From Arcobacter arenosus (GTDB taxonomy: Bacteria; Campylobacterota; Campylobacteria; Campylobacterales; Arcobacteraceae), in the NCBI RefSeq assembly GCF_005771535.1, contig NZ_VANU01000001.1, forward strand, positions 372,001-436,000: a DNA stretch of 64,000 nucleotides. Direction: 5' to 3'. Positions within the stretch are counted from its first letter, which is position 1; every line of letters starts with the position of its first letter. Shown in pieces: positions 1-64,000 of this stretch. Made by a program: the position numbers and the translations under genes. Below the pieces are notes generated by a model. It saw only the letters and a list, made by a program, of their open reading frames with translations. It had not been told where the DNA came from and did not search any database.

Positions 1-1
1 A

Positions 2-1804
2 GATTTAATTAAAGATGTTGATGATAACTTACAACAAGTTAGACAAAGGTTTGATAAGTTTAAAGCTCGTCTTGAAAAAGATATGCCTGACAAAAAAGAC
101 AAATTCGAGGAATTTGATACATTTTTTAATTTAACGTCACAACACACTTCTAAATTAAAAGATTTTATCAATGCTGGCAATTATGAAGAAGCTAAAGAAT
201 ACTATTTTAATAAGTATTTAAAAGATTATGGTTCAATGAGAGATTTAATCGACTTTTTTACGGAAGCCTCGTATAAGGTTGTTGGGAAAAATCAAAATGC
301 TACTGCATCTTTAATCTCAAACTCCTTTACAATTTTTGTAATTATTGGATTATTAAGTGTTTTAGTTGCGATAATTTTTGCCCTTGCTTTAAGTAAATCA
401 ATTAATAATTCACTTACAAAATTTAACGGTGGATTACAAAATTTCTTTAATTTCTTAAATAGAGAATCAGCTTTTGTGGAACTTTTAGATGAATCTTCTA
501 AAGATGAAATAGCAAAACTTGCTTCTATTGTAAATAAGAATATTAACAAAACAAAAACTTTAATGGAAAATGATGCGGCATTAATCAATGAAGTTAAAGA
601 TGTAGTTGAAAAAGTTAAAGCTGGAAATCTAGATGATACAATCAAACTTTCAACGGAAAATAAAGAACTTGAAGAATTAAAAACAATATTCAATGAGATG
701 TTAAAAGTTATATCTTCAAATATTTCAAATAACTTAAATGAGATAAAAACTGCTTTAGAACAGTTTCAAAAACTTAATTTTACACATAGAATTACAAATG
801 CTTCAGGTAATACAGTTGAAGGTTTAAATACCCTTGCAAATATTATTAATGAAATGTTAGTTCATAATAAAACAAATGGTTTAACACTTCAAACAAGTGC
901 AAAAGGGCTTTCAAATATGGTTGATGGTTTAAGTAAATCATCAAATGAAGCTGCTGCAAGTATTGAAGAAACTGCCGCGGCACTTGAAGAGATTACAGCT
1001 AATATCAACCACAACAGCGAAACTGTAGTAAAAATGGCTCAAAATGCCAATGAATTGAAAAAATCTTCTTCTGAAGGTGAACAAATGGCAAGTAATACTA
1101 CAAAAGCAATGGATGAAATTAATGAACAAGTAAGTGCAATTAATGAAGCAATTACTGTCATTGATCAAATTGCATTCCAAACAAATATTTTATCTTTAAA
1201 TGCAGCGGTTGAAGCGGCAACAGCAGGGGAAGCTGGAAAAGGTTTTGCGGTTGTAGCACAAGAAGTAAGAAATCTGGCTTCTAGATCGGCAGAAGCTGCT
1301 AAAGAGATTAAAGAATTAGTTGAAAATGCAACATTAAAAGCAAACGATGGTAAAACTATTGCTAATAAAATGATAAAAGGGTATGAGGGTCTAAATAAAA
1401 ATGTTACTACTACATTAGAGTTAATTAGTAATGTAGAACATTCAAGTAAAGAGCAACAAAGTGGAATTAATCAAATTAATAATGCAGTTAATCAATTAGA
1501 TACTCAAACTCAAAAAAACGCAGAAGTAGCTAACAACGCTAAAGATATTGCTAATCAAACTCAAACTATCGCCGATGACATTGTAAAAGATGCAGATGAA
1601 AAAGAGTTTGTTGGTAAAGATACTATTGTAGCCAAAGAGCTTAAAATAGATACTTCTTTCACTAAAACTGAGACTAAAAGGGTTGAACCAACTCACAAAA
1701 AAGAGAGTTATGCACAACAAAGAAATAAAGAAATAAAACCAATAACTACAACTAAAACAGTAGTAGCAAACAATAAAGACGATGATGAATGGGAGAGTTT
1801 TTAA
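2..1804 (+). CDS. Methyl-accepting chemotaxis protein (5' end outside window)
   Basis: This is the C-terminal part of a chemoreceptor. The reading frame is open to the first complete codon of the window, so the ATG at 83 is internal and the real start lies further left. The visible part begins with the end of a periplasmic helical sensor, has one membrane helix at about 300-375 bp, and continues into a HAMP-like linker. The cytoplasmic signalling domain has the conserved hairpin tip ([19 protein letters not shown], about 1160-1220 bp). The tail is lysine- and asparagine-rich and ends DDDEWESF rather than in a CheR/CheB-tethering NWETF-type pentapeptide. The ligand cannot be deduced because most of the sensor is missing. 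It runs convergently towards the zinc-transport genes, with a shared hairpin at its stop codon. Confidence 0.93.
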
Positions 1805-1811
1805 ACTCTCC
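1792..1811. terminator. Bidirectional hairpin between convergent genes
   Basis: A 9-bp inverted repeat, GGAGAGTTT / AAACTCTCC with a 2-nt centre, overlaps the chemoreceptor stop codon. It sits just before the convergent gene that ends at 1818 and probably serves both directions. There is no long T-run, so efficiency is uncertain. Confidence 0.55.
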
Positions 1812-1817
1812 TAATAA

Positions 1818-3278
1818 CTAAACCATTTGAGCGTTTAAAAAAAGTAAAATACCTAATAAGAACATCACGACTGGCGATAAATATTCTAAAAAATTAGTTA
1901 ATTTATGTGATTTTTCACTAACTTTTTGAACTGATACACCTAAAAATGAAGAGGCAAAAATCACTAATCCCATCCCTAAACTAATAAAAATAGAAGCTAA
2001 AATAACTGCAAAATAAGTTTTTAGCATAAAAGCATAAATAAAAAGAATAACAGTACCAGGACAAGGTATAAGTCCAGCAGTTAATACAAAATATAAATCT
2101 TTTTTCATAAAGTTTGCTTTTAGTTTTGTTGTATTTTTAGGTTTTGTTGTACTCCACATAGAGTTTGTTTGAGAAGCAGATGCAGAACAACATGAGGAAC
2201 AAGCGCAACTTTTTTTTACAATTTTATTATATAAAATAAAAGCGGCTAAAGCTATGATCATAAAAGCACTTATCTTTGTTAAAATTTCAACTGAATCATT
2301 TACAAAATTGTTTAAAACTGATTGAAGGATAAAAACAGAAACAACAACCAAAACTAAAGCTCCAACTATATGAATAAAAGCACTAGCTTGAGATATAAAA
2401 AATGCTTTTCTAAAAGAACTTTTATTTGCTAAAAAATAAGAAAAGGCTAAAGATTTACCATGTCCAGGCCCAAGAGCATGAATGATTCCATAAAGAAAAG
2501 ATATTCCTAATAAAATAAATAAAGCATAATTATCACCATTTTCTATTTTTATAAGATACTCTTTTACCTTATTAGAAAATTTTGCTAGATATGTTTCTTC
2601 TTTTTGTTGTTTTGGTTCATCTAATTTTTCTAATTTTTTTGTTTCATCGATATTAGATTCTATAACTTCTTGTTCTTTAGGTTCATCTTCTTGTAGTTTC
2701 TCATCTTTTAATACACCATCTAGATAGAAAACAACACTTTTTCTATCAACCATTTTTTTAACATCAAAAGGGGCATCAATTTTTACAGAGTTTTTTACTA
2801 ATAAAAGTATGAAATAATTTTCTTTATCATCAATATTTAAATATAAAATCTTTTCTTTATCTAAATCGTAGTCAAGGTTTAATACATAATTAAAATGAAG
2901 TAGAGAATTTTTTATATAACTTTTCTTTTTAATTACATCTGCTTTTAAACTTTTTTCTTTATTAATAATTTTATCGTATGAAATATGGGTTAAATAGTTT
3001 CTAGGGACAATATAGTCCAATAATGATTGCTCTACAGGAATCAATTCATTTTTATCGAGGTAATTGTTTTGATTTGTATCATAAACCTCTTTTAACATAT
3101 TAGTAAATTCTTTTGAAAGAACCCAAGTTATCTCTGCAGTTTTTATTTTATGTTCATCTGCTTGAACTTTAATTGATACTTTGGTTTCAGGTGAATAGAT
3201 TGTACATAGAGCACACCCAAAAAGGGTGTGCGTAAAAAGTGTAAGAAATATAAATATTTTACTTATAAGATTTTGCAA
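1818..3278 (-). CDS. DUF1007 / NicO-type metal permease
   Basis: A membrane protein of 486 aa with two parts. An N-terminal signal or lipobox-like segment (LFGC) precedes a roughly 170-residue periplasmic domain resembling DUF1007 proteins. An acidic/Lys-rich linker (about 200-235) then leads to a six-helix NicO/RcnA-type permease. The NicO signature HALGPGHGK lies near residue 267, and a Cys cluster (CACSSCC) lies in the mid-permease loop near 357. NicO proteins move Ni, Co or possibly Zn. The start is a TTG at 3278 inside the end of the upstream binding-protein gene (20-bp overlap), which implies translational coupling. Because it follows a ZnuA homologue behind Zur-like boxes, zinc is the more likely substrate here. 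Direction of transport is not shown by the sequence. Confidence 0.82.
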   Translation of the reverse strand: MQNLISKIFIFLTLFTHTLFGCALCTIYSPETKVSIKVQADEHKIKTAEITWVLSKEFTNMLKEVYDTNQNNYLDKNELIPVEQSLLDYIVPRNYLTHISYDKIINKEKSLKADVIKKKSYIKNSLLHFNYVLNLDYDLDKEKILYLNIDDKENYFILLLVKNSVKIDAPFDVKKMVDRKSVVFYLDGVLKDEKLQEDEPKEQEVIESNIDETKKLEKLDEPKQQKEETYLAKFSNKVKEYLIKIENGDNYALFILLGISFLYGIIHALGPGHGKSLAFSYFLANKSSFRKAFFISQASAFIHIVGALVLVVVSVFILQSVLNNFVNDSVEILTKISAFMIIALAAFILYNKIVKKSCACSSCCSASASQTNSMWSTTKPKNTTKLKANFMKKDLYFVLTAGLIPCPGTVILFIYAFMLKTYFAVILASIFISLGMGLVIFASSFLGVSVQKVSEKSHKLTNFLEYLSPVVMFLLGILLFLNAQMV

Positions 3279-4176
3279 TTTCTGTTGCTACCTTTAAAAG
3301 ATTTTCATCCCATTTTTCAGATAATGGGTTGATAGTCGCAACATTACCATTTATACTCTTAGATATAGTTTTAGCACCTTTTTGAGAAAATTGTGGAGCA
3401 ACAAAAACTATTTTAATATCATGTTTTTTTGCTTCTTCAACCAGTTCAATTAACTGAGCAGGTTTTGGTTCTTTTCCTTGAATTTCAATAGAAATTTGTT
3501 CTAAATGATATCTTTTTGCAAAATATCCCCAAGATGGATGAAACACCATAAAAGCTTTATGTTCATATGGCTCAATAATAGATTCTAATTTTTTATCTAA
3601 TTCATCTAATTCTTTTACAAATAATTGATAGTTTTTAGTATAAAAATCTTTATTAGCTTCATCAACTTTTATTAAAGCATTTAAAATGTTTTCTGCTTGT
3701 TTTTTTACTAAAATTGGATCTAGCCATACATGAGGATCTAAACCTGTATGATCGTGTTCATCATGTTCTTCTTCATGTTTATTTTTTTCATGGTCATGGT
3801 CTTCTTCATGTTTATGTTCATCATGAGCCTCTTCATCATTATGTTCATGAGCTTGTATCTCTTGTTTTTCAATACCTTTAGTAGTATCAACAACTAACAT
3901 TTTTTTATTTGCATCTTCAAATTTTTTTAGCCAAGATTTTTCAAAAGGTACTCCAATTGAAAAATATACTAAAGAGTTTGATAATTTTTTCATTTGCGAT
4001 GTTTTAGGTTCATATGAAGCTGGAGATGCTCCTGGCTTAACCATTACATTAACATCGATTTTATCCCCTGCAATTTTTTCTACGAAAAATTTTTGAGGTA
4101 AAATTGAAACAGTTACTTCTTTTGCTACTACAAAACTTGATAATAGTGCTAAAGCAATTAAAATCTTTTTCATCAT
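3259..4176 (-). CDS. znuA: Zinc-binding periplasmic protein (ZnuA-like)
   Basis: Solute-binding protein of the cluster A-I (ZnuA/TroA) family, 305 aa, which captures Zn(II) in the periplasm. A signal peptide covers residues 1-18 (cut after VVA). A His/Asp/Glu-rich loop lies at about 110-145, followed by the DPHVWLDP motif that supplies a metal-ligand His. Further conserved parts are VFHPSWGYFAKRY near 210 and a C-terminal domain typical of the fold. The ATG at 4176 follows an AAGGA ribosome site. It is the first gene of a two-gene unit with the NicO-type permease. No znuB or znuC gene is nearby, which is unusual for this family. The divergent Fur-family gene and the two operator-like palindromes at 4202-4261 suggest repression when zinc is plentiful. 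Confidence 0.92.
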   Translation of the reverse strand: MMKKILIALALLSSFVVAKEVTVSILPQKFFVEKIAGDKIDVNVMVKPGASPASYEPKTSQMKKLSNSLVYFSIGVPFEKSWLKKFEDANKKMLVVDTTKGIEKQEIQAHEHNDEEAHDEHKHEEDHDHEKNKHEEEHDEHDHTGLDPHVWLDPILVKKQAENILNALIKVDEANKDFYTKNYQLFVKELDELDKKLESIIEPYEHKAFMVFHPSWGYFAKRYHLEQISIEIQGKEPKPAQLIELVEEAKKHDIKIVFVAPQFSQKGAKTISKSINGNVATINPLSEKWDENLLKVATEIAKSYK

Positions 4177-4201
4177 ATCTATAAATCCTTTTTTTTATTT
4201 T

Positions 4202-4220
4202 TGCAATTAGGTTGCATTTA
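4202..4220. promoter_or_regulatory. Zur-like operator, left copy
   Basis: TGCAATTAGGTTGCATTTA. The core TGCAA-N5-TTGCA is a 15-bp palindrome of the size used by Fur-family proteins. It lies 26 bp upstream of the ZnuA start, where it would cover the promoter of that gene. A nearly identical inverted copy lies at 4243-4261. Assignment to Zur rests on the neighbouring genes. Confidence 0.68.
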
Positions 4221-4242
4221 TCGAATTTTATCATCAAAATTT

Positions 4243-4261
4243 TAAATGCAACTTAATTGCA
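4243..4261. promoter_or_regulatory. Zur-like operator, right copy
   Basis: TAAATGCAACTTAATTGCA, the reverse complement of the left copy with one mismatch in 19 bp. Its core TGCAA-N5-TTGCA is again palindromic. It lies about 45 bp upstream of the -10 element of the Fur-family gene, suggesting autoregulation or joint control of the divergent promoters. Confidence 0.68.
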
Positions 4262-4305
4262 TATTTAAAATAGCTTTTTCAAATATTATTTTAAATTCAA
4301 ATTGA

Positions 4306-4311
4306 TATAAT
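4306..4311 (+). promoter_or_regulatory. -10 element of the Fur-family gene, leaderless arrangement
   Basis: TATAAT ends only 5 nt before the ATG at 4317. A start site about 6-7 nt downstream of a -10 would fall on the start codon itself. No Shine-Dalgarno sequence is present, so a leaderless mRNA is predicted. Confidence 0.55.
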
Positions 4312-4316
4312 AGAAT

Positions 4317-4676
4317 ATGAATTTAGAAAACATATCAAAAAACATAAAACTTACAACAGCAAGAAAAGCGATTTTAGAACTGCTTTATTCATACAATAAA
4401 CCACTTTGTTATGAAGAAGTTAAAGATAACCTAGCTATGGACAAGGCTACTTTTTATAGAAATATTATAAAGTTTGAAGAGGAAGGTATAATAAACTCTT
4501 TTGAGTCAAACGATAAAAAAAGATATTATGAAATAAAAAATAAAAAACATTCCCATTTTATTTGTAATATCTGTTCAAAAATTGAATGTTTACATGAAAA
4601 GCTAGAGATAAATCTTCCAAACTACGAAATTGATAATATTATTATAAAGGGTACCTGCCCTAATTGTAAAGATTAA
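4317..4676 (+). CDS. Fur-family metal regulator (Zur-like)
   Basis: A compact 119-aa member of the Fur superfamily. The winged helix covers about residues 12-65, with the recognition-helix signature DKATFYRNI. A dimerisation part carries HSHFICNICSKIEC and a C-terminal CPNC pair, together forming a Cys4 structural zinc site. Its location opposite znuA and the palindromes between the two genes argue for a zinc-uptake repressor rather than an iron or peroxide sensor. It is shorter than typical Fur (about 140-150 aa). nhaA follows 8 bp later and is probably co-transcribed. PerR-like or Fur-like specificity cannot be excluded from sequence alone. Confidence 0.85.
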   Translation: MNLENISKNIKLTTARKAILELLYSYNKPLCYEEVKDNLAMDKATFYRNIIKFEEEGIINSFESNDKKRYYEIKNKKHSHFICNICSKIECLHEKLEINLPNYEIDNIIIKGTCPNCKD

Positions 4677-4684
4677 GGACATTA

Positions 4685-5974
4685 ATGATTAAACCTGCAA
4701 TATTAACTAACTTTGAAAAATTTATTAATAAAGAAGCCCTAAGTGGTATTTTACTTTTTGTTGCAACAGTTTTAGCTGTTATTGTTGCAAACTCAAGTTT
4801 AGGGCAAGATTATTATGACCTATGGCATTTGCCCCTTGGAGTAAATCTAGGGGAGATGAGTGTTTCAATGACTCTAACTTATTGGATTGATGATGGTCTT
4901 ATGGCTTTATTCTTTTTAATGGTTGGTCTTGAGATTAAAAGAGAGATGTTGGTGGGTGAACTTTCAACAGTAAATAAAGCTACATTTCCTATTATTGCAG
5001 CAGTTGGAGGAATGATAATTCCTGCACTTATCTATGTAAGTTTAAATCCATCTAATCCTTTAGGATTTGGTATTCCTATGGCAACAGACATCGCTTTTGC
5101 TTTAGGTATTTTGATGTTACTTGGGAATAAGGTTAATCCAGCTTTAAAAGTATTTTTAGTTGCTTTAGCTGTTGTTGATGATTTAGGTGCTATATTTGTT
5201 GTTGCTACAGTTTATACAAATGAAATACACTCTGAATATTTTGTACATGTTATCTTAATTATGGCTCTTTTATTTTCCCTTAATAAACTTAAAGTTACAG
5301 CTTTAACCCCTTATCTTCTTTTAGGAATTGCTTTATGGATTTATGTTCATGCAATTGGTATTCATGCAACAATTGCAGGAGTATTATTAGCCTTTACAAT
5401 ACCAATCAAAGCAAAAATTGATCAGAAAAAATTTGTAAAAAAAACTAAAAAAGATATACATAAGTTTGAAGAAAATATGGAAGAAGATTTTCCTGTTTTA
5501 AATGATGAACAAATTCATAATCTTGATCATATAGCACATAACTATGAGAAAGTTCAAAACCCCCTTGTAAGACTTGAACATGGATTACATGGTTTATCTG
5601 CTTTTTTTATCATGCCTTTATTTGCTTTTTCAAATGCAGGGGTAATAATCGACTTTTCAACGGTAAGTGCAAATTTAATGATTGTATTAGGGGTTGTATT
5701 AGGTCTAATACTAGGTAAACCTATAGGAATTGTAGGATTAACTTATCTTGCAACAAAGTTAAAATTAGTAGAAAAACCAGATGATATTTCATGGACAGAG
5801 ATTATTGCAGTTGGTTTTATTGCTGGTATTGGATTTACAATGTCAATTTTTATTACCCACTTAGCTTTCATCGATGAAGGAATAATTGCAGCAGTTAAAT
5901 TAGGAGTTTTTGTTGCTTCATTTATTGCAGCAGTTATTGGAGTATTTCTTCTACTTACAATAAAAAAAGTATAG
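4685..5974 (+). CDS. nhaA: Na+/H+ antiporter NhaA
   Basis: Inner-membrane sodium-proton antiporter, 429 aa, used for pH and Na+ homeostasis. The ion-binding pair is visible as VVDDLGAI near residue 160, within the usual set of about 12 helices. It is longer than the approximately 390-aa E. coli protein because of a hydrophilic, charged insertion at about residues 245-290 (KKTKKDIHKFEENMEED), a feature of the longer NhaA branch. AAGGA precedes the ATG. It sits 8 bp behind the Fur-family gene, so its transcription may follow that regulator. A hairpin overlaps the stop codon. Confidence 0.95.
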   Translation: MIKPAILTNFEKFINKEALSGILLFVATVLAVIVANSSLGQDYYDLWHLPLGVNLGEMSVSMTLTYWIDDGLMALFFLMVGLEIKREMLVGELSTVNKATFPIIAAVGGMIIPALIYVSLNPSNPLGFGIPMATDIAFALGILMLLGNKVNPALKVFLVALAVVDDLGAIFVVATVYTNEIHSEYFVHVILIMALLFSLNKLKVTALTPYLLLGIALWIYVHAIGIHATIAGVLLAFTIPIKAKIDQKKFVKKTKKDIHKFEENMEEDFPVLNDEQIHNLDHIAHNYEKVQNPLVRLEHGLHGLSAFFIMPLFAFSNAGVIIDFSTVSANLMIVLGVVLGLILGKPIGIVGLTYLATKLKLVEKPDDISWTEIIAVGFIAGIGFTMSIFITHLAFIDEGIIAAVKLGVFVASFIAAVIGVFLLLTIKKV

Positions 5975-5991
5975 GTTGCTCCTATACTTTT
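5965..5991 (+). terminator. nhaA terminator
   Basis: AAAAGTATAGG, a TTGCT loop and CCTATACTTTT form an 11-bp perfect stem that includes the nhaA stop codon. This is a strong intrinsic-terminator shape. Confidence 0.75.
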
Positions 5992-6006
5992 CAAAAAAAC
6001 TAAAAA

Positions 6007-6022
6007 AGCAATTTTATTCTAT
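6007..6022 (+). promoter_or_regulatory. 16-bp repeat, copy 1 (candidate AraC-protein site)
   Basis: AGCAATTTTATTCTAT, identical to 6831-6846. This copy lies 34 bp before the regulator's own ATG and ends 20 bp before its -10 hexamer, around the -35 region. Confidence 0.6.
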
Positions 6023-6042
6023 TTTTTTATTTCTTCTTTGGA

Positions 6043-6048
6043 TATAAT
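6043..6048 (+). promoter_or_regulatory. -10 element of the AraC-family gene, leaderless arrangement
   Basis: TATAAT ends 7 nt before the ATG at 6056. No purine-rich ribosome site lies between them, so transcription would start at or next to the start codon. Confidence 0.5.
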
Positions 6049-6055
6049 CTAAATT

Positions 6056-6832
6056 ATGAGTAGACTTTTAAATAACATTCTTTTTGAAAACGTACAATTT
6101 TCAAATTCAAATTTTACTAAACACTACCACGACACCTATACAATAGGACTTACCTATAAAGGTGTACTAAAAGCATATAATGCAAATGAAGCATACGACT
6201 CATACCAATACTCAATTAGAATAAACAATCCAGGTGAAGTTCACCATGGAAAATCAGAACAATGGTCCCATGCAAACTTTTACCCAACTATTGAAATTAT
6301 TGCAGACATTTATGAACAAATTTTCTTTGAGAAAAAGATACCTTGTTTTCAAAGACATATTATAAACAATCCTGAACTTTTTGCAAAACTTCACTCATTT
6401 TTTGATTCATATTTCAAAGGTGATGATGAATTAATTATTGAAACAAAACTAATAGAAGCAATTTCTTCTCTGATATTAAATAATACAATTTATACAAAAA
6501 GATATAAAGAAATCTATGAAGATAAAAAAATTATAAAAGATACATATGAACTAATTAAAGATTCAATAGATACAAACTTTAATTTAGAAACACTAGCTTC
6601 AAATGTAAACCTAAGCAAATACCATTTTATTAGACTTTTTAAAAAAGAATTTGGAATAACTCCCCATGCTTTTATTATAAATGAAAGATTGAATCGTGCA
6701 AATTCATTAATCAAAAACTCAAATATTTCTATTAGTGAAGCATCTATTCAAGTTGGCTTTAATGACCAATCCCATTTTGCTAGAAATTTTAAAAAATACT
6801 TTGGATACACTCCATCAAAACTAATTAAATAG
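6056..6832 (+). CDS. AraC-family transcriptional regulator
   Basis: 258 aa. An N-terminal cupin-like effector domain (HYHDTYTIGLTYKG, then NPGEVHHG near residue 60) is followed by a C-terminal double helix-turn-helix of about 100 residues. The latter carries LASNVNLSKYHFIRLFKKEFGITPH and the closing motif VGFNDQSHFARNFKKYFGYTPS. It probably senses a small molecule and controls the downstream transporter genes. Identical 16-bp sequences upstream of this gene and of the next gene support autoregulation plus control of the transporter pair. No ribosome site is visible before the ATG. Confidence 0.9.
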   Translation: MSRLLNNILFENVQFSNSNFTKHYHDTYTIGLTYKGVLKAYNANEAYDSYQYSIRINNPGEVHHGKSEQWSHANFYPTIEIIADIYEQIFFEKKIPCFQRHIINNPELFAKLHSFFDSYFKGDDELIIETKLIEAISSLILNNTIYTKRYKEIYEDKKIIKDTYELIKDSIDTNFNLETLASNVNLSKYHFIRLFKKEFGITPHAFIINERLNRANSLIKNSNISISEASIQVGFNDQSHFARNFKKYFGYTPSKLIK

Positions 6833-6846
6833 CAATTTTATTCTAT
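6831..6846 (+). promoter_or_regulatory. 16-bp repeat, copy 2 (candidate AraC-protein site)
   Basis: AGCAATTTTATTCTAT, a perfect copy of 6007-6022, starting at the regulator's stop codon and ending 45 bp before the transporter start codon. Two identical copies in the same orientation ahead of the two transcription units is the pattern expected for an AraC activator. Confidence 0.6.
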
Positions 6847-6891
6847 ACAAATAATTATTCTTTTATTAAACTTCCAATAAAAAGAGATATT

Positions 6892-7797
6892 ATGACCGAA
6901 TCAAATAAAAATATATTTTACATCTTACTGTTTTTTGCTATGGTTTGCTGGGGTGGTTCATGGGTTAATGTTAAGTTTCTAGGTCTTTACATGGATGAAT
7001 TTGAAACTATGACTTTTAGATATATAATTACAGCCATATCAATGGTTCCACTTATGATTATTTTAAGAAAATCTTTTAAAATTAGTCTTAGAAACTTTAT
7101 ATTAGTAACTATTACATCAATTGCTTTAATTGCTTATATGAAATACTTTTATTTAGGTGTAAAACTTGGAACTGCATCATTAGGTGGTTCATTAGTAACT
7201 AGTTTAATTCCAATAAATACATTTATTATGATGGCTTTATTAAAAGCAAAAACTGTTACAAAAAAAGATGCCTTTGCTTTAGGTCTTGGAGCAATTGGTG
7301 TTATGACAATACTCCATGTTTGGACATTTGATAGTGAAAAAATCTTTGTTACATATAATTTGTATTTTATTTTAGCTTCTTTACTTTGGCCAATTGTTAC
7401 TATTCTTAGCTCAAAAGCAATGAAGATATCACCTATTACTTTTACCTTTCATATGTATATTGTAACATCAGTATTAAATCTTATATTTTTTGTTGATTTA
7501 ACTACAATTGAATACTCAAAACTTGATTCTACTTTCTGGATAAATATGTTGAGCATCTCAATTTTAGCTTCAACTTTTGCAAATACAATCTATTTTTTAG
7601 GTATAGAAAAACTTGGAGCTAGTGAAGTTAGTTCTTTTGTATTTTTAGTTCCCTTTGCTGCAATAACACTAAGTGCAATTTTTCTTGAGGAAAATATTAG
7701 TTTTTCAATTATTTTTGGGACAATTTTAACTATAATAGCAGTTAAAATTTTAAACAATATAAAAATATTAAAGAAGAAAAAGATTGAATCAAACTAA
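6892..7797 (+). CDS. EamA/DMT-family exporter
   Basis: 301 aa with ten predicted membrane helices in two EamA halves. The N-terminal FFAMVCWGGSWVNVKFLG and the C-terminal EVSSFVFLVPFAAITLSAIFL are typical of the family. These proteins usually export amino acids or other metabolites. It follows the AraC regulator in the same direction behind the repeated 16-bp element and overlaps the next permease gene by 14 bp. The pair is therefore probably one transcription unit for solute efflux. The substrate is not known. Confidence 0.88.
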   Translation: MTESNKNIFYILLFFAMVCWGGSWVNVKFLGLYMDEFETMTFRYIITAISMVPLMIILRKSFKISLRNFILVTITSIALIAYMKYFYLGVKLGTASLGGSLVTSLIPINTFIMMALLKAKTVTKKDAFALGLGAIGVMTILHVWTFDSEKIFVTYNLYFILASLLWPIVTILSSKAMKISPITFTFHMYIVTSVLNLIFFVDLTTIEYSKLDSTFWINMLSISILASTFANTIYFLGIEKLGASEVSSFVFLVPFAAITLSAIFLEENISFSIIFGTILTIIAVKILNNIKILKKKKIESN

Positions 7798-8980
7798 ACT
7801 AAATACTTTTACCCTTTCAGGTCTTATAATAGGACCAATTTTAGGATCAGGTGTTATTTTACTTCCAGCACTTTTATATAATATGATTGGAAATGCCTCT
7901 ATATTTACATGGGGAACAATCTTAATACTTGGTTTTTTGTTTGCTCTTATTTTTGGGAAACTTTCAATTTTATTTCCAGGAGATGGAGGGGTTTCCCTTG
8001 CAACAAAAGAGGCTATGGGTAAAAAGTACCAAATACTAACCTCTTTTTATCTAATTTGCGCAGTTTTTTTTGGTCCAGTAGCAGTTTTAATAATAGCTGC
8101 AAAATTTCTAATGCCCTATTTTCCAAATATATCAATTGAGCTTTTAGGCTTTTTTATTTATATAATCACCTATTTAGCTCTTCTTATTAGGATTGGTTTT
8201 TTAGGAAAATTGATGCTAATAGTTAGTTCAGCTATTACAATAATATTTTTTCTATCAAGTATTTTTATCCTTTTAAATGTAGAAGAGTTTAGTTTAAATA
8301 TCCCAAATATTTCGATAAAAGAGTATGGGTATTCTTTGCTAATTGTATTTTGGTCAATAGTTGGTTGGGAAGTTATTGGAAACTATTCTCAAGATGTTGA
8401 TGATACTAAAACACTAACAAATGCAGTTAAAATTTCAGCAATTATTATTTCTACGGTTTATATTTTAATTGTTCTTGCAATATGTTTTGGAGAATTTCCA
8501 AAAAATGAAGAGTTTAAACTTGTATGGTTAATTATCCCAATTTTTGGAAATAGTTCAAACTTTATACTTGCTAGTGTATCTGTGATTTTATGTATTGGAA
8601 CACTAATTCTTTTTGTTGGAGGGGTTTCAAGATTAATCTCTTCACTAAATTTGACAAAATATACTTCAACAGTGACAACAAAAAAAGTTCCAATTGGAGC
8701 TTTAAATTCTCTTTCAATACTTTATGTTATTACATTAGTTTTGGTTTATATGGGTTATCTTACTTTGGATAATTTAGTAGCGTTTTCCGATGCGTTTTTT
8801 ATTTCAAATGCTTTAATTGGATTAATAACTGCAATAATACTTTTTGAAAAAGGTTTTTTAAAAAACAGCGCTATTTTATTAGCTTTTTTGTTTTTTATAA
8901 TTTTACTATTCTCAAATATTTTTATTTTATCTGTAATTATTGCTTTGTTTATTTATACCTATTTCAAAAAAAGGGCTTAA
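7784..8980 (+). CDS. APC-superfamily amino acid permease
   Basis: 398 aa with about 11-12 hydrophobic helices. The N-terminal stretch LSGLIIGPILGSGVILLPAL matches the unwound first helix of amino acid-polyamine-organocation permeases, resembling the YjeH exporter branch more than uptake systems. The start is a TTG at 7784 inside the last codons of the DMT gene, so translation is likely coupled. With an exporter upstream and an AraC regulator ahead, an amino-acid efflux or exchange function is plausible. The C-terminal quarter is very hydrophobic and poorly conserved. Confidence 0.82.
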   Translation: MNQTKLNTFTLSGLIIGPILGSGVILLPALLYNMIGNASIFTWGTILILGFLFALIFGKLSILFPGDGGVSLATKEAMGKKYQILTSFYLICAVFFGPVAVLIIAAKFLMPYFPNISIELLGFFIYIITYLALLIRIGFLGKLMLIVSSAITIIFFLSSIFILLNVEEFSLNIPNISIKEYGYSLLIVFWSIVGWEVIGNYSQDVDDTKTLTNAVKISAIIISTVYILIVLAICFGEFPKNEEFKLVWLIIPIFGNSSNFILASVSVILCIGTLILFVGGVSRLISSLNLTKYTSTVTTKKVPIGALNSLSILYVITLVLVYMGYLTLDNLVAFSDAFFISNALIGLITAIILFEKGFLKNSAILLAFLFFIILLFSNIFILSVIIALFIYTYFKKRA

Positions 8981-8989
8981 GCCCTTTTT
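8966..8989. terminator. Bidirectional terminator
   Basis: The perfect 12-bp palindrome GGGCTTAAGCCC, flanked by seven A and at least five T, separates two convergent genes and should terminate both. Confidence 0.8.
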
Positions 8990-8991
8990 CT

Positions 8992-9846
8992 TTAGTTTTT
9001 ATTCAATAATTCTTTCGTAACAGCTTGTCCATACTTTATCATTTCATCTGCTTTATGAAAATCATAAAACTCACAAGCTCTTGATGATATATTAACCATA
9101 ATATCAGGTTTATGGGAAGCTAATTGATGCCTTGCAATCACCTCTTGCATAGTTTCAATAGATTTATTTATTAATTGGAAGTAATTTAAACCCTCTTTTT
9201 TCTTTATATTTTTTTGGAAAAAATCAATTACTGTTTGATGAAATTTATTTTTCTCTTTTTCCAAAAGTTTTTTGTGCTCCTCTTTTATCTCAATATCATC
9301 ATTTAAATTTACAGCAATAATTAAATCTGTAAATTCTGAAATTGTTGGAACAATAGGAACTGGATTTAAAATCCCTCCATCAAAAAGAGTTTTACCATTT
9401 AATTGTTTTGGCGTAAAAAGAGTTGGAATAGCAATTGAAGCACGAATAGCATCCTTTAAACATCCCTTTTGAAGCCATACTTCTTTTCTATTTAAAATAT
9501 CAGTAGCTGTTGCAGTAAAAGGGATATCTAAATCTTCAATATTTGCATCACCTATCATCTCTTCAATTTTTGAAAATACCTTTTCTCCATTTATCATTCC
9601 ATCTTTTGAAAAGGTAAAATCAACAAGTTTTAAAATATCAATAACATTGAAATTTTTCACCCACTGCTCATACTCTTCTAGTTTACCTGCGGCATAAAGT
9701 CCCCCAATTAATGCTCCCATTGATGAACCAGAAATTGATTTTATTTCATATCCTTGAGCTTCAAGTTCTTTTATAACTCCAATATGGGCGTAACCTCTAG
9801 CTCCACCACTACCAAGAACAAGGGATACAGTTTTTTTATTTTCCAT
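8992..9846 (-). CDS. Patatin-like phospholipase (RssA-type)
   Basis: Serine lipid acyl hydrolase, 284 aa. It has the oxyanion motif GSGGARGYAHIG near residue 12, the nucleophile elbow GSSMG with Ser near 42, and the catalytic Asp in FDGGILNPVP near 157, so the Ser-Asp dyad is complete. No signal peptide is visible, so it is probably cytoplasmic or membrane-associated. It follows the SDR gene by 3 bp and is co-transcribed with it. The substrate is not known. Confidence 0.9.
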   Translation of the reverse strand: MENKKTVSLVLGSGGARGYAHIGVIKELEAQGYEIKSISGSSMGALIGGLYAAGKLEEYEQWVKNFNVIDILKLVDFTFSKDGMINGEKVFSKIEEMIGDANIEDLDIPFTATATDILNRKEVWLQKGCLKDAIRASIAIPTLFTPKQLNGKTLFDGGILNPVPIVPTISEFTDLIIAVNLNDDIEIKEEHKKLLEKEKNKFHQTVIDFFQKNIKKKEGLNYFQLINKSIETMQEVIARHQLASHKPDIMVNISSRACEFYDFHKADEMIKYGQAVTKELLNKN

Positions 9847-9849
9847 TTT

Positions 9850-10560
9850 TTATCTTACGTATGAACCATTATTAAAATCCATTGTTGTACCATTTACATA
9901 CTCTGGACAATCAGTACCTAACCAAAAAATAACCTCAGCAGCTTCATCTGGTTCAGCAAATCTTCCACAAGGAACTGCTTTTTTAAATTCTGCTTTTCTC
10001 TCTTCTGAATTATCTTTTTGCATATCAGTTTCAACAGGACTTGGTGCAATACAATTAACAGTAATACCATTTGTTCCTAAAAGTTTTGCAAATATTTTTG
10101 TAGCATTTATAAGTCCAGCTTTTGCAATACCATACCAAATGTCAGGATGCCCTATTTGACCAGCAATTGATGCAGTATTTACAATTTTCCCATATCCTCT
10201 TTTTTTCATACCCTCAGAAAAAATAGTCATAAGTTCAACTGGTGCATACAAATCAACATTCATAATATGTTCTTTTGCTTCTAAAGGATAGTTATCATAA
10301 GTATATTTTGGTTGCATATATCCTGCATTGTTTATTAATACATCAATTTCACCAACCTCTTTTGCTAAATCTTTAAGACCATCAAGATTTGATAAATCAT
10401 ATTCAATAGTTTTTACTTTTTCATTATCTTTTAATTCTTGTGGGAAATTTGAAAAATCCCTTGCAACTGCAATTACTTCAAAATCAACTTCTAAAAATTT
10501 TTTTACAACTTCAAGGCCAATACCTTTATTTCCACCTGTAACTAATACTCTATTTAACAT
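9850..10560 (-). CDS. Short-chain dehydrogenase/reductase (FabG-like)
   Basis: 236-aa classical SDR. The Rossmann glycine motif TGGNKGIG lies at 8-15, NNAG near 87, the catalytic Ser in NTASIAG near 134, and YGIAK supplies Tyr and Lys near 147-151. It resembles 3-oxoacyl-ACP reductases but has no acyl-carrier context, so the substrate is open. It is the first gene of a two-gene unit with the patatin-like hydrolase, which may point to lipid or storage-polymer turnover. Confidence 0.88.
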   Translation of the reverse strand: MLNRVLVTGGNKGIGLEVVKKFLEVDFEVIAVARDFSNFPQELKDNEKVKTIEYDLSNLDGLKDLAKEVGEIDVLINNAGYMQPKYTYDNYPLEAKEHIMNVDLYAPVELMTIFSEGMKKRGYGKIVNTASIAGQIGHPDIWYGIAKAGLINATKIFAKLLGTNGITVNCIAPSPVETDMQKDNSEERKAEFKKAVPCGRFAEPDEAAEVIFWLGTDCPEYVNGTTMDFNNGSYVR

Positions 10561-10682
10561 ATTTTTTCCTTTTTAAGTACAACAGACTTGTTATTATTAT
10601 TTAAAAAATTATAACTAAATTTAAATGACAAATTTATGATTTTTTGAGTAAGGTTTCATTATATACTATTTAGGAGTTTTCC

Positions 10683-11387
10683 ATGAAGAAATTATTAATT
10701 TCTATGATTTTTAGTTTTTCTTTTTTATTTGCTTTAAATCCTATGATTTTACCGATAAAAGGTGTTGATGTTGTACATACATATTCAAATGGCAAAAAAG
10801 AAAGTATAAAAATTCAAAGAGAAGATCCTCTTATTTGTTCCCAATTTGGAATCACACCTGAAAACTTTCAAAGTGGTAATATTGCTTCCAAAAAAATACC
10901 ATTACAATGTAAAAAAACGTTTATTACTACAAAAGGTGTAATTCAACCTTTTACTTTATATGAAGGTATTAAAACAGTAGGAGAGTTAGAAGTTTTAGAG
11001 TTTATTCAAGAAAAAGCTATGAAAGAGCCTGAAAAATATATTTTAGTTGATAGTAGAAGAAATGATTGGTTTGATATGGGAACAATTCCAAGTGCCGTTA
11101 ATATACCCTATGATGAATATAAATTAGATGAGGATTTTAAAGAAGAATATAAAAGAGCTTATAAACTTTTAGGTGTCAAATTAAAAAATAAAAAATACGA
11201 TTTTTCTGATGCAAAAACTGTAATGTTTTTTTGTAATGGTGCATGGTGTGCCCAATCACCAAAGGCAATTGATATATTAGTTAGAATTGGTTATCCCAAG
11301 AAAAAGATTTTGTGGTATAGGGGTGGTATTGCATCATGGGTAGGAGTTTCTTTAACTCTTACAAAAAATATTGAGGCTATTAAATAA
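10683..11387 (+). CDS. Periplasmic rhodanese-domain protein
   Basis: 234 aa with a cleavable signal peptide (about residues 1-18). A short N-terminal domain is followed by one rhodanese fold. The rhodanese part shows VDSRRNDWFDMGTIPSAVN, and the putative active-site Cys lies in FFCNGAWCAQS near residue 185. The two nearby Cys give a CxxxxC rather than a simple CRxGxR loop, so it may act in periplasmic thiol or sulfane-sulfur transfer. TAGGAG precedes the ATG. It is a single gene with a convergent hairpin at its end. Confidence 0.85.
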   Translation: MKKLLISMIFSFSFLFALNPMILPIKGVDVVHTYSNGKKESIKIQREDPLICSQFGITPENFQSGNIASKKIPLQCKKTFITTKGVIQPFTLYEGIKTVGELEVLEFIQEKAMKEPEKYILVDSRRNDWFDMGTIPSAVNIPYDEYKLDEDFKEEYKRAYKLLGVKLKNKKYDFSDAKTVMFFCNGAWCAQSPKAIDILVRIGYPKKKILWYRGGIASWVGVSLTLTKNIEAIK

Positions 11388-11394
11388 TAGCCTC
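11373..11394. terminator. Convergent hairpin
   Basis: GAGGCTATT, an AAAT loop and AATAGCCTC form a 9-bp stem containing the stop codon of the rhodanese gene, followed by an AT-rich tail. It probably serves this gene and the convergent gene ending at 11401. Confidence 0.6.
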
Positions 11395-11400
11395 TAATAT

Positions 11401-13533
11401 TTAGTTTCCAAACATCTCTTTAAAAGCTGCAGCTATCTCTTCTCTAGAAGCTTTTTTCTTTTCTTGTTTTGGAGCTTCATTAAATAGTTGGTCTAATTTA
11501 AATTTATCTCCAATTTTCTCTTGAATCTTATTTTTAAGTTCATCGGTTTTTTTCTTAATTTTTTGACCCGCTTTAGTATTATTTAAAAATGCTTTTTTAT
11601 CTATATTTACCTTTGGATTTGAAAGATTCCCAGAGATTTTAGTATCAAACTCATATTTTAAAATTTTTGCTTGAACTAAAGCATTGATTGTATTTTTAGC
11701 AGAATTTAATGTACTTGCTGGAACTTTAATTGTTGTGTGTTCACTTGTCATGTCTACTATAGTATTAATAATATCTTTTTTCATATCACTTTTGATTTCT
11801 ACTTTTTTATAAATCTCTTTTGTTAAATCAAACTGTGCAAAGGCATTAATTAAATCAGAATATTCATTTTTGATAAATTGACCATTTATTAAATTACCAC
11901 CAACTTTACCTATCTTAGTTGCAAGATTGTAATCAACATCAATATTAGATTTAGAAGTAAAAATCTCTGGGTAATATAACATATGAGTTAAATCTTTAAT
12001 TTCAACACCATCAATTTTTGCTTTAAAGTTATCATTTAGCAAATTAAAATCGATTTTTCCACCAAATAGTTCTGACTTACCATCAACACTTAAAAGATCG
12101 GTTGATTGTTTAATATTACCCTCAATTTTAGCTTTTCCTCTCATTTTTTGTTGTGTAATATCTTTAAGTTTAGAAAGGTCTGGTACATCAACAGTATAAT
12201 CACTTGTAAATTCACCTTTTGAAATATCATATACTGCTTTAGTCATATCTACATTTGTAAGGGAAGTATCTAAATTAATTTTTGATATTGCTTGTGTTTT
12301 AACTAAATCAGTAACTATATCACCTTTAAAAGTAACTGCTTCTTTTAAGTTTTGATCAAAAGATTTATTTACTACATTATTGTTTACTTTTCCCTCTAAA
12401 ATAGTTGTTAAAACTTTTCCATCAAGATTATTAATATCTGCATTTTTAATTTTTGCATCAATATTTAATAATCCATTTGCATAATTTGGTTGCTTTACAA
12501 GGTTTAATAAATTTTCAATTTTTGCTTTATTTACCGTTAAGTTAACATATTCAGGTTTAGAGTTAGAGATTTTTGCTTCATATTTAGTATCACTTGCAAA
12601 AATATCAGAGTTTCCATTTACTGTAATTACTCCATTATCTACTATAACGTCACCATTTGTAGAAAAAGAACCATTAAGTTTTTGATTTATCAATGTTTCT
12701 AGTTTTGCTAAATCTTTTACGAAAACTTTATAATCACTTTTAATTACAGATGTTTTTATATTTACATTTGCTTTTTTAACATCAAGTTTTGCAATTGTAC
12801 TATCAAAATTTATATTTGAATTAATCTCATTTCCAACTAAATTACTAACACTTTTTGAGTTAAAAATAATAGGAAGTTTTGGTTCTTCTTTTAACTCTTT
12901 ATTTATAGCTTTTGCATTTAAAATACCCTTTGAAACAGTAGTTGTAATAATACCATCTAGGTTTTCAATATCAGCATTTTTTATATTTGCATCAATATTA
13001 AGCATCCCTTTTGCATAAATTGGTTGGTTTACCATATAAAGTAACTCTTCAATTTTTGCATCTTTCATAGTAAATAAAATATTGCTTGGATTAAAATCTT
13101 TTAATTGTATATCATAGTTTGTATTACTTGAAGCAATTTTACTAACTCCTTTTACAACAGCTTGTTTTGAGTCACCTTTTACAATACCGTTTGTAGAAAA
13201 AGAACCGTTTAGTTTTTGTTTTGTTAAGTTTTCTAATTTACTCAAATCAGCTACATTTACATCATATTTTAAATCAACTGTTTGTGCAAAAATATTTAAT
13301 GCCCCTTCTACATTTATTGTAGAGTTATCATCAATAGTAGCTTTAAAAAGTACATCATTCATAGTTAGTTTGAAGTTATCTACTTTCATACTAACATCTT
13401 TTTGCCCTTCATTAACCTTGTTTTCAATTATTGAAGCAACATAAGAATTACCTGCACTAGTAAAAAGGATTCCATAAATCCCACCAATTACTAATAAGAT
13501 AAATGCTGTAAGTCCAAAAAATAGTTTTTTCAT
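11401..13533 (-). CDS. AsmA-like repetitive envelope protein
   Basis: 710 aa. One N-terminal membrane anchor (MKKLFFGLTAFILLVIGGIYG) is followed by a long periplasmic region of beta-strand-rich repeats. The element L-x-x-Q/L-K-L/M-x-G followed by a short strand occurs three times (QKLNGSFSTNG, QKLNGSFSTNG, QKMRGKAKIEG). A second element, IDA-IKNADI-NLDG, occurs twice. The C-terminus is Lys-rich and predicted helical. This architecture resembles the AsmA/TamB/YhdP class that bridges the envelope and is linked to phospholipid transport; this is inference from architecture. I chose the ATG at 13533 over the upstream TTG at 13551 because AGAGGA sits 5 nt before it. It appears monocistronic. Confidence 0.75.
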   Translation of the reverse strand: MKKLFFGLTAFILLVIGGIYGILFTSAGNSYVASIIENKVNEGQKDVSMKVDNFKLTMNDVLFKATIDDNSTINVEGALNIFAQTVDLKYDVNVADLSKLENLTKQKLNGSFSTNGIVKGDSKQAVVKGVSKIASSNTNYDIQLKDFNPSNILFTMKDAKIEELLYMVNQPIYAKGMLNIDANIKNADIENLDGIITTTVSKGILNAKAINKELKEEPKLPIIFNSKSVSNLVGNEINSNINFDSTIAKLDVKKANVNIKTSVIKSDYKVFVKDLAKLETLINQKLNGSFSTNGDVIVDNGVITVNGNSDIFASDTKYEAKISNSKPEYVNLTVNKAKIENLLNLVKQPNYANGLLNIDAKIKNADINNLDGKVLTTILEGKVNNNVVNKSFDQNLKEAVTFKGDIVTDLVKTQAISKINLDTSLTNVDMTKAVYDISKGEFTSDYTVDVPDLSKLKDITQQKMRGKAKIEGNIKQSTDLLSVDGKSELFGGKIDFNLLNDNFKAKIDGVEIKDLTHMLYYPEIFTSKSNIDVDYNLATKIGKVGGNLINGQFIKNEYSDLINAFAQFDLTKEIYKKVEIKSDMKKDIINTIVDMTSEHTTIKVPASTLNSAKNTINALVQAKILKYEFDTKISGNLSNPKVNIDKKAFLNNTKAGQKIKKKTDELKNKIQEKIGDKFKLDQLFNEAPKQEKKKASREEIAAAFKEMFGN

Positions 13534-13669
13534 AAAGTCCTCTCTTGTCAATGTCTAACGATTATACATAAAGAAAATTAAAAAGCTGATTATCTTTTTT
13601 AAGTTGTTACATTTAGTAATCATTGTGTAAATTATTGTTAATCTAATGGAAATTTAAATTATAGTTGTG

Positions 13670-13675
13670 TATAAT
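13670..13675 (+). promoter_or_regulatory. atpE promoter -10
   Basis: TGTATAATTCTG contains a TATAAT hexamer, the same extended string that precedes the tRNA-Leu gene at 21373. It leaves a 5' leader of about 70 nt before the atpE ATG, with no open reading frame in it. Confidence 0.55.
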
Positions 13676-13753
13676 TCTGCCCAATACGAAGTGATAAGTA
13701 GGGATACGCAAGCCGAACAGACTTTGTAAAAAATATTTATTAAGGATACTAGA

Positions 13754-14062
13754 ATGAAAAAAATCGTTCTTTTAATGCTAGCTTTCGCTGGTTTTGCATT
13801 CGCTGCTGACGCTGCTGCGGGTGAAATGTTAAAAGCTTACTCTGTAGTTGCTGCAGGTATTGGTCTTGGTTTAGCTGCACTTGGTGGTGCTATTGGTATG
13901 GGTAACACTGCTGCTGCAACAATCGCTGGAACTGCTAGAAACCCAGGATTAGGTGGAAAATTAATGACTACTATGTTCATTGCATTAGCGATGATCGAAG
14001 CTCAAGTTATTTATGCATTAGTTATTGCGATGATCGCATTATATGCAAACCCATTTATGTAA
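13754..14062 (+). CDS. atpE: ATP synthase F0 subunit c
   Basis: 102-aa proteolipid that forms the proton- or sodium-turned rotor ring. An N-terminal segment resembling a signal peptide (MKKIVLLMLAFAGFAFAADA) precedes the two-helix hairpin. Helix 1 is Gly/Ala-rich (GIGLGLAALGGAIGMG) and the polar loop is ARNPG. The ion-binding Glu lies in helix 2 (ALAMIEAQVIYALV, near residue 83). Separation of atpE from the rest of the ATP synthase genes and the extra N-terminal segment both agree with Campylobacterota. It has its own promoter and a strong terminator. Confidence 0.97.
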   Translation: MKKIVLLMLAFAGFAFAADAAAGEMLKAYSVVAAGIGLGLAALGGAIGMGNTAAATIAGTARNPGLGGKLMTTMFIALAMIEAQVIYALVIAMIALYANPFM

Positions 14063-14097
14063 GATCTTTTTTAACAGATTTTTTATATAAACTGCGA

Positions 14098-14129
14098 AAG
14101 GTTAGAAGTTTTGCTTCTAACCTTTTTTT
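14098..14129 (+). terminator. atpE terminator
   Basis: AAGGTTAGAAG, a TTTTG loop and CTTCTAACCTT followed by a T-run form a textbook intrinsic terminator. Nearly the same hairpin occurs at 15428-15457. Confidence 0.85.
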
Positions 14130-14145
14130 ATGCCTGAAAACTTAC

Positions 14146-15261
14146 TTAAAGTACTATTTTGAATAAAGCTCCTGTAAACTCTTTATCTTCATATAAATAA
14201 GAAATATTTTCAACATCGATATCACCATTCATACTTTCAGTTATAAGTTTATATGCCATATATAAACCAATTCCAGTACCTTTTGATTTATGTTTAGTTG
14301 TAAAATATGGTTCAAATATCTTTGGTAATATATCCTCTTTTATACCACCTGCATTGTCTTTTAGTTCAATATAAACTTTTTTATTTTCCTCTTTTATAGT
14401 TATAAAAAGATACCTTTTTTTAATTTCATTTAAAATCATGGCATCCTTAGCATTTGCAATAATATTAAGTAAAACTTGTACAAGTTCATTTGGAAAACTT
14501 ACTAATTTTATCTCATTATGAGGAATTGATAAAACTATATTTATGTCATTTTTTCTTATTGTTCCATCAAGAAGTTCTAAACTATATTTTATAATATCAT
14601 ATAAATTGAAACTCTTTTTTTCATGGGTTCCTTTTACAAAGTTTCTAAAATCTTCAATTGTATTTGACATATAGGTTGTAGCTTTTACTATTGAATCTAT
14701 TGAATCATTTAAACTCTCTTCATCCAAACAATCAAGGGTACTTCTTAATTTTAAGCTTGAGGCAGAAGCCGAGATGCTAGATAGTGGTTGTCTCCATTGA
14801 TGTGCAATATTGTCAAGCATCTCTCCTAGTGAAGCCATTTTTGATTGAAAGGCTAAAATTTTATCTTTTTGTTTTAACTCTTCATCTTTTTTTACTTGTT
14901 CTGTTAAATCTATATCTATACAAAACATTTCAGGATTATTTGTGCTTTCATTTAACATTACATGGGAAGAATATACATATGCAGTAGTTCCATTTTTTCT
15001 ACGAAGTGGCAATTTTCCAGCTGGGATTGGAACATTTTTTTGATACCAATTGTTTATTCCTGCAATAACATCAGCTCTCATAAAATCAGGAATTATTAGA
15101 TCTTCAAGTTTTTTTCCGATAGCTTCTTCTTTTGAGTAACCATAAATCATCTCACTAGCTTTATTCCAAAATATTACTTCTCTATTTTTATTATAACCTT
15201 GAACAGCAATATTTGGAATTTCACTAATTAATTGAATAAACTTTTTTTCTTCTTTTTCCAT
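14146..15261 (-). CDS. Cytoplasmic PAS sensor histidine kinase
   Basis: 371 aa with no membrane helix, so it senses an internal signal. A PAS domain covers about 5-125 (NKASEMIYGYSKEEAIGKKLEDL). A linker is followed by the H-box MASLGEMLDNIAHQWRQPLS with the phospho-acceptor His near 157. The HATPase has NELVQVLLNIIANAKDAM (N), DNAGGI (G1) and GTGIGLYMAYK (G2). This H-box type is abundant in Campylobacterota. No response regulator gene is adjacent, so the partner is unknown. The gene lies between two nearly identical terminator hairpins. Confidence 0.92.
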   Translation of the reverse strand: MEKEEKKFIQLISEIPNIAVQGYNKNREVIFWNKASEMIYGYSKEEAIGKKLEDLIIPDFMRADVIAGINNWYQKNVPIPAGKLPLRRKNGTTAYVYSSHVMLNESTNNPEMFCIDIDLTEQVKKDEELKQKDKILAFQSKMASLGEMLDNIAHQWRQPLSSISASASSLKLRSTLDCLDEESLNDSIDSIVKATTYMSNTIEDFRNFVKGTHEKKSFNLYDIIKYSLELLDGTIRKNDINIVLSIPHNEIKLVSFPNELVQVLLNIIANAKDAMILNEIKKRYLFITIKEENKKVYIELKDNAGGIKEDILPKIFEPYFTTKHKSKGTGIGLYMAYKLITESMNGDIDVENISYLYEDKEFTGALFKIVL

Positions 15262-15427
15262 TGTTGTAATACCACCATCTTTAATAAATAATTATAACAC
15301 TAAAACTTATACTTTATATTAGTTTAATTAATAAATAAAAACTATTAAGTATTCTTTATGTGATGTAAAATTTTTTTGGATATTACTTGATTATAAATAT
15401 TTTGATTTTTTAACAACTCTTATATAA

Positions 15428-15457
15428 AAGGTTAGAAGTTTATTTCTAACCTTTTTT
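15428..15457 (-). terminator. Terminator of the chemoreceptor gene
   Basis: AAGGTTAGAA, a 6-nt loop and TTCTAACCTT, with A- and T-runs on either side, lie just past the end of the gene at 15460. The stem sequence repeats that of the atpE terminator 1.3 kb away. Confidence 0.7.
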
Positions 15458-15459
15458 GC

Positions 15460-17580
15460 CTATTCTATAAACTTTTTTTCACTTGCAGAATCTAAGATTT
15501 TTTTTGCAATACTAGTTGTTTGTTTTGCTATTTCTTGTGTTTGATTAGCAACTGATGCATTATTTTGTGTTTGAGAATCTAAAGTATTAACTACTCCATT
15601 AATTTGTTCTATACTAAATTTTTGTTCAGAAGAAGAATCTGATATATCTTTTATAATTTCATTTGTTTTATCTATATTTTCATTGATTTTAATATAGCCA
15701 TTAATCATATTCGCTGAAATTTCTTTCCCCTCAATTGTTCTTAGTTTTGCTTTTTCAACTAAATCTTTAATCTCTTTTGCTGCTTCTGCACTTCTACTTG
15801 CAAGGTTTCTAACCTCTTGCGCTACAACCGCAAAACCTTTTCCAGCTTCCCCTGCTGTTGCAGCTTCAACTGCTGCATTTAAAGAAAGAATATTTGTTTG
15901 GAATGCAATTTGGTCTATGACTGTAATTGCTTCTGAAATACTTAAAGCTTCTTCATTTATTTTTTCCATAGATTCTACTGTTGAATGAGCTAAATCTTTT
16001 CCTTGATTTATTGAACTTGTTAATTCTTCTGAGTACTCTTGCATAGTTTTTATTTTACTTGTATTACTAACAACTGTACTTGTAATCTCCTCTAAAGCAG
16101 AAGCTGTTTCTTCTAATGATACAGCTGTCTCATTTGATGCCCTATTTAAAATATCCACATTTTCAAGAAGATTTTTTGAACTTTCATTTAATTGATAGCC
16201 ATTTAATTTATTTTCTTTTAACATTTTTGTAATAATTTCACATAAATTATTTAACCCTAAAGCAATTTTTCCATTTGCATTTTCAACATGAGTTGTAAAA
16301 TCAAGATTTGAATACTTTTCTAAAGTAGATAAAATTGTATTTATATCTTTATTTACATCAGTACTTATAAACTCTATCATTTCATTTATACTTTGTTTTA
16401 ATTCTTCCAAAGATTTACTACTTGAATCTTTTTCAACACAAATATCCAAATGCCCCTCTTTTACCCTATTTACAACATTTTTAACCTCATCAATTAAGAG
16501 TTTATCTTTTTCTATTTGTTGTGAGACTAAATGCATTTGTTCATCAATAAGTTTTCCCATTAAACCAAATTCATCATTGGTTTTTATATTTAATTTATCA
16601 ATATTTTTCTCTTCACCTTTTAAATATCTAAAAAAGTTTGCTAAACCCTTTTCAACATTTTGCAAAGGAGATAACACTTTTTTAAGAGAAAAATAAACTA
16701 CAAGTAGCACTAAAATAAGTAAAATTGCATAAAGTAAAATTTCATTTTTTATATTTTTATTTATATCTTCAAAAACCTCTTCTTTATCAACTTTAACACA
16801 AATATACCAAGTGGTATTTGGAATTTTACTATAAGAAACAAGATATTCTTCATTATCATATTTTACTTCTGCAAATTTAACTTTTTCTTTTGTTTTTATA
16901 TCAGTAAAATATTTACTTTTTTTCATCAAAAGTTTTTTATCACTATGAATTAATATTTGTCCATCTTCATTTACTATATATGCATATCCTGTTTTACCAA
17001 TTTTGGCACTTGTTACAATATTTATAACACTATCAAGGAGTATGTCACTTCCTAATACCCCAATTGTTGTACCATTACTTTTTACAGGAGTATATAAAGA
17101 CACAACAAGTTTCTGTAAAGATTTAGAAAGATAAGGAAGAGTAACACCTGAACCATCTTTAGCAATAGCTTCTTTATACCACCCCCTTTTTCTAGAATCA
17201 TAGTTATCCCTTTGAGGAGTTAAATAGTTACCTGTAGATAACATAGAATAACCATCTTTTTCAAATCCATAAAAAAGTAAAGCAGAATCACTTGCTTCAA
17301 GTCCAATTTTTAATTTTTCAGTTATATTTTCATTTGATAAATTTTGGGGTTCAACTATTAAACCTTTTGCAGTTGCTTCCATAACCAAAAGCTTTAGTTT
17401 GAAATAACTGCCTAAATAAGCAGAAATATTTTTTGCTAAATTTAATTCTTGTTCTTTTATAAGTTCATGCTCCAATTCATAGGCATTTTGAGTATTTTTT
17501 AAACCTAAAAATATAAAGGAACAGGCAATACTTAACATAACAAGCACTGTTAATTTTGTTTTGATACTCTTTGTTTTCAT
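15460..17580 (-). CDS. Cache-domain methyl-accepting chemotaxis protein
   Basis: 706-aa membrane chemoreceptor. TM1 lies at about 10-27. A periplasmic double-Cache domain of about 240 residues carries the ligand-binding signature [15 protein letters not shown], the dCache_1 type often used for amino acids or organic acids. TM2 lies near 281-302 and is followed by a HAMP segment. The signalling domain has the conserved tip [16 protein letters not shown]. No CheR-binding tail is present. It is a close paralogue of the divergently transcribed receptor at 17845, especially in the cytoplasmic half, which suggests duplication with sensor divergence. Confidence 0.94.
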
Positions 17581-17844
17581 CTTTTTTCTCCAAAACTTTT
17601 CTTTAAATATATATTTTCAAAATGAACTAAAAGTTATCTTTTTTAAAATCTACATCAATTGTATACTTAATATGAAATCAATGATTAGTTGAACTTATAA
17701 AATATAAAATAGGATTAAAATAACTTATATTAAACAATTATTTATTTACTAAGCTACTCAAAATACATGGCTATAAAAATTATGATTAATAAAAAGAATA
17801 AATTGTAACTTTTTTTGGTTATAATTAAAAAAAAAAGGTGTAAC
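17581..17844. other. Divergent intergenic region between two chemoreceptors
   Basis: This AT-rich 264-bp region holds promoters for both receptor genes. The only clear element is the extended -10 at 17814-17825. I see no open reading frame with a ribosome site and no strong inverted repeat. Confidence 0.5.
17814..17825 (+). promoter_or_regulatory. Extended -10 of a chemoreceptor gene
   Basis: TTTGGTTATAAT ends 19 nt before the start codon. The identical 12-mer precedes the chemoreceptor gene at 51075, so both genes may share a promoter class. Confidence 0.5.
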
Positions 17845-19968
17845 ATGAAATCTGATAGTATAAAACTAAAACTTTTACTACTTGTACTTGTAAGTACACT
17901 CGTATCTTTTGCAATACTAGGCTTTAACAATGCAAAAAGTAGTTATGCATCACAAGACCACTTAGTAGAACAAAACAGTTTAAGCTTGATGAAAGAGGAG
18001 TCAAAATTTATTGATGGCTTTCTAGAATCAAAAATGGACATCATCAGTGCAATTGCTAAACAATTAGAAAATACAAATATCGATGAAGAAAAACAGAAAG
18101 TATTAGACTCTTTTGTACAAGCAAAAAATTCAGGAAATTTTGTTGATGTTTATATTGGATATCAAAAAGATGGGACATTATTACTTGCAAATGGTAATAT
18201 GTTAACAGTTGAAAAAGACAATTATGATGCTAGAGGAAGACCTTGGTATAAACAAGCTGTATCAGAAAATAAGGCAGCTGTATCAAAACCTTATCTTGAT
18301 GTTATTACAAAAAAATTAATTGTATCAGTTGTAGTTCCTTTTTATCAAAATGGTAATTTAGTTGGGGTTATTGGTTCTGATATTTTTATTGATACTATTG
18401 TTGAAACTATTTTAAATATTCAACTTGATGGTTTAGGATTAGCATATCTAATCGATACCCAAGGTGATATATTAATACATAAAAACAATAAATTAATGAA
18501 CAAAAAAGACACTTTATTTAATCAAGTAAAAACAGAAAAAAAACTTGATTTTGGTGAAGCATCACAAGATGGTATTACAAAACTAGTTAGCTACAGTACT
18601 TTAAAAACTACAAACTGGAAGTTAGTATTAGAGATAAATAAAGAAGAGATTTATGAAGAAATAGATGCAGCTGTTATTAAAGAGATTATTCTATATATTG
18701 TTTTACTATTTGTTATTTTAGCTATTATTTTCTACTCATTACTAAAAATTCTAGCTCCAATTAAAACTGTTGAAGAGGGATTTAACTATTTCTTCAAATA
18801 CCTAAAAGGTGAAGAGAGTGAAATTAAAGAGATAAATATAAATACAAATGATGAATTTGGAACAATGGCAAAAGTCATTAATCAAGAGATGGTATCAATA
18901 TCAAAAAGACTTGAAGCTGATAAAGAGTTAATCAACAATGTAAAAGAGGTAGTTGCAAAGGTACAAGAGGGAAAACTAAATGTATTAGTTGAAAAATCAA
19001 CGGAAAACAAATCATTAAATGAATTAAAAAATATTTTAAATCAAATGATTGAAACTATTAATGAAAATGTTAATAGTGATATAAATCCAATATTAGCACA
19101 CCTTGAAGAGTATGCAAAACTTGACTTTACTAATACAATTCCAAATCCTGATGGAAATATCTCAAAGGGATTAAATAACCTTTGCAATATCATTAATCAA
19201 ATGTTATCTGAAAACAAAAAAAATGGACTTGCACTTGAAAATAGCTCAAAAGTTTTACTTCAAAATGTGGATGTATTAAACAAATCTTCAAATGAAACAG
19301 CTGTATCACTTGAAGAGACAGCAGCAGCTTTAGAAGAGATTACAAGTACAGTTGTAAGTAATACAAATAGAATCTCTGAAATGTCAGAACACTCTGATAA
19401 GCTATCTGATTCTATTAAAAAAGGTCAAGAGTTAGCTAGTTCTACTGTAACATCAATGGATGAAATAAACGAGCAAACACAAGCAATTGCTGAAGCAATT
19501 ACAGTGATTGACCAAATTGCTTTCCAAACAAATATTTTATCTTTAAATGCAGCAGTTGAGGCAGCAACAGCAGGAGAAGCTGGAAAAGGTTTTGCAGTTG
19601 TAGCCCAAGAGGTTAGAAATCTAGCAAGTAGAAGTGCAGAAGCAGCAAAAGAGATTAAAGATTTAGTTGAAAATGCAACTCAAAAAACTGACACAGGTAA
19701 ACAAATTGCGGGTAATATGATTCAAGGGTATAAAACTCTAAATGAAAATATTGCAAAAACAACAGAAGCTATAAAAGATATTTCAGAAGCATCAAGTGAA
19801 CAGAAAACAAGTATTGAACAAATAAATGATGTAATCAATAGACTTGATCAACAGTCACAAAACAATGCTGCAGTAGCTGGTGAAGCTCATCAAATAGCTG
19901 AAAACACTTCAAAACTAGCACAAACAATTCTTGAAGAAGTAAATAAAAAGAAATTTAGAGAGAACTAA
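17845..19968 (+). CDS. Cache-domain methyl-accepting chemotaxis protein
   Basis: 707-aa chemoreceptor. The ATG at 17845 is preferred over the upstream alternative at 17815 because AGGTG lies 4-8 nt before it and the protein then begins with a short basic segment and TM1. The periplasmic dCache_1 domain contains [17 protein letters not shown]2 lies near 280, followed by HAMP and the signalling hairpin [16 protein letters not shown]. It is divergent from, and paralogous to, the gene ending at 15460. The Cache domains differ more than the cytoplasmic halves, so the two probably sense different ligands. A hairpin follows the stop codon. Confidence 0.94.
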
Positions 19969-19981
19969 AACTCTCTAAATT
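19952..19981. terminator. Convergent terminator
   Basis: AATTTAGAGAG, an 8-nt loop and CTCTCTAAATT form an 11-bp stem around the chemoreceptor stop codon. It lies between this gene and the convergent cation exporter. Confidence 0.6.
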
Positions 19982-19989
19982 AATTTACT

Positions 19990-20934
19990 TTAAATAACTT
20001 GTTCTATAGTTATATGAACTAATTTTTTATCTTTTGCAAGATGTTTTTTTATTTCATTTATATTAATCTCATTTTCTTCAACAGATATAGATAAAATACA
20101 AGAATACTTTCCTTTTCCAACTTTCCAGATATGTAAATCGTTTATTTGAATATTTTTATCAATATCGTTTATTGATTCTATTACTTCTTCAACTATAGGA
20201 TCATCCATCTCTGCATCTAAAAGAATTTTTGCAGATTGTTTGATAAGTCCTATTGCCCAAATAAAGACTAGAATAGAACCAACAATACCCATAACCGGAT
20301 CAAGCCATGTAACTTTCCATAACATTGCACATACTAAAGCAACAATTGCTAAAATAGAGGTTAATGCATCTGCTAATACATGTAGATATGCAGCTTTTAA
20401 ATTCATATCATGATGATGGTCATGATGATGATGGTCATGATGATGATGGTCATGATGATGATGGTCATGATGGTGATTGTCATCTTTTAATAGCCAAGCG
20501 CATATTAAATTAACTATTAACCCTAATATTGCAATAGCAATTGCTTCTTTATATCTTATTTCTACAGGATTAAATATCCTTTCAACTGAATGATAAGCCA
20601 TAAAAAAAGCAACAGCTAAAAGTGATATTGCACTTGTATATCCTCCCAATACTTCTATTTTATATGTTCCAAAATTAAATCTAAAATCATTTGCATATTT
20701 ATTTGCCATAACATAAGCTAAATATGCCATCCCAAGAGCAAGTACATGGGAGCTCATATGCCATCCATCTGCTAACAGTGCCATAGAGTTATAATATAAT
20801 CCTCCAAATATCTCAACTAACATCGTTACAAACGTTAAAAGTGTTGCATAAAATACATTCTTTTTAGCAATTGGATTTGAACTATCAAAATTATGTGAAG
20901 GGGAATTAGTTTTTAACGTTTTTAATGTATTCAT
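19990..20934 (-). CDS. dmeF: Cation diffusion facilitator, DmeF-like
   Basis: Inner-membrane divalent metal/proton antiporter, 314 aa and six helices. The metal-site signatures are LADGWHMSSH in TM2 (about residues 54-63) and HVLADALTS in TM5 (about 183-191). A loop between TM4 and TM5 (about 152-176) is almost pure His/Asp and is encoded by a 15-bp tandem DNA repeat. The soluble C-terminal domain starts near 235. The divergent neighbour is an RcnR-type repressor with nickel/cobalt ligands, which makes Co/Ni efflux more likely than Zn. That assignment is inference from context. Confidence 0.9.
   Translation of the reverse strand: MNTLKTLKTNSPSHNFDSSNPIAKKNVFYATLLTFVTMLVEIFGGLYYNSMALLADGWHMSSHVLALGMAYLAYVMANKYANDFRFNFGTYKIEVLGGYTSAISLLAVAFFMAYHSVERIFNPVEIRYKEAIAIAILGLIVNLICAWLLKDDNHHHDHHHHDHHHHDHHHHDHHHDMNLKAAYLHVLADALTSILAIVALVCAMLWKVTWLDPVMGIVGSILVFIWAIGLIKQSAKILLDAEMDDPIVEEVIESINDIDKNIQINDLHIWKVGKGKYSCILSISVEENEININEIKKHLAKDKKLVHITIEQVI
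20409..20474. repeat. 15-bp tandem repeat inside the cation-exporter gene
   Basis: The unit CATGATGATGATGGT occurs in tandem, with about three perfect and two degenerate copies. It encodes the HHHHD repeats of the exporter's metal-binding loop. Because the unit is a multiple of three, gain or loss of copies keeps the frame. Confidence 0.85.
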
Positions 20935-20962
20935 TTTATTCTCTTATTAATAATATTTTGAT

Positions 20963-20980
20963 ACTATACCCCAGTATAGT
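20963..20980. promoter_or_regulatory. DmeR/RcnR-type operator
   Basis: ACTATAC-CCCA-GTATAGT, a perfect 7-bp inverted repeat around a C-rich centre in the space between exporter and repressor genes. This matches the style of sites for RcnR/DmeR proteins (C- or G-tract flanked by inverted ACTATA/TATAGT). It lies 28 bp from the exporter start and 24 bp from the repressor start, so it could control both. Confidence 0.75.
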
Positions 20981-21004
20981 TAAAAAATTTATTAAAGGAT
21001 TAAT

Positions 21005-21277
21005 ATGGCCCATATAATTGCAAATAAAGATAAAATACTTATGAGAATAAAAAAGATAAAAGGGCAACTTAGTGGTATTGAAAAAGCAATAGAAGATGAA
21101 AAAGATTGCTTTAAAGTTTTACAACAGATTTCTGCTTCTAGAGGAGCAATACAGTCATTGATGAATGAATTACTTAATGATCATATAAAAGAACATTTAG
21201 GGAATCATGTAAGTGAAGAACAAAGAGCACAAGAGATTGAAAATATAACAAATTTATTAAAAACATATTTGAAATAA
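21005..21277 (+). CDS. CsoR/RcnR-family metal-sensing repressor (DmeR-like)
   Basis: 90-aa all-helical repressor. His3, Cys35, His60 and His64 are all present at exactly the positions used by E. coli RcnR for Ni(II)/Co(II). This argues against a copper-sensing CsoR or formaldehyde-sensing FrmR role. It is predicted to release the palindrome at 20963-20980 when metal binds, turning on the divergent exporter. AAAGGA precedes the ATG. The C-terminal helix ends normally and the gene is intact. Confidence 0.9.
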   Translation: MAHIIANKDKILMRIKKIKGQLSGIEKAIEDEKDCFKVLQQISASRGAIQSLMNELLNDHIKEHLGNHVSEEQRAQEIENITNLLKTYLK

Positions 21278-21372
21278 GAATATTTAATCATTAAGTTTTA
21301 TTATTAGCATTTGCAATTTCAGTTAGATTGAGAGTTAAAAATGTAATCTTCATTTTCTAAGCAATAAATCTG

Positions 21373-21378
21373 TATAAT
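21373..21378 (+). promoter_or_regulatory. tRNA-Leu promoter -10
   Basis: TATAAT inside TGTATAATTCTG, 15 nt before the mature tRNA 5' end. No adjacent tRNA genes are seen. Confidence 0.6.
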
Positions 21379-21393
21379 TCTGTTTCCAAAAAT

Positions 21394-21477
21394 GCAGATG
21401 TGGTGGAATGGTAGACACGCGGGCTTGAGGGGCTCGTGACGAGAGTCGTGTGAGTTCAAATCTCATCATCTGCACCA
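21394..21477 (+). tRNA. tRNA-Leu (GAG)
   Basis: A complete 84-nt class II tRNA. The acceptor stem GCAGATG pairs with CATCTGC, followed by discriminator A and an encoded CCA (21475-21477). The anticodon stem CGGGC/GCTCG encloses the loop TTGAGGG, giving anticodon GAG, which reads CUC and CUU. A long variable arm and the T-loop GTTCAAATC are present. It stands alone between the metal repressor and the RND efflux operon. Confidence 0.97.
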
Positions 21478-21548
21478 TTAATTATTTAAAACAAATAAAA
21501 CAATTTTTAACTTTCATAAACTACTTTTTTTACCAAAAACTTAAAATA

Positions 21549-24500
21549 CTATACTCTTTTTATTTTAAATAATATTGCATACAATACAGGGGTAAAAATC
21601 AATGTAAACATAGTAGATATTATTAAACCAAATATAATAGAAATAGCCATAGGTTCCCACATTATTCCCCCACTGTACCATAAAGGAACAAGCCCTAAAA
21701 CAGTTGTTAGTGTAGTAAGCAATATAGGTCTGAATCTATTTATACAAGCGTGAACTATTGAATCAAAATCATTATAATTATTTTCCTCTTTTTCTATTTT
21801 TATTTTCTCTAATAATACAATTGCATTATTGATTACTATCCCACTTAGGGATATTATTCCAAGAAGGGTCATAAAACCAAAATAAGACCCAGTTACAAAT
21901 AATCCTAAACTAACTCCAATAATTCCTAAAGGAATAGTTGTAAGTATAATTAGAGGTTTTCTCACTGAATTAAATTGTGCAACCATTAAAAGCAAAATTA
22001 CTATAAAGGCAATGGGAAGATTTTCAATAATTGATTTATTTGCTTTATTACTAGCTTCATGTTCTCCACCTAAACCATAATAATAACCAAGTTCAAACTC
22101 CTTTGAATAGTTTTCCAACCAAGGTATGATTTCATCAAATATATTTATAGCGTTATAACCATCAATCACTTCACTTCCAATAGTTATAGTTTTTAATCTA
22201 TCTCTTCTAACTATTTTTGATTCTTCATAAACAACTTTTACCTTTGCAACTTGAGACAAGGGTATATTTTTACCACTATTTTGAGAATAAACTGTTATTG
22301 TATTTAATCTATCAATATCATCTTTTGTATTTTTATTAGAACGAAGTATAATAGGTATTAATTTGTCATCTTTTCTAAATGTTGTAACTTCAAAACCACT
22401 AATAGAAGTTTGAAGGGACAAGGCAATATCAAGATTTGAGATTCCCTCTTTTAAAGCTTTATCTTCATCTATATCAATAATTAGTTTTTTTGTTCTTAAT
22501 CCCCAATCATCAACTATATTTTTAACACCATGAATTTTTGATAATTCTTGTTTTATTTTTGAACTCATTTCAAAAAGTTTATCAATATCTTTTCCACTTA
22601 TTCTTATCTCAATTGGCTTTTTAACAGGTGGTCCCATACCTAAAGTTTTTGCATTTATCTGCATATCAGGAAATTTTGACTTAGCAAAGCTTTCTATATC
22701 GTGTCTTATTTCACTCATATTCTCCATATCTTTTAGATTAACTAAAATCGTACTATATTCACTACTTGATAGCTCTCTATCATAAGATAACCAAAATCTT
22801 GGGGCACTCTCTCCAATAAAAGATACAAAATTTATAACCTCTTTACTTTTTGTCATATATTTATCTTTTATATACTGTTCAATTACTTTCACACTTTCTT
22901 GTGTGGTCTCAATAGCTGTTCCAACAGGAAGGTTTATTTCAACGGTAAAAGTTGCTTCACTTGCAGGAGGGAAAAACTTTTTAGGAAGGTTTTCAAATAA
23001 TATAATTGAACCAATAAATAAACCTAAAGTAACTATCATTACTAATAGTTTATTTGTTAAAGCGAAAACTAAACTATTTTTATAAAACTTCATAAAATAA
23101 GATTCTTTTTCTTTTGGTTTTATCTCTTTTTTCATAAAGTACTTACTTAAAACAGGTGTTAACGTAAGGGCTAAAACCCATGAAGATAAAAGAGTAATAG
23201 TCACAACTTTAAATACTGAATTTGTATACTCTCCAGTTGAAGATTTAGCTAAAAATACTGGTAAAAAAGCTGCTGAAGTTGTAAGAGCTGAAGTTAAAAG
23301 TGGTATTTTTAATTCATTTGCACTTTTCAAAGATGCTTCAACTACATTTTTTCCTTTTTGCATCAATACCATAATTGATTCACTCATAACAATAGCACTA
23401 TCAACTAAAAGTCCAAGGGAAATAATAAGAGCTGCTAAGGAAACTTGATCTAGCCAAATATCAAATAAAGACATGATTATAAAAGATGTTAATACTGACA
23501 TAGGGATTAAAAAAGCAACAATTAAACCTGTTCTAACTCCCAAAGAAAAAAGCATCACAATTATTACTAAAGCCATTGCTTGAAGTAAGTTTGAAACAAA
23601 ATTACTAACAATCCTATCCACAACTTTTGGTTCATTAAACAATCTATCAAGTTCAACACCAAGTGGCAATTTATTTTGTAATTTAGTAACTAAACTATCA
23701 ATTTGTTCACCAAGTTTTATAATATCCCCATCTTTTTTCATAGAAATTGCTAAAAGCAAAGCCTCTTGGGAATCTTTTTGTATTATATAGTTACTTGGAT
23801 TTTTATACTCATATTTTACTTTTGCAATATCCTTTAAATATACTTTCTCACCAGTATTTAATGGAATAATAGTATTTTCAATTTCCTTGATATCATCATA
23901 GTTTCCAGTTGGTTCAATTGAAACTCTATTTGTATCAATTTTTATATTTCCTCCAGAGATTACAATATTTTTTGACTCTAAAATAGACTTTATATAACTT
24001 GCACTAAGATTCAATCTTGCAATTGTTGAATTATCATATTCTACATATATGGCTTGAGGTTGAATACCTAAAATATTAATTTTAGCAACAGAGTCAATTC
24101 TTAAAAAAGCATCTTTTGCATCATTTGCAATCTCTTCTAATTCTTTATACGATAATCCATCACTTTGTATTGAAATCAAAGAGCCATAAACATCTCCAAA
24201 CTCATCATTTACAATTGGGTTTGATGTTCCCTGTGGCAAATTTCTAGCACCATCTTGAACTTTTCTTCTAAGATTATCCCAAATAGGTCTCATATTTTTA
24301 TATTTTTCTAAAATATTTACAAAAATTACAGAAACACCATTTTTTGAGATTGATTTAATATTATCAATCTCACTCATATTTTGTATCTCTTTTTCAAGTT
24401 TATCTGTTACTAATTGTTCTACTCTTTTTGCACTAGCTCCTGGAAAATATGTCACGACAGTTGCCGTTCTAATAATAAACCCAGGGTCTTTAGCCCTTGG

Positions 24501-24596
24501 TAAATCTAAAAAAGTGATAATTCCATATACAAAAATCAAAAGAGAAAAGACAATTGTTACCTTGTCATTTTTAAGGGCGAAAGAGGTTATATTCAT
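21549..24596 (-). CDS. RND-family efflux pump, inner-membrane subunit
   Basis: 1015-aa AcrB-superfamily permease, proton-driven drug or solute export. It has TM1 at about 12-30 (LLIFVYGIITFLDLPRAKDPG), two large periplasmic loops, and the central helix set with LGLLVDSAIVMSESIMVLM (TM4-type acidic residue). The repeat-half helices end with GIVINNAIVLLEKI. It is the last gene of the TetR-TolC-MFP-RND unit, 1 bp after the adaptor gene. The 'LPRAKDPG' start places it in a branch common in Campylobacterota and other proteobacteria whose substrates are not defined. Confidence 0.93.
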   Translation of the reverse strand: MNITSFALKNDKVTIVFSLLIFVYGIITFLDLPRAKDPGFIIRTATVVTYFPGASAKRVEQLVTDKLEKEIQNMSEIDNIKSISKNGVSVIFVNILEKYKNMRPIWDNLRRKVQDGARNLPQGTSNPIVNDEFGDVYGSLISIQSDGLSYKELEEIANDAKDAFLRIDSVAKINILGIQPQAIYVEYDNSTIARLNLSASYIKSILESKNIVISGGNIKIDTNRVSIEPTGNYDDIKEIENTIIPLNTGEKVYLKDIAKVKYEYKNPSNYIIQKDSQEALLLAISMKKDGDIIKLGEQIDSLVTKLQNKLPLGVELDRLFNEPKVVDRIVSNFVSNLLQAMALVIIVMLFSLGVRTGLIVAFLIPMSVLTSFIIMSLFDIWLDQVSLAALIISLGLLVDSAIVMSESIMVLMQKGKNVVEASLKSANELKIPLLTSALTTSAAFLPVFLAKSSTGEYTNSVFKVVTITLLSSWVLALTLTPVLSKYFMKKEIKPKEKESYFMKFYKNSLVFALTNKLLVMIVTLGLFIGSIILFENLPKKFFPPASEATFTVEINLPVGTAIETTQESVKVIEQYIKDKYMTKSKEVINFVSFIGESAPRFWLSYDRELSSSEYSTILVNLKDMENMSEIRHDIESFAKSKFPDMQINAKTLGMGPPVKKPIEIRISGKDIDKLFEMSSKIKQELSKIHGVKNIVDDWGLRTKKLIIDIDEDKALKEGISNLDIALSLQTSISGFEVTTFRKDDKLIPIILRSNKNTKDDIDRLNTITVYSQNSGKNIPLSQVAKVKVVYEESKIVRRDRLKTITIGSEVIDGYNAINIFDEIIPWLENYSKEFELGYYYGLGGEHEASNKANKSIIENLPIAFIVILLLMVAQFNSVRKPLIILTTIPLGIIGVSLGLFVTGSYFGFMTLLGIISLSGIVINNAIVLLEKIKIEKEENNYNDFDSIVHACINRFRPILLTTLTTVLGLVPLWYSGGIMWEPMAISIIFGLIISTMFTLIFTPVLYAILFKIKRV

Positions 24597-24597
24597 C

Positions 24598-25701
24598 TTA
24601 TTTTCCTAACTCTTTTTTATTTCCTAAAGATACTTCCATATTTTCAAATACTTCACTCATACCAGCTTTTAATACTAAATCTTTATCCTTTATTCCTGAT
24701 ATGATTTCATATCCATCATTTGTTAAATTTCCTACTTTTACATTTTTTCTTTTTATTTGATAAATATCATCTTGTTTTTCTAGTACATAAACAAAATATC
24801 CATTTTTATCATTTAAAACTGATCCTGCAGGTATTAGATAAACAACTGATTTTAAATCTTTTAAAAGATTAAAATATACCTCACAAGACATTCCTGACTT
24901 TATTTTTTTTGTAGGATTTTCTAGTTTTAATACTACCTGATAAGTTTTTTGATTTGGTGAAGTAAATTTTGATATCTCTTTTATTTTTGCATCAAACTTA
25001 TCATTACTAATTGAAGTAAACTTTACCTTTACACTATCCCCTACTTTTAATTTATTTATTAAGACATCAGGAACTTGCACTTGTACTTCATCTACTAATT
25101 TATCACTTATTAAAACTATTGGAGTACCAGCATTTACATTTTCATTTTCTTGAACAAACTTTGAAGATATATATCCATTTATTGGAGAATATAACTTTGT
25201 ATATGAAAGTTGAAGTTTGATATAGTCAAGTTGTTTTTGAATATTATTTACTTTTGCTTTTGTTGAGTTATATTGAGCTTTTGCATTATCAATATCACTA
25301 GTACTCGCATTTTGATTTATATAAAGTTTTTTAACTCTTTCATAATTTGATTTTGCATTTTTCATAGCAACACTTGCTTCACTTAAACCAAATTTTGCTT
25401 GTGAAACCTGTAGCTCATATGGGGCTGAATCTAAAGAAGCTATAAGCTGATTTCTTTTAACCTCATCACCAATATCTAACTCTAGTTTACTAATATTTCC
25501 TTTTACTTTAAAACTTAGTTTTACTTGATTATTTGCACTTGCAAGGGCATTAAAAACCCTTGTGGTCTCACCATCTTTTGATTTAGGATAAATTGCAAAA
25601 ACTGATTTAATAGTTTTTTGTTCAGCTTTTTTCTCTTCAATACTACAGGCACTAAAAAATACTGCACTTGCTAATACTAAAACTAAAAATCTACTTTTCA
25701 T
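24598..25701 (-). CDS. RND efflux periplasmic adaptor (MFP), lipoprotein
   Basis: 367 aa. The lipoprotein signal ends at FFSAC (Cys near 19), so it is anchored in the inner membrane. A barrel-sandwich/lipoyl half (LELDIGDEVKRNQLIASLDS) comes first, then a coiled-coil hairpin at about 85-160, the second lipoyl half (LYSPINGYISSKFVQENENV), a beta-barrel and a membrane-proximal domain. It links the RND pump to the TolC-like channel. The gene overlaps the channel gene by 11 bp. Confidence 0.92.
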   Translation of the reverse strand: MKSRFLVLVLASAVFFSACSIEEKKAEQKTIKSVFAIYPKSKDGETTRVFNALASANNQVKLSFKVKGNISKLELDIGDEVKRNQLIASLDSAPYELQVSQAKFGLSEASVAMKNAKSNYERVKKLYINQNASTSDIDNAKAQYNSTKAKVNNIQKQLDYIKLQLSYTKLYSPINGYISSKFVQENENVNAGTPIVLISDKLVDEVQVQVPDVLINKLKVGDSVKVKFTSISNDKFDAKIKEISKFTSPNQKTYQVVLKLENPTKKIKSGMSCEVYFNLLKDLKSVVYLIPAGSVLNDKNGYFVYVLEKQDDIYQIKRKNVKVGNLTNDGYEIISGIKDKDLVLKAGMSEVFENMEVSLGNKKELGK

Positions 25702-27451
25702 CTAAAACTCCTAATAGTTCTTTTTCAAACTTACTTTTTTTATCTTCATTTACCAAAACTTCAATATTTCCACTAAAGAAATAAACTGAAATTAAATCAA
25801 TCAAATAATCTATTGAAGAGATACTCTCATTTAACTTTGATACCATATATGAGTTTTGAGCATCTAAAAGAGATATAATAGTTTCACTACCACTTTTATA
25901 TCTATCTAAAACTAATTCATAGTTCTTTTTTGCATATTTTTGAGCAATTTGTGAGTAATCAATTTTTTCATATGATTTTAAAAGAGAGTCAAGATTTTGA
26001 TTTATATTTTTTTCTATGAGATTTTTAATTTCATTATATTTTAACTTCAAGTTTATAAGTTCTACTTCATTCTTCTCAATTGCATTTGAAATAGCTCCAC
26101 TTTCATAAAGTGGAAGAGAAAAGTTTAAAACCATTTGATATTCATTATTATCCCAAGGTCTTGGGAAAGCAGCACCTGTTCCATATCTACTTTCTATTTT
26201 TTTAGCTTGAGCTTCAAAAGCAACAGTTGGTAAATATCTTGAAGATTTATTCATTGAATACTCTTCGTTTTTTACATCTATTAATTTAGTTATTTGTTTT
26301 AAACTATTATGTGATTGGATAATATAATCAAATAAAAATAGTTTTATTTTTTCATTTTTTAGATAACTTATTGCAGATATATTATTTAATTTAAAAGTGT
26401 CAGAGTTTAAATCATAATCTACTAAATCAAACTCTTCATTTGCTAATATCATATTTTTTAACTCAAATTTTTGAGTCTCTAGTTGTTTTTGGGACTCTTT
26501 TAGTTGAAGATTTATATTTGCTAATTCACTCTCCCATCTATATAAATCACTTCTATAACTAACACCTATATCAATTCTTTGTTTTGAAAACCTTAGATTC
26601 TCTTGAATAAACTCTTTATTTGTATTTATCACATCAACATATTTTTCTAACTTTAAAATATTTAGATATGTTAAAAATGATTTATAAATTAGCTCTTCAT
26701 TTTTATAAGTAACTTCATTTTTATTAGATTTATCTAAAAGCTTTTTAATTTTTATATTTTGAATCACTTTATTTGAATAGATTACTTGTGTTAATTTTGC
26801 ACCAACTTCAAAGACCCCTTGAGAGTACAAACCTGAGCTATATTTTGCTCTATCGGCATCTATTTGAATCACATTTGAGAACAATTGTATATTTGGTCTA
26901 TAAAGACTTTTTGAATCATCAATATCAATTTTACTTGTTAATAAATCATTTTGATTTTGTTTTATTTGAATATTATTTGAATTAATTAGTTTATATATAT
27001 CTTGTAAATCTAACTTCTTTAAATATCTATTTTCTTTTTTAACTTTTGGGATATAATCACTTTTTAAAAATATTGATTTTGATTTTTTATCCTCTTTTAA
27101 ATACTCCAATATATAAATAACTGCTGTCCTGATAACTTTGTTTTCATCATATATTGAATTGATACTATCATAGGTAATAATATTTTTATTTGCCTTACTT
27201 ATTTTTTCTTTATTTTGAAAAATATAAATAGCCTTATTTTCGTTAAGATATTTTTCACACTCACTTATATTACAACTACTAATTTTATAAATAATTTTGT
27301 CATCACTTCCAAATAAACTATTTGTTTCACTTTTTATTTGCTCAATATAATTTGAAACTTTTGAATCTAATACTAAATCAAGATTAAATGTTTTTGAATA
27401 AGAAACTTGAAAAAGAAGTATTATAAAAAATATAATTTTATTTGTTTTCAT
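25691..27451 (-). CDS. TolC-family outer-membrane channel with N-terminal extension
   Basis: 586 aa with a signal peptide at 1-19. A Lys/Ile-rich extension at about 20-150 has no similarity that I recognise. It is followed by two TolC-type repeats (DIYKLINSNNIQIKQNQNDL and the C-terminal YKSGSETIISLLDAQNSY). The second half holds the usual helical barrel. Typical TolC-like proteins run about 420-490 aa, so the extension is extra. It overlaps the TetR gene by 14 bp and the adaptor gene by 11 bp, which supports one operon. Confidence 0.88.
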   Translation of the reverse strand: MKTNKIIFFIILLFQVSYSKTFNLDLVLDSKVSNYIEQIKSETNSLFGSDDKIIYKISSCNISECEKYLNENKAIYIFQNKEKISKANKNIITYDSINSIYDENKVIRTAVIYILEYLKEDKKSKSIFLKSDYIPKVKKENRYLKKLDLQDIYKLINSNNIQIKQNQNDLLTSKIDIDDSKSLYRPNIQLFSNVIQIDADRAKYSSGLYSQGVFEVGAKLTQVIYSNKVIQNIKIKKLLDKSNKNEVTYKNEELIYKSFLTYLNILKLEKYVDVINTNKEFIQENLRFSKQRIDIGVSYRSDLYRWESELANINLQLKESQKQLETQKFELKNMILANEEFDLVDYDLNSDTFKLNNISAISYLKNEKIKLFLFDYIIQSHNSLKQITKLIDVKNEEYSMNKSSRYLPTVAFEAQAKKIESRYGTGAAFPRPWDNNEYQMVLNFSLPLYESGAISNAIEKNEVELINLKLKYNEIKNLIEKNINQNLDSLLKSYEKIDYSQIAQKYAKKNYELVLDRYKSGSETIISLLDAQNSYMVSKLNESISSIDYLIDLISVYFFSGNIEVLVNEDKKSKFEKELLGVLDEK

Positions 27452-28082
27452 AGTAAGCCTTTAGAATCTTTTCTAAATCTTTCACATTTTCATTGTCTAA
27501 ACTTTTTTGAGTTAAATATGGTTTTATTAAATAAAATTTATTTAATGCTGCTTTTTTCATCACTTCATAAATATCAAAATCCAATAGATTCCAATACATA
27601 AAATTAGAGCATGCTACAATCCACATATTTGATACAAAAAACTCTATCTCTTCTTTAGATAAAGGAATAATATAACCATGTTTTATCTGATGTTCCATAA
27701 GTGAAGAAACCATAATTATTTCTTTTTTTAATTGTTCTTGAATAATTTTTTTGAAAGTGGGAAAATTGTTTACTAACTGGTCCATTTCTAGATGTATAAA
27801 TCTATATTCTATTTCTACTTCTAAATTATCAAGTAAAAACTGTTTTAACAAAAATATTTCATCTTTTTCATAATTTAGATTTATCACGTCTTTAAAAATT
27901 TTTTCTAAATATCTTAAAAAAAGTTCAATAAGTATCTCTTCTTTATTTTTAAAATAATAATAGAAATTTCCAATACTTATACCCACCTCTTTTGCAATTG
28001 CCCTATTTGAAGTATTTATGCAACCTTTTGTATTAAATAATTCTAATGATTTTTGAAGAATTTTTTCTTTTGTATTAAACAT
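27438..28082 (-). CDS. TetR-family repressor of the efflux operon
   Basis: 214 aa. The N-terminal helix-turn-helix (residues about 5-50, NRAIAKEVGISIGNFYYYFKNKEEIL) is typical of TetR. The C-terminal ligand pocket is variable, as expected. It is the first gene of the efflux operon, and two matching palindromes lie 13-46 bp upstream. Autorepression plus drug-induced release is the simplest reading. The inducer is not known. Confidence 0.92.
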   Translation of the reverse strand: MFNTKEKILQKSLELFNTKGCINTSNRAIAKEVGISIGNFYYYFKNKEEILIELFLRYLEKIFKDVINLNYEKDEIFLLKQFLLDNLEVEIEYRFIHLEMDQLVNNFPTFKKIIQEQLKKEIIMVSSLMEHQIKHGYIIPLSKEEIEFFVSNMWIVACSNFMYWNLLDFDIYEVMKKAALNKFYLIKPYLTQKSLDNENVKDLEKILKAYYENK

Positions 28083-28094
28083 TTTAAACCTTTT

Positions 28095-28128
28095 TGAGCA
28101 CTTGCTCTAATTATAGAGCAACTGCTCT
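28095..28128. promoter_or_regulatory. Paired TetR-type operators
   Basis: TGAGCACTTGCTCT (28095-28108) and AGAGCAACTGCTCT (28115-28128) are two 14-bp palindromes with centres 20 bp apart, on the same DNA face. They lie immediately upstream of the TetR-type gene. The second copy is perfect in its six-base arms and the first has one mismatch. Confidence 0.78.
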
Positions 28129-28208
28129 AAAATAAAGATAAAAATTAGATTTTACTATCTTTTAATTTTTGGCTAAATCATTTATGTTTTTGATAATTTA
28201 TAGGAGTT

Positions 28209-29069
28209 TTAATTATACTTTTTATTTGGCATTGCATTAATAAATATTGCAATTACAACTAATGCGCCTCCAATAATAGTCATTTTAGGTACGAGCTCAC
28301 CTAAAGCCAGCCATAACCATACAGGGGCTAAAACTGTTTCAATAATAGAAAATAAACTAACCTCAGCTGAAGTTATAAATTTTGTAGATAAAAAGATTAA
28401 ATACATTGCTAGTGGAATTTGTATAAAACCCATTAGAAATAGCCATTGAAGATTTTCTGAACTTACATCAAAAATATTATCATTAGAAAAATACATTATT
28501 ATTGCAATTAAAAATCCACTTAATGAGATAATCAAAACCTTTGAAAAGTGTTGATATTTTCTTAATAATGTCAATTCAAGTCCAATTGCAATAGCTAAAA
28601 GAACTCCTAATAAGTCCCCCAATGAACCAAAAGAGGAACTACTTCCAAAAACAATTGCTATTCCTAAAAATGATATTATTATTGCAATCAAAGTGTTTTT
28701 TTTAATTTTTTCTTTTAAAAATATGTAACTAAATATCGCTGCGAAAAATGATGCTGTTGAAAGAAGTACCACAGTGTTTGCAGCAATAGTATATTTTATA
28801 GAAAATACAAATAAACAAGTCCCTATACTTGAAAGAATTGTTACAACACTAAAAGTTAAAAACTCTTTTGGTTTTATTTTAAATGTGATTTTACCTTTAT
28901 TAATTATAAGCCATAAAAGAAGCATACTTATACCCATAAATAAACCTCTATAAAATGTTACAACACTAGCATCTGTATTTGATAATCTGATTAGCAAGGC
29001 ATCAAAACTAATAATAAAAACACCTAAGGTAGCAATAAGCATACCTTGTATTCTTGTGTCTTTTAACAA
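28209..29069 (-). CDS. EamA/DMT-family transporter
   Basis: 286 aa with ten helices in two EamA repeats. The N-terminal GMLIATLGVFIISFDALLIR and the C-terminal SLFSIIETVLAPVWLWLALGE are characteristic. It probably exports a metabolite, and no substrate is apparent. It is transcribed in the same direction as the small rhodanese gene 24 bp upstream and could share its transcript. Confidence 0.88.
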   Translation of the reverse strand: MLKDTRIQGMLIATLGVFIISFDALLIRLSNTDASVVTFYRGLFMGISMLLLWLIINKGKITFKIKPKEFLTFSVVTILSSIGTCLFVFSIKYTIAANTVVLLSTASFFAAIFSYIFLKEKIKKNTLIAIIISFLGIAIVFGSSSSFGSLGDLLGVLLAIAIGLELTLLRKYQHFSKVLIISLSGFLIAIIMYFSNDNIFDVSSENLQWLFLMGFIQIPLAMYLIFLSTKFITSAEVSLFSIIETVLAPVWLWLALGELVPKMTIIGGALVVIAIFINAMPNKKYN

Positions 29070-29093
29070 TATTTCTCCTAATTAATAATTCTA

Positions 29094-29492
29094 TTAGTTT
29101 TTAATAGTTGGTCTTTGTTCTCTAATCCAAGATTTTATCCCATTTTCTAGATGAAATACATTTTTATATCCTAACTTTTTAGATAAAAAATTTCCAACCA
29201 TACCTGTTCTATTACCAGATCTACAAACTAAAACAAAAGATTGATTTTTATCTTTAACATAAGATTTAAACTTTTGAAGCCATTGGTCAACATCATAATT
29301 ACCATTTTGATCAAAAAACATCAAAGTTTTACTTGAAGGAACAATACCTGTTTCTATCCATTCAGGGGGAGTTCTAATATCAATAACAACTACATTTTCA
29401 TCAATTTTTTTTTGTAGTGTAGTTGGATTTATTCCAATAAACTGTGCAAAACTAAATACCGATAAAACAAATAAAAAGAAAACTATTTTCAT
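29094..29492 (-). CDS. Periplasmic single-domain rhodanese
   Basis: 132 aa: signal peptide at 1-16, then one rhodanese fold. The active-site loop is VCRSGNRTG with the catalytic Cys near residue 97, and IDIRTPPEWIETGIVPSS is the CH2A motif. It is likely a periplasmic sulfurtransferase. It differs from the rhodanese at 10683, which has an extra domain. No sulfur-oxidation genes are nearby. Confidence 0.88.
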   Translation of the reverse strand: MKIVFFLFVLSVFSFAQFIGINPTTLQKKIDENVVVIDIRTPPEWIETGIVPSSKTLMFFDQNGNYDVDQWLQKFKSYVKDKNQSFVLVCRSGNRTGMVGNFLSKKLGYKNVFHLENGIKSWIREQRPTIKN

Positions 29493-29570
29493 TTAAAATC
29501 CCTAAATATAATATATCTAACATATTAACTTGAAATTAATTAAAAGTACTAATTTACTAAAGATTAAATT

Positions 29571-31568
29571 TTAAACTAAAGGTATCTCTATTTTAAATAC
29601 AGCATTATTATTAATATTATAGGCAGTTATTCTTCCCGAAAAACTTTCTTCTATGATTTTTCTGCATATAGGTAAACCTTGACCTAAATTATTCCCTTTT
29701 TTAGTTGTTTCATATTCTTCAAAAAGTTTATTGGGTAATAAAGACTCGTCTATTTTCCCTGCATTATCAATAATCTCAATTACTATAGAATCACCTTTGA
29801 ATGCCTTTATAAATATTTTTTTCTCATTTACTTTATTTCTTTCAAACTCATCAATTGCATTATTTAATATAGATAATATTACCTGTGCAAAATTGTTTGT
29901 GTAACCTTCCATATACAATGTATCGTCAAGATCATAAACAATTTCAATTTCATTATGTTTTAATCTTGTTGATAAAATATTAGTAATACTTTCAAATACA
30001 TTTTTAATGATAAACTTACTTGCCTTTTCATTTGGATTAAAAAAGTTTTTAAAATCATTTGAGATTTGGACCATTATTTCTACTTGAGTATCAATCTGCT
30101 TAAAATGACTATCTATCTCTTTTATATTTATATTATTTGCTTCTATATTTAATCTTGCACCACTTGATATTACTTTTATAATATTTAAAGGATTTTTCCA
30201 TTGATGAATTAAATTTGCTAAAAGATTTCCAATCTCTGCCATTTTTGATTTTTGTATTAAATCTTTTTCTAAAGAGATTCTTTTTTTGATTTCATTATCA
30301 ACTACGTTCTCTAATTGTTGATTTAAAGACTTTAGTTGAGTTATGTCTATAGCAATACCAAGAATATAAACCTTGTTCAATTTTCCCAATAATGATATTT
30401 TAATCAATTTTGTATCAAAAAAATGTCTTTTTGAATTAGTATCAATAAACTCTATTTCCTCTTCACTTCGTCCATATTCAAGGGCTTTATCAATATTCTT
30501 TTTAAAAGTATTTGCGTATTTACTTTCAAGTAAATCTTCTATTCTTTTTCCGATAACTTCATTTTTATTTTTTGCTCCAAGGATTTTTAACATTGCATCA
30601 TTTACAACTACAAATTTTCTTGATACATCTTTAAAAAATACAGGATAAGGGGTGTTATTAATTATTGCATCTAATATTCTTGCATTCATTGATTGAATAT
30701 ATATCCCAATAAGAATTACAGGAATTGTTATAATAAATACAGTAAAAAAAATCAAAAATGTATCATATTTTATTAAAGAAAGTTTTTCATTAAAAACAGA
30801 ATTGTTCAAAGAATAAATTATATAAAAATCATCCATCAATTTATACTTAATATTTAATTGAGATAAATAGTTTTTTGACTTATCAGGATGTAAAAAGAAA
30901 TTACCATTCTTATCCATATAATAAACATCAAAAAACTTGTTTTCCCTAATCTTATTAATAATCTCATTTGCATTGTAGTTAATTATTAAGATTCCTAAAA
31001 GTTGATTATTTTTATAAATTGCCTTTGATATTCTTATAGTTGGGATATATGGTTTTTCAATTTTTTTATGTTCAATATTTAAATCTAGATTTGATATATA
31101 ATATTCCCCTTTTTTTAAAGAGGTAGTTTTTTTAAAATAATATCTATCACTTTTATCTTGTAAATTTTTTTCTTCAAAAACCTTATTATTTTTATCTTTC
31201 TCAATTCTAATTTTTTCTATTCCATTTCTATCTAAAAATCTTAATTGAAAAATAGGTAAGCTAGCTTTTGTAATTGTATACATAAGCTCTTTTATATTGT
31301 GTGCATCATTTGTATCAAGATAATTTGAAAAAGCCTGTGCACTTTCCAAAGAATCTAAAACATTTTTATAATATGTAAATTTGTCATCTATAAACTTTCT
31401 TGTTTGTATAAAATCATAGTTAGCAATTGTGTTAAACTCATTATAAATATCATCTTTTGCTTTATTTACCAAAAATAGATATAACAAACCAGTAATAATT
31501 ATATTTATGAATAAAATAACAATCAATGATTTTAAAATATATTTAAGTTTCGAGCTATAATTTAACAT
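29571..31568 (-). CDS. Membrane sensor histidine kinase with PAS domain
   Basis: 665 aa. TM1 (about 12-34), a periplasmic Cache-like sensor (about 35-270, FLDRNGIEKIRIEK and DKNGNFFLHPDKS), TM2 (about 271-293) and a PAS domain (about 300-415) precede the kinase core. The H-box is the variant GNLLANLIHQWKNPLN, with Lys-Asn instead of the usual Arg-Gln after HQW. In the HATPase the G2 part reads GQGLPICRKI, with G1 DNAGKID. The changes keep the ATP-site shape, so it is probably active. No response regulator gene is adjacent. Confidence 0.88.
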   Translation of the reverse strand: MLNYSSKLKYILKSLIVILFINIIITGLLYLFLVNKAKDDIYNEFNTIANYDFIQTRKFIDDKFTYYKNVLDSLESAQAFSNYLDTNDAHNIKELMYTITKASLPIFQLRFLDRNGIEKIRIEKDKNNKVFEEKNLQDKSDRYYFKKTTSLKKGEYYISNLDLNIEHKKIEKPYIPTIRISKAIYKNNQLLGILIINYNANEIINKIRENKFFDVYYMDKNGNFFLHPDKSKNYLSQLNIKYKLMDDFYIIYSLNNSVFNEKLSLIKYDTFLIFFTVFIITIPVILIGIYIQSMNARILDAIINNTPYPVFFKDVSRKFVVVNDAMLKILGAKNKNEVIGKRIEDLLESKYANTFKKNIDKALEYGRSEEEIEFIDTNSKRHFFDTKLIKISLLGKLNKVYILGIAIDITQLKSLNQQLENVVDNEIKKRISLEKDLIQKSKMAEIGNLLANLIHQWKNPLNIIKVISSGARLNIEANNINIKEIDSHFKQIDTQVEIMVQISNDFKNFFNPNEKASKFIIKNVFESITNILSTRLKHNEIEIVYDLDDTLYMEGYTNNFAQVILSILNNAIDEFERNKVNEKKIFIKAFKGDSIVIEIIDNAGKIDESLLPNKLFEEYETTKKGNNLGQGLPICRKIIEESFSGRITAYNINNNAVFKIEIPLV

Positions 31569-31626
31569 CTTTCATCCTTGATAACAATAATAATATTGTA
31601 ATAAATTTATAATCAAATTAAATTTA

Positions 31627-33867
31627 TTATTTAAAAGGAAGAATAATCTTAAAATTTGCTCCATGGTAACTTTTAGTTTTAAAAACAAAATCTTTATTTT
31701 TAACTCTTATAGAACCTTTAAGTAATTTATCTACAATCTGCTGAGTCATATAAAGTCCAATACCTGTTCCATGGGTTTGATGTTTAGTTGTAAAATATGG
31801 TTCAAATACTCTATTTAATATATTTTTTGGTATTCCTCCACCATTATCTTGAACCTCTATTATTAACTTTTCTTTTTCTACATATGTTTTAATCAAAATA
31901 AGTTTTTGATTAACATCAACTCTCTCAGACAAGGCATCTCTTGCATTATTTAATATATTAATCAAAGCTTGAACTAATTCATTTTCTAAAGATAAAATTC
32001 TTATATCTTCTATATCTTCAATAATTATAATATTTTTTGATTTGAATTGAACATTTATTAAATTTAATGTTCTTGAGATAATATCTTTTACACTAAATTC
32101 ACTAAATTCATCATCCTTAGGTTTAAAAAAGCTTCTAAAATCTTCAATTGTTTGAGACAAATATTTTGCTGTTTCAGTAATATTTTGTAAGTTTTTATTA
32201 ATTGTTTTGCTATCTAAAATCCCTAATTCATTTTGTACTTGGGTTCCTGTTGCTGTACTTGTAATTAATGATAAAGGTTGTCTCCATTGGTGAGCAATAT
32301 TTCCTAGCATTTCACCCATTGAAGCCAATTTACTTTGTTGGAAAAGAAGTGCTTCTTTTTGATCTTTTTCATCTTCTAGTAATTTTCTTTTTGTTATATC
32401 TTGAACTGTTCCATAGATTTTTTGATTATCTTCACTTAATTGACCTCTACAATCAATCCAAATAGTGTTTTTATCTTTAGGCCTAATTATTCTATAAACA
32501 CAAGCATGGTCACTTTTTTTATTTATAGTATTATTAAGTGAAGTTTCAAATGTTTCCCAGTCATCTGGATGCATAAGTTTCTTTAAAAATGCAGGGCTAG
32601 GTTTCTCTTTTAGTTCATCAATTCCTAAAATATTTAAAATCTCATCAGACCAATAAGCTTCTTGATTTTTTATATCTAACTTCCAGTCTCCAATACTTGC
32701 AGTTCTTTGAGCTTTTACTAAAGTTTTATGCTTCTCTTCTAAACTTGATTTATATTTATAAAAACTTTTTTCTACATACCTTGAAATAATATGGGAAACA
32801 ATCAATAAAATAAGAATCAAGATTGAACTTAAAATTATAGTTTCTTTTAGATATTCATTATATTTAATCTCTAAATGATTTTGTCTTTCTATGATTTTAT
32901 CATTGATTTTATCAAAGTTAAAACCTGTTCCTATAACCCAATTCCATTCTTTAATCCATCTTGCATAGCTGATTTTTTTATTTACATTCTCTTCTTTAAA
33001 TGCATATTCTATAAACTTTCCATTTGCAAACATCTCTTTATTTTCATAATGTTGTTTGAAACCTTCTATTGATTTGGTAATATCTAAACCAATCAACTTT
33101 TCATATTTATGGGACAAAACTTTCCCTTTATCATTTGTTATAAATATATACCTATCATCTTTATATCTTATCTTTCTTACATAATTTAAAATTTTATTTT
33201 TTATACTATCTTCAAAATCATCAATATATTCACCTGTTCCTATAAACCAATCATAAGGCTCAAATTTTTTAAAAAAACCAACTTTTTTATACTCTTTTTT
33301 CTTGTCAGTTGATTTGTGCCAATACCAGTCATAAAAAGTTTCGCTTTTTTGACTTAAAATTTTATTCATCTCTTGAAGTAAAAGAACACCTTTTAAATCT
33401 TTATAATTCCATAAAGATTTACCTTCGATCTCAGGGAAATCACTATTTAAGATATTTGTACCATCCATTTCATAAATGAAAAAATATCCCCTTCCTTCAT
33501 TGTTTCTAATTGAACGAAGAGAGGCCTTTATAATATCAGTAATCTCCTCTTTTGTTTTTTTGTTTTTATATTTATTGAATATTCTATAAGCAATTTCATA
33601 AGCATTATGAACTTGATTTCTCAAATCATTTTTCAAATCGTTTTCAGTATTTTCTTTCATCATAATCATAGATTGAGCAATTGAATCTATCCAAAGTTGT
33701 ATTTCATCTTTTTCATCTTCTATTTGAGTTGTTATTATAAGATTTTTTTCTGCTTCAATATTTGATTTATGCTCTTTATAAACTAAAATTGAGATGACAA
33801 TCGTTAAAAAAAGTATAAAAATTGAAGGGGAGTATTTTATAATATTTACAAGGGTTCTTTCTTTCAT
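31627..33867 (-). CDS. Membrane sensor histidine kinase with double Cache and PAS
   Basis: 746 aa. TM1 lies at about 13-30. Two tandem single-Cache modules form the periplasmic part: RGYFFIYEMDGTNILN with YDWFIGTGEYIDDFED, then DRYIFITNDKGKVLSH with WNWVIGTGFNFDKIND. TM2 lies near 345-365. A PAS_3 domain (WKLDIKNQEAYWSDEILNIL) follows, then the H-box GEMLGNIAHQWRQPLS and the HATPase with GTGIGLYMTQQI. Such Cache pairs commonly bind carboxylates or pyruvate-like compounds. It is a separate transcription unit or lies upstream of the kinase at 29571. The cognate regulator is not in the window. Confidence 0.9.
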   Translation of the reverse strand: MKERTLVNIIKYSPSIFILFLTIVISILVYKEHKSNIEAEKNLIITTQIEDEKDEIQLWIDSIAQSMIMMKENTENDLKNDLRNQVHNAYEIAYRIFNKYKNKKTKEEITDIIKASLRSIRNNEGRGYFFIYEMDGTNILNSDFPEIEGKSLWNYKDLKGVLLLQEMNKILSQKSETFYDWYWHKSTDKKKEYKKVGFFKKFEPYDWFIGTGEYIDDFEDSIKNKILNYVRKIRYKDDRYIFITNDKGKVLSHKYEKLIGLDITKSIEGFKQHYENKEMFANGKFIEYAFKEENVNKKISYARWIKEWNWVIGTGFNFDKINDKIIERQNHLEIKYNEYLKETIILSSILILILLIVSHIISRYVEKSFYKYKSSLEEKHKTLVKAQRTASIGDWKLDIKNQEAYWSDEILNILGIDELKEKPSPAFLKKLMHPDDWETFETSLNNTINKKSDHACVYRIIRPKDKNTIWIDCRGQLSEDNQKIYGTVQDITKRKLLEDEKDQKEALLFQQSKLASMGEMLGNIAHQWRQPLSLITSTATGTQVQNELGILDSKTINKNLQNITETAKYLSQTIEDFRSFFKPKDDEFSEFSVKDIISRTLNLINVQFKSKNIIIIEDIEDIRILSLENELVQALINILNNARDALSERVDVNQKLILIKTYVEKEKLIIEVQDNGGGIPKNILNRVFEPYFTTKHQTHGTGIGLYMTQQIVDKLLKGSIRVKNKDFVFKTKSYHGANFKIILPFK

Positions 33868-33967
33868 TACATATCCAAAATAATATTATATAGATTTTAT
33901 CTTTTTTTACTTTTTATTTCAAATTTTTATTTTTTTAGTTACACTAATGCAATAAAAAGGATTAAAA

Positions 33968-34528
33968 ATGAACACAACAATTATTATATTAATTATTTTA
34001 ACAATCATACTTGTATTAATGTATAACTCACTTATAGCTAAGAAAAACCAAGTAGAAAACCTCTTTGCCTCTGTTGATGTACAATTAAAAAAAAGATATG
34101 ACTTGGTTCCAAATATTGTAGCAAGTGTAAAAAAATATATGGATCATGAAAGTTCACTTCTAAAAGAAATAACTTTTTTAAGATCACAAGGTATTAGAAG
34201 AAATATCAATGATTCAGAAAAAATAAATATTGATAAAAAGTTTTCAAAAGCCTTAGCTGGACTTATGGTAACAGTTGAAGAGTATCCTGAATTAAAAGCA
34301 AGTGAAAATATAATTCAATTGCAAAAATCATTAAATGAAATAGAGGAACAAATTTCAGCATCAAGAAGAGCATATAACCAAGCAGTTACAGATTATAATA
34401 ATGCAATAGAGATGATTCCTACAAATTTTATGGCTAAAATGATGAACTACAAAGAGAAAAAACTTTTTGAGATAGAAGATACACAAAAAGACAATATTTT
34501 AGTTGAAGAACTTTTTAATAATAAATGA
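33968..34528 (+). CDS. lemA: LemA-family protein
   Basis: 186 aa. One N-terminal membrane helix (about 3-20) is followed by a long helical bundle with the LemA signature NLFASVDVQLKKRYDLVPNIV near residues 31-51. These membrane-anchored proteins have no agreed biochemical role and often pair with a second membrane protein. Here it is followed after 17 bp by a DUF3137 gene, a pairing I know from Campylobacterota. AAAAGG precedes the ATG. Confidence 0.9.
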   Translation: MNTTIIILIILTIILVLMYNSLIAKKNQVENLFASVDVQLKKRYDLVPNIVASVKKYMDHESSLLKEITFLRSQGIRRNINDSEKINIDKKFSKALAGLMVTVEEYPELKASENIIQLQKSLNEIEEQISASRRAYNQAVTDYNNAIEMIPTNFMAKMMNYKEKKLFEIEDTQKDNILVEELFNNK

Positions 34529-34545
34529 TTTAATAAAGAGTAATT

Positions 34546-35517
34546 TTGCAAAAAAACCCAAGTGTTGAAGAACTAAAAAACTTTTACAAAACTACCTTAA
34601 TAGAGGATGTAAATAAGCTTGAAGATAAAAGGAAAAAATTAAAGAACAAACTTCTTTTTATCTACTTTATAATGCTTTGGAATAGTATAGCTATCTATTT
34701 TATATTTTTTCACAATAGCCAAAATAGTATAGATGGAATTTTTTTTACAATTGCAATTTTAGTTTCCCTTGGAATTTTTATATACAAATATATGAAAAAA
34801 GACTATAGAAGTGAATTTAAAGAATATATAATAAAACCTTTAATAAAACAGATTGATTCCAATTTAAATTACTCTTCAAATCTTCATATCTCTAAAACTA
34901 TTTTCATTGATTCTAAACTTTTCACATACCCTGATAAATTTTCAGGAAATGATTTTACTATAGGAACAATTGATAAAACACAAATTCAATTTTCAGATAT
35001 TCATGCCCAAAAAAAATATAAAGACTCAAAGGGAAAAACTAAATATTCAACCATATTTCAAGGCCTTTTTATAGTTGCAGATTTTAATAAAAACTTTTAT
35101 GGTACAACAATTATTCTTCCTGATTTTGCTCAAAATAGTTTTGGAGATTTAATTGGTACTTGGCTTCAATCAAAAAATACTTCAAGGGGTGAACTTATCA
35201 AAATGGATAGTGTTGAGTTTGAAAAAGAGTTTGTTGTTTATTCCGATGACCAAATTGAAGCAAGATATATTTTAAGTCAAAATCTTATGGAGTTGATTTT
35301 AAATTTTAAAAAGAAATCAAAAAATGATATTTATATATCTTTTACAAAAAATAAGTTACATATCGCAATTGATTATAAGAAAGATTTGTTTGAACCTACT
35401 GTTTTTACATCTTTATTAGATGAAACACTCATTTTTGAATATATTGAAATACTAAGCCTTGTAATAGGCTGTGTAGAGGAATTAAAATTAAATAGAAGAA
35501 TCTGGAGTAAAGATTAA
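34546..35517 (+). CDS. DUF3137-family membrane protein
   Basis: 323 aa. Two adjacent membrane helices lie near 36-80 after an amphipathic N-terminus. A cytosolic part of about 240 residues contains FSDIHAQKKYKDSKGKTKYSTIFQGLF and the closing helix. The family has no known function, and its partnership with LemA suggests a shared role. The start is a TTG at 34546 with AAAGAG 5 nt upstream. It ends 4 bp before the stop of a small convergent frame. Confidence 0.83.
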   Translation: MQKNPSVEELKNFYKTTLIEDVNKLEDKRKKLKNKLLFIYFIMLWNSIAIYFIFFHNSQNSIDGIFFTIAILVSLGIFIYKYMKKDYRSEFKEYIIKPLIKQIDSNLNYSSNLHISKTIFIDSKLFTYPDKFSGNDFTIGTIDKTQIQFSDIHAQKKYKDSKGKTKYSTIFQGLFIVADFNKNFYGTTIILPDFAQNSFGDLIGTWLQSKNTSRGELIKMDSVEFEKEFVVYSDDQIEARYILSQNLMELILNFKKKSKNDIYISFTKNKLHIAIDYKKDLFEPTVFTSLLDETLIFEYIEILSLVIGCVEELKLNRRIWSKD

Positions 35518-35521
35518 ACTA

Positions 35522-35653
35522 TTAAAAACCTTTAATTCCAACTAACATAAAACTTACTGCTAGAGTTATAGTATATGCTTTCCATAAATTGTTTTGAATC
35601 TTTAAATTAGTTTTATAAAAAATTGAATTTTCAATTGTATTAACATTTTTCAC
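35522..35653 (-). CDS. Putative 43-aa membrane microprotein under Fur-like control
   Basis: A short frame of 43 codons from a GTG at 35653, with an AAGGAT ribosome site 6 nt upstream. It starts MKNVNTIENSIFYKTN, and its C-terminal half, WKAYTITLAVSFMLVGIKGF, would be a single membrane helix with a KGF end. A Fur-like box lies at 35669-35683, directly in its promoter. I do not recognise a family. The combination of ribosome site, helix and operator makes it more than chance, but coding status is not proven. Confidence 0.5.
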   Translation of the reverse strand: MKNVNTIENSIFYKTNLKIQNNLWKAYTITLAVSFMLVGIKGF

Positions 35654-35668
35654 ATTTTATCCTTTTTT

Positions 35669-35683
35669 TGATAATGAATATCG
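35669..35683. promoter_or_regulatory. Fur-like box ahead of the small membrane ORF
   Basis: TGATAATGAATATCG matches the 7-1-7 Fur pattern TGATAAT-N-ATTATCA at 12 of 14 fixed positions. It lies 16 bp upstream of the 43-codon frame. The same string, with a final A in place of G, recurs at 48930. Confidence 0.6.
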
Positions 35684-35718
35684 GTATATTACTTACCTAT
35701 AGCTTAATTAATTATTAA

Positions 35719-35733
35719 TGATAACAATTATTG
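35719..35733. promoter_or_regulatory. Fur-like box
   Basis: TGATAACAATTATTG, containing the perfect 13-bp palindrome AACAAT-T-ATTGTT. It is one of four such boxes in this intergenic region. Confidence 0.5.
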
Positions 35734-35770
35734 TTTTAATAATAACATCTTTTTCAGAAACTATCTTTAT

Positions 35771-35789
35771 GGAATGCAAATTGCATTCC
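35771..35789. repeat. 19-bp perfect palindrome
   Basis: GGAATGCAA-A-TTGCATTCC, arms of nine bases around one central A. It does not fit the Fur box. It could be an operator for another dimeric regulator or an RNA hairpin. Confidence 0.6.
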
Positions 35790-35831
35790 TTGATTTTAGA
35801 AATTGAAAATCAATCTCAAAAGAAATTTTAA

Positions 35832-35846
35832 TGATAACCATTATTA
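35832..35846. promoter_or_regulatory. Fur-like box
   Basis: TGATAACCATTATTA, differing at two bases from the Fur 7-1-7 consensus. It lies about 85 bp upstream of the imelysin start codon. Confidence 0.55.
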
Positions 35847-35895
35847 ATATTAAGTATTTATTAAGGGTTTTTTATTTACAATTTCGAAATTCAAT

Positions 35896-35910
35896 TGATA
35901 ATAAGTATCA
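35896..35910. promoter_or_regulatory. Fur-like box at the imelysin promoter
   Basis: TGATAATAAGTATCA, a nearly perfect 7-1-7 Fur box. It ends 20 bp before the ATG at 35931, where it would overlap the -10 or transcription start and block transcription when iron is plentiful. Confidence 0.68.
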
Positions 35911-35930
35911 TTTTAAAAAAAAGGAAAAAT

Positions 35931-37274
35931 ATGTTTAAAACAAAATTAATTGCTTCAAGCTTAAGTTTAGTAGCAGCTTTAGTATTTACAGGTTGTGCTA
36001 CAACAAACCAAGAAGCACAAGCTTCAAATAAAACAGAAATCAAAAAAGAAAACTCTGTATTAGTTACCTATGCAAAAATTGCACAAGCAAACTACGCAGA
36101 TGCTTTAAATGATGCAAAAAATTTGGAACTTGCAATTGATAAATTTATTGCAAATCCTACAAATAATACTTTAGAAGCTGCAAAAAAAGCATGGTTAAAT
36201 TCAAGGGAATCATATGGTCAAACTGAAATATTCAGACTTTCAAATGGTCCAATTGACGCTGAAGAAGGATGGGTAGCTGATACTTATGGTGCATTAGAAG
36301 GGCAATTAAATGCTTGGCCTTTAGATGAAAATATGATTGATTATACTATTGATGCCAATGGAAACAAAACTTCAGGAAATATTATTGATACTATTGGTTC
36401 TTTTAATCCTGGTGGTGAAGAATCAACAGCAGTTGATGTTTCAAATATAACAGTTGATGCAATTACAGCTTTAAATGAAAATGGTGGAGATGCAAATGTT
36501 GCAACAGGTTACCATGCAATTGAGTTTATTTTATGGGGACAAGACCAAGATTATTCTAACTTTGTAAAAGATAGTATTACAAATGGTCCTTTAACAGCAG
36601 GGCAAAGACCACTAAGTGATTTTACAGCTGATTCAAATGCACCAAGAAGATTGGCTTATTTAAAAGCTGCTTCTAGTAAAATTGTTGCAGATTTAGAAGT
36701 TATTAATAAAGCTTGGACAAATGATGGTTTATATAAAAATGCATTTTTAGGAAAATTAACTGGTGAAAATAAATCAAAGAATATACCAACACAAGACGCT
36801 TTAAAACAAATTATTGCAGGTATGGGTGTATTTATTAAATCAGAACTTGCAAATGAAAGAATTGCAGTTGCAGTTTTAACTCCATCAGAAGAGGATGAGC
36901 ACTCTTGTTTCTCTGATAATACACATAGAGATATAACAGCAAACTATCTAGGATTTAGAAATGCTTTAACTGGAACATATATGGGTAAATCTTTTGGGCC
37001 TTCTTTATTAGATGCCTTATCTAATGAAGATAGAGAAAGAATTATTGCACTTATGAAATCTATTGAGAAAAAAATTGCAAGTGTTAATAAAACTGCAATG
37101 ACAACGGCACACTTTGATTATCAAATTCAACCAGACAATCCACAAGCAAAAGTGATTGTTAAAATGAAAAATGAGATGAGAAAACTTGGTGATGAAATGG
37201 TTACAGTTGCCCTTGCTAATGGAATCTCTTTAAGTGAAGATGATGTTACAGATCCTGAAGAAACTAAACTATAA
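35931..37274 (+). CDS. irpA: Imelysin-family iron-regulated lipoprotein
   Basis: 447-aa periplasmic lipoprotein (lipobox FTGC, Cys near 22) of the imelysin/IrpA family, formerly peptidase M75. The family motif GxHxxE is present as GYHAIEFILWGQD near residue 192. Imelysins are linked to iron acquisition but a catalytic activity is not established. The ATG at 35931 has AAAGGA just upstream, whereas an earlier in-frame start at 35895 lies inside the Fur-like box. It leads a five-gene operon with two di-haem proteins, a second imelysin and a membrane hydroxylase. Confidence 0.92.
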   Translation: MFKTKLIASSLSLVAALVFTGCATTNQEAQASNKTEIKKENSVLVTYAKIAQANYADALNDAKNLELAIDKFIANPTNNTLEAAKKAWLNSRESYGQTEIFRLSNGPIDAEEGWVADTYGALEGQLNAWPLDENMIDYTIDANGNKTSGNIIDTIGSFNPGGEESTAVDVSNITVDAITALNENGGDANVATGYHAIEFILWGQDQDYSNFVKDSITNGPLTAGQRPLSDFTADSNAPRRLAYLKAASSKIVADLEVINKAWTNDGLYKNAFLGKLTGENKSKNIPTQDALKQIIAGMGVFIKSELANERIAVAVLTPSEEDEHSCFSDNTHRDITANYLGFRNALTGTYMGKSFGPSLLDALSNEDRERIIALMKSIEKKIASVNKTAMTTAHFDYQIQPDNPQAKVIVKMKNEMRKLGDEMVTVALANGISLSEDDVTDPEETKL

Positions 37275-38580
37275 TAACTACTTTTTAAAAAATACTTTTA
37301 CTAAAAGCCTTATAGCAATTTCTGCTATAGGGCTTTTTACGGTTAATTGTAGTGCTAATGATATAACAACAAATAAAAGTAAATCTATACTTTTAAAACC
37401 AATAGATAGTTTAAATGATGAGCAATATGATAAATTTATTTTAGGTAAAAGTTTTTTTAGAATTCCATGGGTAGAAGCTCCAAGTGCCACAACAGCAAGA
37501 GATGGGTTAGGACCACTTTATAATGCAAATACCTGTATTTCTTGTCACCCTAATAATGGTAGAGGTTCACTTTATAATAAAAATGGAAGTTTCTCTAGAA
37601 GTTTGATTGCAAAACCTTCTTTTGATCCTATTTATGGTTCGCAAATTGCAATAAATGCCATTCATGGAGTAAAGTATGAAGCTAAAACAGATATAAAATT
37701 TGAAGAGATTAAAGTTGCATTTCCTGATGGAGAGATTGATACACTTTTAAAACCAATTTATGGTTTAAAAGATTTACAATATGGTCCTTTAGATAAAAAA
37801 ACCGTTTTAAGTTTTAGACTAGCTCCAGGGTTAAATGGACTTGGACTTATTTCTCAAATTAGTGATGATGATATATTAAAAAATGAAGACCCAAATGATA
37901 AAAATGGTGATGGGATTTCAGGTCGTGCAAATTTTATATACTCACCCATTACAAAAAAACATGAAATAGGTAGATTTTCTTGGAAGGCTCAAATTACAAC
38001 TTTAAAACACCAAATAGCAGATGCAGCTAACAATGATATGGGTTTAACAACTTCATATTATCAAAATGAAAATTGTACAAAATTTCAAAAAGAGTGTAAT
38101 AAATCACCAAAGCCAAGAGATGCCATTGATTTAAATGATGAAAGACTTGAAGCAATTAAGTTTTATTTGGAGAATAGAAAAACCTATAGCCAGAAACTAA
38201 ATGAGAATAATAAAGGGTATAAAATCTTTAAAGAAATTGGATGTGTGAATTGTCATATAGATAGTTTTGAAACAAAAAATGGAATAAAGTTTGCACCTTT
38301 TAGTGATATTCTATTACATGATATGGGAGAAGGTTTAGCCGATGGAAAAATTGAAGGAAAGGCTAGTGGTAGTGAATGGAGAACTGCACCATTATGGGGT
38401 CTATCACTTCATGAAAAAATAAATAATAAAAAACCACGACTTCTTCACGATGGTAGAGCTAGAACTTTTCAAGAAGCTATTTTGTGGCATGATGGTGAAG
38501 CAAAAAAGGCCAAAGAAACGTATATGAATTTAAAAAAAGAAGATAGAAAAGAACTATTAGAATTCTTAAAAGAGGTGTAA
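37240..38580 (+). CDS. Di-haem oxidoreductase-family protein (DUF1111-like)
   Basis: 446-aa exported c-type haem protein. The signal-like segment TKSLIAISAIGLFTVNCSA is followed by two CxxCH sites: CISCH near residue 98 and CVNCH near residue 334. The motif HDGRARTFQEAILWHDGEA near the C-terminus matches the di-haem thiol-oxidoreductase-like family often found beside imelysins. The start is uncertain. I prefer the ATG at 37240, inside the last codons of the imelysin gene, which implies coupled translation. It probably passes electrons in the periplasm, perhaps for iron reduction. Confidence 0.87.
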   Translation: MMLQILKKLNYNNYFLKNTFTKSLIAISAIGLFTVNCSANDITTNKSKSILLKPIDSLNDEQYDKFILGKSFFRIPWVEAPSATTARDGLGPLYNANTCISCHPNNGRGSLYNKNGSFSRSLIAKPSFDPIYGSQIAINAIHGVKYEAKTDIKFEEIKVAFPDGEIDTLLKPIYGLKDLQYGPLDKKTVLSFRLAPGLNGLGLISQISDDDILKNEDPNDKNGDGISGRANFIYSPITKKHEIGRFSWKAQITTLKHQIADAANNDMGLTTSYYQNENCTKFQKECNKSPKPRDAIDLNDERLEAIKFYLENRKTYSQKLNENNKGYKIFKEIGCVNCHIDSFETKNGIKFAPFSDILLHDMGEGLADGKIEGKASGSEWRTAPLWGLSLHEKINNKKPRLLHDGRARTFQEAILWHDGEAKKAKETYMNLKKEDRKELLEFLKEV

Positions 38581-38581
38581 C

Positions 38582-39568
38582 ATGAAATTATTAAAAAGTA
38601 TTATTTTACTTAGTGTTTTTTCAATTGGTTTAATTGCTAATACAGATAAAAAAAACATTGAAGTTGTTGAAACTTTATATGAGAAAGTTATTTTAAAAGA
38701 TATTGAAATAGCTATAAATGACGCAACAAAACTTAAAAAAGAACTGGAAAATAAAAATACTCAAAAAGTAAAAGAGAAGTTTTCTGAACTTGTTGGTTCG
38801 TGGAAAAGTGTTGAAAGTTTTTACATTTTAGGGGATTTAGATGAAGAGTATATTGATACTCCCAGATACATCGATATTTTTCACAATGGAAATGAAGATA
38901 TAACTAAACAATTAGACCGTGCTATTAAAAGTGAAGATGAAATTAGAATTGCTTTATTTAAAAACTCATTAAAATCTATAAATGCCCTTGAGTATGTTAT
39001 TTACAAAAAAGATATTTCAAATAAAAGAGTAAATGAAATCTCAATTGCAATAATTAATAGAATCATAATGCATCTAAGTGATATACAAACAGCTTATAAA
39101 GACAATAAAGAAAAACTTTTTAAACAAATAAAAAAGGCTAACTCTATTATTATCAATAGAGTGGTAGCAAACTCTTACAAACTAAAAGAGTGGAGAGTTG
39201 GTGATGTAATGGGTAAAACAAAAAAATATGCTAACAAACAAGATAATAGTAGAGCAGAATATTTTACAAGTAAAAACTCTACAACGGCAATATTATCAAT
39301 TTTACAAACATACAAAGAGATTTTTGATAATGATAAAATCTATGATTATGGTGATTACTTATTAACAATTACAGATGGTGAAATTCTAAATGCCTTAAAA
39401 GAAGCAATAAACAATTCTATTATTGAAATAAAAAAAATCAAAAATGATGATTTTTCTAATGCAGATACTTTGTATGAAGAGATTACAAATATACATGTAA
39501 TTTTATTTCTTGAAATGATTGAAGAGCTTTCTATTAATGCAAAAATTTTAGATGCAGATGGAGACTAA
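38582..39568 (+). CDS. Second imelysin-family protein
   Basis: 328-aa exported protein with a signal peptide at about 1-19 (cut after LIA). It belongs to the imelysin superfamily but is more divergent. The central stretch SINALEYVIYKK corresponds to the conserved 'EYLLF' helix, while the GxHxxE motif of the first imelysin is altered. It starts 1 bp after the stop of the di-haem gene. Paired imelysins flanking a di-haem protein occur in other marine bacteria, which suggests a complex. Confidence 0.85.
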   Translation: MKLLKSIILLSVFSIGLIANTDKKNIEVVETLYEKVILKDIEIAINDATKLKKELENKNTQKVKEKFSELVGSWKSVESFYILGDLDEEYIDTPRYIDIFHNGNEDITKQLDRAIKSEDEIRIALFKNSLKSINALEYVIYKKDISNKRVNEISIAIINRIIMHLSDIQTAYKDNKEKLFKQIKKANSIIINRVVANSYKLKEWRVGDVMGKTKKYANKQDNSRAEYFTSKNSTTAILSILQTYKEIFDNDKIYDYGDYLLTITDGEILNALKEAINNSIIEIKKIKNDDFSNADTLYEEITNIHVILFLEMIEELSINAKILDADGD

Positions 39569-39573
39569 GTAAA

Positions 39574-40581
39574 TTGGATAATCTACTGTTTTTAGAATAT
39601 TTAGTAAACCCAGCTAAAAGAACATATTGGATTTATATTTTATCATCAATATTGATAGCTTTTATATATATTTATTTTAATAAAAAAGCCTCAAGGGTAA
39701 ATTTTAGTTCAAAGCTTTGGCTTCATGAAAGTGCAAAATTGGACTATTACTACTTTATACTTTCATATTTTATAAAAACAATTATGATTATTCCAATAAT
39801 AATTAGTGCAAAAACAATTGCATTTTTTGTTAGTAAAAATATCTATTACCAATTTGGTTTTAATCAAATTCAAACAATTTCATATGAAAATATTTTAGTT
39901 TTATATACAATATCTTTATTTATAGTAAGTGATTTTACAAGATATTGGTTACATAGATTTTTACATACTATTCCTTTTCTTTGGGAATTTCATAAGGTAC
40001 ACCATAGTGCAAAGGTTTTAAATCCATTAACATTTTATAGAGTTCATCCTATTGAAAATATTCTATTTGGATTAAGATACTCTTTTGCCATTGGTTTTGT
40101 AACAGGAATATTTATATACTTTTTTGGTTCTAAGATTGGATTAGTTGAGATTTTAGGGGCGAATGCCTTTATCTTTGTTTTTTCAATTATTGGGTCTAAT
40201 TTAAGACATTCACATATTCCATTGGCTTATTTTAACTTTTTAGAAAAAATATTTATATCTCCAAAACAACATCAAATACACCACAGTAAAAAACATTTTA
40301 ATAAAAACTATGGTGGGTATTTAGCTCTTTGGGATAATATTTTTGGAACTTTAGAACTTTCTAAAAATGTAAAAGTTTTAAAGTTTGGGCTTAGAAAAGA
40401 ACAAATGAAAGATTATAATAGTTTAACTAAACTAATAATCACTCCATTTTCAAATATTAAGAAGCAACTCGTTGCTTCCTTTAGGATTTGCTTCTTTAAA
40501 GAGGGCTTTGCTCTCTTGCTAAAAGAAGTTAAAAAGAGAAATGGTCCCCTCAAAATTGGGACAATTTTTAAGGAGAAGTAA
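39574..40581 (+). CDS. Fatty-acid-hydroxylase/sterol-desaturase-family membrane protein
   Basis: 335-aa integral membrane di-iron enzyme family member. Three histidine boxes are present: HRFLH near 126, HKVHH near 139 and HQIHH near 232, spaced as in the family. Four or so helices surround them. The start is a TTG at 39574. The substrate is unknown; hydroxylation of a lipid or hopanoid-like compound is possible. Residues after about 290 are encoded by a hairpin-rich DNA stretch that looks inserted. It is unusual inside an imelysin operon. Confidence 0.85.
   Translation: MDNLLFLEYLVNPAKRTYWIYILSSILIAFIYIYFNKKASRVNFSSKLWLHESAKLDYYYFILSYFIKTIMIIPIIISAKTIAFFVSKNIYYQFGFNQIQTISYENILVLYTISLFIVSDFTRYWLHRFLHTIPFLWEFHKVHHSAKVLNPLTFYRVHPIENILFGLRYSFAIGFVTGIFIYFFGSKIGLVEILGANAFIFVFSIIGSNLRHSHIPLAYFNFLEKIFISPKQHQIHHSKKHFNKNYGGYLALWDNIFGTLELSKNVKVLKFGLRKEQMKDYNSLTKLIITPFSNIKKQLVASFRICFFKEGFALLLKEVKKRNGPLKIGTIFKEK
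40459..40568. repeat. Cluster of three short palindromes in the gene's 3' end
   Basis: Three hairpins in 110 bp: GAAGCAAC-TC-GTTGCTTC (40461-40478), AAGAGGGC-TTT-GCTCTCTT (40499-40517, one G-T pair) and AAAATTG-GGA-CAATTTT (40552-40568). They lie in frame within the end of the membrane-hydroxylase gene and just before the next ribosome site. Confidence 0.65.
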
Positions 40582-40583
40582 TT

Positions 40584-41747
40584 TTGAAATATTTAAAAAC
40601 AGCTACAACAGTAGTAGCAACACTAATTTTATTTGTAGGATGTTCAAATCAAGAACTATCGAAAGAGGATTTAGTAAAACAAACTAAACAAAAAGAAGCT
40701 TTAGGACAAGCTTTATTTTTCGATAAAAACCTATCTAAAAATAGAACACAAAGTTGTTCAACATGTCATAATCCAGAAGCTGGATTTACGGATAATAGAG
40801 ATAATGGTATCTCAAAAATGGCATCATTAGGTGATGATGGAAAATCATTGGGAGATAGACAAGCTCCAACTGCTATGTATGCAATGTTTAGCCCTGAATT
40901 TCATTATAATAAACAGAAGAAAAAATATATTGGTGGTCAGTTTTGGGATGGAAGGGAAGCAAGCTTAGCAGGACAAGCTGGTGGTCCACCACTAAACCCA
41001 ATTGAAATGGGAATGAGTTCAAAAAAAGAAGTTATTCAAAGACTAAAAGAAAACCCTTATTATATTCAAGCTTTTAAAGATATTTATGGTGAAGATATCT
41101 TTAAAAATATTGACAAAGCATATTTTGCAATGACTGACTCAATTGAAAAATTTGAACAAACTGAACAGTTTGCACCCTTTGATTCTAAATATGATAGATA
41201 TTTAAAAGGGGAATATGATTTAACTCCTTTAGAAGATTTAGGAAGATCATTATTCTTCTCTCAAGCAAATAACTCTTGTGCAACGTGTCACTTATCAAAA
41301 AAAGAGGATTCACTTGGGGAAACATTTACAAACTATGAGTATCATAATATTGGTACACCAATAAATCATAAGTTAAGAGCAGTAAATGGTGTGAAAGATA
41401 TTGATAAAGGATTATTGGCAAATCCAAATGTATCAGATAAAACTCAAATGGGGAAACATAAAGTTCCAACTCTTAGAAATGTTGCTGTAACAGCTCCTTA
41501 TATGCACAATGGTGTGTTTAAAGATTTAAGAACAGTAGTTGAGTTTTATGATAAATACAACAACGAAAATAGAACTATAAACCCAGAAACTAAAAAACCT
41601 TGGGATGAGCCTGAAGTAAAAGAGACTATTTCATTGGATGAACTAAAAGCAAAAAAACAAAATGATAGAAAAATAGATGCTTTAGTTGCCTTTATGAAAC
41701 TACTAACAGATAAAAGATATGAACATCTTTTAGAAGAGAATAAATAA
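40584..41747 (+). CDS. Di-haem cytochrome c peroxidase (MauG/CcpA family)
   Basis: 387-aa periplasmic lipoprotein (lipobox FVGC near residue 20). Two haem-binding CxxCH sites are CSTCH near 58 and CATCH near 232, and the conserved segment GQFWDGREASLAGQAGGP follows the first. The motif TAPYMHNGVFKDLRTVVEFYD near 308 is typical of bacterial peroxidases. It would reduce H2O2 or act in MauG-like oxidation. It starts with TTG behind a strong AAGGAG site, 2 bp after the hydroxylase stop. It is last in the operon. Confidence 0.92.
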   Translation: MKYLKTATTVVATLILFVGCSNQELSKEDLVKQTKQKEALGQALFFDKNLSKNRTQSCSTCHNPEAGFTDNRDNGISKMASLGDDGKSLGDRQAPTAMYAMFSPEFHYNKQKKKYIGGQFWDGREASLAGQAGGPPLNPIEMGMSSKKEVIQRLKENPYYIQAFKDIYGEDIFKNIDKAYFAMTDSIEKFEQTEQFAPFDSKYDRYLKGEYDLTPLEDLGRSLFFSQANNSCATCHLSKKEDSLGETFTNYEYHNIGTPINHKLRAVNGVKDIDKGLLANPNVSDKTQMGKHKVPTLRNVAVTAPYMHNGVFKDLRTVVEFYDKYNNENRTINPETKKPWDEPEVKETISLDELKAKKQNDRKIDALVAFMKLLTDKRYEHLLEENK

Positions 41748-41768
41748 AAGGAAAATTTCCTTTTATTT
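41742..41768. terminator. Convergent terminator
   Basis: AAATAAAAGGAAA-A-TTTCCTTTTATTT, a perfect 13-bp inverted repeat around one base. It terminates the imelysin operon and the convergent permease gene. Confidence 0.75.
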
Positions 41769-41774
41769 ATCTAA

Positions 41775-44252
41775 TTATTCTCCAAATAATACATTTTCCT
41801 TTTGACCTATTATTCTTGAAGTAAATAAAGCAACTATCAACATAGTTAAAATCGGTATTAAAAGAAAATATAAAATTAAAACATCAGCCCTAAAATCCCA
41901 ATAAGATTCAAATAAAATATCACTAATAAAATATGAAGCTATACTTCCTAAGATGATTCCTAAAGAACTAGCAGAAAAAGAGATAAGTCCATATTCAATC
42001 AAAAAGGAATCTCTTATAACTTTATTTTTAACTCCAATCATCTTAAGTCTTAAGATATTGTTTTTTTGCAGATTCATTTGATATTGAATAATAATAAAAC
42101 TCATAAGTAATCCAATAACTATTGAATAAAAACTCATATTATCAGTTATCTTAGTTACATTTTTAACTAAACTAGCAAAGGTTTCAAACAAACTTTTTAC
42201 ATCTAAAATTGTTAAAGATGGGAAAGTATCTGTAAGTTTTAATAAAAGTTTTGAAGCATCATAATTCCCTTGGGAAATTGTTGCTAAAACTGTTTTAGGG
42301 GCATCATTTATAGCTCCATCTTGCATGATAAAAAAGAAATTTGGCGTAAATTCAATCCAGTTTACAGACCTAATATTTACAACTTTTGCTTCAAGTTCTA
42401 ATCCTAAAACATCAAATAAAATTGTGTCCTCAAGTTTTATTCCATTTCTTGAAGCATACCTTTGCTCAACACTTAACTCAATGGGCTTAGAAAAATCACT
42501 TGAATCATAAACTCCACTAAATGCCCTTCCCTCAATTATTGTTTCACTTTTCTTTAGTTGTTTTCTATAAGAGAGATTAACAGCTGATCTATTTGCTTCA
42601 TTTGATTTTTGTAAATTTTCACTGATATCATTATCATTAATTTTAATAACCCTTGCCCTTACCATTGGTGCAGTGTTTTCTAATTTTGCACCAAAACTAT
42701 CTAAGCTTTTTTGAATATCTTTTAATTGTTCCTCTTTTGCATCAATTACAAAAAATCTTGGTCGTTCATTTGCACTTTGTGTCAAAGCAGATGAAAGGGA
42801 AGAGCCAACTTGAGGAATTAAAGAGAAAAAAATTGTACATAATAAAATTGCAGTAAATAAAGTTAAAGAAGTTTTATTTTCCCTAGTGATATTTTTTAAT
42901 GCAAGGCTTAAAGAAAGGTTTTCCAAATGGCCTGAAAAATCAAATTTTCTTAGGACAAAAGAGCCTATTATAAAAAATAGTAAAATCAAAATTAAAACAG
43001 CTGATGCAAAAAATAAGCCTATGTTTTTACTTGGTGTTACAAAATGAGATATCACTAACAATAACATAATAAAAGGGATAAACCAAAAAACCATTTTAAA
43101 AAATTTTGTACTATTTCTTTGTAAAAGTGGTGTAATTAAAGGTATCCCAACACTTAAACTCACTAATACAAGCAAAAGTGCAGATTTTAAAAAAAATGAA
43201 AAGTCAAAAGAGAAATCAAATTCAAAACCAATTAGTTTTTGTACAATAGGAGCTACAAAATTTGCACTTAAAAGTATTAAAGAAAATACAATTATACTAG
43301 AGATTAAAATCAATACAAATAGATGACAAAGATACGTTAAAGAGATAGTTGATTTTTTTAATCCCAAATCATTTAATATATTTATATCCTCTTGATGTTT
43401 TTTTAAAAAACCAGAATATAAATAGATAAGTCCAACTAATCCTAGGAAAAATGATACCAAAGAAACTAGTGACAAAAAGTTTGTAATAAAGTTTAAAACC
43501 CTAAGAAGCCTATCTCTACCATCGTTAGGAGAAAGAGCTCGTAAGTTTTTATCAATAGTTTTTTCTAAATTGTTTTCTATCTCTTCTAATTTATCATTTG
43601 AAAAGTTTTCTTTAAATTGATAACTTAGTTTATATCTTGCAGTTGAGCCAAACTGTAAAAGACCTGTTGCATTTAAAGCCTCTTCACTTAAATAAATTTT
43701 TGGCATAAAACCACTAAAACTTACAGCTTTTAAACTATCTTCTAAAATCACTTTTTTGATTAGGAAATTCTCTTTCCCTATTTTTAAATTATCCCCTTTT
43801 TTTAAACCAAGTAATTCTAAAACCTCTTTATAAACCCAGACTTCATTTGATTTGGGTATAGAATTACCTTTGGGATAAATAGTTTTATCGTCAAACATTA
43901 CCCCACCATAATAAGGAAATGCTTCATTTATTTTTACAAGCTCCATTAGTCTAGCTCTTTTACCAGAACTTACCATACTAACAGTTGATATTCCTTGGGA
44001 AAAGTTTTTTATTTCAGGAAGTTTTGTTCTTATATCTTCTATTTGTTCATCTGTAATTGCAAATCTTGAATTAACAGTTAAATCAGCACCCAATAAACTC
44101 TTTGCCTTACTATCTAATGAGCTATCAACACTTTGCTTAAAAAATTGTAAATATGACAAAGAAGCAATAGCCAAACAAAAGTTCAAAATAAAAATAATAG
44201 AAAAGGACTTTGATCTTTTTAAAGCTTTTGATACAAGTTCTAAAATTAACAT
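41775..44252 (-). CDS. ybbP: ABC permease, YbbP/FtsX family
   Basis: 825-aa large permease. An N-terminal helix and a periplasmic domain (LLGADLTVNSRFAITDEQIE) lead to two blocks of FtsX-type helices separated by further helices and a second periplasmic domain. Length and layout match YbbP, partner of the ATPase YbbA. It overlaps the ATPase gene by 7 bp. The substrate is unproven; release of hydrophobic compounds or lipoproteins from the membrane is usually proposed. With TesA upstream, lipid handling is likely. Confidence 0.9.
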   Translation of the reverse strand: MLILELVSKALKRSKSFSIIFILNFCLAIASLSYLQFFKQSVDSSLDSKAKSLLGADLTVNSRFAITDEQIEDIRTKLPEIKNFSQGISTVSMVSSGKRARLMELVKINEAFPYYGGVMFDDKTIYPKGNSIPKSNEVWVYKEVLELLGLKKGDNLKIGKENFLIKKVILEDSLKAVSFSGFMPKIYLSEEALNATGLLQFGSTARYKLSYQFKENFSNDKLEEIENNLEKTIDKNLRALSPNDGRDRLLRVLNFITNFLSLVSLVSFFLGLVGLIYLYSGFLKKHQEDINILNDLGLKKSTISLTYLCHLFVLILISSIIVFSLILLSANFVAPIVQKLIGFEFDFSFDFSFFLKSALLLVLVSLSVGIPLITPLLQRNSTKFFKMVFWFIPFIMLLLVISHFVTPSKNIGLFFASAVLILILLFFIIGSFVLRKFDFSGHLENLSLSLALKNITRENKTSLTLFTAILLCTIFFSLIPQVGSSLSSALTQSANERPRFFVIDAKEEQLKDIQKSLDSFGAKLENTAPMVRARVIKINDNDISENLQKSNEANRSAVNLSYRKQLKKSETIIEGRAFSGVYDSSDFSKPIELSVEQRYASRNGIKLEDTILFDVLGLELEAKVVNIRSVNWIEFTPNFFFIMQDGAINDAPKTVLATISQGNYDASKLLLKLTDTFPSLTILDVKSLFETFASLVKNVTKITDNMSFYSIVIGLLMSFIIIQYQMNLQKNNILRLKMIGVKNKVIRDSFLIEYGLISFSASSLGIILGSIASYFISDILFESYWDFRADVLILYFLLIPILTMLIVALFTSRIIGQKENVLFGE

Positions 44253-44908
44253 AAATTTAAAACTCCGTGGGCTAACTGATAAGTTTTTTCACATCTTGCT
44301 GCAACATCCTTTGAGTGAGTTACTAAAATCAAGGTTGTATTGTTTTGCTTAATCAATTCAAAAAGCTTATCCATAACAGCAATACCTGTTTCTTCATCTA
44401 AATTACCACTTGGTTCATCAGCAAGTATGATTTTTGGATTATGAATTAATGCCCTTGCAATTGCAACACGTTGTTTTTCTCCTCCACTTAATTGAGAGGG
44501 GATATGATTTAATCTATGTTCCAAACCAACTGCTTTTAATAATTCGATAGCTTTTTCTTTTGGATTTGAAATACCACAAACCTTTGCAGGAAGCATTACA
44601 TTTTCTAAAGCATTTAAATATGAAACTAGATGAAAATTTTGAAAAATGAATCCAATATTTGAGGCTCTAAAGTCATTTAATTCATTTTCTTGTAAATCAT
44701 TGTAAGAGATGTTATTTAAAACTATATCTCCACTATCTGCTTTTATAATACCAGAAACTAATGATAGAAAAGTTGATTTTCCTGCTCCTGATTTTCCCAT
44801 AATAGCAACTTGTTCCCCCTCTTTTAAAGAAAAATTTAAATCATTATAAATCTCTATTTTCTCATCACCTTGTTGGTATGTTTTTTTTAATGATTTTAAT
44901 TCTAGCAT
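44246..44908 (-). CDS. ybbA: ABC transporter ATPase, YbbA family
   Basis: 220 aa of the LolD/MacB-like ATPase group. The Walker A is GKSGAGKST near residue 40, the signature LSGGEQ- is read here as LSGGEKQRVAIARAL, Walker B is IILADEPSGNLD, and the H-loop His is in LVTHSKDV. The ATG at 44908 has GGGGAGA upstream and overlaps the stop of the tesA gene (TAATG). An upstream TTG at 44923 is less likely. It works with the FtsX-type permease that follows. Confidence 0.93.
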   Translation of the reverse strand: MLELKSLKKTYQQGDEKIEIYNDLNFSLKEGEQVAIMGKSGAGKSTFLSLVSGIIKADSGDIVLNNISYNDLQENELNDFRASNIGFIFQNFHLVSYLNALENVMLPAKVCGISNPKEKAIELLKAVGLEHRLNHIPSQLSGGEKQRVAIARALIHNPKIILADEPSGNLDEETGIAVMDKLFELIKQNNTTLILVTHSKDVAARCEKTYQLAHGVLNLC

Positions 44909-45522
44909 TATAGTTCTCCCCAAATCTCTTTTTTTAAAAATTCAAAAACATTTTTGGCAATAACTTTATGCCCTTTTGTATTTGGATGGATTCCATCACT
45001 TTGATTAAATTCTTGAACTCCAGCTACATCTAAAAGTAAAAAAGGCATAAATTTTAATTTATATTTTTCTTGAACACTTTTAAACATATTTTTGAATTTT
45101 TCTGAATATTCTTCTCCATAATTTGGAGGAATTAACATACCAGCAAGTAATACTTTTGCCCCTGTATTTTGGGCAGTTTCAATAATTTTCTCAAGATTTT
45201 TCTGACTTTGACTTAAATTTAGTCCCCTAAGTCCATCATTTGCACCAAGGGCAATAAATACCACATCAGGTTTTTTTCTTAAATACCATTTTAAACGTGA
45301 AAGTGCATCACTCGTAGTTGAGCCACTGACTCCACCATTTATAATCTCAACATCTTTTTTAAGTTTAATTTGAATCATATCTTCAACAATTGAGGGGTAT
45401 GCTTCTTTCTTACTAACTCCAAGTCCTTCAGTTAATGAATCACCTAAAAAAAGAATTGTTGATTCTTTTGCATTTGCACCATAAATAAATATTATAAATA
45501 AAACTAAAATAATTTTTTTCAT
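44908..45522 (-). CDS. tesA: Periplasmic SGNH esterase/thioesterase TesA
   Basis: 204 aa with a signal peptide (about 1-18, cut after ANA). All four SGNH blocks are present: FLGDSLTEG (Ser near 28), NGGVSGST, GANDG and DGIHPN with the catalytic Asp-His. It corresponds to E. coli TesA, an arylesterase, lysophospholipase and thioesterase. The gene directly precedes ybbA-ybbP, the same set found together in E. coli (where tesA is divergent), so a joint role in lipid clearance is plausible. Confidence 0.94.
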   Translation of the reverse strand: MKKIILVLFIIFIYGANAKESTILFLGDSLTEGLGVSKKEAYPSIVEDMIQIKLKKDVEIINGGVSGSTTSDALSRLKWYLRKKPDVVFIALGANDGLRGLNLSQSQKNLEKIIETAQNTGAKVLLAGMLIPPNYGEEYSEKFKNMFKSVQEKYKLKFMPFLLLDVAGVQEFNQSDGIHPNTKGHKVIAKNVFEFLKKEIWGEL

Positions 45523-45599
45523 GGTGTATTATATAGTAAACGATAATTTTTGTCATTAAGACTGAGTAGTCAAATTTAAGTTAAATATATTTTAAGTTT

Positions 45600-47003
45600 T
45601 TAAAAACTTGTAAAGTTTTTCTCTTTTTGTAAACTTGCTAACTCAACTGCATTTTTGTGGGGAATAAAATTTAGTTTTTGAATTTTATCATATTCATAAA
45701 CATCTTTATAGAATTTTAATTTTCCTTTTTCATCAATATTTGCAGTTAAATATGTGATATGTAAAGGCATTTTTTTACTAAGATTTACAGTATCCATTTT
45801 CCCTTTTAGATATGTTTTTCTAATTTTTTTATAACTTTGAGGTGTGTAATAAGTTGTTAGATGTTTCATTAATGATATTGGATGCTCTAACCTTACACAT
45901 CCATGACTTGAAAATCTAATTTTTTCTCTATTATCTTTAAATCTCCAAGTTCCAATTGTATCATGCATATAAACTGCATAATCATTTTGAAACATATATT
46001 TAACTTTTCCCATCCCATTAGTTGGTGAAGGAAGTTGAATAAATTTATAAGGTATGTATTTTACATCTTTCTTTAAATATTTTTTCCAATTTACACTATT
46101 AAAACTAACTTTAGGAGCATCTATATCATATATTTTTTTTCTAATAACTATATTTTTCTTTCTTAAATAGTTTTTATCTTTTAATGCCCTTGGGATAATT
46201 GTATTTTTTGCAATTGAATCTGGAATATTCCATTGAGGGTTTATAATAAAGTATGAAAGTTCACTTGATAAAATTGGAGTTTGATTATCTTTATCCCCTA
46301 CTACAGTTCCAAAAGTTCGTTCAACTTCACCATTTTCAAAAAGTGTAAAGTTGTGAGAAGGGATATTAAGCTTAATAAAATACTCATCATCATAATCTTT
46401 TAAAAGCTTTAGTCTTTCTATGTTTAATCTTAATTTATTGTAGTTTTTAGCACTTAGTTTATCAATATCAAGCTTTTCTACCAATTGAAAAAAACCTGGG
46501 TGTTTAGGAGCATAATTTGATAAAATCTTCTCTACTGAAATTGAATCATCATTAAACTTTTTTAAAATCTCATCTTTGTTTATTTTCTTATTATAAATTT
46601 CGTAGTGTTGTTTTCTTTTTTTGAATTTATTTGATTTTAAAACACTATTAAATGAGATTTGATCAATACATGAGTTTTCTAAATTATTAACATATTCTAA
46701 AAATAAGTTTTCCAAAGCTTCAGATTTTTCAGGGGAATCTTTCATTTTTAAAATTGAGATGTAATTATCTTGTTGTGAACATAAAGAGGCATATTTATCC
46801 TCTTTTAAAATATCTAAAAGCTCTAATTCATTTTTTGATAATTTGTATTCATTGATTTTTATTTGTTTTGTTTCTACAGTTTGATTGTTTTTTTGTTTTT
46901 CTTGGTTTATTTTTTTTGTTAAGTTATCACTTGGTACTTGTTTTGAACAAGAGATAAAAATTAAAGATACTAACACTAAAAAAAGAAATTTAATATTTCC
47001 CAT
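45600..47003 (-). CDS. L,D-transpeptidase (YcbB-like) lipoprotein
   Basis: 467-aa peptidoglycan cross-linking enzyme. The lipobox LIFISC (Cys near 19) makes it a lipoprotein. A large helical region precedes the YkuD domain (about 225-420). The catalytic site is YMHDTIG plus SSHGCVRLEHP with the nucleophilic Cys near 370. It belongs to the group with a long N-terminal domain (E. coli YcbB/LdtD type). The ATG at 47003 follows AGGA; the upstream in-frame start at 47069 lacks a ribosome site and would bury the lipoprotein signal. Confidence 0.9.
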   Translation of the reverse strand: MGNIKFLFLVLVSLIFISCSKQVPSDNLTKKINQEKQKNNQTVETKQIKINEYKLSKNELELLDILKEDKYASLCSQQDNYISILKMKDSPEKSEALENLFLEYVNNLENSCIDQISFNSVLKSNKFKKRKQHYEIYNKKINKDEILKKFNDDSISVEKILSNYAPKHPGFFQLVEKLDIDKLSAKNYNKLRLNIERLKLLKDYDDEYFIKLNIPSHNFTLFENGEVERTFGTVVGDKDNQTPILSSELSYFIINPQWNIPDSIAKNTIIPRALKDKNYLRKKNIVIRKKIYDIDAPKVSFNSVNWKKYLKKDVKYIPYKFIQLPSPTNGMGKVKYMFQNDYAVYMHDTIGTWRFKDNREKIRFSSHGCVRLEHPISLMKHLTTYYTPQSYKKIRKTYLKGKMDTVNLSKKMPLHITYLTANIDEKGKLKFYKDVYEYDKIQKLNFIPHKNAVELASLQKEKNFTSF

Positions 47004-47062
47004 TATTTTCCTAAAATTAAAATTCGTATATTTTAGCGAAAAATCAAAAAAATTCAAAGGAG

Positions 47063-47105
47063 GTGCCAAAATATGATGAAAACACGAATTATTCTATTTT
47101 GGCAC
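47063..47105. repeat. 11-bp inverted repeat downstream of flavodoxin gene
   Basis: GTGCCAAAATA (47063-47073) and its complement (47095-47105) enclose 21 nt. On the minus strand it follows the flavodoxin gene and could be its terminator, although the T-run comes 8 nt after the stem. On the plus strand the loop carries a ribosome site and a 13-codon frame. Confidence 0.55.
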
Positions 47106-47114
47106 GGGTTTTAA

Positions 47115-47606
47115 TTAAAAAAAAGTAGAGATGTTTTCACACCAAGATTCAATTCTTTCATCTGTTAGTTCAGGTTGATTATCTTCATCTATTACAAGTC
47201 CTACAAACTCTTCACCAACAACTGCTGTTGATTCTTCAAAATCATAAGTTTCAATAGAAGTAAATCCAACAATATTTGCACCATTATTTGATACAACTTC
47301 ATAAAGTGTTCCTAAAGCATTTGCAAACTCATCACCATAAGAGTCTTGATCCCCTAAACCAAATAAGGCAACTGTTTTTCCATTGAAATCTATTTGTTTA
47401 AATTCATCAAAACAATCTTCCCAGTCATCTTGAAGTTCGCCATCTCCCCATGTTGGAGTCCCTATAATTGCGATTTCACAATCTTTTAATTTAGATATTC
47501 CATCTTTTGAAATATCTACAATCTCAAAACCATCTAACTTTTCATGTATCTTATTTGCTACTTCTTCAGTATTTCCTGTACTTGTTGCAAAAAAAATTGC
47601 TTTCAT
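47115..47606 (-). CDS. fldA: Flavodoxin
   Basis: 163-aa long-chain flavodoxin, an FMN electron carrier that can replace ferredoxin when iron is scarce. The phosphate loop FFATSTGNTEEVA is at 5-17, the FMN-flanking loop is PTWGDGELQDDW near 51, and the long-chain insert is GLGDQDSYGDEFANALG. It is the last gene of a four-gene unit behind two Fur-like boxes, which fits induction under iron limitation. In Campylobacterota flavodoxin also takes electrons from pyruvate oxidoreductase. Confidence 0.96.
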   Translation of the reverse strand: MKAIFFATSTGNTEEVANKIHEKLDGFEIVDISKDGISKLKDCEIAIIGTPTWGDGELQDDWEDCFDEFKQIDFNGKTVALFGLGDQDSYGDEFANALGTLYEVVSNNGANIVGFTSIETYDFEESTAVVGEEFVGLVIDEDNQPELTDERIESWCENISTFF

Positions 47607-47633
47607 AATATATTAATCCTTTTTTTTCTAAAT

Positions 47634-48395
47634 TTATCTTAATGTTGAACGTAATGAATAAGGTATCAACTTAATCTCATACTCACCACAAGTTACCTCA
47701 TCAGTTTTTACTTGTATATGTTTATTAAAATTTTCATTTTTAGGATATACCAAATAAACCTGCTTAAACTCTGTAGTTTTTATACACTCAACTGCTTTTT
47801 TTATGTGTGCATCAATATTTAAATTTTTAGCATCTATAAATTCCCAAAATGTGAAAATCTTAGTACAAAAACTATGAAGTTCAGATTTTATATCAATAGA
47901 ATCATTATTTATAAAAACCTCCCTATTCTCTCCACCATTTAAGATTTTATTACTAACAAAATTTTTAAAGATTTTTTCACCCTCTAAAAATAAAGAAAAA
48001 TCTTTATTCTCTAAAATATCAATCAAAAAATAAGCTTTGTTTATATCAGTAAACTCCAATGTATTTTTTATATCAAAATTTTTAAACTCAAATTTTAGTT
48101 CTTCATTTAAATTTTTTATAAATTTATTAATCTTATTAGTTTTTTCAACATCTATTTTTTTTATTGGAGAAAAAGAATAAGAACTATATTTTAAATTTTT
48201 TACTATCTTTTTTATAAAAAGTTCAAAAAGCGTATTTCTCTTACACTCTTTTATCTCCTCCTTTGAAAACTTATAATTCTCATCAACTTCTTGATTAAAA
48301 AACTTCAAAAACATAAGTCTTTTATTTATCTCACTTTGGAACTTATCAAAAGATGGTAAGTATTCATTTTCACTTGAAAAACCAAAATATTTCAT
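47634..48395 (-). CDS. Uncharacterised protein in the flavodoxin operon
   Basis: 253 aa, no family recognised. It is Lys/Phe/Glu-rich, without signal peptide or membrane helix, and predicted mostly helical up to about 190, with a strand-rich end (QVYLVYPKNENFNKHI...YEIKLIPYSLRS). Three Cys are scattered (around 52, 188 and 210). It lies between a 67-aa unknown gene and flavodoxin in a Fur-box-preceded operon, so a role in iron-limited metabolism is inferred. Confidence 0.7.
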   Translation of the reverse strand: MKYFGFSSENEYLPSFDKFQSEINKRLMFLKFFNQEVDENYKFSKEEIKECKRNTLFELFIKKIVKNLKYSSYSFSPIKKIDVEKTNKINKFIKNLNEELKFEFKNFDIKNTLEFTDINKAYFLIDILENKDFSLFLEGEKIFKNFVSNKILNGGENREVFINNDSIDIKSELHSFCTKIFTFWEFIDAKNLNIDAHIKKAVECIKTTEFKQVYLVYPKNENFNKHIQVKTDEVTCGEYEIKLIPYSLRSTLR

Positions 48396-48406
48396 TTTAT
48401 TTCCTT

Positions 48407-48610
48407 TTATCTTCTTCTATCTAGAATTCGAATATCTATATTTGTTGTAAATTTATATTTTATAAAGTTGCTATCTAAAATATGTGCTATTGCTAAAAAC
48501 TCTTCTAAATCAGCGTTTTCAGAACCTTTTAAATTAACAACTCTTTTTGTACTTGGCTCATATCTATAGTTTTTAAAACTATTAATTTCATCAATTATTA
48601 TTTCACTCAT
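48407..48610 (-). CDS. Small uncharacterised protein in the flavodoxin operon
   Basis: 67 aa with a mixed alpha/beta pattern (VVNLKGSENADLEEFLAIAHIL, then IKYKFTTNIDIRILDRRR). It has no signal peptide, helix or metal motif. Gene gaps are 3 and 11 bp to the neighbours, which favours a genuine operon member. I do not recognise the family. Confidence 0.65.
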   Translation of the reverse strand: MSEIIIDEINSFKNYRYEPSTKRVVNLKGSENADLEEFLAIAHILDSNFIKYKFTTNIDIRILDRRR

Positions 48611-48613
48611 TTT

Positions 48614-48916
48614 TCAACCCTCACATTTATTCATTTTTAAAAACTTACAAAGTTCACAGTGAACTGAACTTGCACTTCTTTTTGTACAAATCAATGGAAT
48701 ATTTTTCTTTTTTGCTTCATTTTTATATTTATACATGGCGTTGTGATTAATAAAATCTGTAATCATCAATACAAAATCAGAATCTTGTGGAATCTCTTTT
48801 TTACATGCGCTTGATTTTTTTCTTGTATCCCAGTGGGTAACAGAAAATTTTCCAAAACTATCTAATATATTTTTAATGGTATTAATCTTGTCTCCACCAA
48901 TAATTAAAACTGACAT
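48614..48916 (-). CDS. DUF2325-family protein
   Basis: 100 aa. The Rossmann-like start MSVLIIGGDKINTIKNIL, HWDTRKKSSACKKEIP and a C-terminal SVHCELCKFL match the DUF2325 family, which has no known activity. The ATG at 48916 follows AAGGAG with 5 nt spacing, and the GTG two codons upstream is weaker. It is the first gene of the flavodoxin operon, with a Fur-like box 14 bp upstream of the start. The CxxC near its end could bind metal. Confidence 0.8.
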   Translation of the reverse strand: MSVLIIGGDKINTIKNILDSFGKFSVTHWDTRKKSSACKKEIPQDSDFVLMITDFINHNAMYKYKNEAKKKNIPLICTKRSASSVHCELCKFLKMNKCEG

Positions 48917-48929
48917 AAACACTCCTTAA

Positions 48930-48944
48930 TGATAATGAATATCA
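48930..48944. promoter_or_regulatory. Fur-like box at the DUF2325-flavodoxin operon
   Basis: TGATAATGAATATCA, 13 of 14 fixed positions of the 7-1-7 Fur pattern, 14 bp before the operon's first start codon. It is one base different from the box at 35669. Confidence 0.68.
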
Positions 48945-48981
48945 GTATAATAAATAAATTTAACTTAAAGTTTGCTAATTT

Positions 48982-48996
48982 TGATAACTATTATCA
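48982..48996. promoter_or_regulatory. Second Fur-like box in the divergent region
   Basis: TGATAACTATTATCA, with perfect six-base arms. It lies between the flavodoxin operon and the MscS-type gene, 28 bp before the TATAAT of the latter, so it could affect either promoter. Confidence 0.65.
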
Positions 48997-49023
48997 TAAA
49001 ACTACAAATAAGTTCATTTTTTA

Positions 49024-49029
49024 TATAAT
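49024..49029 (+). promoter_or_regulatory. -10 of the mechanosensitive channel gene
   Basis: TATAAT, followed by a GGAGAG ribosome site and the ATG at 49053. The short leader is about 17 nt. Confidence 0.55.
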
Positions 49030-49052
49030 GTCATTTTTAAATTGGAGAGATT

Positions 49053-50927
49053 ATGAGAACAAAACAAATACTATTTTTATTTCTTTTTTTACCCTTATTT
49101 ATGTTTTCTCAAGAAAATGTAAATAGTCCACAAGCACCTGAAAATAGTAGTATCGAAAACACTAAAAATATTTCAGAACCATTAGATAGTGGGGAAGAAA
49201 AACTAAATGAGCAAATTGAGTTTGCAAAAAATATTTTAAAAAATATAAATGATGAATTTTATTTAAGTACAAATTTTAATGAAATAAATTATAGCTCGCA
49301 AATTAACTACTTAGAGACAAAAATCGATGCTAACGAAAGAGCAAATAATGAACTAGCAATGGTTAGAGATCAGATTGCAGTTTTAAAAATAAAAGAGGAA
49401 AGATTTTTTTATAATACTTTAAAAGAATTAACAAATGCAAAAAAACTTTTCAAAGATAAAGAATATTTTGAAAATGTTTTAAATAATAATATTGAGCTTC
49501 TAAAACAAAATTCAGTTGATAAATTTAAAACATTTTATGAAAGTGAAAAAAGTAGTGATAACTATATCTCTAATGAATTAGTTAAAAACTATATTAAACT
49601 ACAAGAACAAAATTCACAACAACTTTTTACACTTAACTATTTAAAAGAAAACCTTTCTTCAATTAGAGTTTCAAACTTTTTTGTTGATAAATTTAACCTA
49701 CAATATTTAAGTTCAATAATAGATTCATACCCTGTAATATCTACACTTTCAGATTTTAGTTCTTATTATTTAAAAGTTTCTATTGGTGATATTGTTATTG
49801 TCTTAGCAATCCTACTAATATTTAAATTATTTATTGCAAAGATTATTCATATTTTAATTACTGTTTTAAAGTATATAATTATCAAAAGTAAGAAAAATAA
49901 AAAAGATGAAAAAGATGATGAAGATATAGATGAAGAAGAGAGTCTTGGTTTAGAAACATATTTAGAAGAATCTATTGAAAAACCTTTGCTTATAGCTTTA
50001 TATACTTTATCAATTCATATTTCAATATATATTCTAATAAAAGACCCTGAACTTTTAAACAAAATAATACCTTGGCTAAACACTTTTTATTTAGGTATTA
50101 CAACATGGGCAGTTTATTCACTTCTTACAAATAGTATTAGTAATTATGCTCAACATTTAGTTGAAACCCATCCTAATGTAAGACGTGAAATGATTGTTTT
50201 TATAATGAGAATTATAAAAATCATCTTGATTTTACTTGTAATTTTATTTTTATTTACCCAATTAGGAATCGATATAAAAGCTATTGCAGCTTCTCTTGGA
50301 GTTGGGGGTATCGCTATTGCTTTAGCATCTAAAGATACCTTAGCAAACTTCTTTGGTTCACTTAGTATTATGATTGATAACTCTTTTTCTCAAGGGGATT
50401 GGATAGTTGTAAATGATATTGAGGGTACAGTTGTTGATATAAGAATGAGAACTACTAGAATAAGAACATTTGATAACGCAATGATTACAGTTCCAAATTC
50501 AGAAATTGCAAATGCCCATATTAAAAACTATACTAAAAGAAAAATTGGTAGAAGAATAAAAATGACTTTAGGTGCTACCTATGAAAACAAGATTGAAGAT
50601 ATAGTAAATTTAAAACATGATATTTATGAAATGCTTACTAACCACCCAGGTATTGCAACAGAAAAAGAACATATTGTACGAAAAAGTAAAAAATTTGAAG
50701 GTATATCTAGGGATGATTTACATGGTGTAAAAAGAAATCTAATGGTATATGTTGATGAGTATGGTGCTAGTTCTGTAAATATTATGGTTTATTGTTTTAC
50801 TAGAAGTCCAGACTGGGAAGATTGGTTAGCTGTAAAAGAGGATGTGATTGTAAAAATTCATAAATTATTTGAAAAAAATAATTGTGACTTTGCATATCCA
50901 ACACAAACATTACATCTTAAAAAATAG
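49053..50927 (+). CDS. MscS-family mechanosensitive channel
   Basis: 624 aa. A signal peptide (about 1-20) is followed by a helical periplasmic domain of about 210 residues, then about five helices interrupted by a Lys/Asp/Glu-rich cytosolic loop near 285-305. The pore helix reads SLGVGGIAIALASKDTLANFFGS near residues 411-433, and the MscS beta domain follows (GDWIVVNDIEGTVVDIRMRTT). It releases solutes on hypo-osmotic shock. It is larger than E. coli MscS (286 aa) and closer to the MscM/YbiO layout. Confidence 0.92.
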   Translation: MRTKQILFLFLFLPLFMFSQENVNSPQAPENSSIENTKNISEPLDSGEEKLNEQIEFAKNILKNINDEFYLSTNFNEINYSSQINYLETKIDANERANNELAMVRDQIAVLKIKEERFFYNTLKELTNAKKLFKDKEYFENVLNNNIELLKQNSVDKFKTFYESEKSSDNYISNELVKNYIKLQEQNSQQLFTLNYLKENLSSIRVSNFFVDKFNLQYLSSIIDSYPVISTLSDFSSYYLKVSIGDIVIVLAILLIFKLFIAKIIHILITVLKYIIIKSKKNKKDEKDDEDIDEEESLGLETYLEESIEKPLLIALYTLSIHISIYILIKDPELLNKIIPWLNTFYLGITTWAVYSLLTNSISNYAQHLVETHPNVRREMIVFIMRIIKIILILLVILFLFTQLGIDIKAIAASLGVGGIAIALASKDTLANFFGSLSIMIDNSFSQGDWIVVNDIEGTVVDIRMRTTRIRTFDNAMITVPNSEIANAHIKNYTKRKIGRRIKMTLGATYENKIEDIVNLKHDIYEMLTNHPGIATEKEHIVRKSKKFEGISRDDLHGVKRNLMVYVDEYGASSVNIMVYCFTRSPDWEDWLAVKEDVIVKIHKLFEKNNCDFAYPTQTLHLKK

Positions 50928-51023
50928 CATGAATATAGCCTTTGTTACTTTTTTTAATATAATTTGAAAATTAATTAATAATTTTTTAAAAATAATTAGA
51001 TTTTAAAAAAATTATTTTATTTA

Positions 51024-51035
51024 TTTGGTTATAAT
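51024..51035 (+). promoter_or_regulatory. Extended -10 of the CZB chemoreceptor gene
   Basis: TTTGGTTATAAT, identical to 17814-17825. It lies 39 bp before the start codon. Confidence 0.5.
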
Positions 51036-51074
51036 ATCTGATTCTTATAAAAAAAATTAATCAAAGGCGGGTGC

Positions 51075-53624
51075 ATGAGCATAAAAAACAAGTCCCTTTT
51101 CTTAGTGATTTCATTTATTGTACTATTGATTTTAAATGGTGCAGGAATTTTTATTTCACTAGATAAAATAAAAAAAGCAAATGAACATCTAATTGAAGAA
51201 GCTAATCTAACAAAATCTTTTCTTCACTTACAATATAAGATTAAAGAGTTACAAGAGATTTCAACTGATATTGCATTAATGGGTGATGAAGAAGGAATTA
51301 AAGAGATAAACAATATAGTTGAGGATTATAAAAAACAACGTATTGAAATTTCTAAATTTAAAATTAGAGAAGAGAATAAAAAACATCTTCAAACAATAGA
51401 TACAAATTTTGAAGAATACTCAAATGCACTTTTAAACATGGCAAAAGCAGGTATAACAAGAGTAAGCTCTAGAGAAGAATCTGAAGCACAAATGGCTGGT
51501 TTTGATAAAGCTGTAGAGAATATTGAAAATTCATTAGAAGAGCTTAATCTTGCAAACATTTTTGAACTAAAATATTATATTGTATCTATTCAAGAAATTT
51601 TAACTGATGCTTTAGCAGTGGGAGATACAAGTGGATTTAGTGAAGTTGATGAACTACAAAAGAAAACATCTACAATCTTTGCTGAAATTTCAAATGATTT
51701 TCCACAACTAAAATCTAAAATCAACGAGCTTTCAAATAATATTGCTAATATGATTAGTACTGGTAAACAAATGGCTTCTAAAGGTGAACTATTTCATACT
51801 CAAATAGAACTTACAAGAAAAAATATGGAAATTGTAGATGGTAAAAATGTAATTATCTCAGAACATATAACAAAAGCAGTAACTAATATCGAAAAATCAA
51901 TGAACCTTAGTATCAAAGAAGATATTGAAACAATTGATATGGCTAGAAATATTTTATTTATCCTTGGAGTTGTTTTCTTTGCTGCTGTTATTTTACTATC
52001 AGTTATTATAAAAGGAATTCTATCAAATATCCAAAAACTTGATATTGGTGTTGCAGGATTATTAGATTCAAACTCTGAAACAAAAGTTAATATCAATACA
52101 AATGATGAGATTGGTAGAATCTCTACAAACTTTAATACTTACATTGACAAAATTCAAGAGGGTAAAATAATTGATGAAAAAGCTATTATCCAAGCTAGAA
52201 AAGTTATGGGTAAAGTTAGTGTTGGTTTATATAACGATAGAATTAACATTAAAGGAAGTTCAGAAGCAGTTAATACACTAATTAATTCAATTAATAGTAT
52301 GATTGAAGTATCACAAAAAAATATGCAAGCAATCTCTAAAGTATTAAATGAACTTTCAAATGCAAAATATGATACTGAAATTCCAAGATTAGAAGGAGTT
52401 ACAGGTTTAGTTGCAGTATTACTTGATGGGACAAGGGTAGTTCAATCAACATCAAATGAAGTTTTAGCTTTAATTGATAATGCCAATAAAAGACTTACTT
52501 TCCAAGCACAAGATATGGCAGAATCTGCAAATGGTTTAAGTATCTCTGCAAATGAACAAGCTGCTGCTTTGGAGCAAACAGCTGCAGCAGTACAAGAGGT
52601 TACTTCAACGATTGAAGCAAACAATGAAAATGCTATAAAAATGGCTAAATTTGCAAAAAGTGTTTCTGATTCATCTAAAACAGGTGTTGCCCTTGCAAAC
52701 AAAACTACAAAATCAATGGATGAATTAAGTGCAGAAGTTAATACTATTAATGAAGCAATTACAATTATTGACCAAATCGCTTTCCAAACAAATATTCTTT
52801 CACTTAACGCTGCAGTTGAAGCTGCAACTGCTGGAGAAGCAGGTAAAGGTTTTGCGGTAGTTGCTCAAGAAGTTAGAAATCTAGCAGCAAGAAGTGCTGA
52901 TGCTGCAAAAGAGATTAAAGAATTAGTTGAAAGTGCAACAGTTAAAGCAAAAGCAGGTAAAGAGGTTGCGGATCAAATGATTGAAGGATTTAAAGGTCTT
53001 GATGATGATATTGCTATGACAATGGAGATTATTGAAGATGTTACAAATGCTTCAAGGGAGCAACAACATGCAATGATTCAAATTAATGATACTATTAACT
53101 CACTAGATAGAGAGACACAAAAAAATGCTCTTGAAGCTACAAACTTAAGTGATATGGCAAAACATACAAAAGATCTTGCTCTTCAACTTCAAAGTGCAGT
53201 TGATAGAACAACTTTTACCCCTGAAGCAAAAAGAAGAGTTTGTAATGCAAATATGATTTTTGATTTAAATAAATTAAAAACTGACCATATTAATTTCAAA
53301 GCTCATAACTTCTCTTGTTGTAAAGCTGGTGATAAATTTGCTGTTAAATCACATACTGAATGTGATATGGGTAAATGGATAATTGAAAATGAAAATTCAG
53401 ATTTTGCTCAAAGTGAAGCGTGGAAAAAAATGAAAGAGGAACATATTCTAGTTCATCAAAAAATAAAAGAGGTAGTTGATTTATATGCTGATGAAAGCGA
53501 AAATGATGAAATTATTTTGGTAACAGAAAATCTTGAAGAACATGTTCAAGAGATTTTTAGTCTATTAGATGACATAAAAGAGTTTAACTGTGATTTACAA
53601 TTTAAAAAGAGAAAGGAAAACTAG
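51075..53624 (+). CDS. Chemoreceptor with C-terminal zinc-binding CZB domain
   Basis: 849 aa. TM1 (about 6-27), a helical periplasmic sensor (about 30-290) without a Cache signature, TM2 (about 292-314), HAMP and the signalling hairpin ([16 protein letters not shown]) are followed by a CZB domain from about residue 715. Its ligands are visible as a His in [10 protein letters not shown], Cys in [10 protein letters not shown], and two later His ([15 protein letters not shown]). CZB domains bind zinc and can detect hypochlorous acid or redox change. The gene ends directly against a PAS-only gene (no gap). Confidence 0.93.
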
Positions 53625-54014
53625 ATGGCTACTGGTGTTGAAACAATATTAAGCGACAATGCTTTTTTAGTAAGTGAAACAGATGCCAAAGGGATTATTA
53701 TCTTTGCAAATGAAGAGTTTTGTAATGTTGCAGAATACACAAAAGATGAACTTGTAGGAAAATCTCACAATTACGTTAGACATGAAGATATGCCAAAAGC
53801 AGCCTTTGAAGATTTATGGAAAACAGTAAAAGCCGGTAGTGTTTGGCAAGGTTTTGTAAAAAATAAAACAGCCAGTGGAGGTTTTTATTGGGTTTATGCA
53901 ACTGTTTATCCATATAAAAATGAAGCTAATGAACAATGTTATATGTCTATTAGAAGAAAACCTTCAAGGGAAAATATTAATAAATATACTGAACTTTATA
54001 AAAGTATGGTTTAA
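53625..54014 (+). CDS. Aer/CetB-like PAS-domain protein
   Basis: 129 aa consisting of one PAS domain with the Aer-type flavin-site pattern (KSHNYVRHEDMPKAAFEDLW, then GFYWVYATVYPY). It has no transmembrane helix or kinase. The ATG starts immediately after the stop codon of the chemoreceptor. In Campylobacter, CetB (PAS) works with CetA (receptor) for energy taxis, and this pair has the same logic. Probably FAD-binding and cytoplasmic; that is inference. Confidence 0.88.
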   Translation: MATGVETILSDNAFLVSETDAKGIIIFANEEFCNVAEYTKDELVGKSHNYVRHEDMPKAAFEDLWKTVKAGSVWQGFVKNKTASGGFYWVYATVYPYKNEANEQCYMSIRRKPSRENINKYTELYKSMV

Positions 54015-55567
54015 TCACCAATTAAAGTACTTGGAATAGTGAGCTTAAAGAAAGCTCCTTTTCTTGTTATATTGTTAAACTCTAAAAGGTCATTTTTAAA
54101 TTCTACTTTTCCATTTAACCTATTTTCCACAATATCTTTTACCATATAAAGACCAATTCCAGTTCCTAATGATTCATGTTTTGTAGTAAAATATGGTTCA
54201 AATATTCTATCTATAATATCATCAGGGATTCCCCCTGCATTATCTTTTATTTGAATTTCAAGGTTATTGTTTTTTGTTATGTCTACTGTTAATTCCACAA
54301 TTTTTTCATCAAAAGACTTATTATTAAAAGCATCTTTTGCATTGTTTAAAATATTTAATGTTGTCTGTAAGATTTCATTATAATGTCCAGTAAATTTCAC
54401 TTTACTATTAACATTAATTTTTAGTTCTATATTATTTGATTTATAACTACTTGTGATTAGATTATTAATTCTGCTAGTAAACTCATATAAGTCAAAAATA
54501 GAACTATTTTTATCTATTTTAAAAAAGTTTTGAAAATCATCAATTGTTTGTGAAAGATATTTTGTTGTATCAATAATAACACCCAAAGAGTTTGTTAAAT
54601 CATCATCTTTTAAAACATTTAACTCTTTTTGAATTTTTAAACCAGATGCTGCTGTTGAGATTGTGCTTAGTGGTTGTCTCCATTGATGGGCAATATTTCT
54701 TATCATTTCACCCATTGAAGCTAGTTTTGATTGATTATATAAGGCCTCTTCTGTTCTTTTATTCTCTTCTTCTAATCTTAATATATCAGTAATATCTTCT
54801 CCTGAAGAGAGCATCCCTATAACATTTTTATCACTATCTAATAGTATTTTATTTCGCCAAGATATTGTTCTTTCTTCAATTTTACATTTAATTCTATTTG
54901 TAAACTTATCTTCAAATTCTATTGACTTAGCACAAAGCTTTTTAAAATGCTCAAAAACTTCTAAAGTGTCTTCTTCAAATAAGAAGTTTTTAAACCAGTT
55001 TCTACCAATAATTTCATACTCTTCAAAACCTAATATCTCACAAGCTTTTCTATTTACTAAAGTGACATGACCATTAATATCCAAAGCAACAATAATCACA
55101 TCAACAATATCTAAATACAATTGCATTGTTTTTGTTTGTTCTAAAATAGTATCTTGTATTTTTTTTCTTTTTGATATATCATTTATAAAAGCAATAGAAT
55201 ATAAATACTCTCCATTTTTATCACTTATATGGTTTATAAAAACCTCTACCCAGATAAATCTTGAGTCTTTTCTTACACATTTTTTTTCATAATTTGTAAC
55301 TAATAGAGAATCAATTGTTTCATTATAGTGAAACCTATCATCTTTGTGGGTTACTTCTTGAAAACTCAAGTTTAATAATTCATTTTTTTCATATTTAAAA
55401 ATTTTGCAAAATCTTTCATTTACATCTATAAAAGAACCTTTTTTATCAAGATAAGCAATACCAAGTTTTGATTCTTCAAATAAAGTATTATAGTGTCTAG
55501 CTAGATTATCTATTACACTTTTTTGCTCTTTTATAATTGTATTTAAATTTTCAAAATCTTTTGACAT
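54011..55567 (-). CDS. PAS-PAS sensor histidine kinase (cytoplasmic)
   Basis: 518 aa with no membrane helix. Two PAS domains (about 12-132 and 145-265; KKGSFIDVNERFCKIFKYEK and NGHVTLVNRKACEILGFEEYE) lead to the H-box GEMIRNIAHQWRQPLS and an HATPase with NEILQTTLNILNNAKDAF, DNAGGI and GTGIGLYMVKD. It shares its last 4 bp with the PAS gene on the other strand. Upstream, two small unknown genes are nearly contiguous and may be its partners. No response regulator is adjacent. Confidence 0.92.
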   Translation of the reverse strand: MSKDFENLNTIIKEQKSVIDNLARHYNTLFEESKLGIAYLDKKGSFIDVNERFCKIFKYEKNELLNLSFQEVTHKDDRFHYNETIDSLLVTNYEKKCVRKDSRFIWVEVFINHISDKNGEYLYSIAFINDISKRKKIQDTILEQTKTMQLYLDIVDVIIVALDINGHVTLVNRKACEILGFEEYEIIGRNWFKNFLFEEDTLEVFEHFKKLCAKSIEFEDKFTNRIKCKIEERTISWRNKILLDSDKNVIGMLSSGEDITDILRLEEENKRTEEALYNQSKLASMGEMIRNIAHQWRQPLSTISTAASGLKIQKELNVLKDDDLTNSLGVIIDTTKYLSQTIDDFQNFFKIDKNSSIFDLYEFTSRINNLITSSYKSNNIELKINVNSKVKFTGHYNEILQTTLNILNNAKDAFNNKSFDEKIVELTVDITKNNNLEIQIKDNAGGIPDDIIDRIFEPYFTTKHESLGTGIGLYMVKDIVENRLNGKVEFKNDLLEFNNITRKGAFFKLTIPSTLIGD

Positions 55568-55570
55568 TAA

Positions 55571-55975
55571 TTATCTTTCAACAAGTAAATCTGCTTTACT
55601 TTTTAAATCTTTTTTTAAAAACTCTTCTTCCCTTTTAGAAAATTTAGAATTTTTATTTTCTTTGGATGGAAGTATATCATTATTTTTCTGATAAGCCTGT
55701 CCTTTTAATTTCTCTTCTTTTGGTTTAAAGATACTAAAAATCGAAACAGTTATAGCAATTGATGATAAAATACTAAAAATTATTATTACCCATTTTGAAA
55801 TTAATGCTATTTCTAAAAACTCTAGTTTTTCTTTTAAAGTTAAGTACTCTACAACATCAGAGTATATTGCATTTGCAGAGATTGCAAGAATCAATAAAAA
55901 AGCAATAAGTATAACTTTTTTTCTAAATTTATATAAGTAGTACCAAAATAGTGCTGATTTTATTTGTTTCAACAT
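55571..55975 (-). CDS. Uncharacterised two-helix membrane protein
   Basis: 134 aa. Two membrane helices (about 20-40 and 60-85) flank a short loop, and the cytosolic tail is Lys/Glu-rich (KPKEEKLKGQAYQKNNDIL). No family is recognised. It lies 3 bp before the kinase gene and 9 bp after the 93-aa gene, so a common transcript is likely. Confidence 0.7.
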   Translation of the reverse strand: MLKQIKSALFWYYLYKFRKKVILIAFLLILAISANAIYSDVVEYLTLKEKLEFLEIALISKWVIIIFSILSSIAITVSIFSIFKPKEEKLKGQAYQKNNDILPSKENKNSKFSKREEEFLKKDLKSKADLLVER

Positions 55976-55984
55976 ATTCTATTC

Positions 55985-56266
55985 TTATATAAAAAAATCT
56001 AAGCCTAAAATAGCCAAAGCACCAATTAAACTTTTAGTTTTTAAATCATCTTTTATTTTATTCTCTTCATCAACAATTATTATTTCAAGCTCTTCATCTG
56101 TATAATCATCAAAGGTTTTGTGGTGTTCTGCAAGTCTAGCCTTTGTTCTTAATATAGCTTTTTCTCTTATTTTATTTTTAACTGCAGCCTTTAATTCCCT
56201 TCCTTTTAAAGAGGGATAATCAAATAACTTAGTTGTATTTTGCTTGATTCTATTTTTTAAACCCAT
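55985..56266 (-). CDS. Small basic uncharacterised protein
   Basis: 93 aa, strongly basic N-terminal half (GLKNRIKQNTTKLFDYPSLKG), acidic middle and a short hydrophobic end (LIGALAILGLDFFI). It could associate with the membrane through that end. I do not recognise the family. It is first in the possible three-gene unit with the kinase. Confidence 0.68.
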   Translation of the reverse strand: MGLKNRIKQNTTKLFDYPSLKGRELKAAVKNKIREKAILRTKARLAEHHKTFDDYTDEELEIIIVDEENKIKDDLKTKSLIGALAILGLDFFI

Positions 56267-56310
56267 TTTTATTCCAAAATTTAATTTTAGAATATTATAT
56301 CATCTTTAGA

Positions 56311-57600
56311 TTAATGGCTATTTTTATCTTTTGTTTGTAGTTCACTAAAGTTCTTAATAATATCAACACCATACTTCTCTCTTAAAGTTTGTAAACTTTG
56401 TGTTAGCTTTCTTTTTTTAATATCAGTTTCATATTCAAAGATATCAGAAACAAAACTGTTTTTATTAGCAAAATTTGAAACAGTAAGGTTTAATTGTATA
56501 ACTCCATGACTCATGTGAATATCATTTTTTTTAAAAAGTTCTACCATAGCTTTTTTAAAATCAGTTTCATTAAATATTCTATTAACATTTATGTAATCTT
56601 TTGATTTAATATTTGAATCATATTTTATTTTTATATGGTATGTTTGTGGATTTACATCAGCTTTTTTAACTAAAAAGCAAAGATAACGACTTAAAATCAT
56701 AACTCTTCTTTTTAACTCTTCCCTATCATAAATACAATCAAAAGTTCTTCCTATTCCAATAGATTTTTTATCTCTATGTTCAATAATATTACTATCATTT
56801 TCACCAACAATTCTATTATAAAGTTCAATTCCAGGCTTTTTCCAAGAAAAGAACAAAGCTTTTCTTCTTTCAATATCACCTAATGTTTTTATCCCATAAC
56901 CTTTAAGTCTTTTTTGATATCCCTTCCCTATTCCAGGAAACTCTTCTATTGGAATATCTTTTATAAAACTCTTCATATGCTCTTTAGAAACATACTTTAT
57001 TCCATCAGGTTTTGCAAACTCAGTCATAAGTTTTGAAAGATATTTAGAATGGGCTATGCCTATTGAAACAGGTAAACCTAATTCATTTTTAATTCTTTTT
57101 TTAATTTTAGTGGCAAAATCTACAATCTCATCTTTGTTTATATACCCCCTTAAATCACCAAAAAATTCATCAATGGAAAACTGTTCAACTAGAGGAATCT
57201 CATTTTTTAAAATAACTAACATCTTATGGGAAAGTTCATGATATAAAGGGTAGTTTGGAGGAACCATTTTTAGATGAGGACATAATCTTAAAGCTTCATT
57301 TACACTCATGGCAGTTTTAACGCCATATCCCCTTGCTTCATAAGAACAAGTTGTTATAATACCTCTAATTCTTCCATCTTTATCAACAAAATAGTCATTA
57401 AAGGTTTTTTCACCCTCATTTGTTAATATAGTACTTACAAAGGCACCACTATTTTCACTTATTTTTCGAATCTCTTTTTTATCTGAAAAGATATTTAAGT
57501 TGCTTCTTCCTCCAACTGCAACGGGAATACCTTTTAGATTTTTATCTTTGATTCTATGGGCTGATACAAAAAAACAATCAATATCAATATGGATAAACAT
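56311..57600 (-). CDS. Y-family DNA polymerase (DinB-like)
   Basis: 429-aa translesion DNA polymerase. The catalytic carboxylates are visible in HIDIDCFFVS (Asp5, Asp7) and FSIDEFFGD (Asp and Glu near 142-143). The HhH region (IEEFPGIGKGYQKRLKGYGI) and little-finger domain follow. A stretch of about 40 residues (about 38-78) separates VAVGG from the YEARGYGV motif, longer than in typical Pol IV. The group is sometimes labelled 'DNA polymerase Y family' in Campylobacterota. It is a single gene with palindrome and repeat elements upstream. Confidence 0.92.
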   Translation of the reverse strand: MFIHIDIDCFFVSAHRIKDKNLKGIPVAVGGRSNLNIFSDKKEIRKISENSGAFVSTILTNEGEKTFNDYFVDKDGRIRGIITTCSYEARGYGVKTAMSVNEALRLCPHLKMVPPNYPLYHELSHKMLVILKNEIPLVEQFSIDEFFGDLRGYINKDEIVDFATKIKKRIKNELGLPVSIGIAHSKYLSKLMTEFAKPDGIKYVSKEHMKSFIKDIPIEEFPGIGKGYQKRLKGYGIKTLGDIERRKALFFSWKKPGIELYNRIVGENDSNIIEHRDKKSIGIGRTFDCIYDREELKRRVMILSRYLCFLVKKADVNPQTYHIKIKYDSNIKSKDYINVNRIFNETDFKKAMVELFKKNDIHMSHGVIQLNLTVSNFANKNSFVSDIFEYETDIKKRKLTQSLQTLREKYGVDIIKNFSELQTKDKNSH

Positions 57601-57650
57601 TTAAATAAAGTCCTATTTTATAAGGATTTTAAAAGTTATTTCTTTAATAG

Positions 57651-57668
57651 TACCGTATTAAATACCGT
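57651..57668. promoter_or_regulatory. TACCGT direct repeat near the polymerase promoter
   Basis: TACCGT occurs at 57651-57656 and 57663-57668, 12 bp apart, 50-70 bp upstream of the polymerase start. A tandem hexamer at this distance could be an activator site. Confidence 0.4.
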
Positions 57669-57727
57669 TAAAAGCTTTTCCTTATATGTAATTATTATAT
57701 ACTTTTTGAAGAGTAAATATTAAAAAC

Positions 57728-57742
57728 ATTACAAATTGTAAT
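57728..57742. promoter_or_regulatory. 15-bp palindrome upstream of the polymerase
   Basis: ATTACAA-A-TTGTAAT, perfect 7-1-7. Size fits a Fur-family or other dimeric regulator but it is not a Fur or Zur core seen elsewhere in this window. Confidence 0.45.
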
Positions 57743-57862
57743 ATTAATATTGTAGTTAAATATTTAAATTTTCAATCATCATTTTTCAGTCCCTTTTTTT
57801 AATGATATAAAAATAAACTTATTCTTAGAAAAAATTATAGAAATCAATATGAATTTTTTTAA

Positions 57863-58411
57863 CTAATAATTTAAATGTATATTTCCATGAAATTTAGAAC
57901 TAAGTGCATTTTTTCTATTTATTTCTTTTATATCTTTATCAAGAATTTTTTCTGAAATTTCTTTTGCCTTTATAAATGACATAACTTCTCCTCCAAACTC
58001 TTTTTTAAATTCTATAGCATCTTTTTTTTCACTAAAAGATATCTTACTTACAGTCGACATTGTTCCTTTTACCCTACTTCCTACAACATACCACATTTTT
58101 GTAGCATCTTTAAAAATTTCATTTTTTGCATCTACTGCTAAGTATTGTTCAATAGGAAAACCTTTTTCCCTCTCAGCTTTAATTAAATCTCTTATTGAGC
58201 AAAACTGAATATATTTTCCATTTTTAAGCTTAACTGCGTGATTTGTTTTTCCAAACACTGATAGCTTCATTCCACACTCTGGACAAATGTCAGAATTTTT
58301 TCCCTTTTGTAGAAGCTTAATATTTTTTGTATATTTCTGAAAGTTTTGTGCAAAACTTATTGTTTGTAAAAAACAAATAAAAGATATAATTAATAAAAAG
58401 TTTTTTTTCAT
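57863..58411 (-). CDS. nosL: NosL-family copper-binding protein (last in operon)
   Basis: 182 aa with a signal peptide (about 1-21). The NosL copper-ligand motif CPECGM (Cys43, Cys46, Met48) is intact, and FCSIRDL (second Cys part) follows. NosL delivers Cu(I) to the N2O reductase. The later MWYVVGSRVKGTMS segment is shared with the other NosL-like genes of this operon. The ATG at 58411 (or 58414) follows AAAGGG. It ends the operon, 10 bp after the membrane-protein gene. Confidence 0.85.
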   Translation of the reverse strand: MKKNFLLIISFICFLQTISFAQNFQKYTKNIKLLQKGKNSDICPECGMKLSVFGKTNHAVKLKNGKYIQFCSIRDLIKAEREKGFPIEQYLAVDAKNEIFKDATKMWYVVGSRVKGTMSTVSKISFSEKKDAIEFKKEFGGEVMSFIKAKEISEKILDKDIKEINRKNALSSKFHGNIHLNY

Positions 58412-58421
58412 CATTTTCCCT

Positions 58422-59381
58422 TTAAAGCCACACACCATTTTTTATATAGTATATAATCGGATAGAAACTCAAGATTACTATTAGTAAAGTATTTGCTATT
58501 ATTGATATTTTGTAAAAGCTTTTCTTTGGTGCTTTTTTTAATAAATGAAGAATAAACACATTTACTGCCATTGCTGCACCTATAAAAAACAATATATAGA
58601 TTAGATATCCCACATAATAATAGTCACTTTGAAGTAGACAAAAAGGGCATTTATGCGTAGGCAGTTCATATACATAAGAAGAGAAAAATCTAATCAAAGT
58701 TTGAATTCCTACAAACATAAAAGCAAGAGAAAAGATACTAAATAATATCGCTTTTTTAAATAGTCCAAATATTAAACTTGCAATAAATATAGAGTAAAAT
58801 AAAATTAATAGTAAAGATTCATTTTGCATCAAAGAAGCAGTTCCAGCAGAACTTTGTTCAAATACAACACTGCAACAGTGAACAGGAACATCAGTACTTA
58901 TTTGCATAAAATGATAAACTTCCATAAAAAGCTCAATTCCTATTAGAATACAAATAGGCTGAAATATTATAAACTTTAATTTTGTGTATGGATAATCTAC
59001 TTCATTAATATCAAGAGAGTGAAGTAATAACCAAGCAAATAAACCAAATAAAATCAACAATTTAATCATTAAAAGTTCTGGTCCAAACTCTGTAGCACTG
59101 ACAATTCCAGCTGCACACATTGCACCTGGCACTATTTCTGAAATGGTATCCATAGTCCAAATGTAAAATAGGAAAAGTAGAAGCTTTACAATTAAAGCGA
59201 ATTTTATAATTGTAGCAACTAAATAACTCTTTTTATTGAGGTTGTACTGCTTTGAAATTGTTGACTTTGGGTTAAAATATAATGATATTTTAACTGCCCA
59301 GAAGAGTCCAACTAAGCATAAAAGAAAAATTATAGATTCAACAATCAAAACACTTTGAATATATGGAGAGAGTAAAATCAT
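58422..59381 (-). CDS. Eight-helix membrane protein of the NosL operon
   Basis: 319 aa with about eight helices and short loops. Periplasmic or loop cysteines occur as GAMCAAG (near 93), VHCCSVV (near 169) and HKCPFCLLQ (near 244), which could bind copper or thiols. It overlaps the ABC ATPase gene by 4 bp. I do not recognise a family, but its position between ATPase and NosL genes implies a role in the same process. Confidence 0.75.
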   Translation of the reverse strand: MILLSPYIQSVLIVESIIFLLCLVGLFWAVKISLYFNPKSTISKQYNLNKKSYLVATIIKFALIVKLLLFLFYIWTMDTISEIVPGAMCAAGIVSATEFGPELLMIKLLILFGLFAWLLLHSLDINEVDYPYTKLKFIIFQPICILIGIELFMEVYHFMQISTDVPVHCCSVVFEQSSAGTASLMQNESLLLILFYSIFIASLIFGLFKKAILFSIFSLAFMFVGIQTLIRFFSSYVYELPTHKCPFCLLQSDYYYVGYLIYILFFIGAAMAVNVFILHLLKKAPKKSFYKISIIANTLLIVILSFYPIIYYIKNGVWL

Positions 59382-60037
59382 AATAATTTCCCATTTTTCA
59401 TTTCAAAACAAGTCTCATAGTTTCCCCATTCTAATAATAGTGGATCATGGGTTGCAATAACAAGTGTTTTCTCCTGATTAATTATCTTTTCAAAATAATC
59501 TAATATCTTAATACTTAGGGCTTGGTCTAAATTTGCTGTTGGCTCATCAGCCAGAATTAATTTTGGGTCATTAATAAGAGCCCTAATAACTGCAACTCTT
59601 TGTTGTTCACCACCTGAAAGATGTTTAACTTCAACATTTGTTTTTGACGAAATATTAAATAACTCTAGAAGTTCCATGGCCTCTTCAAGTTTATCAATAT
59701 CATCAGGTAAAGTTGGAAGAAGTACATTTTCAAGAACTGTTAGAGTAGAAATCAAATTAAATTTTTGAAAGATAAATCCAATATTATTACGTCTAAATCT
59801 ACTTGCAAAATTTTCAGGATATTGGGAAATCGCTTCTCCATCAATTAAGATTTCTCCCTTTGATGGTTGATATAGTCCTGCAAACAAAGATAATAAAGTA
59901 CTTTTCCCACTACCACTAATTCCTTTAAGTAATGAAACTTCACCTTTTTTTACATGTAATGAAATATCATCTAAAGCAGTAAAGGCTTTTGGTGTTCCTT
60001 CATTAAATATTTTTGAAACATTTTTAACTTGAATCAT
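59378..60037 (-). CDS. ABC transporter ATPase, LolD/MacB type
   Basis: 219 aa. Walker A GISGSGKSTLL (near 43), signature LSGGEQQRVAVIRAL (near 138), Walker B LILADEPTANLD (near 158) and H-loop THDP. It resembles ATPases that pair with FtsX-type permeases, which act by mechanotransmission on periplasmic substrates rather than by moving them across the membrane. Both neighbours overlap it by 4 bp, so it works with the permease directly upstream. Confidence 0.92.
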   Translation of the reverse strand: MIQVKNVSKIFNEGTPKAFTALDDISLHVKKGEVSLLKGISGSGKSTLLSLFAGLYQPSKGEILIDGEAISQYPENFASRFRRNNIGFIFQKFNLISTLTVLENVLLPTLPDDIDKLEEAMELLELFNISSKTNVEVKHLSGGEQQRVAVIRALINDPKLILADEPTANLDQALSIKILDYFEKIINQEKTLVIATHDPLLLEWGNYETCFEMKNGKLL

Positions 60038-61203
60038 CTTATTACCTCTCCAGCATCTTCAACTGCTGCTTTCCAAGATGGAATAATTGATGCTGCTAAA
60101 TAAAGGGGTACAGTTGTAAAAAATAGTAGTGCAATCATTTTTACATCTAATACAAAAACTAAATCAAAAGGTTGTTTTAAATTAGAAAATCCAGTAAATA
60201 CATATTTTAAAATTGGTGCATCTAAAATGAAAACATAGAAGATTGCTAAACTAACACCTACAAAAAAAGATGAGAGAGAAAGTATTAAAGCTTCAGTTAG
60301 TTTATGTCTAATAATATGATCAATCTCCCAACCTAAAGCTTTCAAAACACCTATTTCTTGCTTTTCTTCACTCCTAAGTCCACTTGCTTTATCATAAAGT
60401 ATAATGGCAAAGGTAATAAATGTAGTAATAAGTAGAGCTAAAAACCAACCACTTTTATAATCATATAAAATTTGATGACCCTTAATAATATCAGCTTTTG
60501 TAATAACCCTTAGACTTGGATATTCAAAAGCAATTTTTGCTGCTATCATTTCTACTTCTTCAGGATTAGCTACACTTATTACAGCATCTGTAAAACTTCC
60601 CTCTTCAATATCTAATAAGTTTCTAGCTATTTGTGTAGGAATTAAGATAATATCATTACTTTCCATTTGTGTATCTGCTTTGAAAGTTCCGCCAAGTTTC
60701 ATTTTAAGATAAGTTCCATCATTTTGTTTAAAGCTTACATACTCCTGCATATCATATTTAAACAATAACTCTTTTAGATTTTTTGATATCATCATTGAAG
60801 GAATAGCATCATCACTTTCTGGGAAATCTTCTGCAATTTTTGTTAGGCTTTTTTTATACTGTTCTTCAAAAGCAGTAACACCTACAATAGAGGCATAAAT
60901 ATTTGCATCTTTTAAGTAGTATTGTCCCCAAATACGCCCCATTACATTACTTATTCCTTTGATATCCCACAGTTGCTCAACTATTTCTTCATCAAAAGGC
61001 TTTACTTTTCCACCTTTATAGTTTTGTACAATTATATCTGGTAGACCTTTTGACAGAGTTTTTAGTTCATGATTTAAAGAATTGCTAATCATCATTCCTG
61101 AAGATAAAAGCCAAACTAAAATCATAAAAATTAAAGCTATAGAAATATTTTTCATCCCAAATCGTTTTAAAGAACGTAAGGTGTAATCAAATATTGTATT
61201 CAT
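60034..61203 (-). CDS. ABC permease, FtsX/MacB type
   Basis: 389 aa. An N-terminal helix (about 20-42), a periplasmic domain of about 200 residues (LSKGLPDIIVQNYKGGKV...) and three C-terminal helices with the FtsX signature EIGVLKALGWE near 293. It forms a complex with the ATPase. The layout matches Lol/MacB-type devices acting on lipoproteins or periplasmic proteins. It lies 1 bp after the small 93-aa gene. Confidence 0.9.
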   Translation of the reverse strand: MNTIFDYTLRSLKRFGMKNISIALIFMILVWLLSSGMMISNSLNHELKTLSKGLPDIIVQNYKGGKVKPFDEEIVEQLWDIKGISNVMGRIWGQYYLKDANIYASIVGVTAFEEQYKKSLTKIAEDFPESDDAIPSMMISKNLKELLFKYDMQEYVSFKQNDGTYLKMKLGGTFKADTQMESNDIILIPTQIARNLLDIEEGSFTDAVISVANPEEVEMIAAKIAFEYPSLRVITKADIIKGHQILYDYKSGWFLALLITTFITFAIILYDKASGLRSEEKQEIGVLKALGWEIDHIIRHKLTEALILSLSSFFVGVSLAIFYVFILDAPILKYVFTGFSNLKQPFDLVFVLDVKMIALLFFTTVPLYLAASIIPSWKAAVEDAGEVIR

Positions 61204-61204
61204 T

Positions 61205-61486
61205 TTACCTCGCCTTTAAAGAAGATTGTTGAATAAATGTTCCAAGACCAAGGGGTTCAATTCCAGGATGCAAAGAATATAAATCATTCACTACACTTAA
61301 TGATCTATGTCTTAGGTATGGAACATTACTATTAAATGCTAAGTCAGGCATTCCACTTAATTTGACAAAAAGCACTTTACTCTCATTGTCTTGTATTTTT
61401 GAGGATAAAAACACAAATTGAAATATTAAAGAAGCAATTACTACACTAACAAAACAGTAGAAAATTTTTTTTGAACTTATTCGCAT
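61205..61486 (-). CDS. Small anchored periplasmic protein of the NosL operon
   Basis: 93 aa. One N-terminal helix (about 9-28) is followed by an extracytoplasmic domain with LSGMPDLAFNSNVPYLRHRS and LHPGIEPLGLG. Methionine and two histidines could be copper ligands, but this is not established. The gene overlaps the upstream NosL-like gene by 10 bp and ends 1 bp before the permease gene. No family is recognised. Confidence 0.7.
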   Translation of the reverse strand: MRISSKKIFYCFVSVVIASLIFQFVFLSSKIQDNESKVLFVKLSGMPDLAFNSNVPYLRHRSLSVVNDLYSLHPGIEPLGLGTFIQQSSLKAR

Positions 61487-62613
61487 GTTTCTAGGCCATC
61501 TAATTTACATATTAATTCTGAAGTAATTTCACTAAACTTAAAAATTGAAGTTCCTTGATGATCTTTTAAAAAAGTTTTTGCATCTTCTTCATATTTAAAA
61601 GGTATTAATTCATTTCCCATAGGGCCTAAAGTATCACTCCCAACTACATAAAAAGCCTCTTTCCCATCAATTGCATATTGAGTGTAATAATCTGTTACTA
61701 ACAGCTTTTGCTCTATCATCTTTTCGTGTTCATTATATTTTTTAGGATTATGAACAAATTTAATCATATCTTTAACCCCATCAAAAACATAATAGTGCTT
61801 ATGCTCATGTTTTACAAACTCTAGTTTAGCTGCCCATTTTGGATATTTATAGACAAACATTCCACAAACTGGACATTTATCCTCTTTTCTTACTTCTACT
61901 ATTTTATTAACTGCTCTATTTTCAATACGCTTAACATTCCATAGATATAAGGCTACAGAATGGAGTTGATTTTCCTTAAGTTTTTTACACTGATTTTTTA
62001 AATCTGCTTTTAAGTAATTAATCCAATTATAGACTTTTAAATCAATCTCTTTATTACTACATTTGGCCTCATAAATCTTTTTGCCTTTAAGATATTCTCT
62101 TTGCATTTTTTTTGGATTTGAAGGTTTCATATCTTCTTTTAAACTCTTTTCTGCTTCTGCAAAAGCTTCTTCAAAACTTACAATATTACCACCATTTTTA
62201 GATACAAATATCTTTGCATCTTCTTTTTTTGCAAAGGCTAGTTTACTTATCTTACTTTTTGTTCCTTTTACGTTACTCCCCATTACATAATATGCATCTT
62301 TTGTGGGAATTAATTTATTAGAACTTACATCTACTACTTTAGAATTTTGAAGCTTTACATGGTTTTCCTCTACATCAAAGACTAAGTAACTAAGGGAAGC
62401 ATATTGTGTTGGTTTACCATCATAGTCATGGGCAGTATGAGAAGTTTTATAATTTTTATAAAGTTCTTCACCTGAAACTGCACACCAAGTTTTTATATCT
62501 TCTTTTTGTACAAGCTCTATATCTTTTTTAACTGTTTTATTAAAATCACTTCCTTGACTCACTCCTATTAATAGAAACTGTATAATTAAGGTACTTAGTA
62601 ATAGTTTTTTCAT
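61477..62613 (-). CDS. Two-domain NosL-like protein
   Basis: 378 aa. A signal peptide (about 1-21) precedes two NosL-like domains. In domain 1 the motif is degenerate (CAVSGE, second Cys to Ser, Met to Glu, and FCS-type YAS). A middle part (KGKKIYEAKC...VALYLWNVKR) resembles a class I cytochrome c without the CxxCH. Domain 2 has an intact CPVCGMFVYKYPKW near residue 247. The ATG at 62613 has GAGGAA 7 nt upstream; an earlier in-frame start at 62661 would mask the signal peptide. Domain 1 with the tail matches the 240-aa gene and domain 2 matches the 162-aa gene upstream. Confidence 0.87.
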   Translation of the reverse strand: MKKLLLSTLIIQFLLIGVSQGSDFNKTVKKDIELVQKEDIKTWCAVSGEELYKNYKTSHTAHDYDGKPTQYASLSYLVFDVEENHVKLQNSKVVDVSSNKLIPTKDAYYVMGSNVKGTKSKISKLAFAKKEDAKIFVSKNGGNIVSFEEAFAEAEKSLKEDMKPSNPKKMQREYLKGKKIYEAKCSNKEIDLKVYNWINYLKADLKNQCKKLKENQLHSVALYLWNVKRIENRAVNKIVEVRKEDKCPVCGMFVYKYPKWAAKLEFVKHEHKHYYVFDGVKDMIKFVHNPKKYNEHEKMIEQKLLVTDYYTQYAIDGKEAFYVVGSDTLGPMGNELIPFKYEEDAKTFLKDHQGTSIFKFSEITSELICKLDGLETCE

Positions 62614-62637
62614 AATAGTATTCCTCAAAATGCTGAT

Positions 62638-62670
62638 AAAAGAGATGAGAAGATTAGACACATCTCTTTT
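62638..62670 (-). terminator. Hairpin between two NosL-like genes
   Basis: A 10-bp inverted repeat (AAAAGAGATG / CATCTCTTTT) with a 13-nt loop lies between the 240-aa and the two-domain gene. It could be a terminator or an attenuator that lowers expression of the downstream ABC genes. Confidence 0.6.
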
Positions 62671-62677
62671 TTACTTT

Positions 62678-63400
62678 TTATAAAGATTTACCTAATCTTT
62701 TAATTTCCCATAGATATAGAGTCACTGCTTGAAGTTTTTTCATCTTAATTGAATCATCACATATTTTATTTTTTATAATGTCAGTTTTTAGCTCATTGAT
62801 TCTTTTATAAGAAGAAAAATCTTTAATTGGTCTACAATTTGATTTATAAAGTTTTTTTCCCATTGGGTACATCATTTTATTCTTCTTCATATTTACCATT
62901 GCAATATCACTATTTAATGACTCTTTTGCACTAGCTATCATTTCATCATATAAAACAATTTTTCCACCAAATTTAGAATTAAAAGCTTTTGCATCATCTT
63001 TTGATGCAAATGCATACTTACTAATCTTTGACATAGTTCCAGGAGCTTTACTTCCTAATACATAATATGCCGTTTTAGCATCAATAATTTTTTCAGTTTT
63101 TGCATCTACTACAACATGCTTATTTCCCTCATGTGCATGTTTCCCATCAACAAGAACACATCGTATAGAACAGTATTGTCTATTATCTTTAGACTTTTTT
63201 GCCACAACTCCATGACTAGTTTTATAATTGTGATTAATAGACATTGCACATACTGGACAAAAACCTTTTTCTGCACCTTCTTGGATTAATTCAGGTTTCC
63301 CTGAAGCAACTTTACTAAACTTTTTTTCCATATCTTTAGCAAGAGAGGATGAAGAAAATAACAATAATCCCATTACAAATATGATTAACAATTTTTTCAT
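62678..63400 (-). CDS. nosL: NosL-like protein with cytochrome-c-like tail
   Basis: 240 aa. A signal peptide (about 1-21) precedes a NosL domain with FCPVCAM (Cys48, Cys51, Met53) and YCSIRCVLVDG. The C-terminal part (about 180-240; MGKKLYKSNCRPIKD...QAVTLYLWEIKR) resembles a cytochrome c sequence but lacks CxxCH, so it is not haem-binding in the usual way. It follows the 162-aa gene by 29 bp. It probably receives or passes Cu(I). Confidence 0.87.
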   Translation of the reverse strand: MKKLLIIFVMGLLLFSSSSLAKDMEKKFSKVASGKPELIQEGAEKGFCPVCAMSINHNYKTSHGVVAKKSKDNRQYCSIRCVLVDGKHAHEGNKHVVVDAKTEKIIDAKTAYYVLGSKAPGTMSKISKYAFASKDDAKAFNSKFGGKIVLYDEMIASAKESLNSDIAMVNMKKNKMMYPMGKKLYKSNCRPIKDFSSYKRINELKTDIIKNKICDDSIKMKKLQAVTLYLWEIKRLGKSL

Positions 63401-63429
63401 AATTAACTCCTTTAAAACTTTATGAATTA

Positions 63430-63918
63430 TTAAATGTCTCCATTTAATAATTCAATCAAGCCTTTTTTCATTTCTTTAAATGAAAAAATTCTTTTACCAT
63501 TATTACTTTTTGCAAATGATTCGGCATCATCATAGCTTTCAAATGCTGGTAAATCATCCCCTGCTGGTGAAATTTTATTACTTCCATATACATAAAAAGC
63601 ACCCCTAGCATTTATTACTTTGTGAGTTTTAAAGTCTGTTACAATAATCTCTTTTAATTTTGTTGAATCTTTGGTATTTGCTTCTTCCCATTTTTCAGGA
63701 TTAAAATAAAATTCAAACATAGATTTGGGACTTACAAAATAAAATTCTTTAGAGTCTTTATTTACAACCTTTGAAACCCAAGCAGGATTTTTATAAACAT
63801 ACATTTTTCTAACTAAACTTTTTGTTTCTTTGTCAAAATTCATAGAGTACGTAACTTCTGCATTAAGAGCAATAAAGCCAAACATACAACTTAATATAAT
63901 TGTCGATAATTTTTTCAT
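63430..63918 (-). CDS. NosL-like protein with degenerate copper motif
   Basis: 162 aa. The signal peptide (about 1-20) is followed by the NosL fold without its first motif: where others have CPVCGMF, this reads SLVRKMY (Cys to Ser34 and Arg37, Met39 kept). The remaining pattern (YVYKNPAW, SNKISPAGDDLPAF) follows the second domain of the 378-aa protein. The frame is intact, so it is not a pseudogene. It lies 9 bp after the stop of the incomplete upstream gene. Confidence 0.85.
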   Translation of the reverse strand: MKKLSTIILSCMFGFIALNAEVTYSMNFDKETKSLVRKMYVYKNPAWVSKVVNKDSKEFYFVSPKSMFEFYFNPEKWEEANTKDSTKLKEIIVTDFKTHKVINARGAFYVYGSNKISPAGDDLPAFESYDDAESFAKSNNGKRIFSFKEMKKGLIELLNGDI

Positions 63919-63927
63919 GAATATCCT

Positions 63928-64000
63928 TTAAACTAAATCTTTTTTCGCAAATATAAAATAACCTAAAAAGGCAAAAACTAATCCTAAAATAATTGGGTAA
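63928..64000 (-). CDS. C-terminal end of a membrane protein, probably NosY
   Basis: Only the last 23 codons are in the window (ILGLVFAFLGYFIFAKKDLV end). The sequence is a single membrane helix with a Lys-Lys-Asp end, as in an ABC-2-type permease terminus. In Campylobacterota the nos cluster ends F-Y-L, so the permease NosY directly before NosL genes is the likely identity. This is inference from position; the rest lies to the right of the window. Confidence 0.5.
   Translation of the reverse strand, partial: YPIILGLVFAFLGYFIFAKKDLV

Follow-up and report, generated by a model that had tools for sequence, protein, structure and literature searches.

A NosL and ABC transporter cassette that continues the nos operon of Arcobacter arenosus is probably a general helper of copper-dependent respiratory enzymes

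Among the closest described counterparts of the locus analyzed here is NosDFY with NosL, in which a Cu(I) chaperone is encoded beside an ABC transporter and a periplasmic copper site is assembled. NosL has been reported to bind one Cu(I), and the Cys of its CXM motif is the likely ligand (PMC6530538). In Sulfurospirillum cavolei, five inserted genes, among them those for an ABC permease, an ATPase, and hypothetical proteins, separate nosL from nosY in the nos cluster; in the available part of that report the insertion is given without function and without a tie to mcc or other copper enzymes (PMC4794192). In Shewanella, nosL and nosY come after the sir sulfite reductase genes, which places octaheme sulfite reductase genes beside a NosL and ABC copper system, there of the NosDFY type (PMC5955497). 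The type VII ABC transporters LolCDE, MacB, and FtsEX resemble the present transporter in their permease profile, four hydrophobic segments, and separate LolD-like ATPase. DsbB and VKOR are membrane thiol oxidoreductases in which a transmembrane helix has a CxxC close to its beginning and loops hold additional cysteines, a layout resembled by the membrane protein described below.

The window is a stretch of 64,000 nucleotides of A. arenosus (contig NZ_VANU01000001.1, positions 372,001 to 436,000) and ends inside nosY (3' end at 63928–64000, minus strand; complete gene at 6928–7812 of L009). As the original prediction had it, eight near-contiguous genes follow the nosY end; all eight ORFs were confirmed at 57863–63918 on the minus strand. 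From nosY to the last gene, the spacings are +9, +29, +16, −10, +1, −4, −4, and −17 bp, the final overlap resting on a start codon that is possibly too early. Past the window, the DNA carries in one direction nosY, a Tat/lipobox NosL, nosF, H, C2, C1, G, D, B, and Z, with nosD, nosF, and nosY named by order and similarity. The largest gap in the nos operon is at most 163 bp. The eight genes continue one contiguous nos operon, which runs on past the window to nosZ just outside it and has its own complete nosDFY. Promoter-like and terminator-like sites at 57500–64000 are at shuffle level (32 versus 37.0 and 3 versus 1.9 in shuffles, respectively).

Four of the eight proteins match NosL (PF05573) above the curated cut-off (60–144 bits versus 24), and because one of them matches over two stretches, five domain-sized NosL units are present. 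The 162-aa protein (63430–63918; 4.2e-19), of a type that occurs beside nosY, has a signal peptide and lacks the CxM copper motif, as do 29 of the 30 proteins of its type, this one included. The 240-aa protein (62678–63400; 3.4e-16) and the 191-aa protein (57863–58438; 7.1e-17; likely start at an internal ATG near 58411) are predicted to be soluble and periplasmic and contain the motifs CPVCAM and CPECGM, respectively. The double-domain NosL (61477–62661; 3.2e-42; likely start at an internal ATG near 62613) has CxM in its second domain only and shares 50% identity with a second copy in the same genome. The predicted set of four NosL genes with five domains thus holds, with the correction that CxM is found in three of the four proteins and is missing from the 162-aa NosL and the first domain of the double NosL. 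By eye, the four window proteins have plain signal peptides and no lipobox; the 152-aa NosL between nosF and nosY does carry one.

The predicted FtsX-type permease and LolD-type ATPase are both present. The permease (60034–61203) matches PF02687 at 5.9e-9 (36.5 bits versus a cut-off of 25.5), falls just under the cut-off of MacB_PCD (26.4 versus 27 bits), and matches the LolC profile over positions 30–391 (1.3e-6). Its four hydrophobic segments and predicted periplasmic domain are features of type VII transporters (MacB/LolCE/FtsX). No Cys occurs in either permease copy of this genome, and no Cys, His, or Met is invariant across 24 permease sequences. One more permease-like match in the genome, C2, is partial (4.0e-9). 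The ATPase (59378–60037) matches ABC_tran, has intact Walker A, LSGGE, Walker B, and H-loop, and has LolD as its best NCBIfam model. Both proteins stay below the Lol equivalog cut-offs (TIGR02212, 18.4 versus 362.45 bits; TIGR02211, 190.1 versus 307.75 bits). Differences from LolCDE, MacB, and FtsEX also include the single permease gene, the absence of LolA/LolB, MacA, or TolC partners among the eight genes (no periplasmic adaptor of the MacAB-TolC kind was found there), and the tie to NosL and an unclassified membrane protein. Compared with NosDFY, the permease is of the LolC/MacB type with an FtsX domain, and the cassette contains neither NosD nor NosF/NosY-type ABC proteins, nosD, nosF, and nosY being separate genes of the operon. 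The cassette is best read as analogous, not homologous, to NosDFY. Between the double NosL and the permease, a 93-aa protein (61205–61486) with one N-terminal transmembrane anchor and the motif PDLA...Y.RHR is unmatched in Pfam, and its NCBIfam match is no better than chance (E 0.16); it is related (35%) to its counterpart in the second copy.

The 319-aa membrane protein (58422–59381) belongs to no recognised family, with no Pfam or NCBIfam match, and its AF2 model shows eight transmembrane-length helices, as predicted. Five Cys and one His (Cys89, Cys169, Cys170, His243, Cys245, and Cys248) are invariant in sets of 32 and 40 sequences. They sit in three loops on one face of the model, predicted to be periplasmic: a transmembrane helix begins soon after a CPxC motif, and this face also carries a CC pair and a further Cys. 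No relative was found among PDB sequences. Foldseek, run on the whole protein and on its C-terminal half, gave no match at E<=0.001, a null that excludes nothing, and the absence of DsbB and VKOR from the fold-search results likewise excludes nothing. The best VIA-align matches (whole protein, Z 12.5, rmsd 3.3, 147 aligned, within residues 1–168; C-terminal half, Z 10.0, rmsd 3.9, 116 aligned) resemble generic helix bundles. The protein differs from DsbB and VKOR in its eight helices, and it gave neither a sequence match nor a confident fold match. A conserved Cys-rich membrane family with no matching Pfam or NCBIfam model is added to the candidates for copper trafficking.

The cassette core consists of the double-domain NosL, the small anchored protein, the LolC/MacB-type permease, the ATPase, and the eight-helix protein; an adaptor or outer-membrane partner is not part of it. 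In 138 of 142 loci, the eight-helix gene comes directly after the ATPase gene, and a small gene at the position of the 93-aa protein was recognised in 91. Eighteen loci have no NosL gene in the stretch examined, and 11 of these stretches are 17.7–21 kb long; NosL is therefore not always adjacent to the cassette. The second cassette of A. arenosus (the C5 copy, L011) has no nos genes within the 19 kb read. In S. diekertiae (L051, L162), the cassette has the same kind of gene order as the S. cavolei nos insertion. The original prediction took the combined system to be not well described, but it is partly in print: an ABC insertion of this kind has been published, and the available part of that report assigns it no function (PMC4794192).

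Across 298 Campylobacterota genomes, the eight-helix protein was found in 107 (108 before G264, a weak partial match at 1.1e-4, was dropped). It occurs only where NosL occurs, and NosL is present in all 107. Among 89 nosZ genomes (90 before G266, a weak NosZ match at 1.1e-4, was dropped), 21 lack the eight-helix protein; conversely, nosZ is missing in 39 of the 107 carriers, and 27 have neither nosZ nor a Wolinella-type mccA. The 85 genomes with MccA were split at 1000 bits, with 48 above and 37 at 590–685. All 48 genomes with the Wolinella-type MccA, a heme-copper sulfite reductase, contain the eight-helix protein, and in 47 of them its gene shares the strand of mccA and lies 8.4–11.8 kb downstream. 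The second MccA type is accompanied by the eight-helix protein in only 5 of 37 genomes, and in none of the five do that mccA and the eight-helix gene lie within 20 kb on one contig. MccA has two free Cys, which we take to be copper ligands. In an alignment of the Wolinella protein with 20 of the other 47 first-type and 20 of the 37 second-type sequences, all 20 of the latter keep both. The cassette is therefore not needed for every MccA-like protein, and the idea that a MccA-type copper site always requires it was rejected.

Linkage to nosZ is also present. Among non-mcc copies in nosZ genomes, 16 of 43 lie within 20 kb of nosZ, compared with 0.85 expected by position alone; nosZ–cassette pairs at most 20 kb apart are on opposite strands in 3 of 17 cases. 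A first tree was built from all 142 rows and a second from 97 of them, after removal of identical sequences, of loci in the "other" class with less than 8 kb on either side (a rule that left out the C5 copy), and of L062, L128, and L184 with long or uncertain branches. The mcc-linked copies form one clade. The nos-linked copies are scattered, with 14–15 label changes among the 97 rows.

Because the cassette recurs beside several copper-dependent respiratory enzymes in related bacteria, it is probably a general copper helper for such enzymes and not made for N2O reductase alone. We propose, with moderate confidence, a portable, ATP-driven module that handles Cu(I) in the periplasm for several cuproenzymes. 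NosL proteins would carry Cu(I) through the periplasm. No copper would pass through the ABC pair, which is probably a dimer of the permease with two ATPases; ATP hydrolysis in the cytoplasm would cause movement on the periplasmic side, and this movement would drive the transfer of Cu(I) between NosL and the eight-helix protein. The five Cys and one His on the putative periplasmic face may form a copper or thiol site in the membrane. From NosL, Cu(I) would pass to the apo-enzymes, NosZ in nos clusters and MccA in mcc clusters, and perhaps to cbb3 oxidase where the cassette adjoins ccoG/SCO genes. Such a module would work like NosDFY with NosL while relying on a different kind of ABC transporter, and in the mcc clusters of Campylobacterota it may take the place that the NosDFY type has beside the Shewanella sir genes. 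A bolder version, which we regard as doubtful, is that the cassette represents a class of ATP-driven machines for copper insertion that has not been described before, with a membrane copper or thiol protein of a new family; it would be swapped among N2O reductase, heme-copper sulfite reductase, and cbb3 oxidase and would replace NosDFY when the heme-copper site of MccA is assembled.

According to the original prediction, the ABC device handles NosL proteins or copper for NosZ maturation. The gene context gives good support to copper handling alongside NosL. A device for NosZ alone would suit the contiguity with nosY in operon direction and the several changes of nos linkage on the tree, but the many carriers without nosZ, the second copy away from nos genes in the same genome, and a linkage to mccA that is stronger than that to nos all speak against it. 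We rejected the NosZ-only role on its distribution across the 298 genomes and give it very little probability; the wide occurrence in genomes lacking nosZ, which the original prediction itself named as refuting, tells against this version and not against general copper delivery. Similarly improbable is a Lol-like release, in which the ABC pair would pull anchored NosL out of the inner membrane. In its favour, the permease profile aligns with LolC along its length, and at 78 of 142 loci the first recognised gene to follow the eight-helix gene encodes NosL, but the lack of a lipobox in the window NosL proteins does not suit this function, which would also leave the eight-helix Cys protein unexplained. 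With the bit scores far under the Lol cut-offs, lipoprotein release of the Lol type was rejected.

Removal or sequestration of excess periplasmic copper or silver is somewhat less improbable, though still quite unlikely. It would fit locus L060, where the cassette is divergent to CusA/CusB/TolC-like genes beside a two-component system (among these calls, the general adaptor model alone passes its cut-off, and the end of the contig stretch truncates the CusA-like gene). The near-constant mccA linkage and repeated nos placement better fit enzyme maturation, and the recurring core has no adaptor or outer-membrane component. Alternatively, the eight-helix protein could act as a thiol enzyme rather than hold a copper site. 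As a quinone- or thioredoxin-linked oxidoreductase, it would keep NosL Cys reduced or oxidise partners, with the ABC pair moving a partner on or off. The CPxC, CC pair, and further Cys on one face are consistent with this, as is the presence, in 17 of 91 "other" loci, of a DsbD_2-like membrane protein no more than 600 bp away (called by 55–66% similarity; the Pfam DsbD_2 scan covered L048, L128, and the C6 protein of this genome). However, no Pfam family has matches in more than 2 of the 40 eight-helix proteins scanned (best E 0.0088, of an unrelated kind), and the fold searches, which exclude nothing, gave no confident match. We consider this alternative unlikely, and less so than the other three.

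The portable Cu(I)-handling module would bear on more than one enzyme. Heme attachment to MccA-type enzymes has been described (PMC6976685), and the literature searched, available in part, gave no account of copper insertion into them. The mccA linkage in 47 of 48 genomes provides a direct genetic handle on MccA copper insertion. N2O reductase destroys the greenhouse gas nitrous oxide, and how well this enzyme is assembled at low copper in some Campylobacterota may depend on the cassette. Single copies at other sites favour service to several enzymes: one follows ccoG, one precedes ccoG-ccoH-DsbD_2-SCO, and one, at L060, is divergent to the CusA/CusB/TolC-like genes. Genome G167, taken to be Wolinella succinogenes, carries both an mcc-linked and a ccoG-linked cassette. 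Against the module count the absence of further copper- or TonB-related neighbours in 63 of 91 "other" loci and in all 16 mcc loci examined, the 21 nosZ genomes without the eight-helix protein, the 27 carriers with neither nosZ nor Wolinella-type mccA, the second MccA type, the loci without a NosL gene, and the opposite-strand nosZ pairs. A wider scan for the cassette gave at least 536 confirmed stretches, 80 of which are listed.

Eight ORFs were identified at 57863-63918 on the minus strand, so the eight-gene set described in the original prediction is indeed present. The Pfam NosL domain was detected in four of the eight proteins, while the ATPase and the permease were assigned to ABC_tran and FtsX, respectively. 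The best NCBIfam model for the ATPase is LolD, with a score under the model cut-off, and the Pfam search gave no match for the 93-aa and 319-aa proteins. The window corresponds to G000:C1:372001-436000 of a 3.13 Mb genome, and a clade II nos cluster continues beyond the window end (L009) in one direction throughout. Its genes, with names assigned by order and sequence, are nosY, a NosL gene with a Tat motif and lipobox, nosF, nosH, nosC2, nosC1, nosG, nosD, nosB and nosZ. No gap between neighbouring genes in the nos cluster exceeds 163 bp, and thus the window genes and the nos cluster likely form a single long operon. Elsewhere in the window (41775-45522), three consecutive genes encode a double FtsX-like permease of 825 aa, a LolD-like ATPase and a lipase similar to TesA, an arrangement that resembles the YbbAP-TesA unit.

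The order double-domain NosL, small anchored protein, permease, ATPase and eight-helix protein is repeated on contig C5 of the same genome (L011 8101-12363). This copy is flanked by purH-like and ammonium-transporter-like genes (flank names are our own), and NosL apart, no nos genes were found across the 19 kb read. The two copies share 50% (double NosL), 35% (small protein), 43% (permease), 48% (ATPase) and 41% (eight-helix protein) identity. A total of 142 loci were compared, including 62 from the phylum-search genomes or G000 and 80 named loci among the matches listed, of 536 confirmed stretches. The ATPase gene lies immediately 5' of the eight-helix gene in 138 of these loci, the permease-ATPase-eight-helix trio is unbroken in 129, and the small gene was recognised in 91. 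A NosL gene of some kind occurs within the sequenced stretch examined at 124 loci and was not found in that stretch at 18, 11 of these stretches being 17.7-21 kb long. Neighbouring genes most often overlap by 4 bp (72 and 83 of the 142 loci).

A search was performed in 298 Campylobacterota genomes, each at least 90% complete. With one weak match dropped in each case, the eight-helix protein was found in 107 genomes and nosZ in 89; 68 genomes contain both, 21 nosZ only and 170 neither (Fisher p 3e-21 for co-occurrence, kinship ignored). NosL was identified in 130 genomes, of which 23 are without the eight-helix protein, and 19 of these 23 carry nosZ. Since all 107 eight-helix genomes have NosL and 39 of them are without nosZ, the distribution of the cassette tracks that of NosL and not that of NosZ. 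Copper and NosL, the core of the originally proposed copper-delivery machine for NosZ maturation, remain the best guess, but NosZ as its single client is wrong. In 27 of the 298 genomes, the cassette is present with neither nosZ nor a Wolinella-type mccA.

Many copies have genes for a CcsA1-type heme lyase (approximately 900 aa), an NrfD-like protein and an Fe-S protein upstream (names are our own). In G167, which we take to be most likely Wolinella succinogenes, mccB and mccA precede these three genes (L103). Matches to MccA, the heme-copper sulfite reductase, above 1000 bits were found in 48 of the 298 genomes, all 48 of which encode the eight-helix protein. In 47 of them, mccA and the eight-helix gene share a strand, with the latter 8412-11789 bp downstream; in the 48th (G182), mccA sits at a contig end. 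MccA has been tabulated as a copper enzyme (PMC7558416). A published Shewanella oneidensis table places the sir sulfite-reductase genes SO0476-SO0484 before nosL (SO0485) and nosY (SO0488) (PMC5955497), so two lineages put NosL and an ABC system beside a sulfite reductase. The ABC types differ, and we infer that the Shewanella NosL/NosY genes may be equivalent to the mcc-linked cassette. One mcc-type cluster (L050) combines NrfD-like and CcsA1-like genes with the cassette in a genome (G056) without an MccA match at E≤1e-30.

MccA proteins of a second type, scoring 590-685 bits, were found in 37 of the 298 genomes. Two free Cys residues, 411 and 507 in our numbering, which we take to be copper ligands 399 and 495, are kept in 20/20 aligned second-type proteins and likewise in 20/20 aligned first-type proteins. 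The eight-helix protein occurs in just five of the 37 genomes, and in those five no eight-helix gene lies within 20 kb of the second-type gene on one contig. Six second-type neighbourhoods (L225-L230) contain no eight-helix gene, no mccB-D match and no NosL; in them, the MccA gene adjoins a gene for a 670-727-aa protein. As the Cys pair is kept yet the cassette is so rare, the cassette accompanies the mccABCD type, not the Cys pair as such. Most of the 20 aligned second-type proteins have a longer heme motif, CX17CH, and for the most part this type does not align with Wolinella MccA over the latter's first ~66 residues.

In a 97-sequence eight-helix tree, all 15 mcc-linked rows cluster together (support 100/97), and the nos label needs 15 changes, 14 of them forced by well-supported branches. 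In a 142-row tree, where some 'other' labels stem from short contigs, the mcc label needs one change and the nos label 21 (16 forced). With nos labels so scattered, the cassette has moved into or out of nos neighbourhoods several times. The window copy clusters with non-nos copies in both trees. The C5 copy, absent from the 97-row tree, clusters in the 142-row tree with relatives' copies near nos genes; among these relatives, other genes separate copy and nos in G292, and in L173 nosY immediately follows the copy. The nosZ genomes contain 43 non-mcc copies, of which 16 are no more than 20 kb from nosZ; by position alone, 0.85 would be expected (disregarding kinship and assuming a genome size of 2.2 Mb). 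Of the nosZ-copy pairs within 20 kb, 14/17 are on the same strand and one involves an mcc-linked copy. An ABC insertion in Sulfurospirillum cavolei nos clusters has already been noted (PMC4794192). In the part of the literature covered, no text was found that ties these genes to mcc, to cbb3 or more broadly to copper.

Other neighbourhoods are diverse. The second copy in G167 (L062) follows ccoG (TIGR02745, 559 bits vs cut-off 317) and a TehA/SLAC1-type gene. At G167:C1:870545-874421, nosZ matches lie in two separate frames, i.e., an interrupted gene. In L128, a contig titled Ignavibacteriales from a metagenome bin of uncertain host, the copy is followed by ccoG (426 bits) and genes for a FixH/CcoH protein, a DsbD_2 protein and SCO1/SenC; the nosZ search of this genome gave no match. 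A nosZ match is present in the genome of the Acidobacteria-titled L142. CusA/CusB/TolC-like genes and a two-component system are encoded divergently from the L060 copy (mostly below model cut-offs), and the L088-L091 copies follow ExbB/ExbD genes (by similarity), with TonB model-confirmed in L088. In 17 of the 91 'other' loci, a DsbD_2-like gene is no more than 600 bp away. At least one sought neighbour occurs in 28 'other' loci, 21/35 nos-labelled and 0/16 mcc-labelled loci, counts made without a random-window control; none is present in the remaining 63 'other' loci.

The AF2 model of the eight-helix protein, from 40 sequences (mean pLDDT 90.6, pTM 0.85), contains helices at 6-35, 43-80, 100-125, 133-160, 188-207, 211-238, 257-280 and 287-315. 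Six residues, Cys89, Cys169, Cys170, His243, Cys245 and Cys248, do not vary in either the 32 or the 40 sequences compared. The model places them in the loops that follow helices 2, 4 and 6, so that they share one face, and Lys residues gather at the opposite helix ends, so this face is probably periplasmic. For this protein, Pfam gave no family beyond chance, the PDB sequence search no match at E≤10, and Foldseek, with the whole model or its C-terminal half, no match at E≤0.001.

A match to LolC spans positions 30-391 of the permease profile (1.3e-6). Neither G000 permease contains Cys, and none of the invariant columns of 24 sequences holds Cys, His or Met, which makes passage of copper through the permease look unlikely; judging from the type VII class, a mechanical role is more likely. 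NosL is reported to bind one Cu(I), probably through the Cys of a CXM motif (PMC6530538). Of 114 cassette-type NosL ORFs, 107 contain one or more CxxCxM motifs. The CxM motif is absent from 29/30 proteins of the 162-aa NosL type beside nosY (window 63430-63918), so this type may be structural, not copper-carrying. A third NosL locus lies outside the window in G000 (contig C6, L012 2410-14194), with a response regulator, a histidine kinase, a TonB receptor, a DsbD_2 protein, a 907-aa polyferredoxin-NosL fusion and a NapH-like ferredoxin protein, and further along ExbB, ExbD and a TonB-like gene; this locus may serve to take up and reduce copper.
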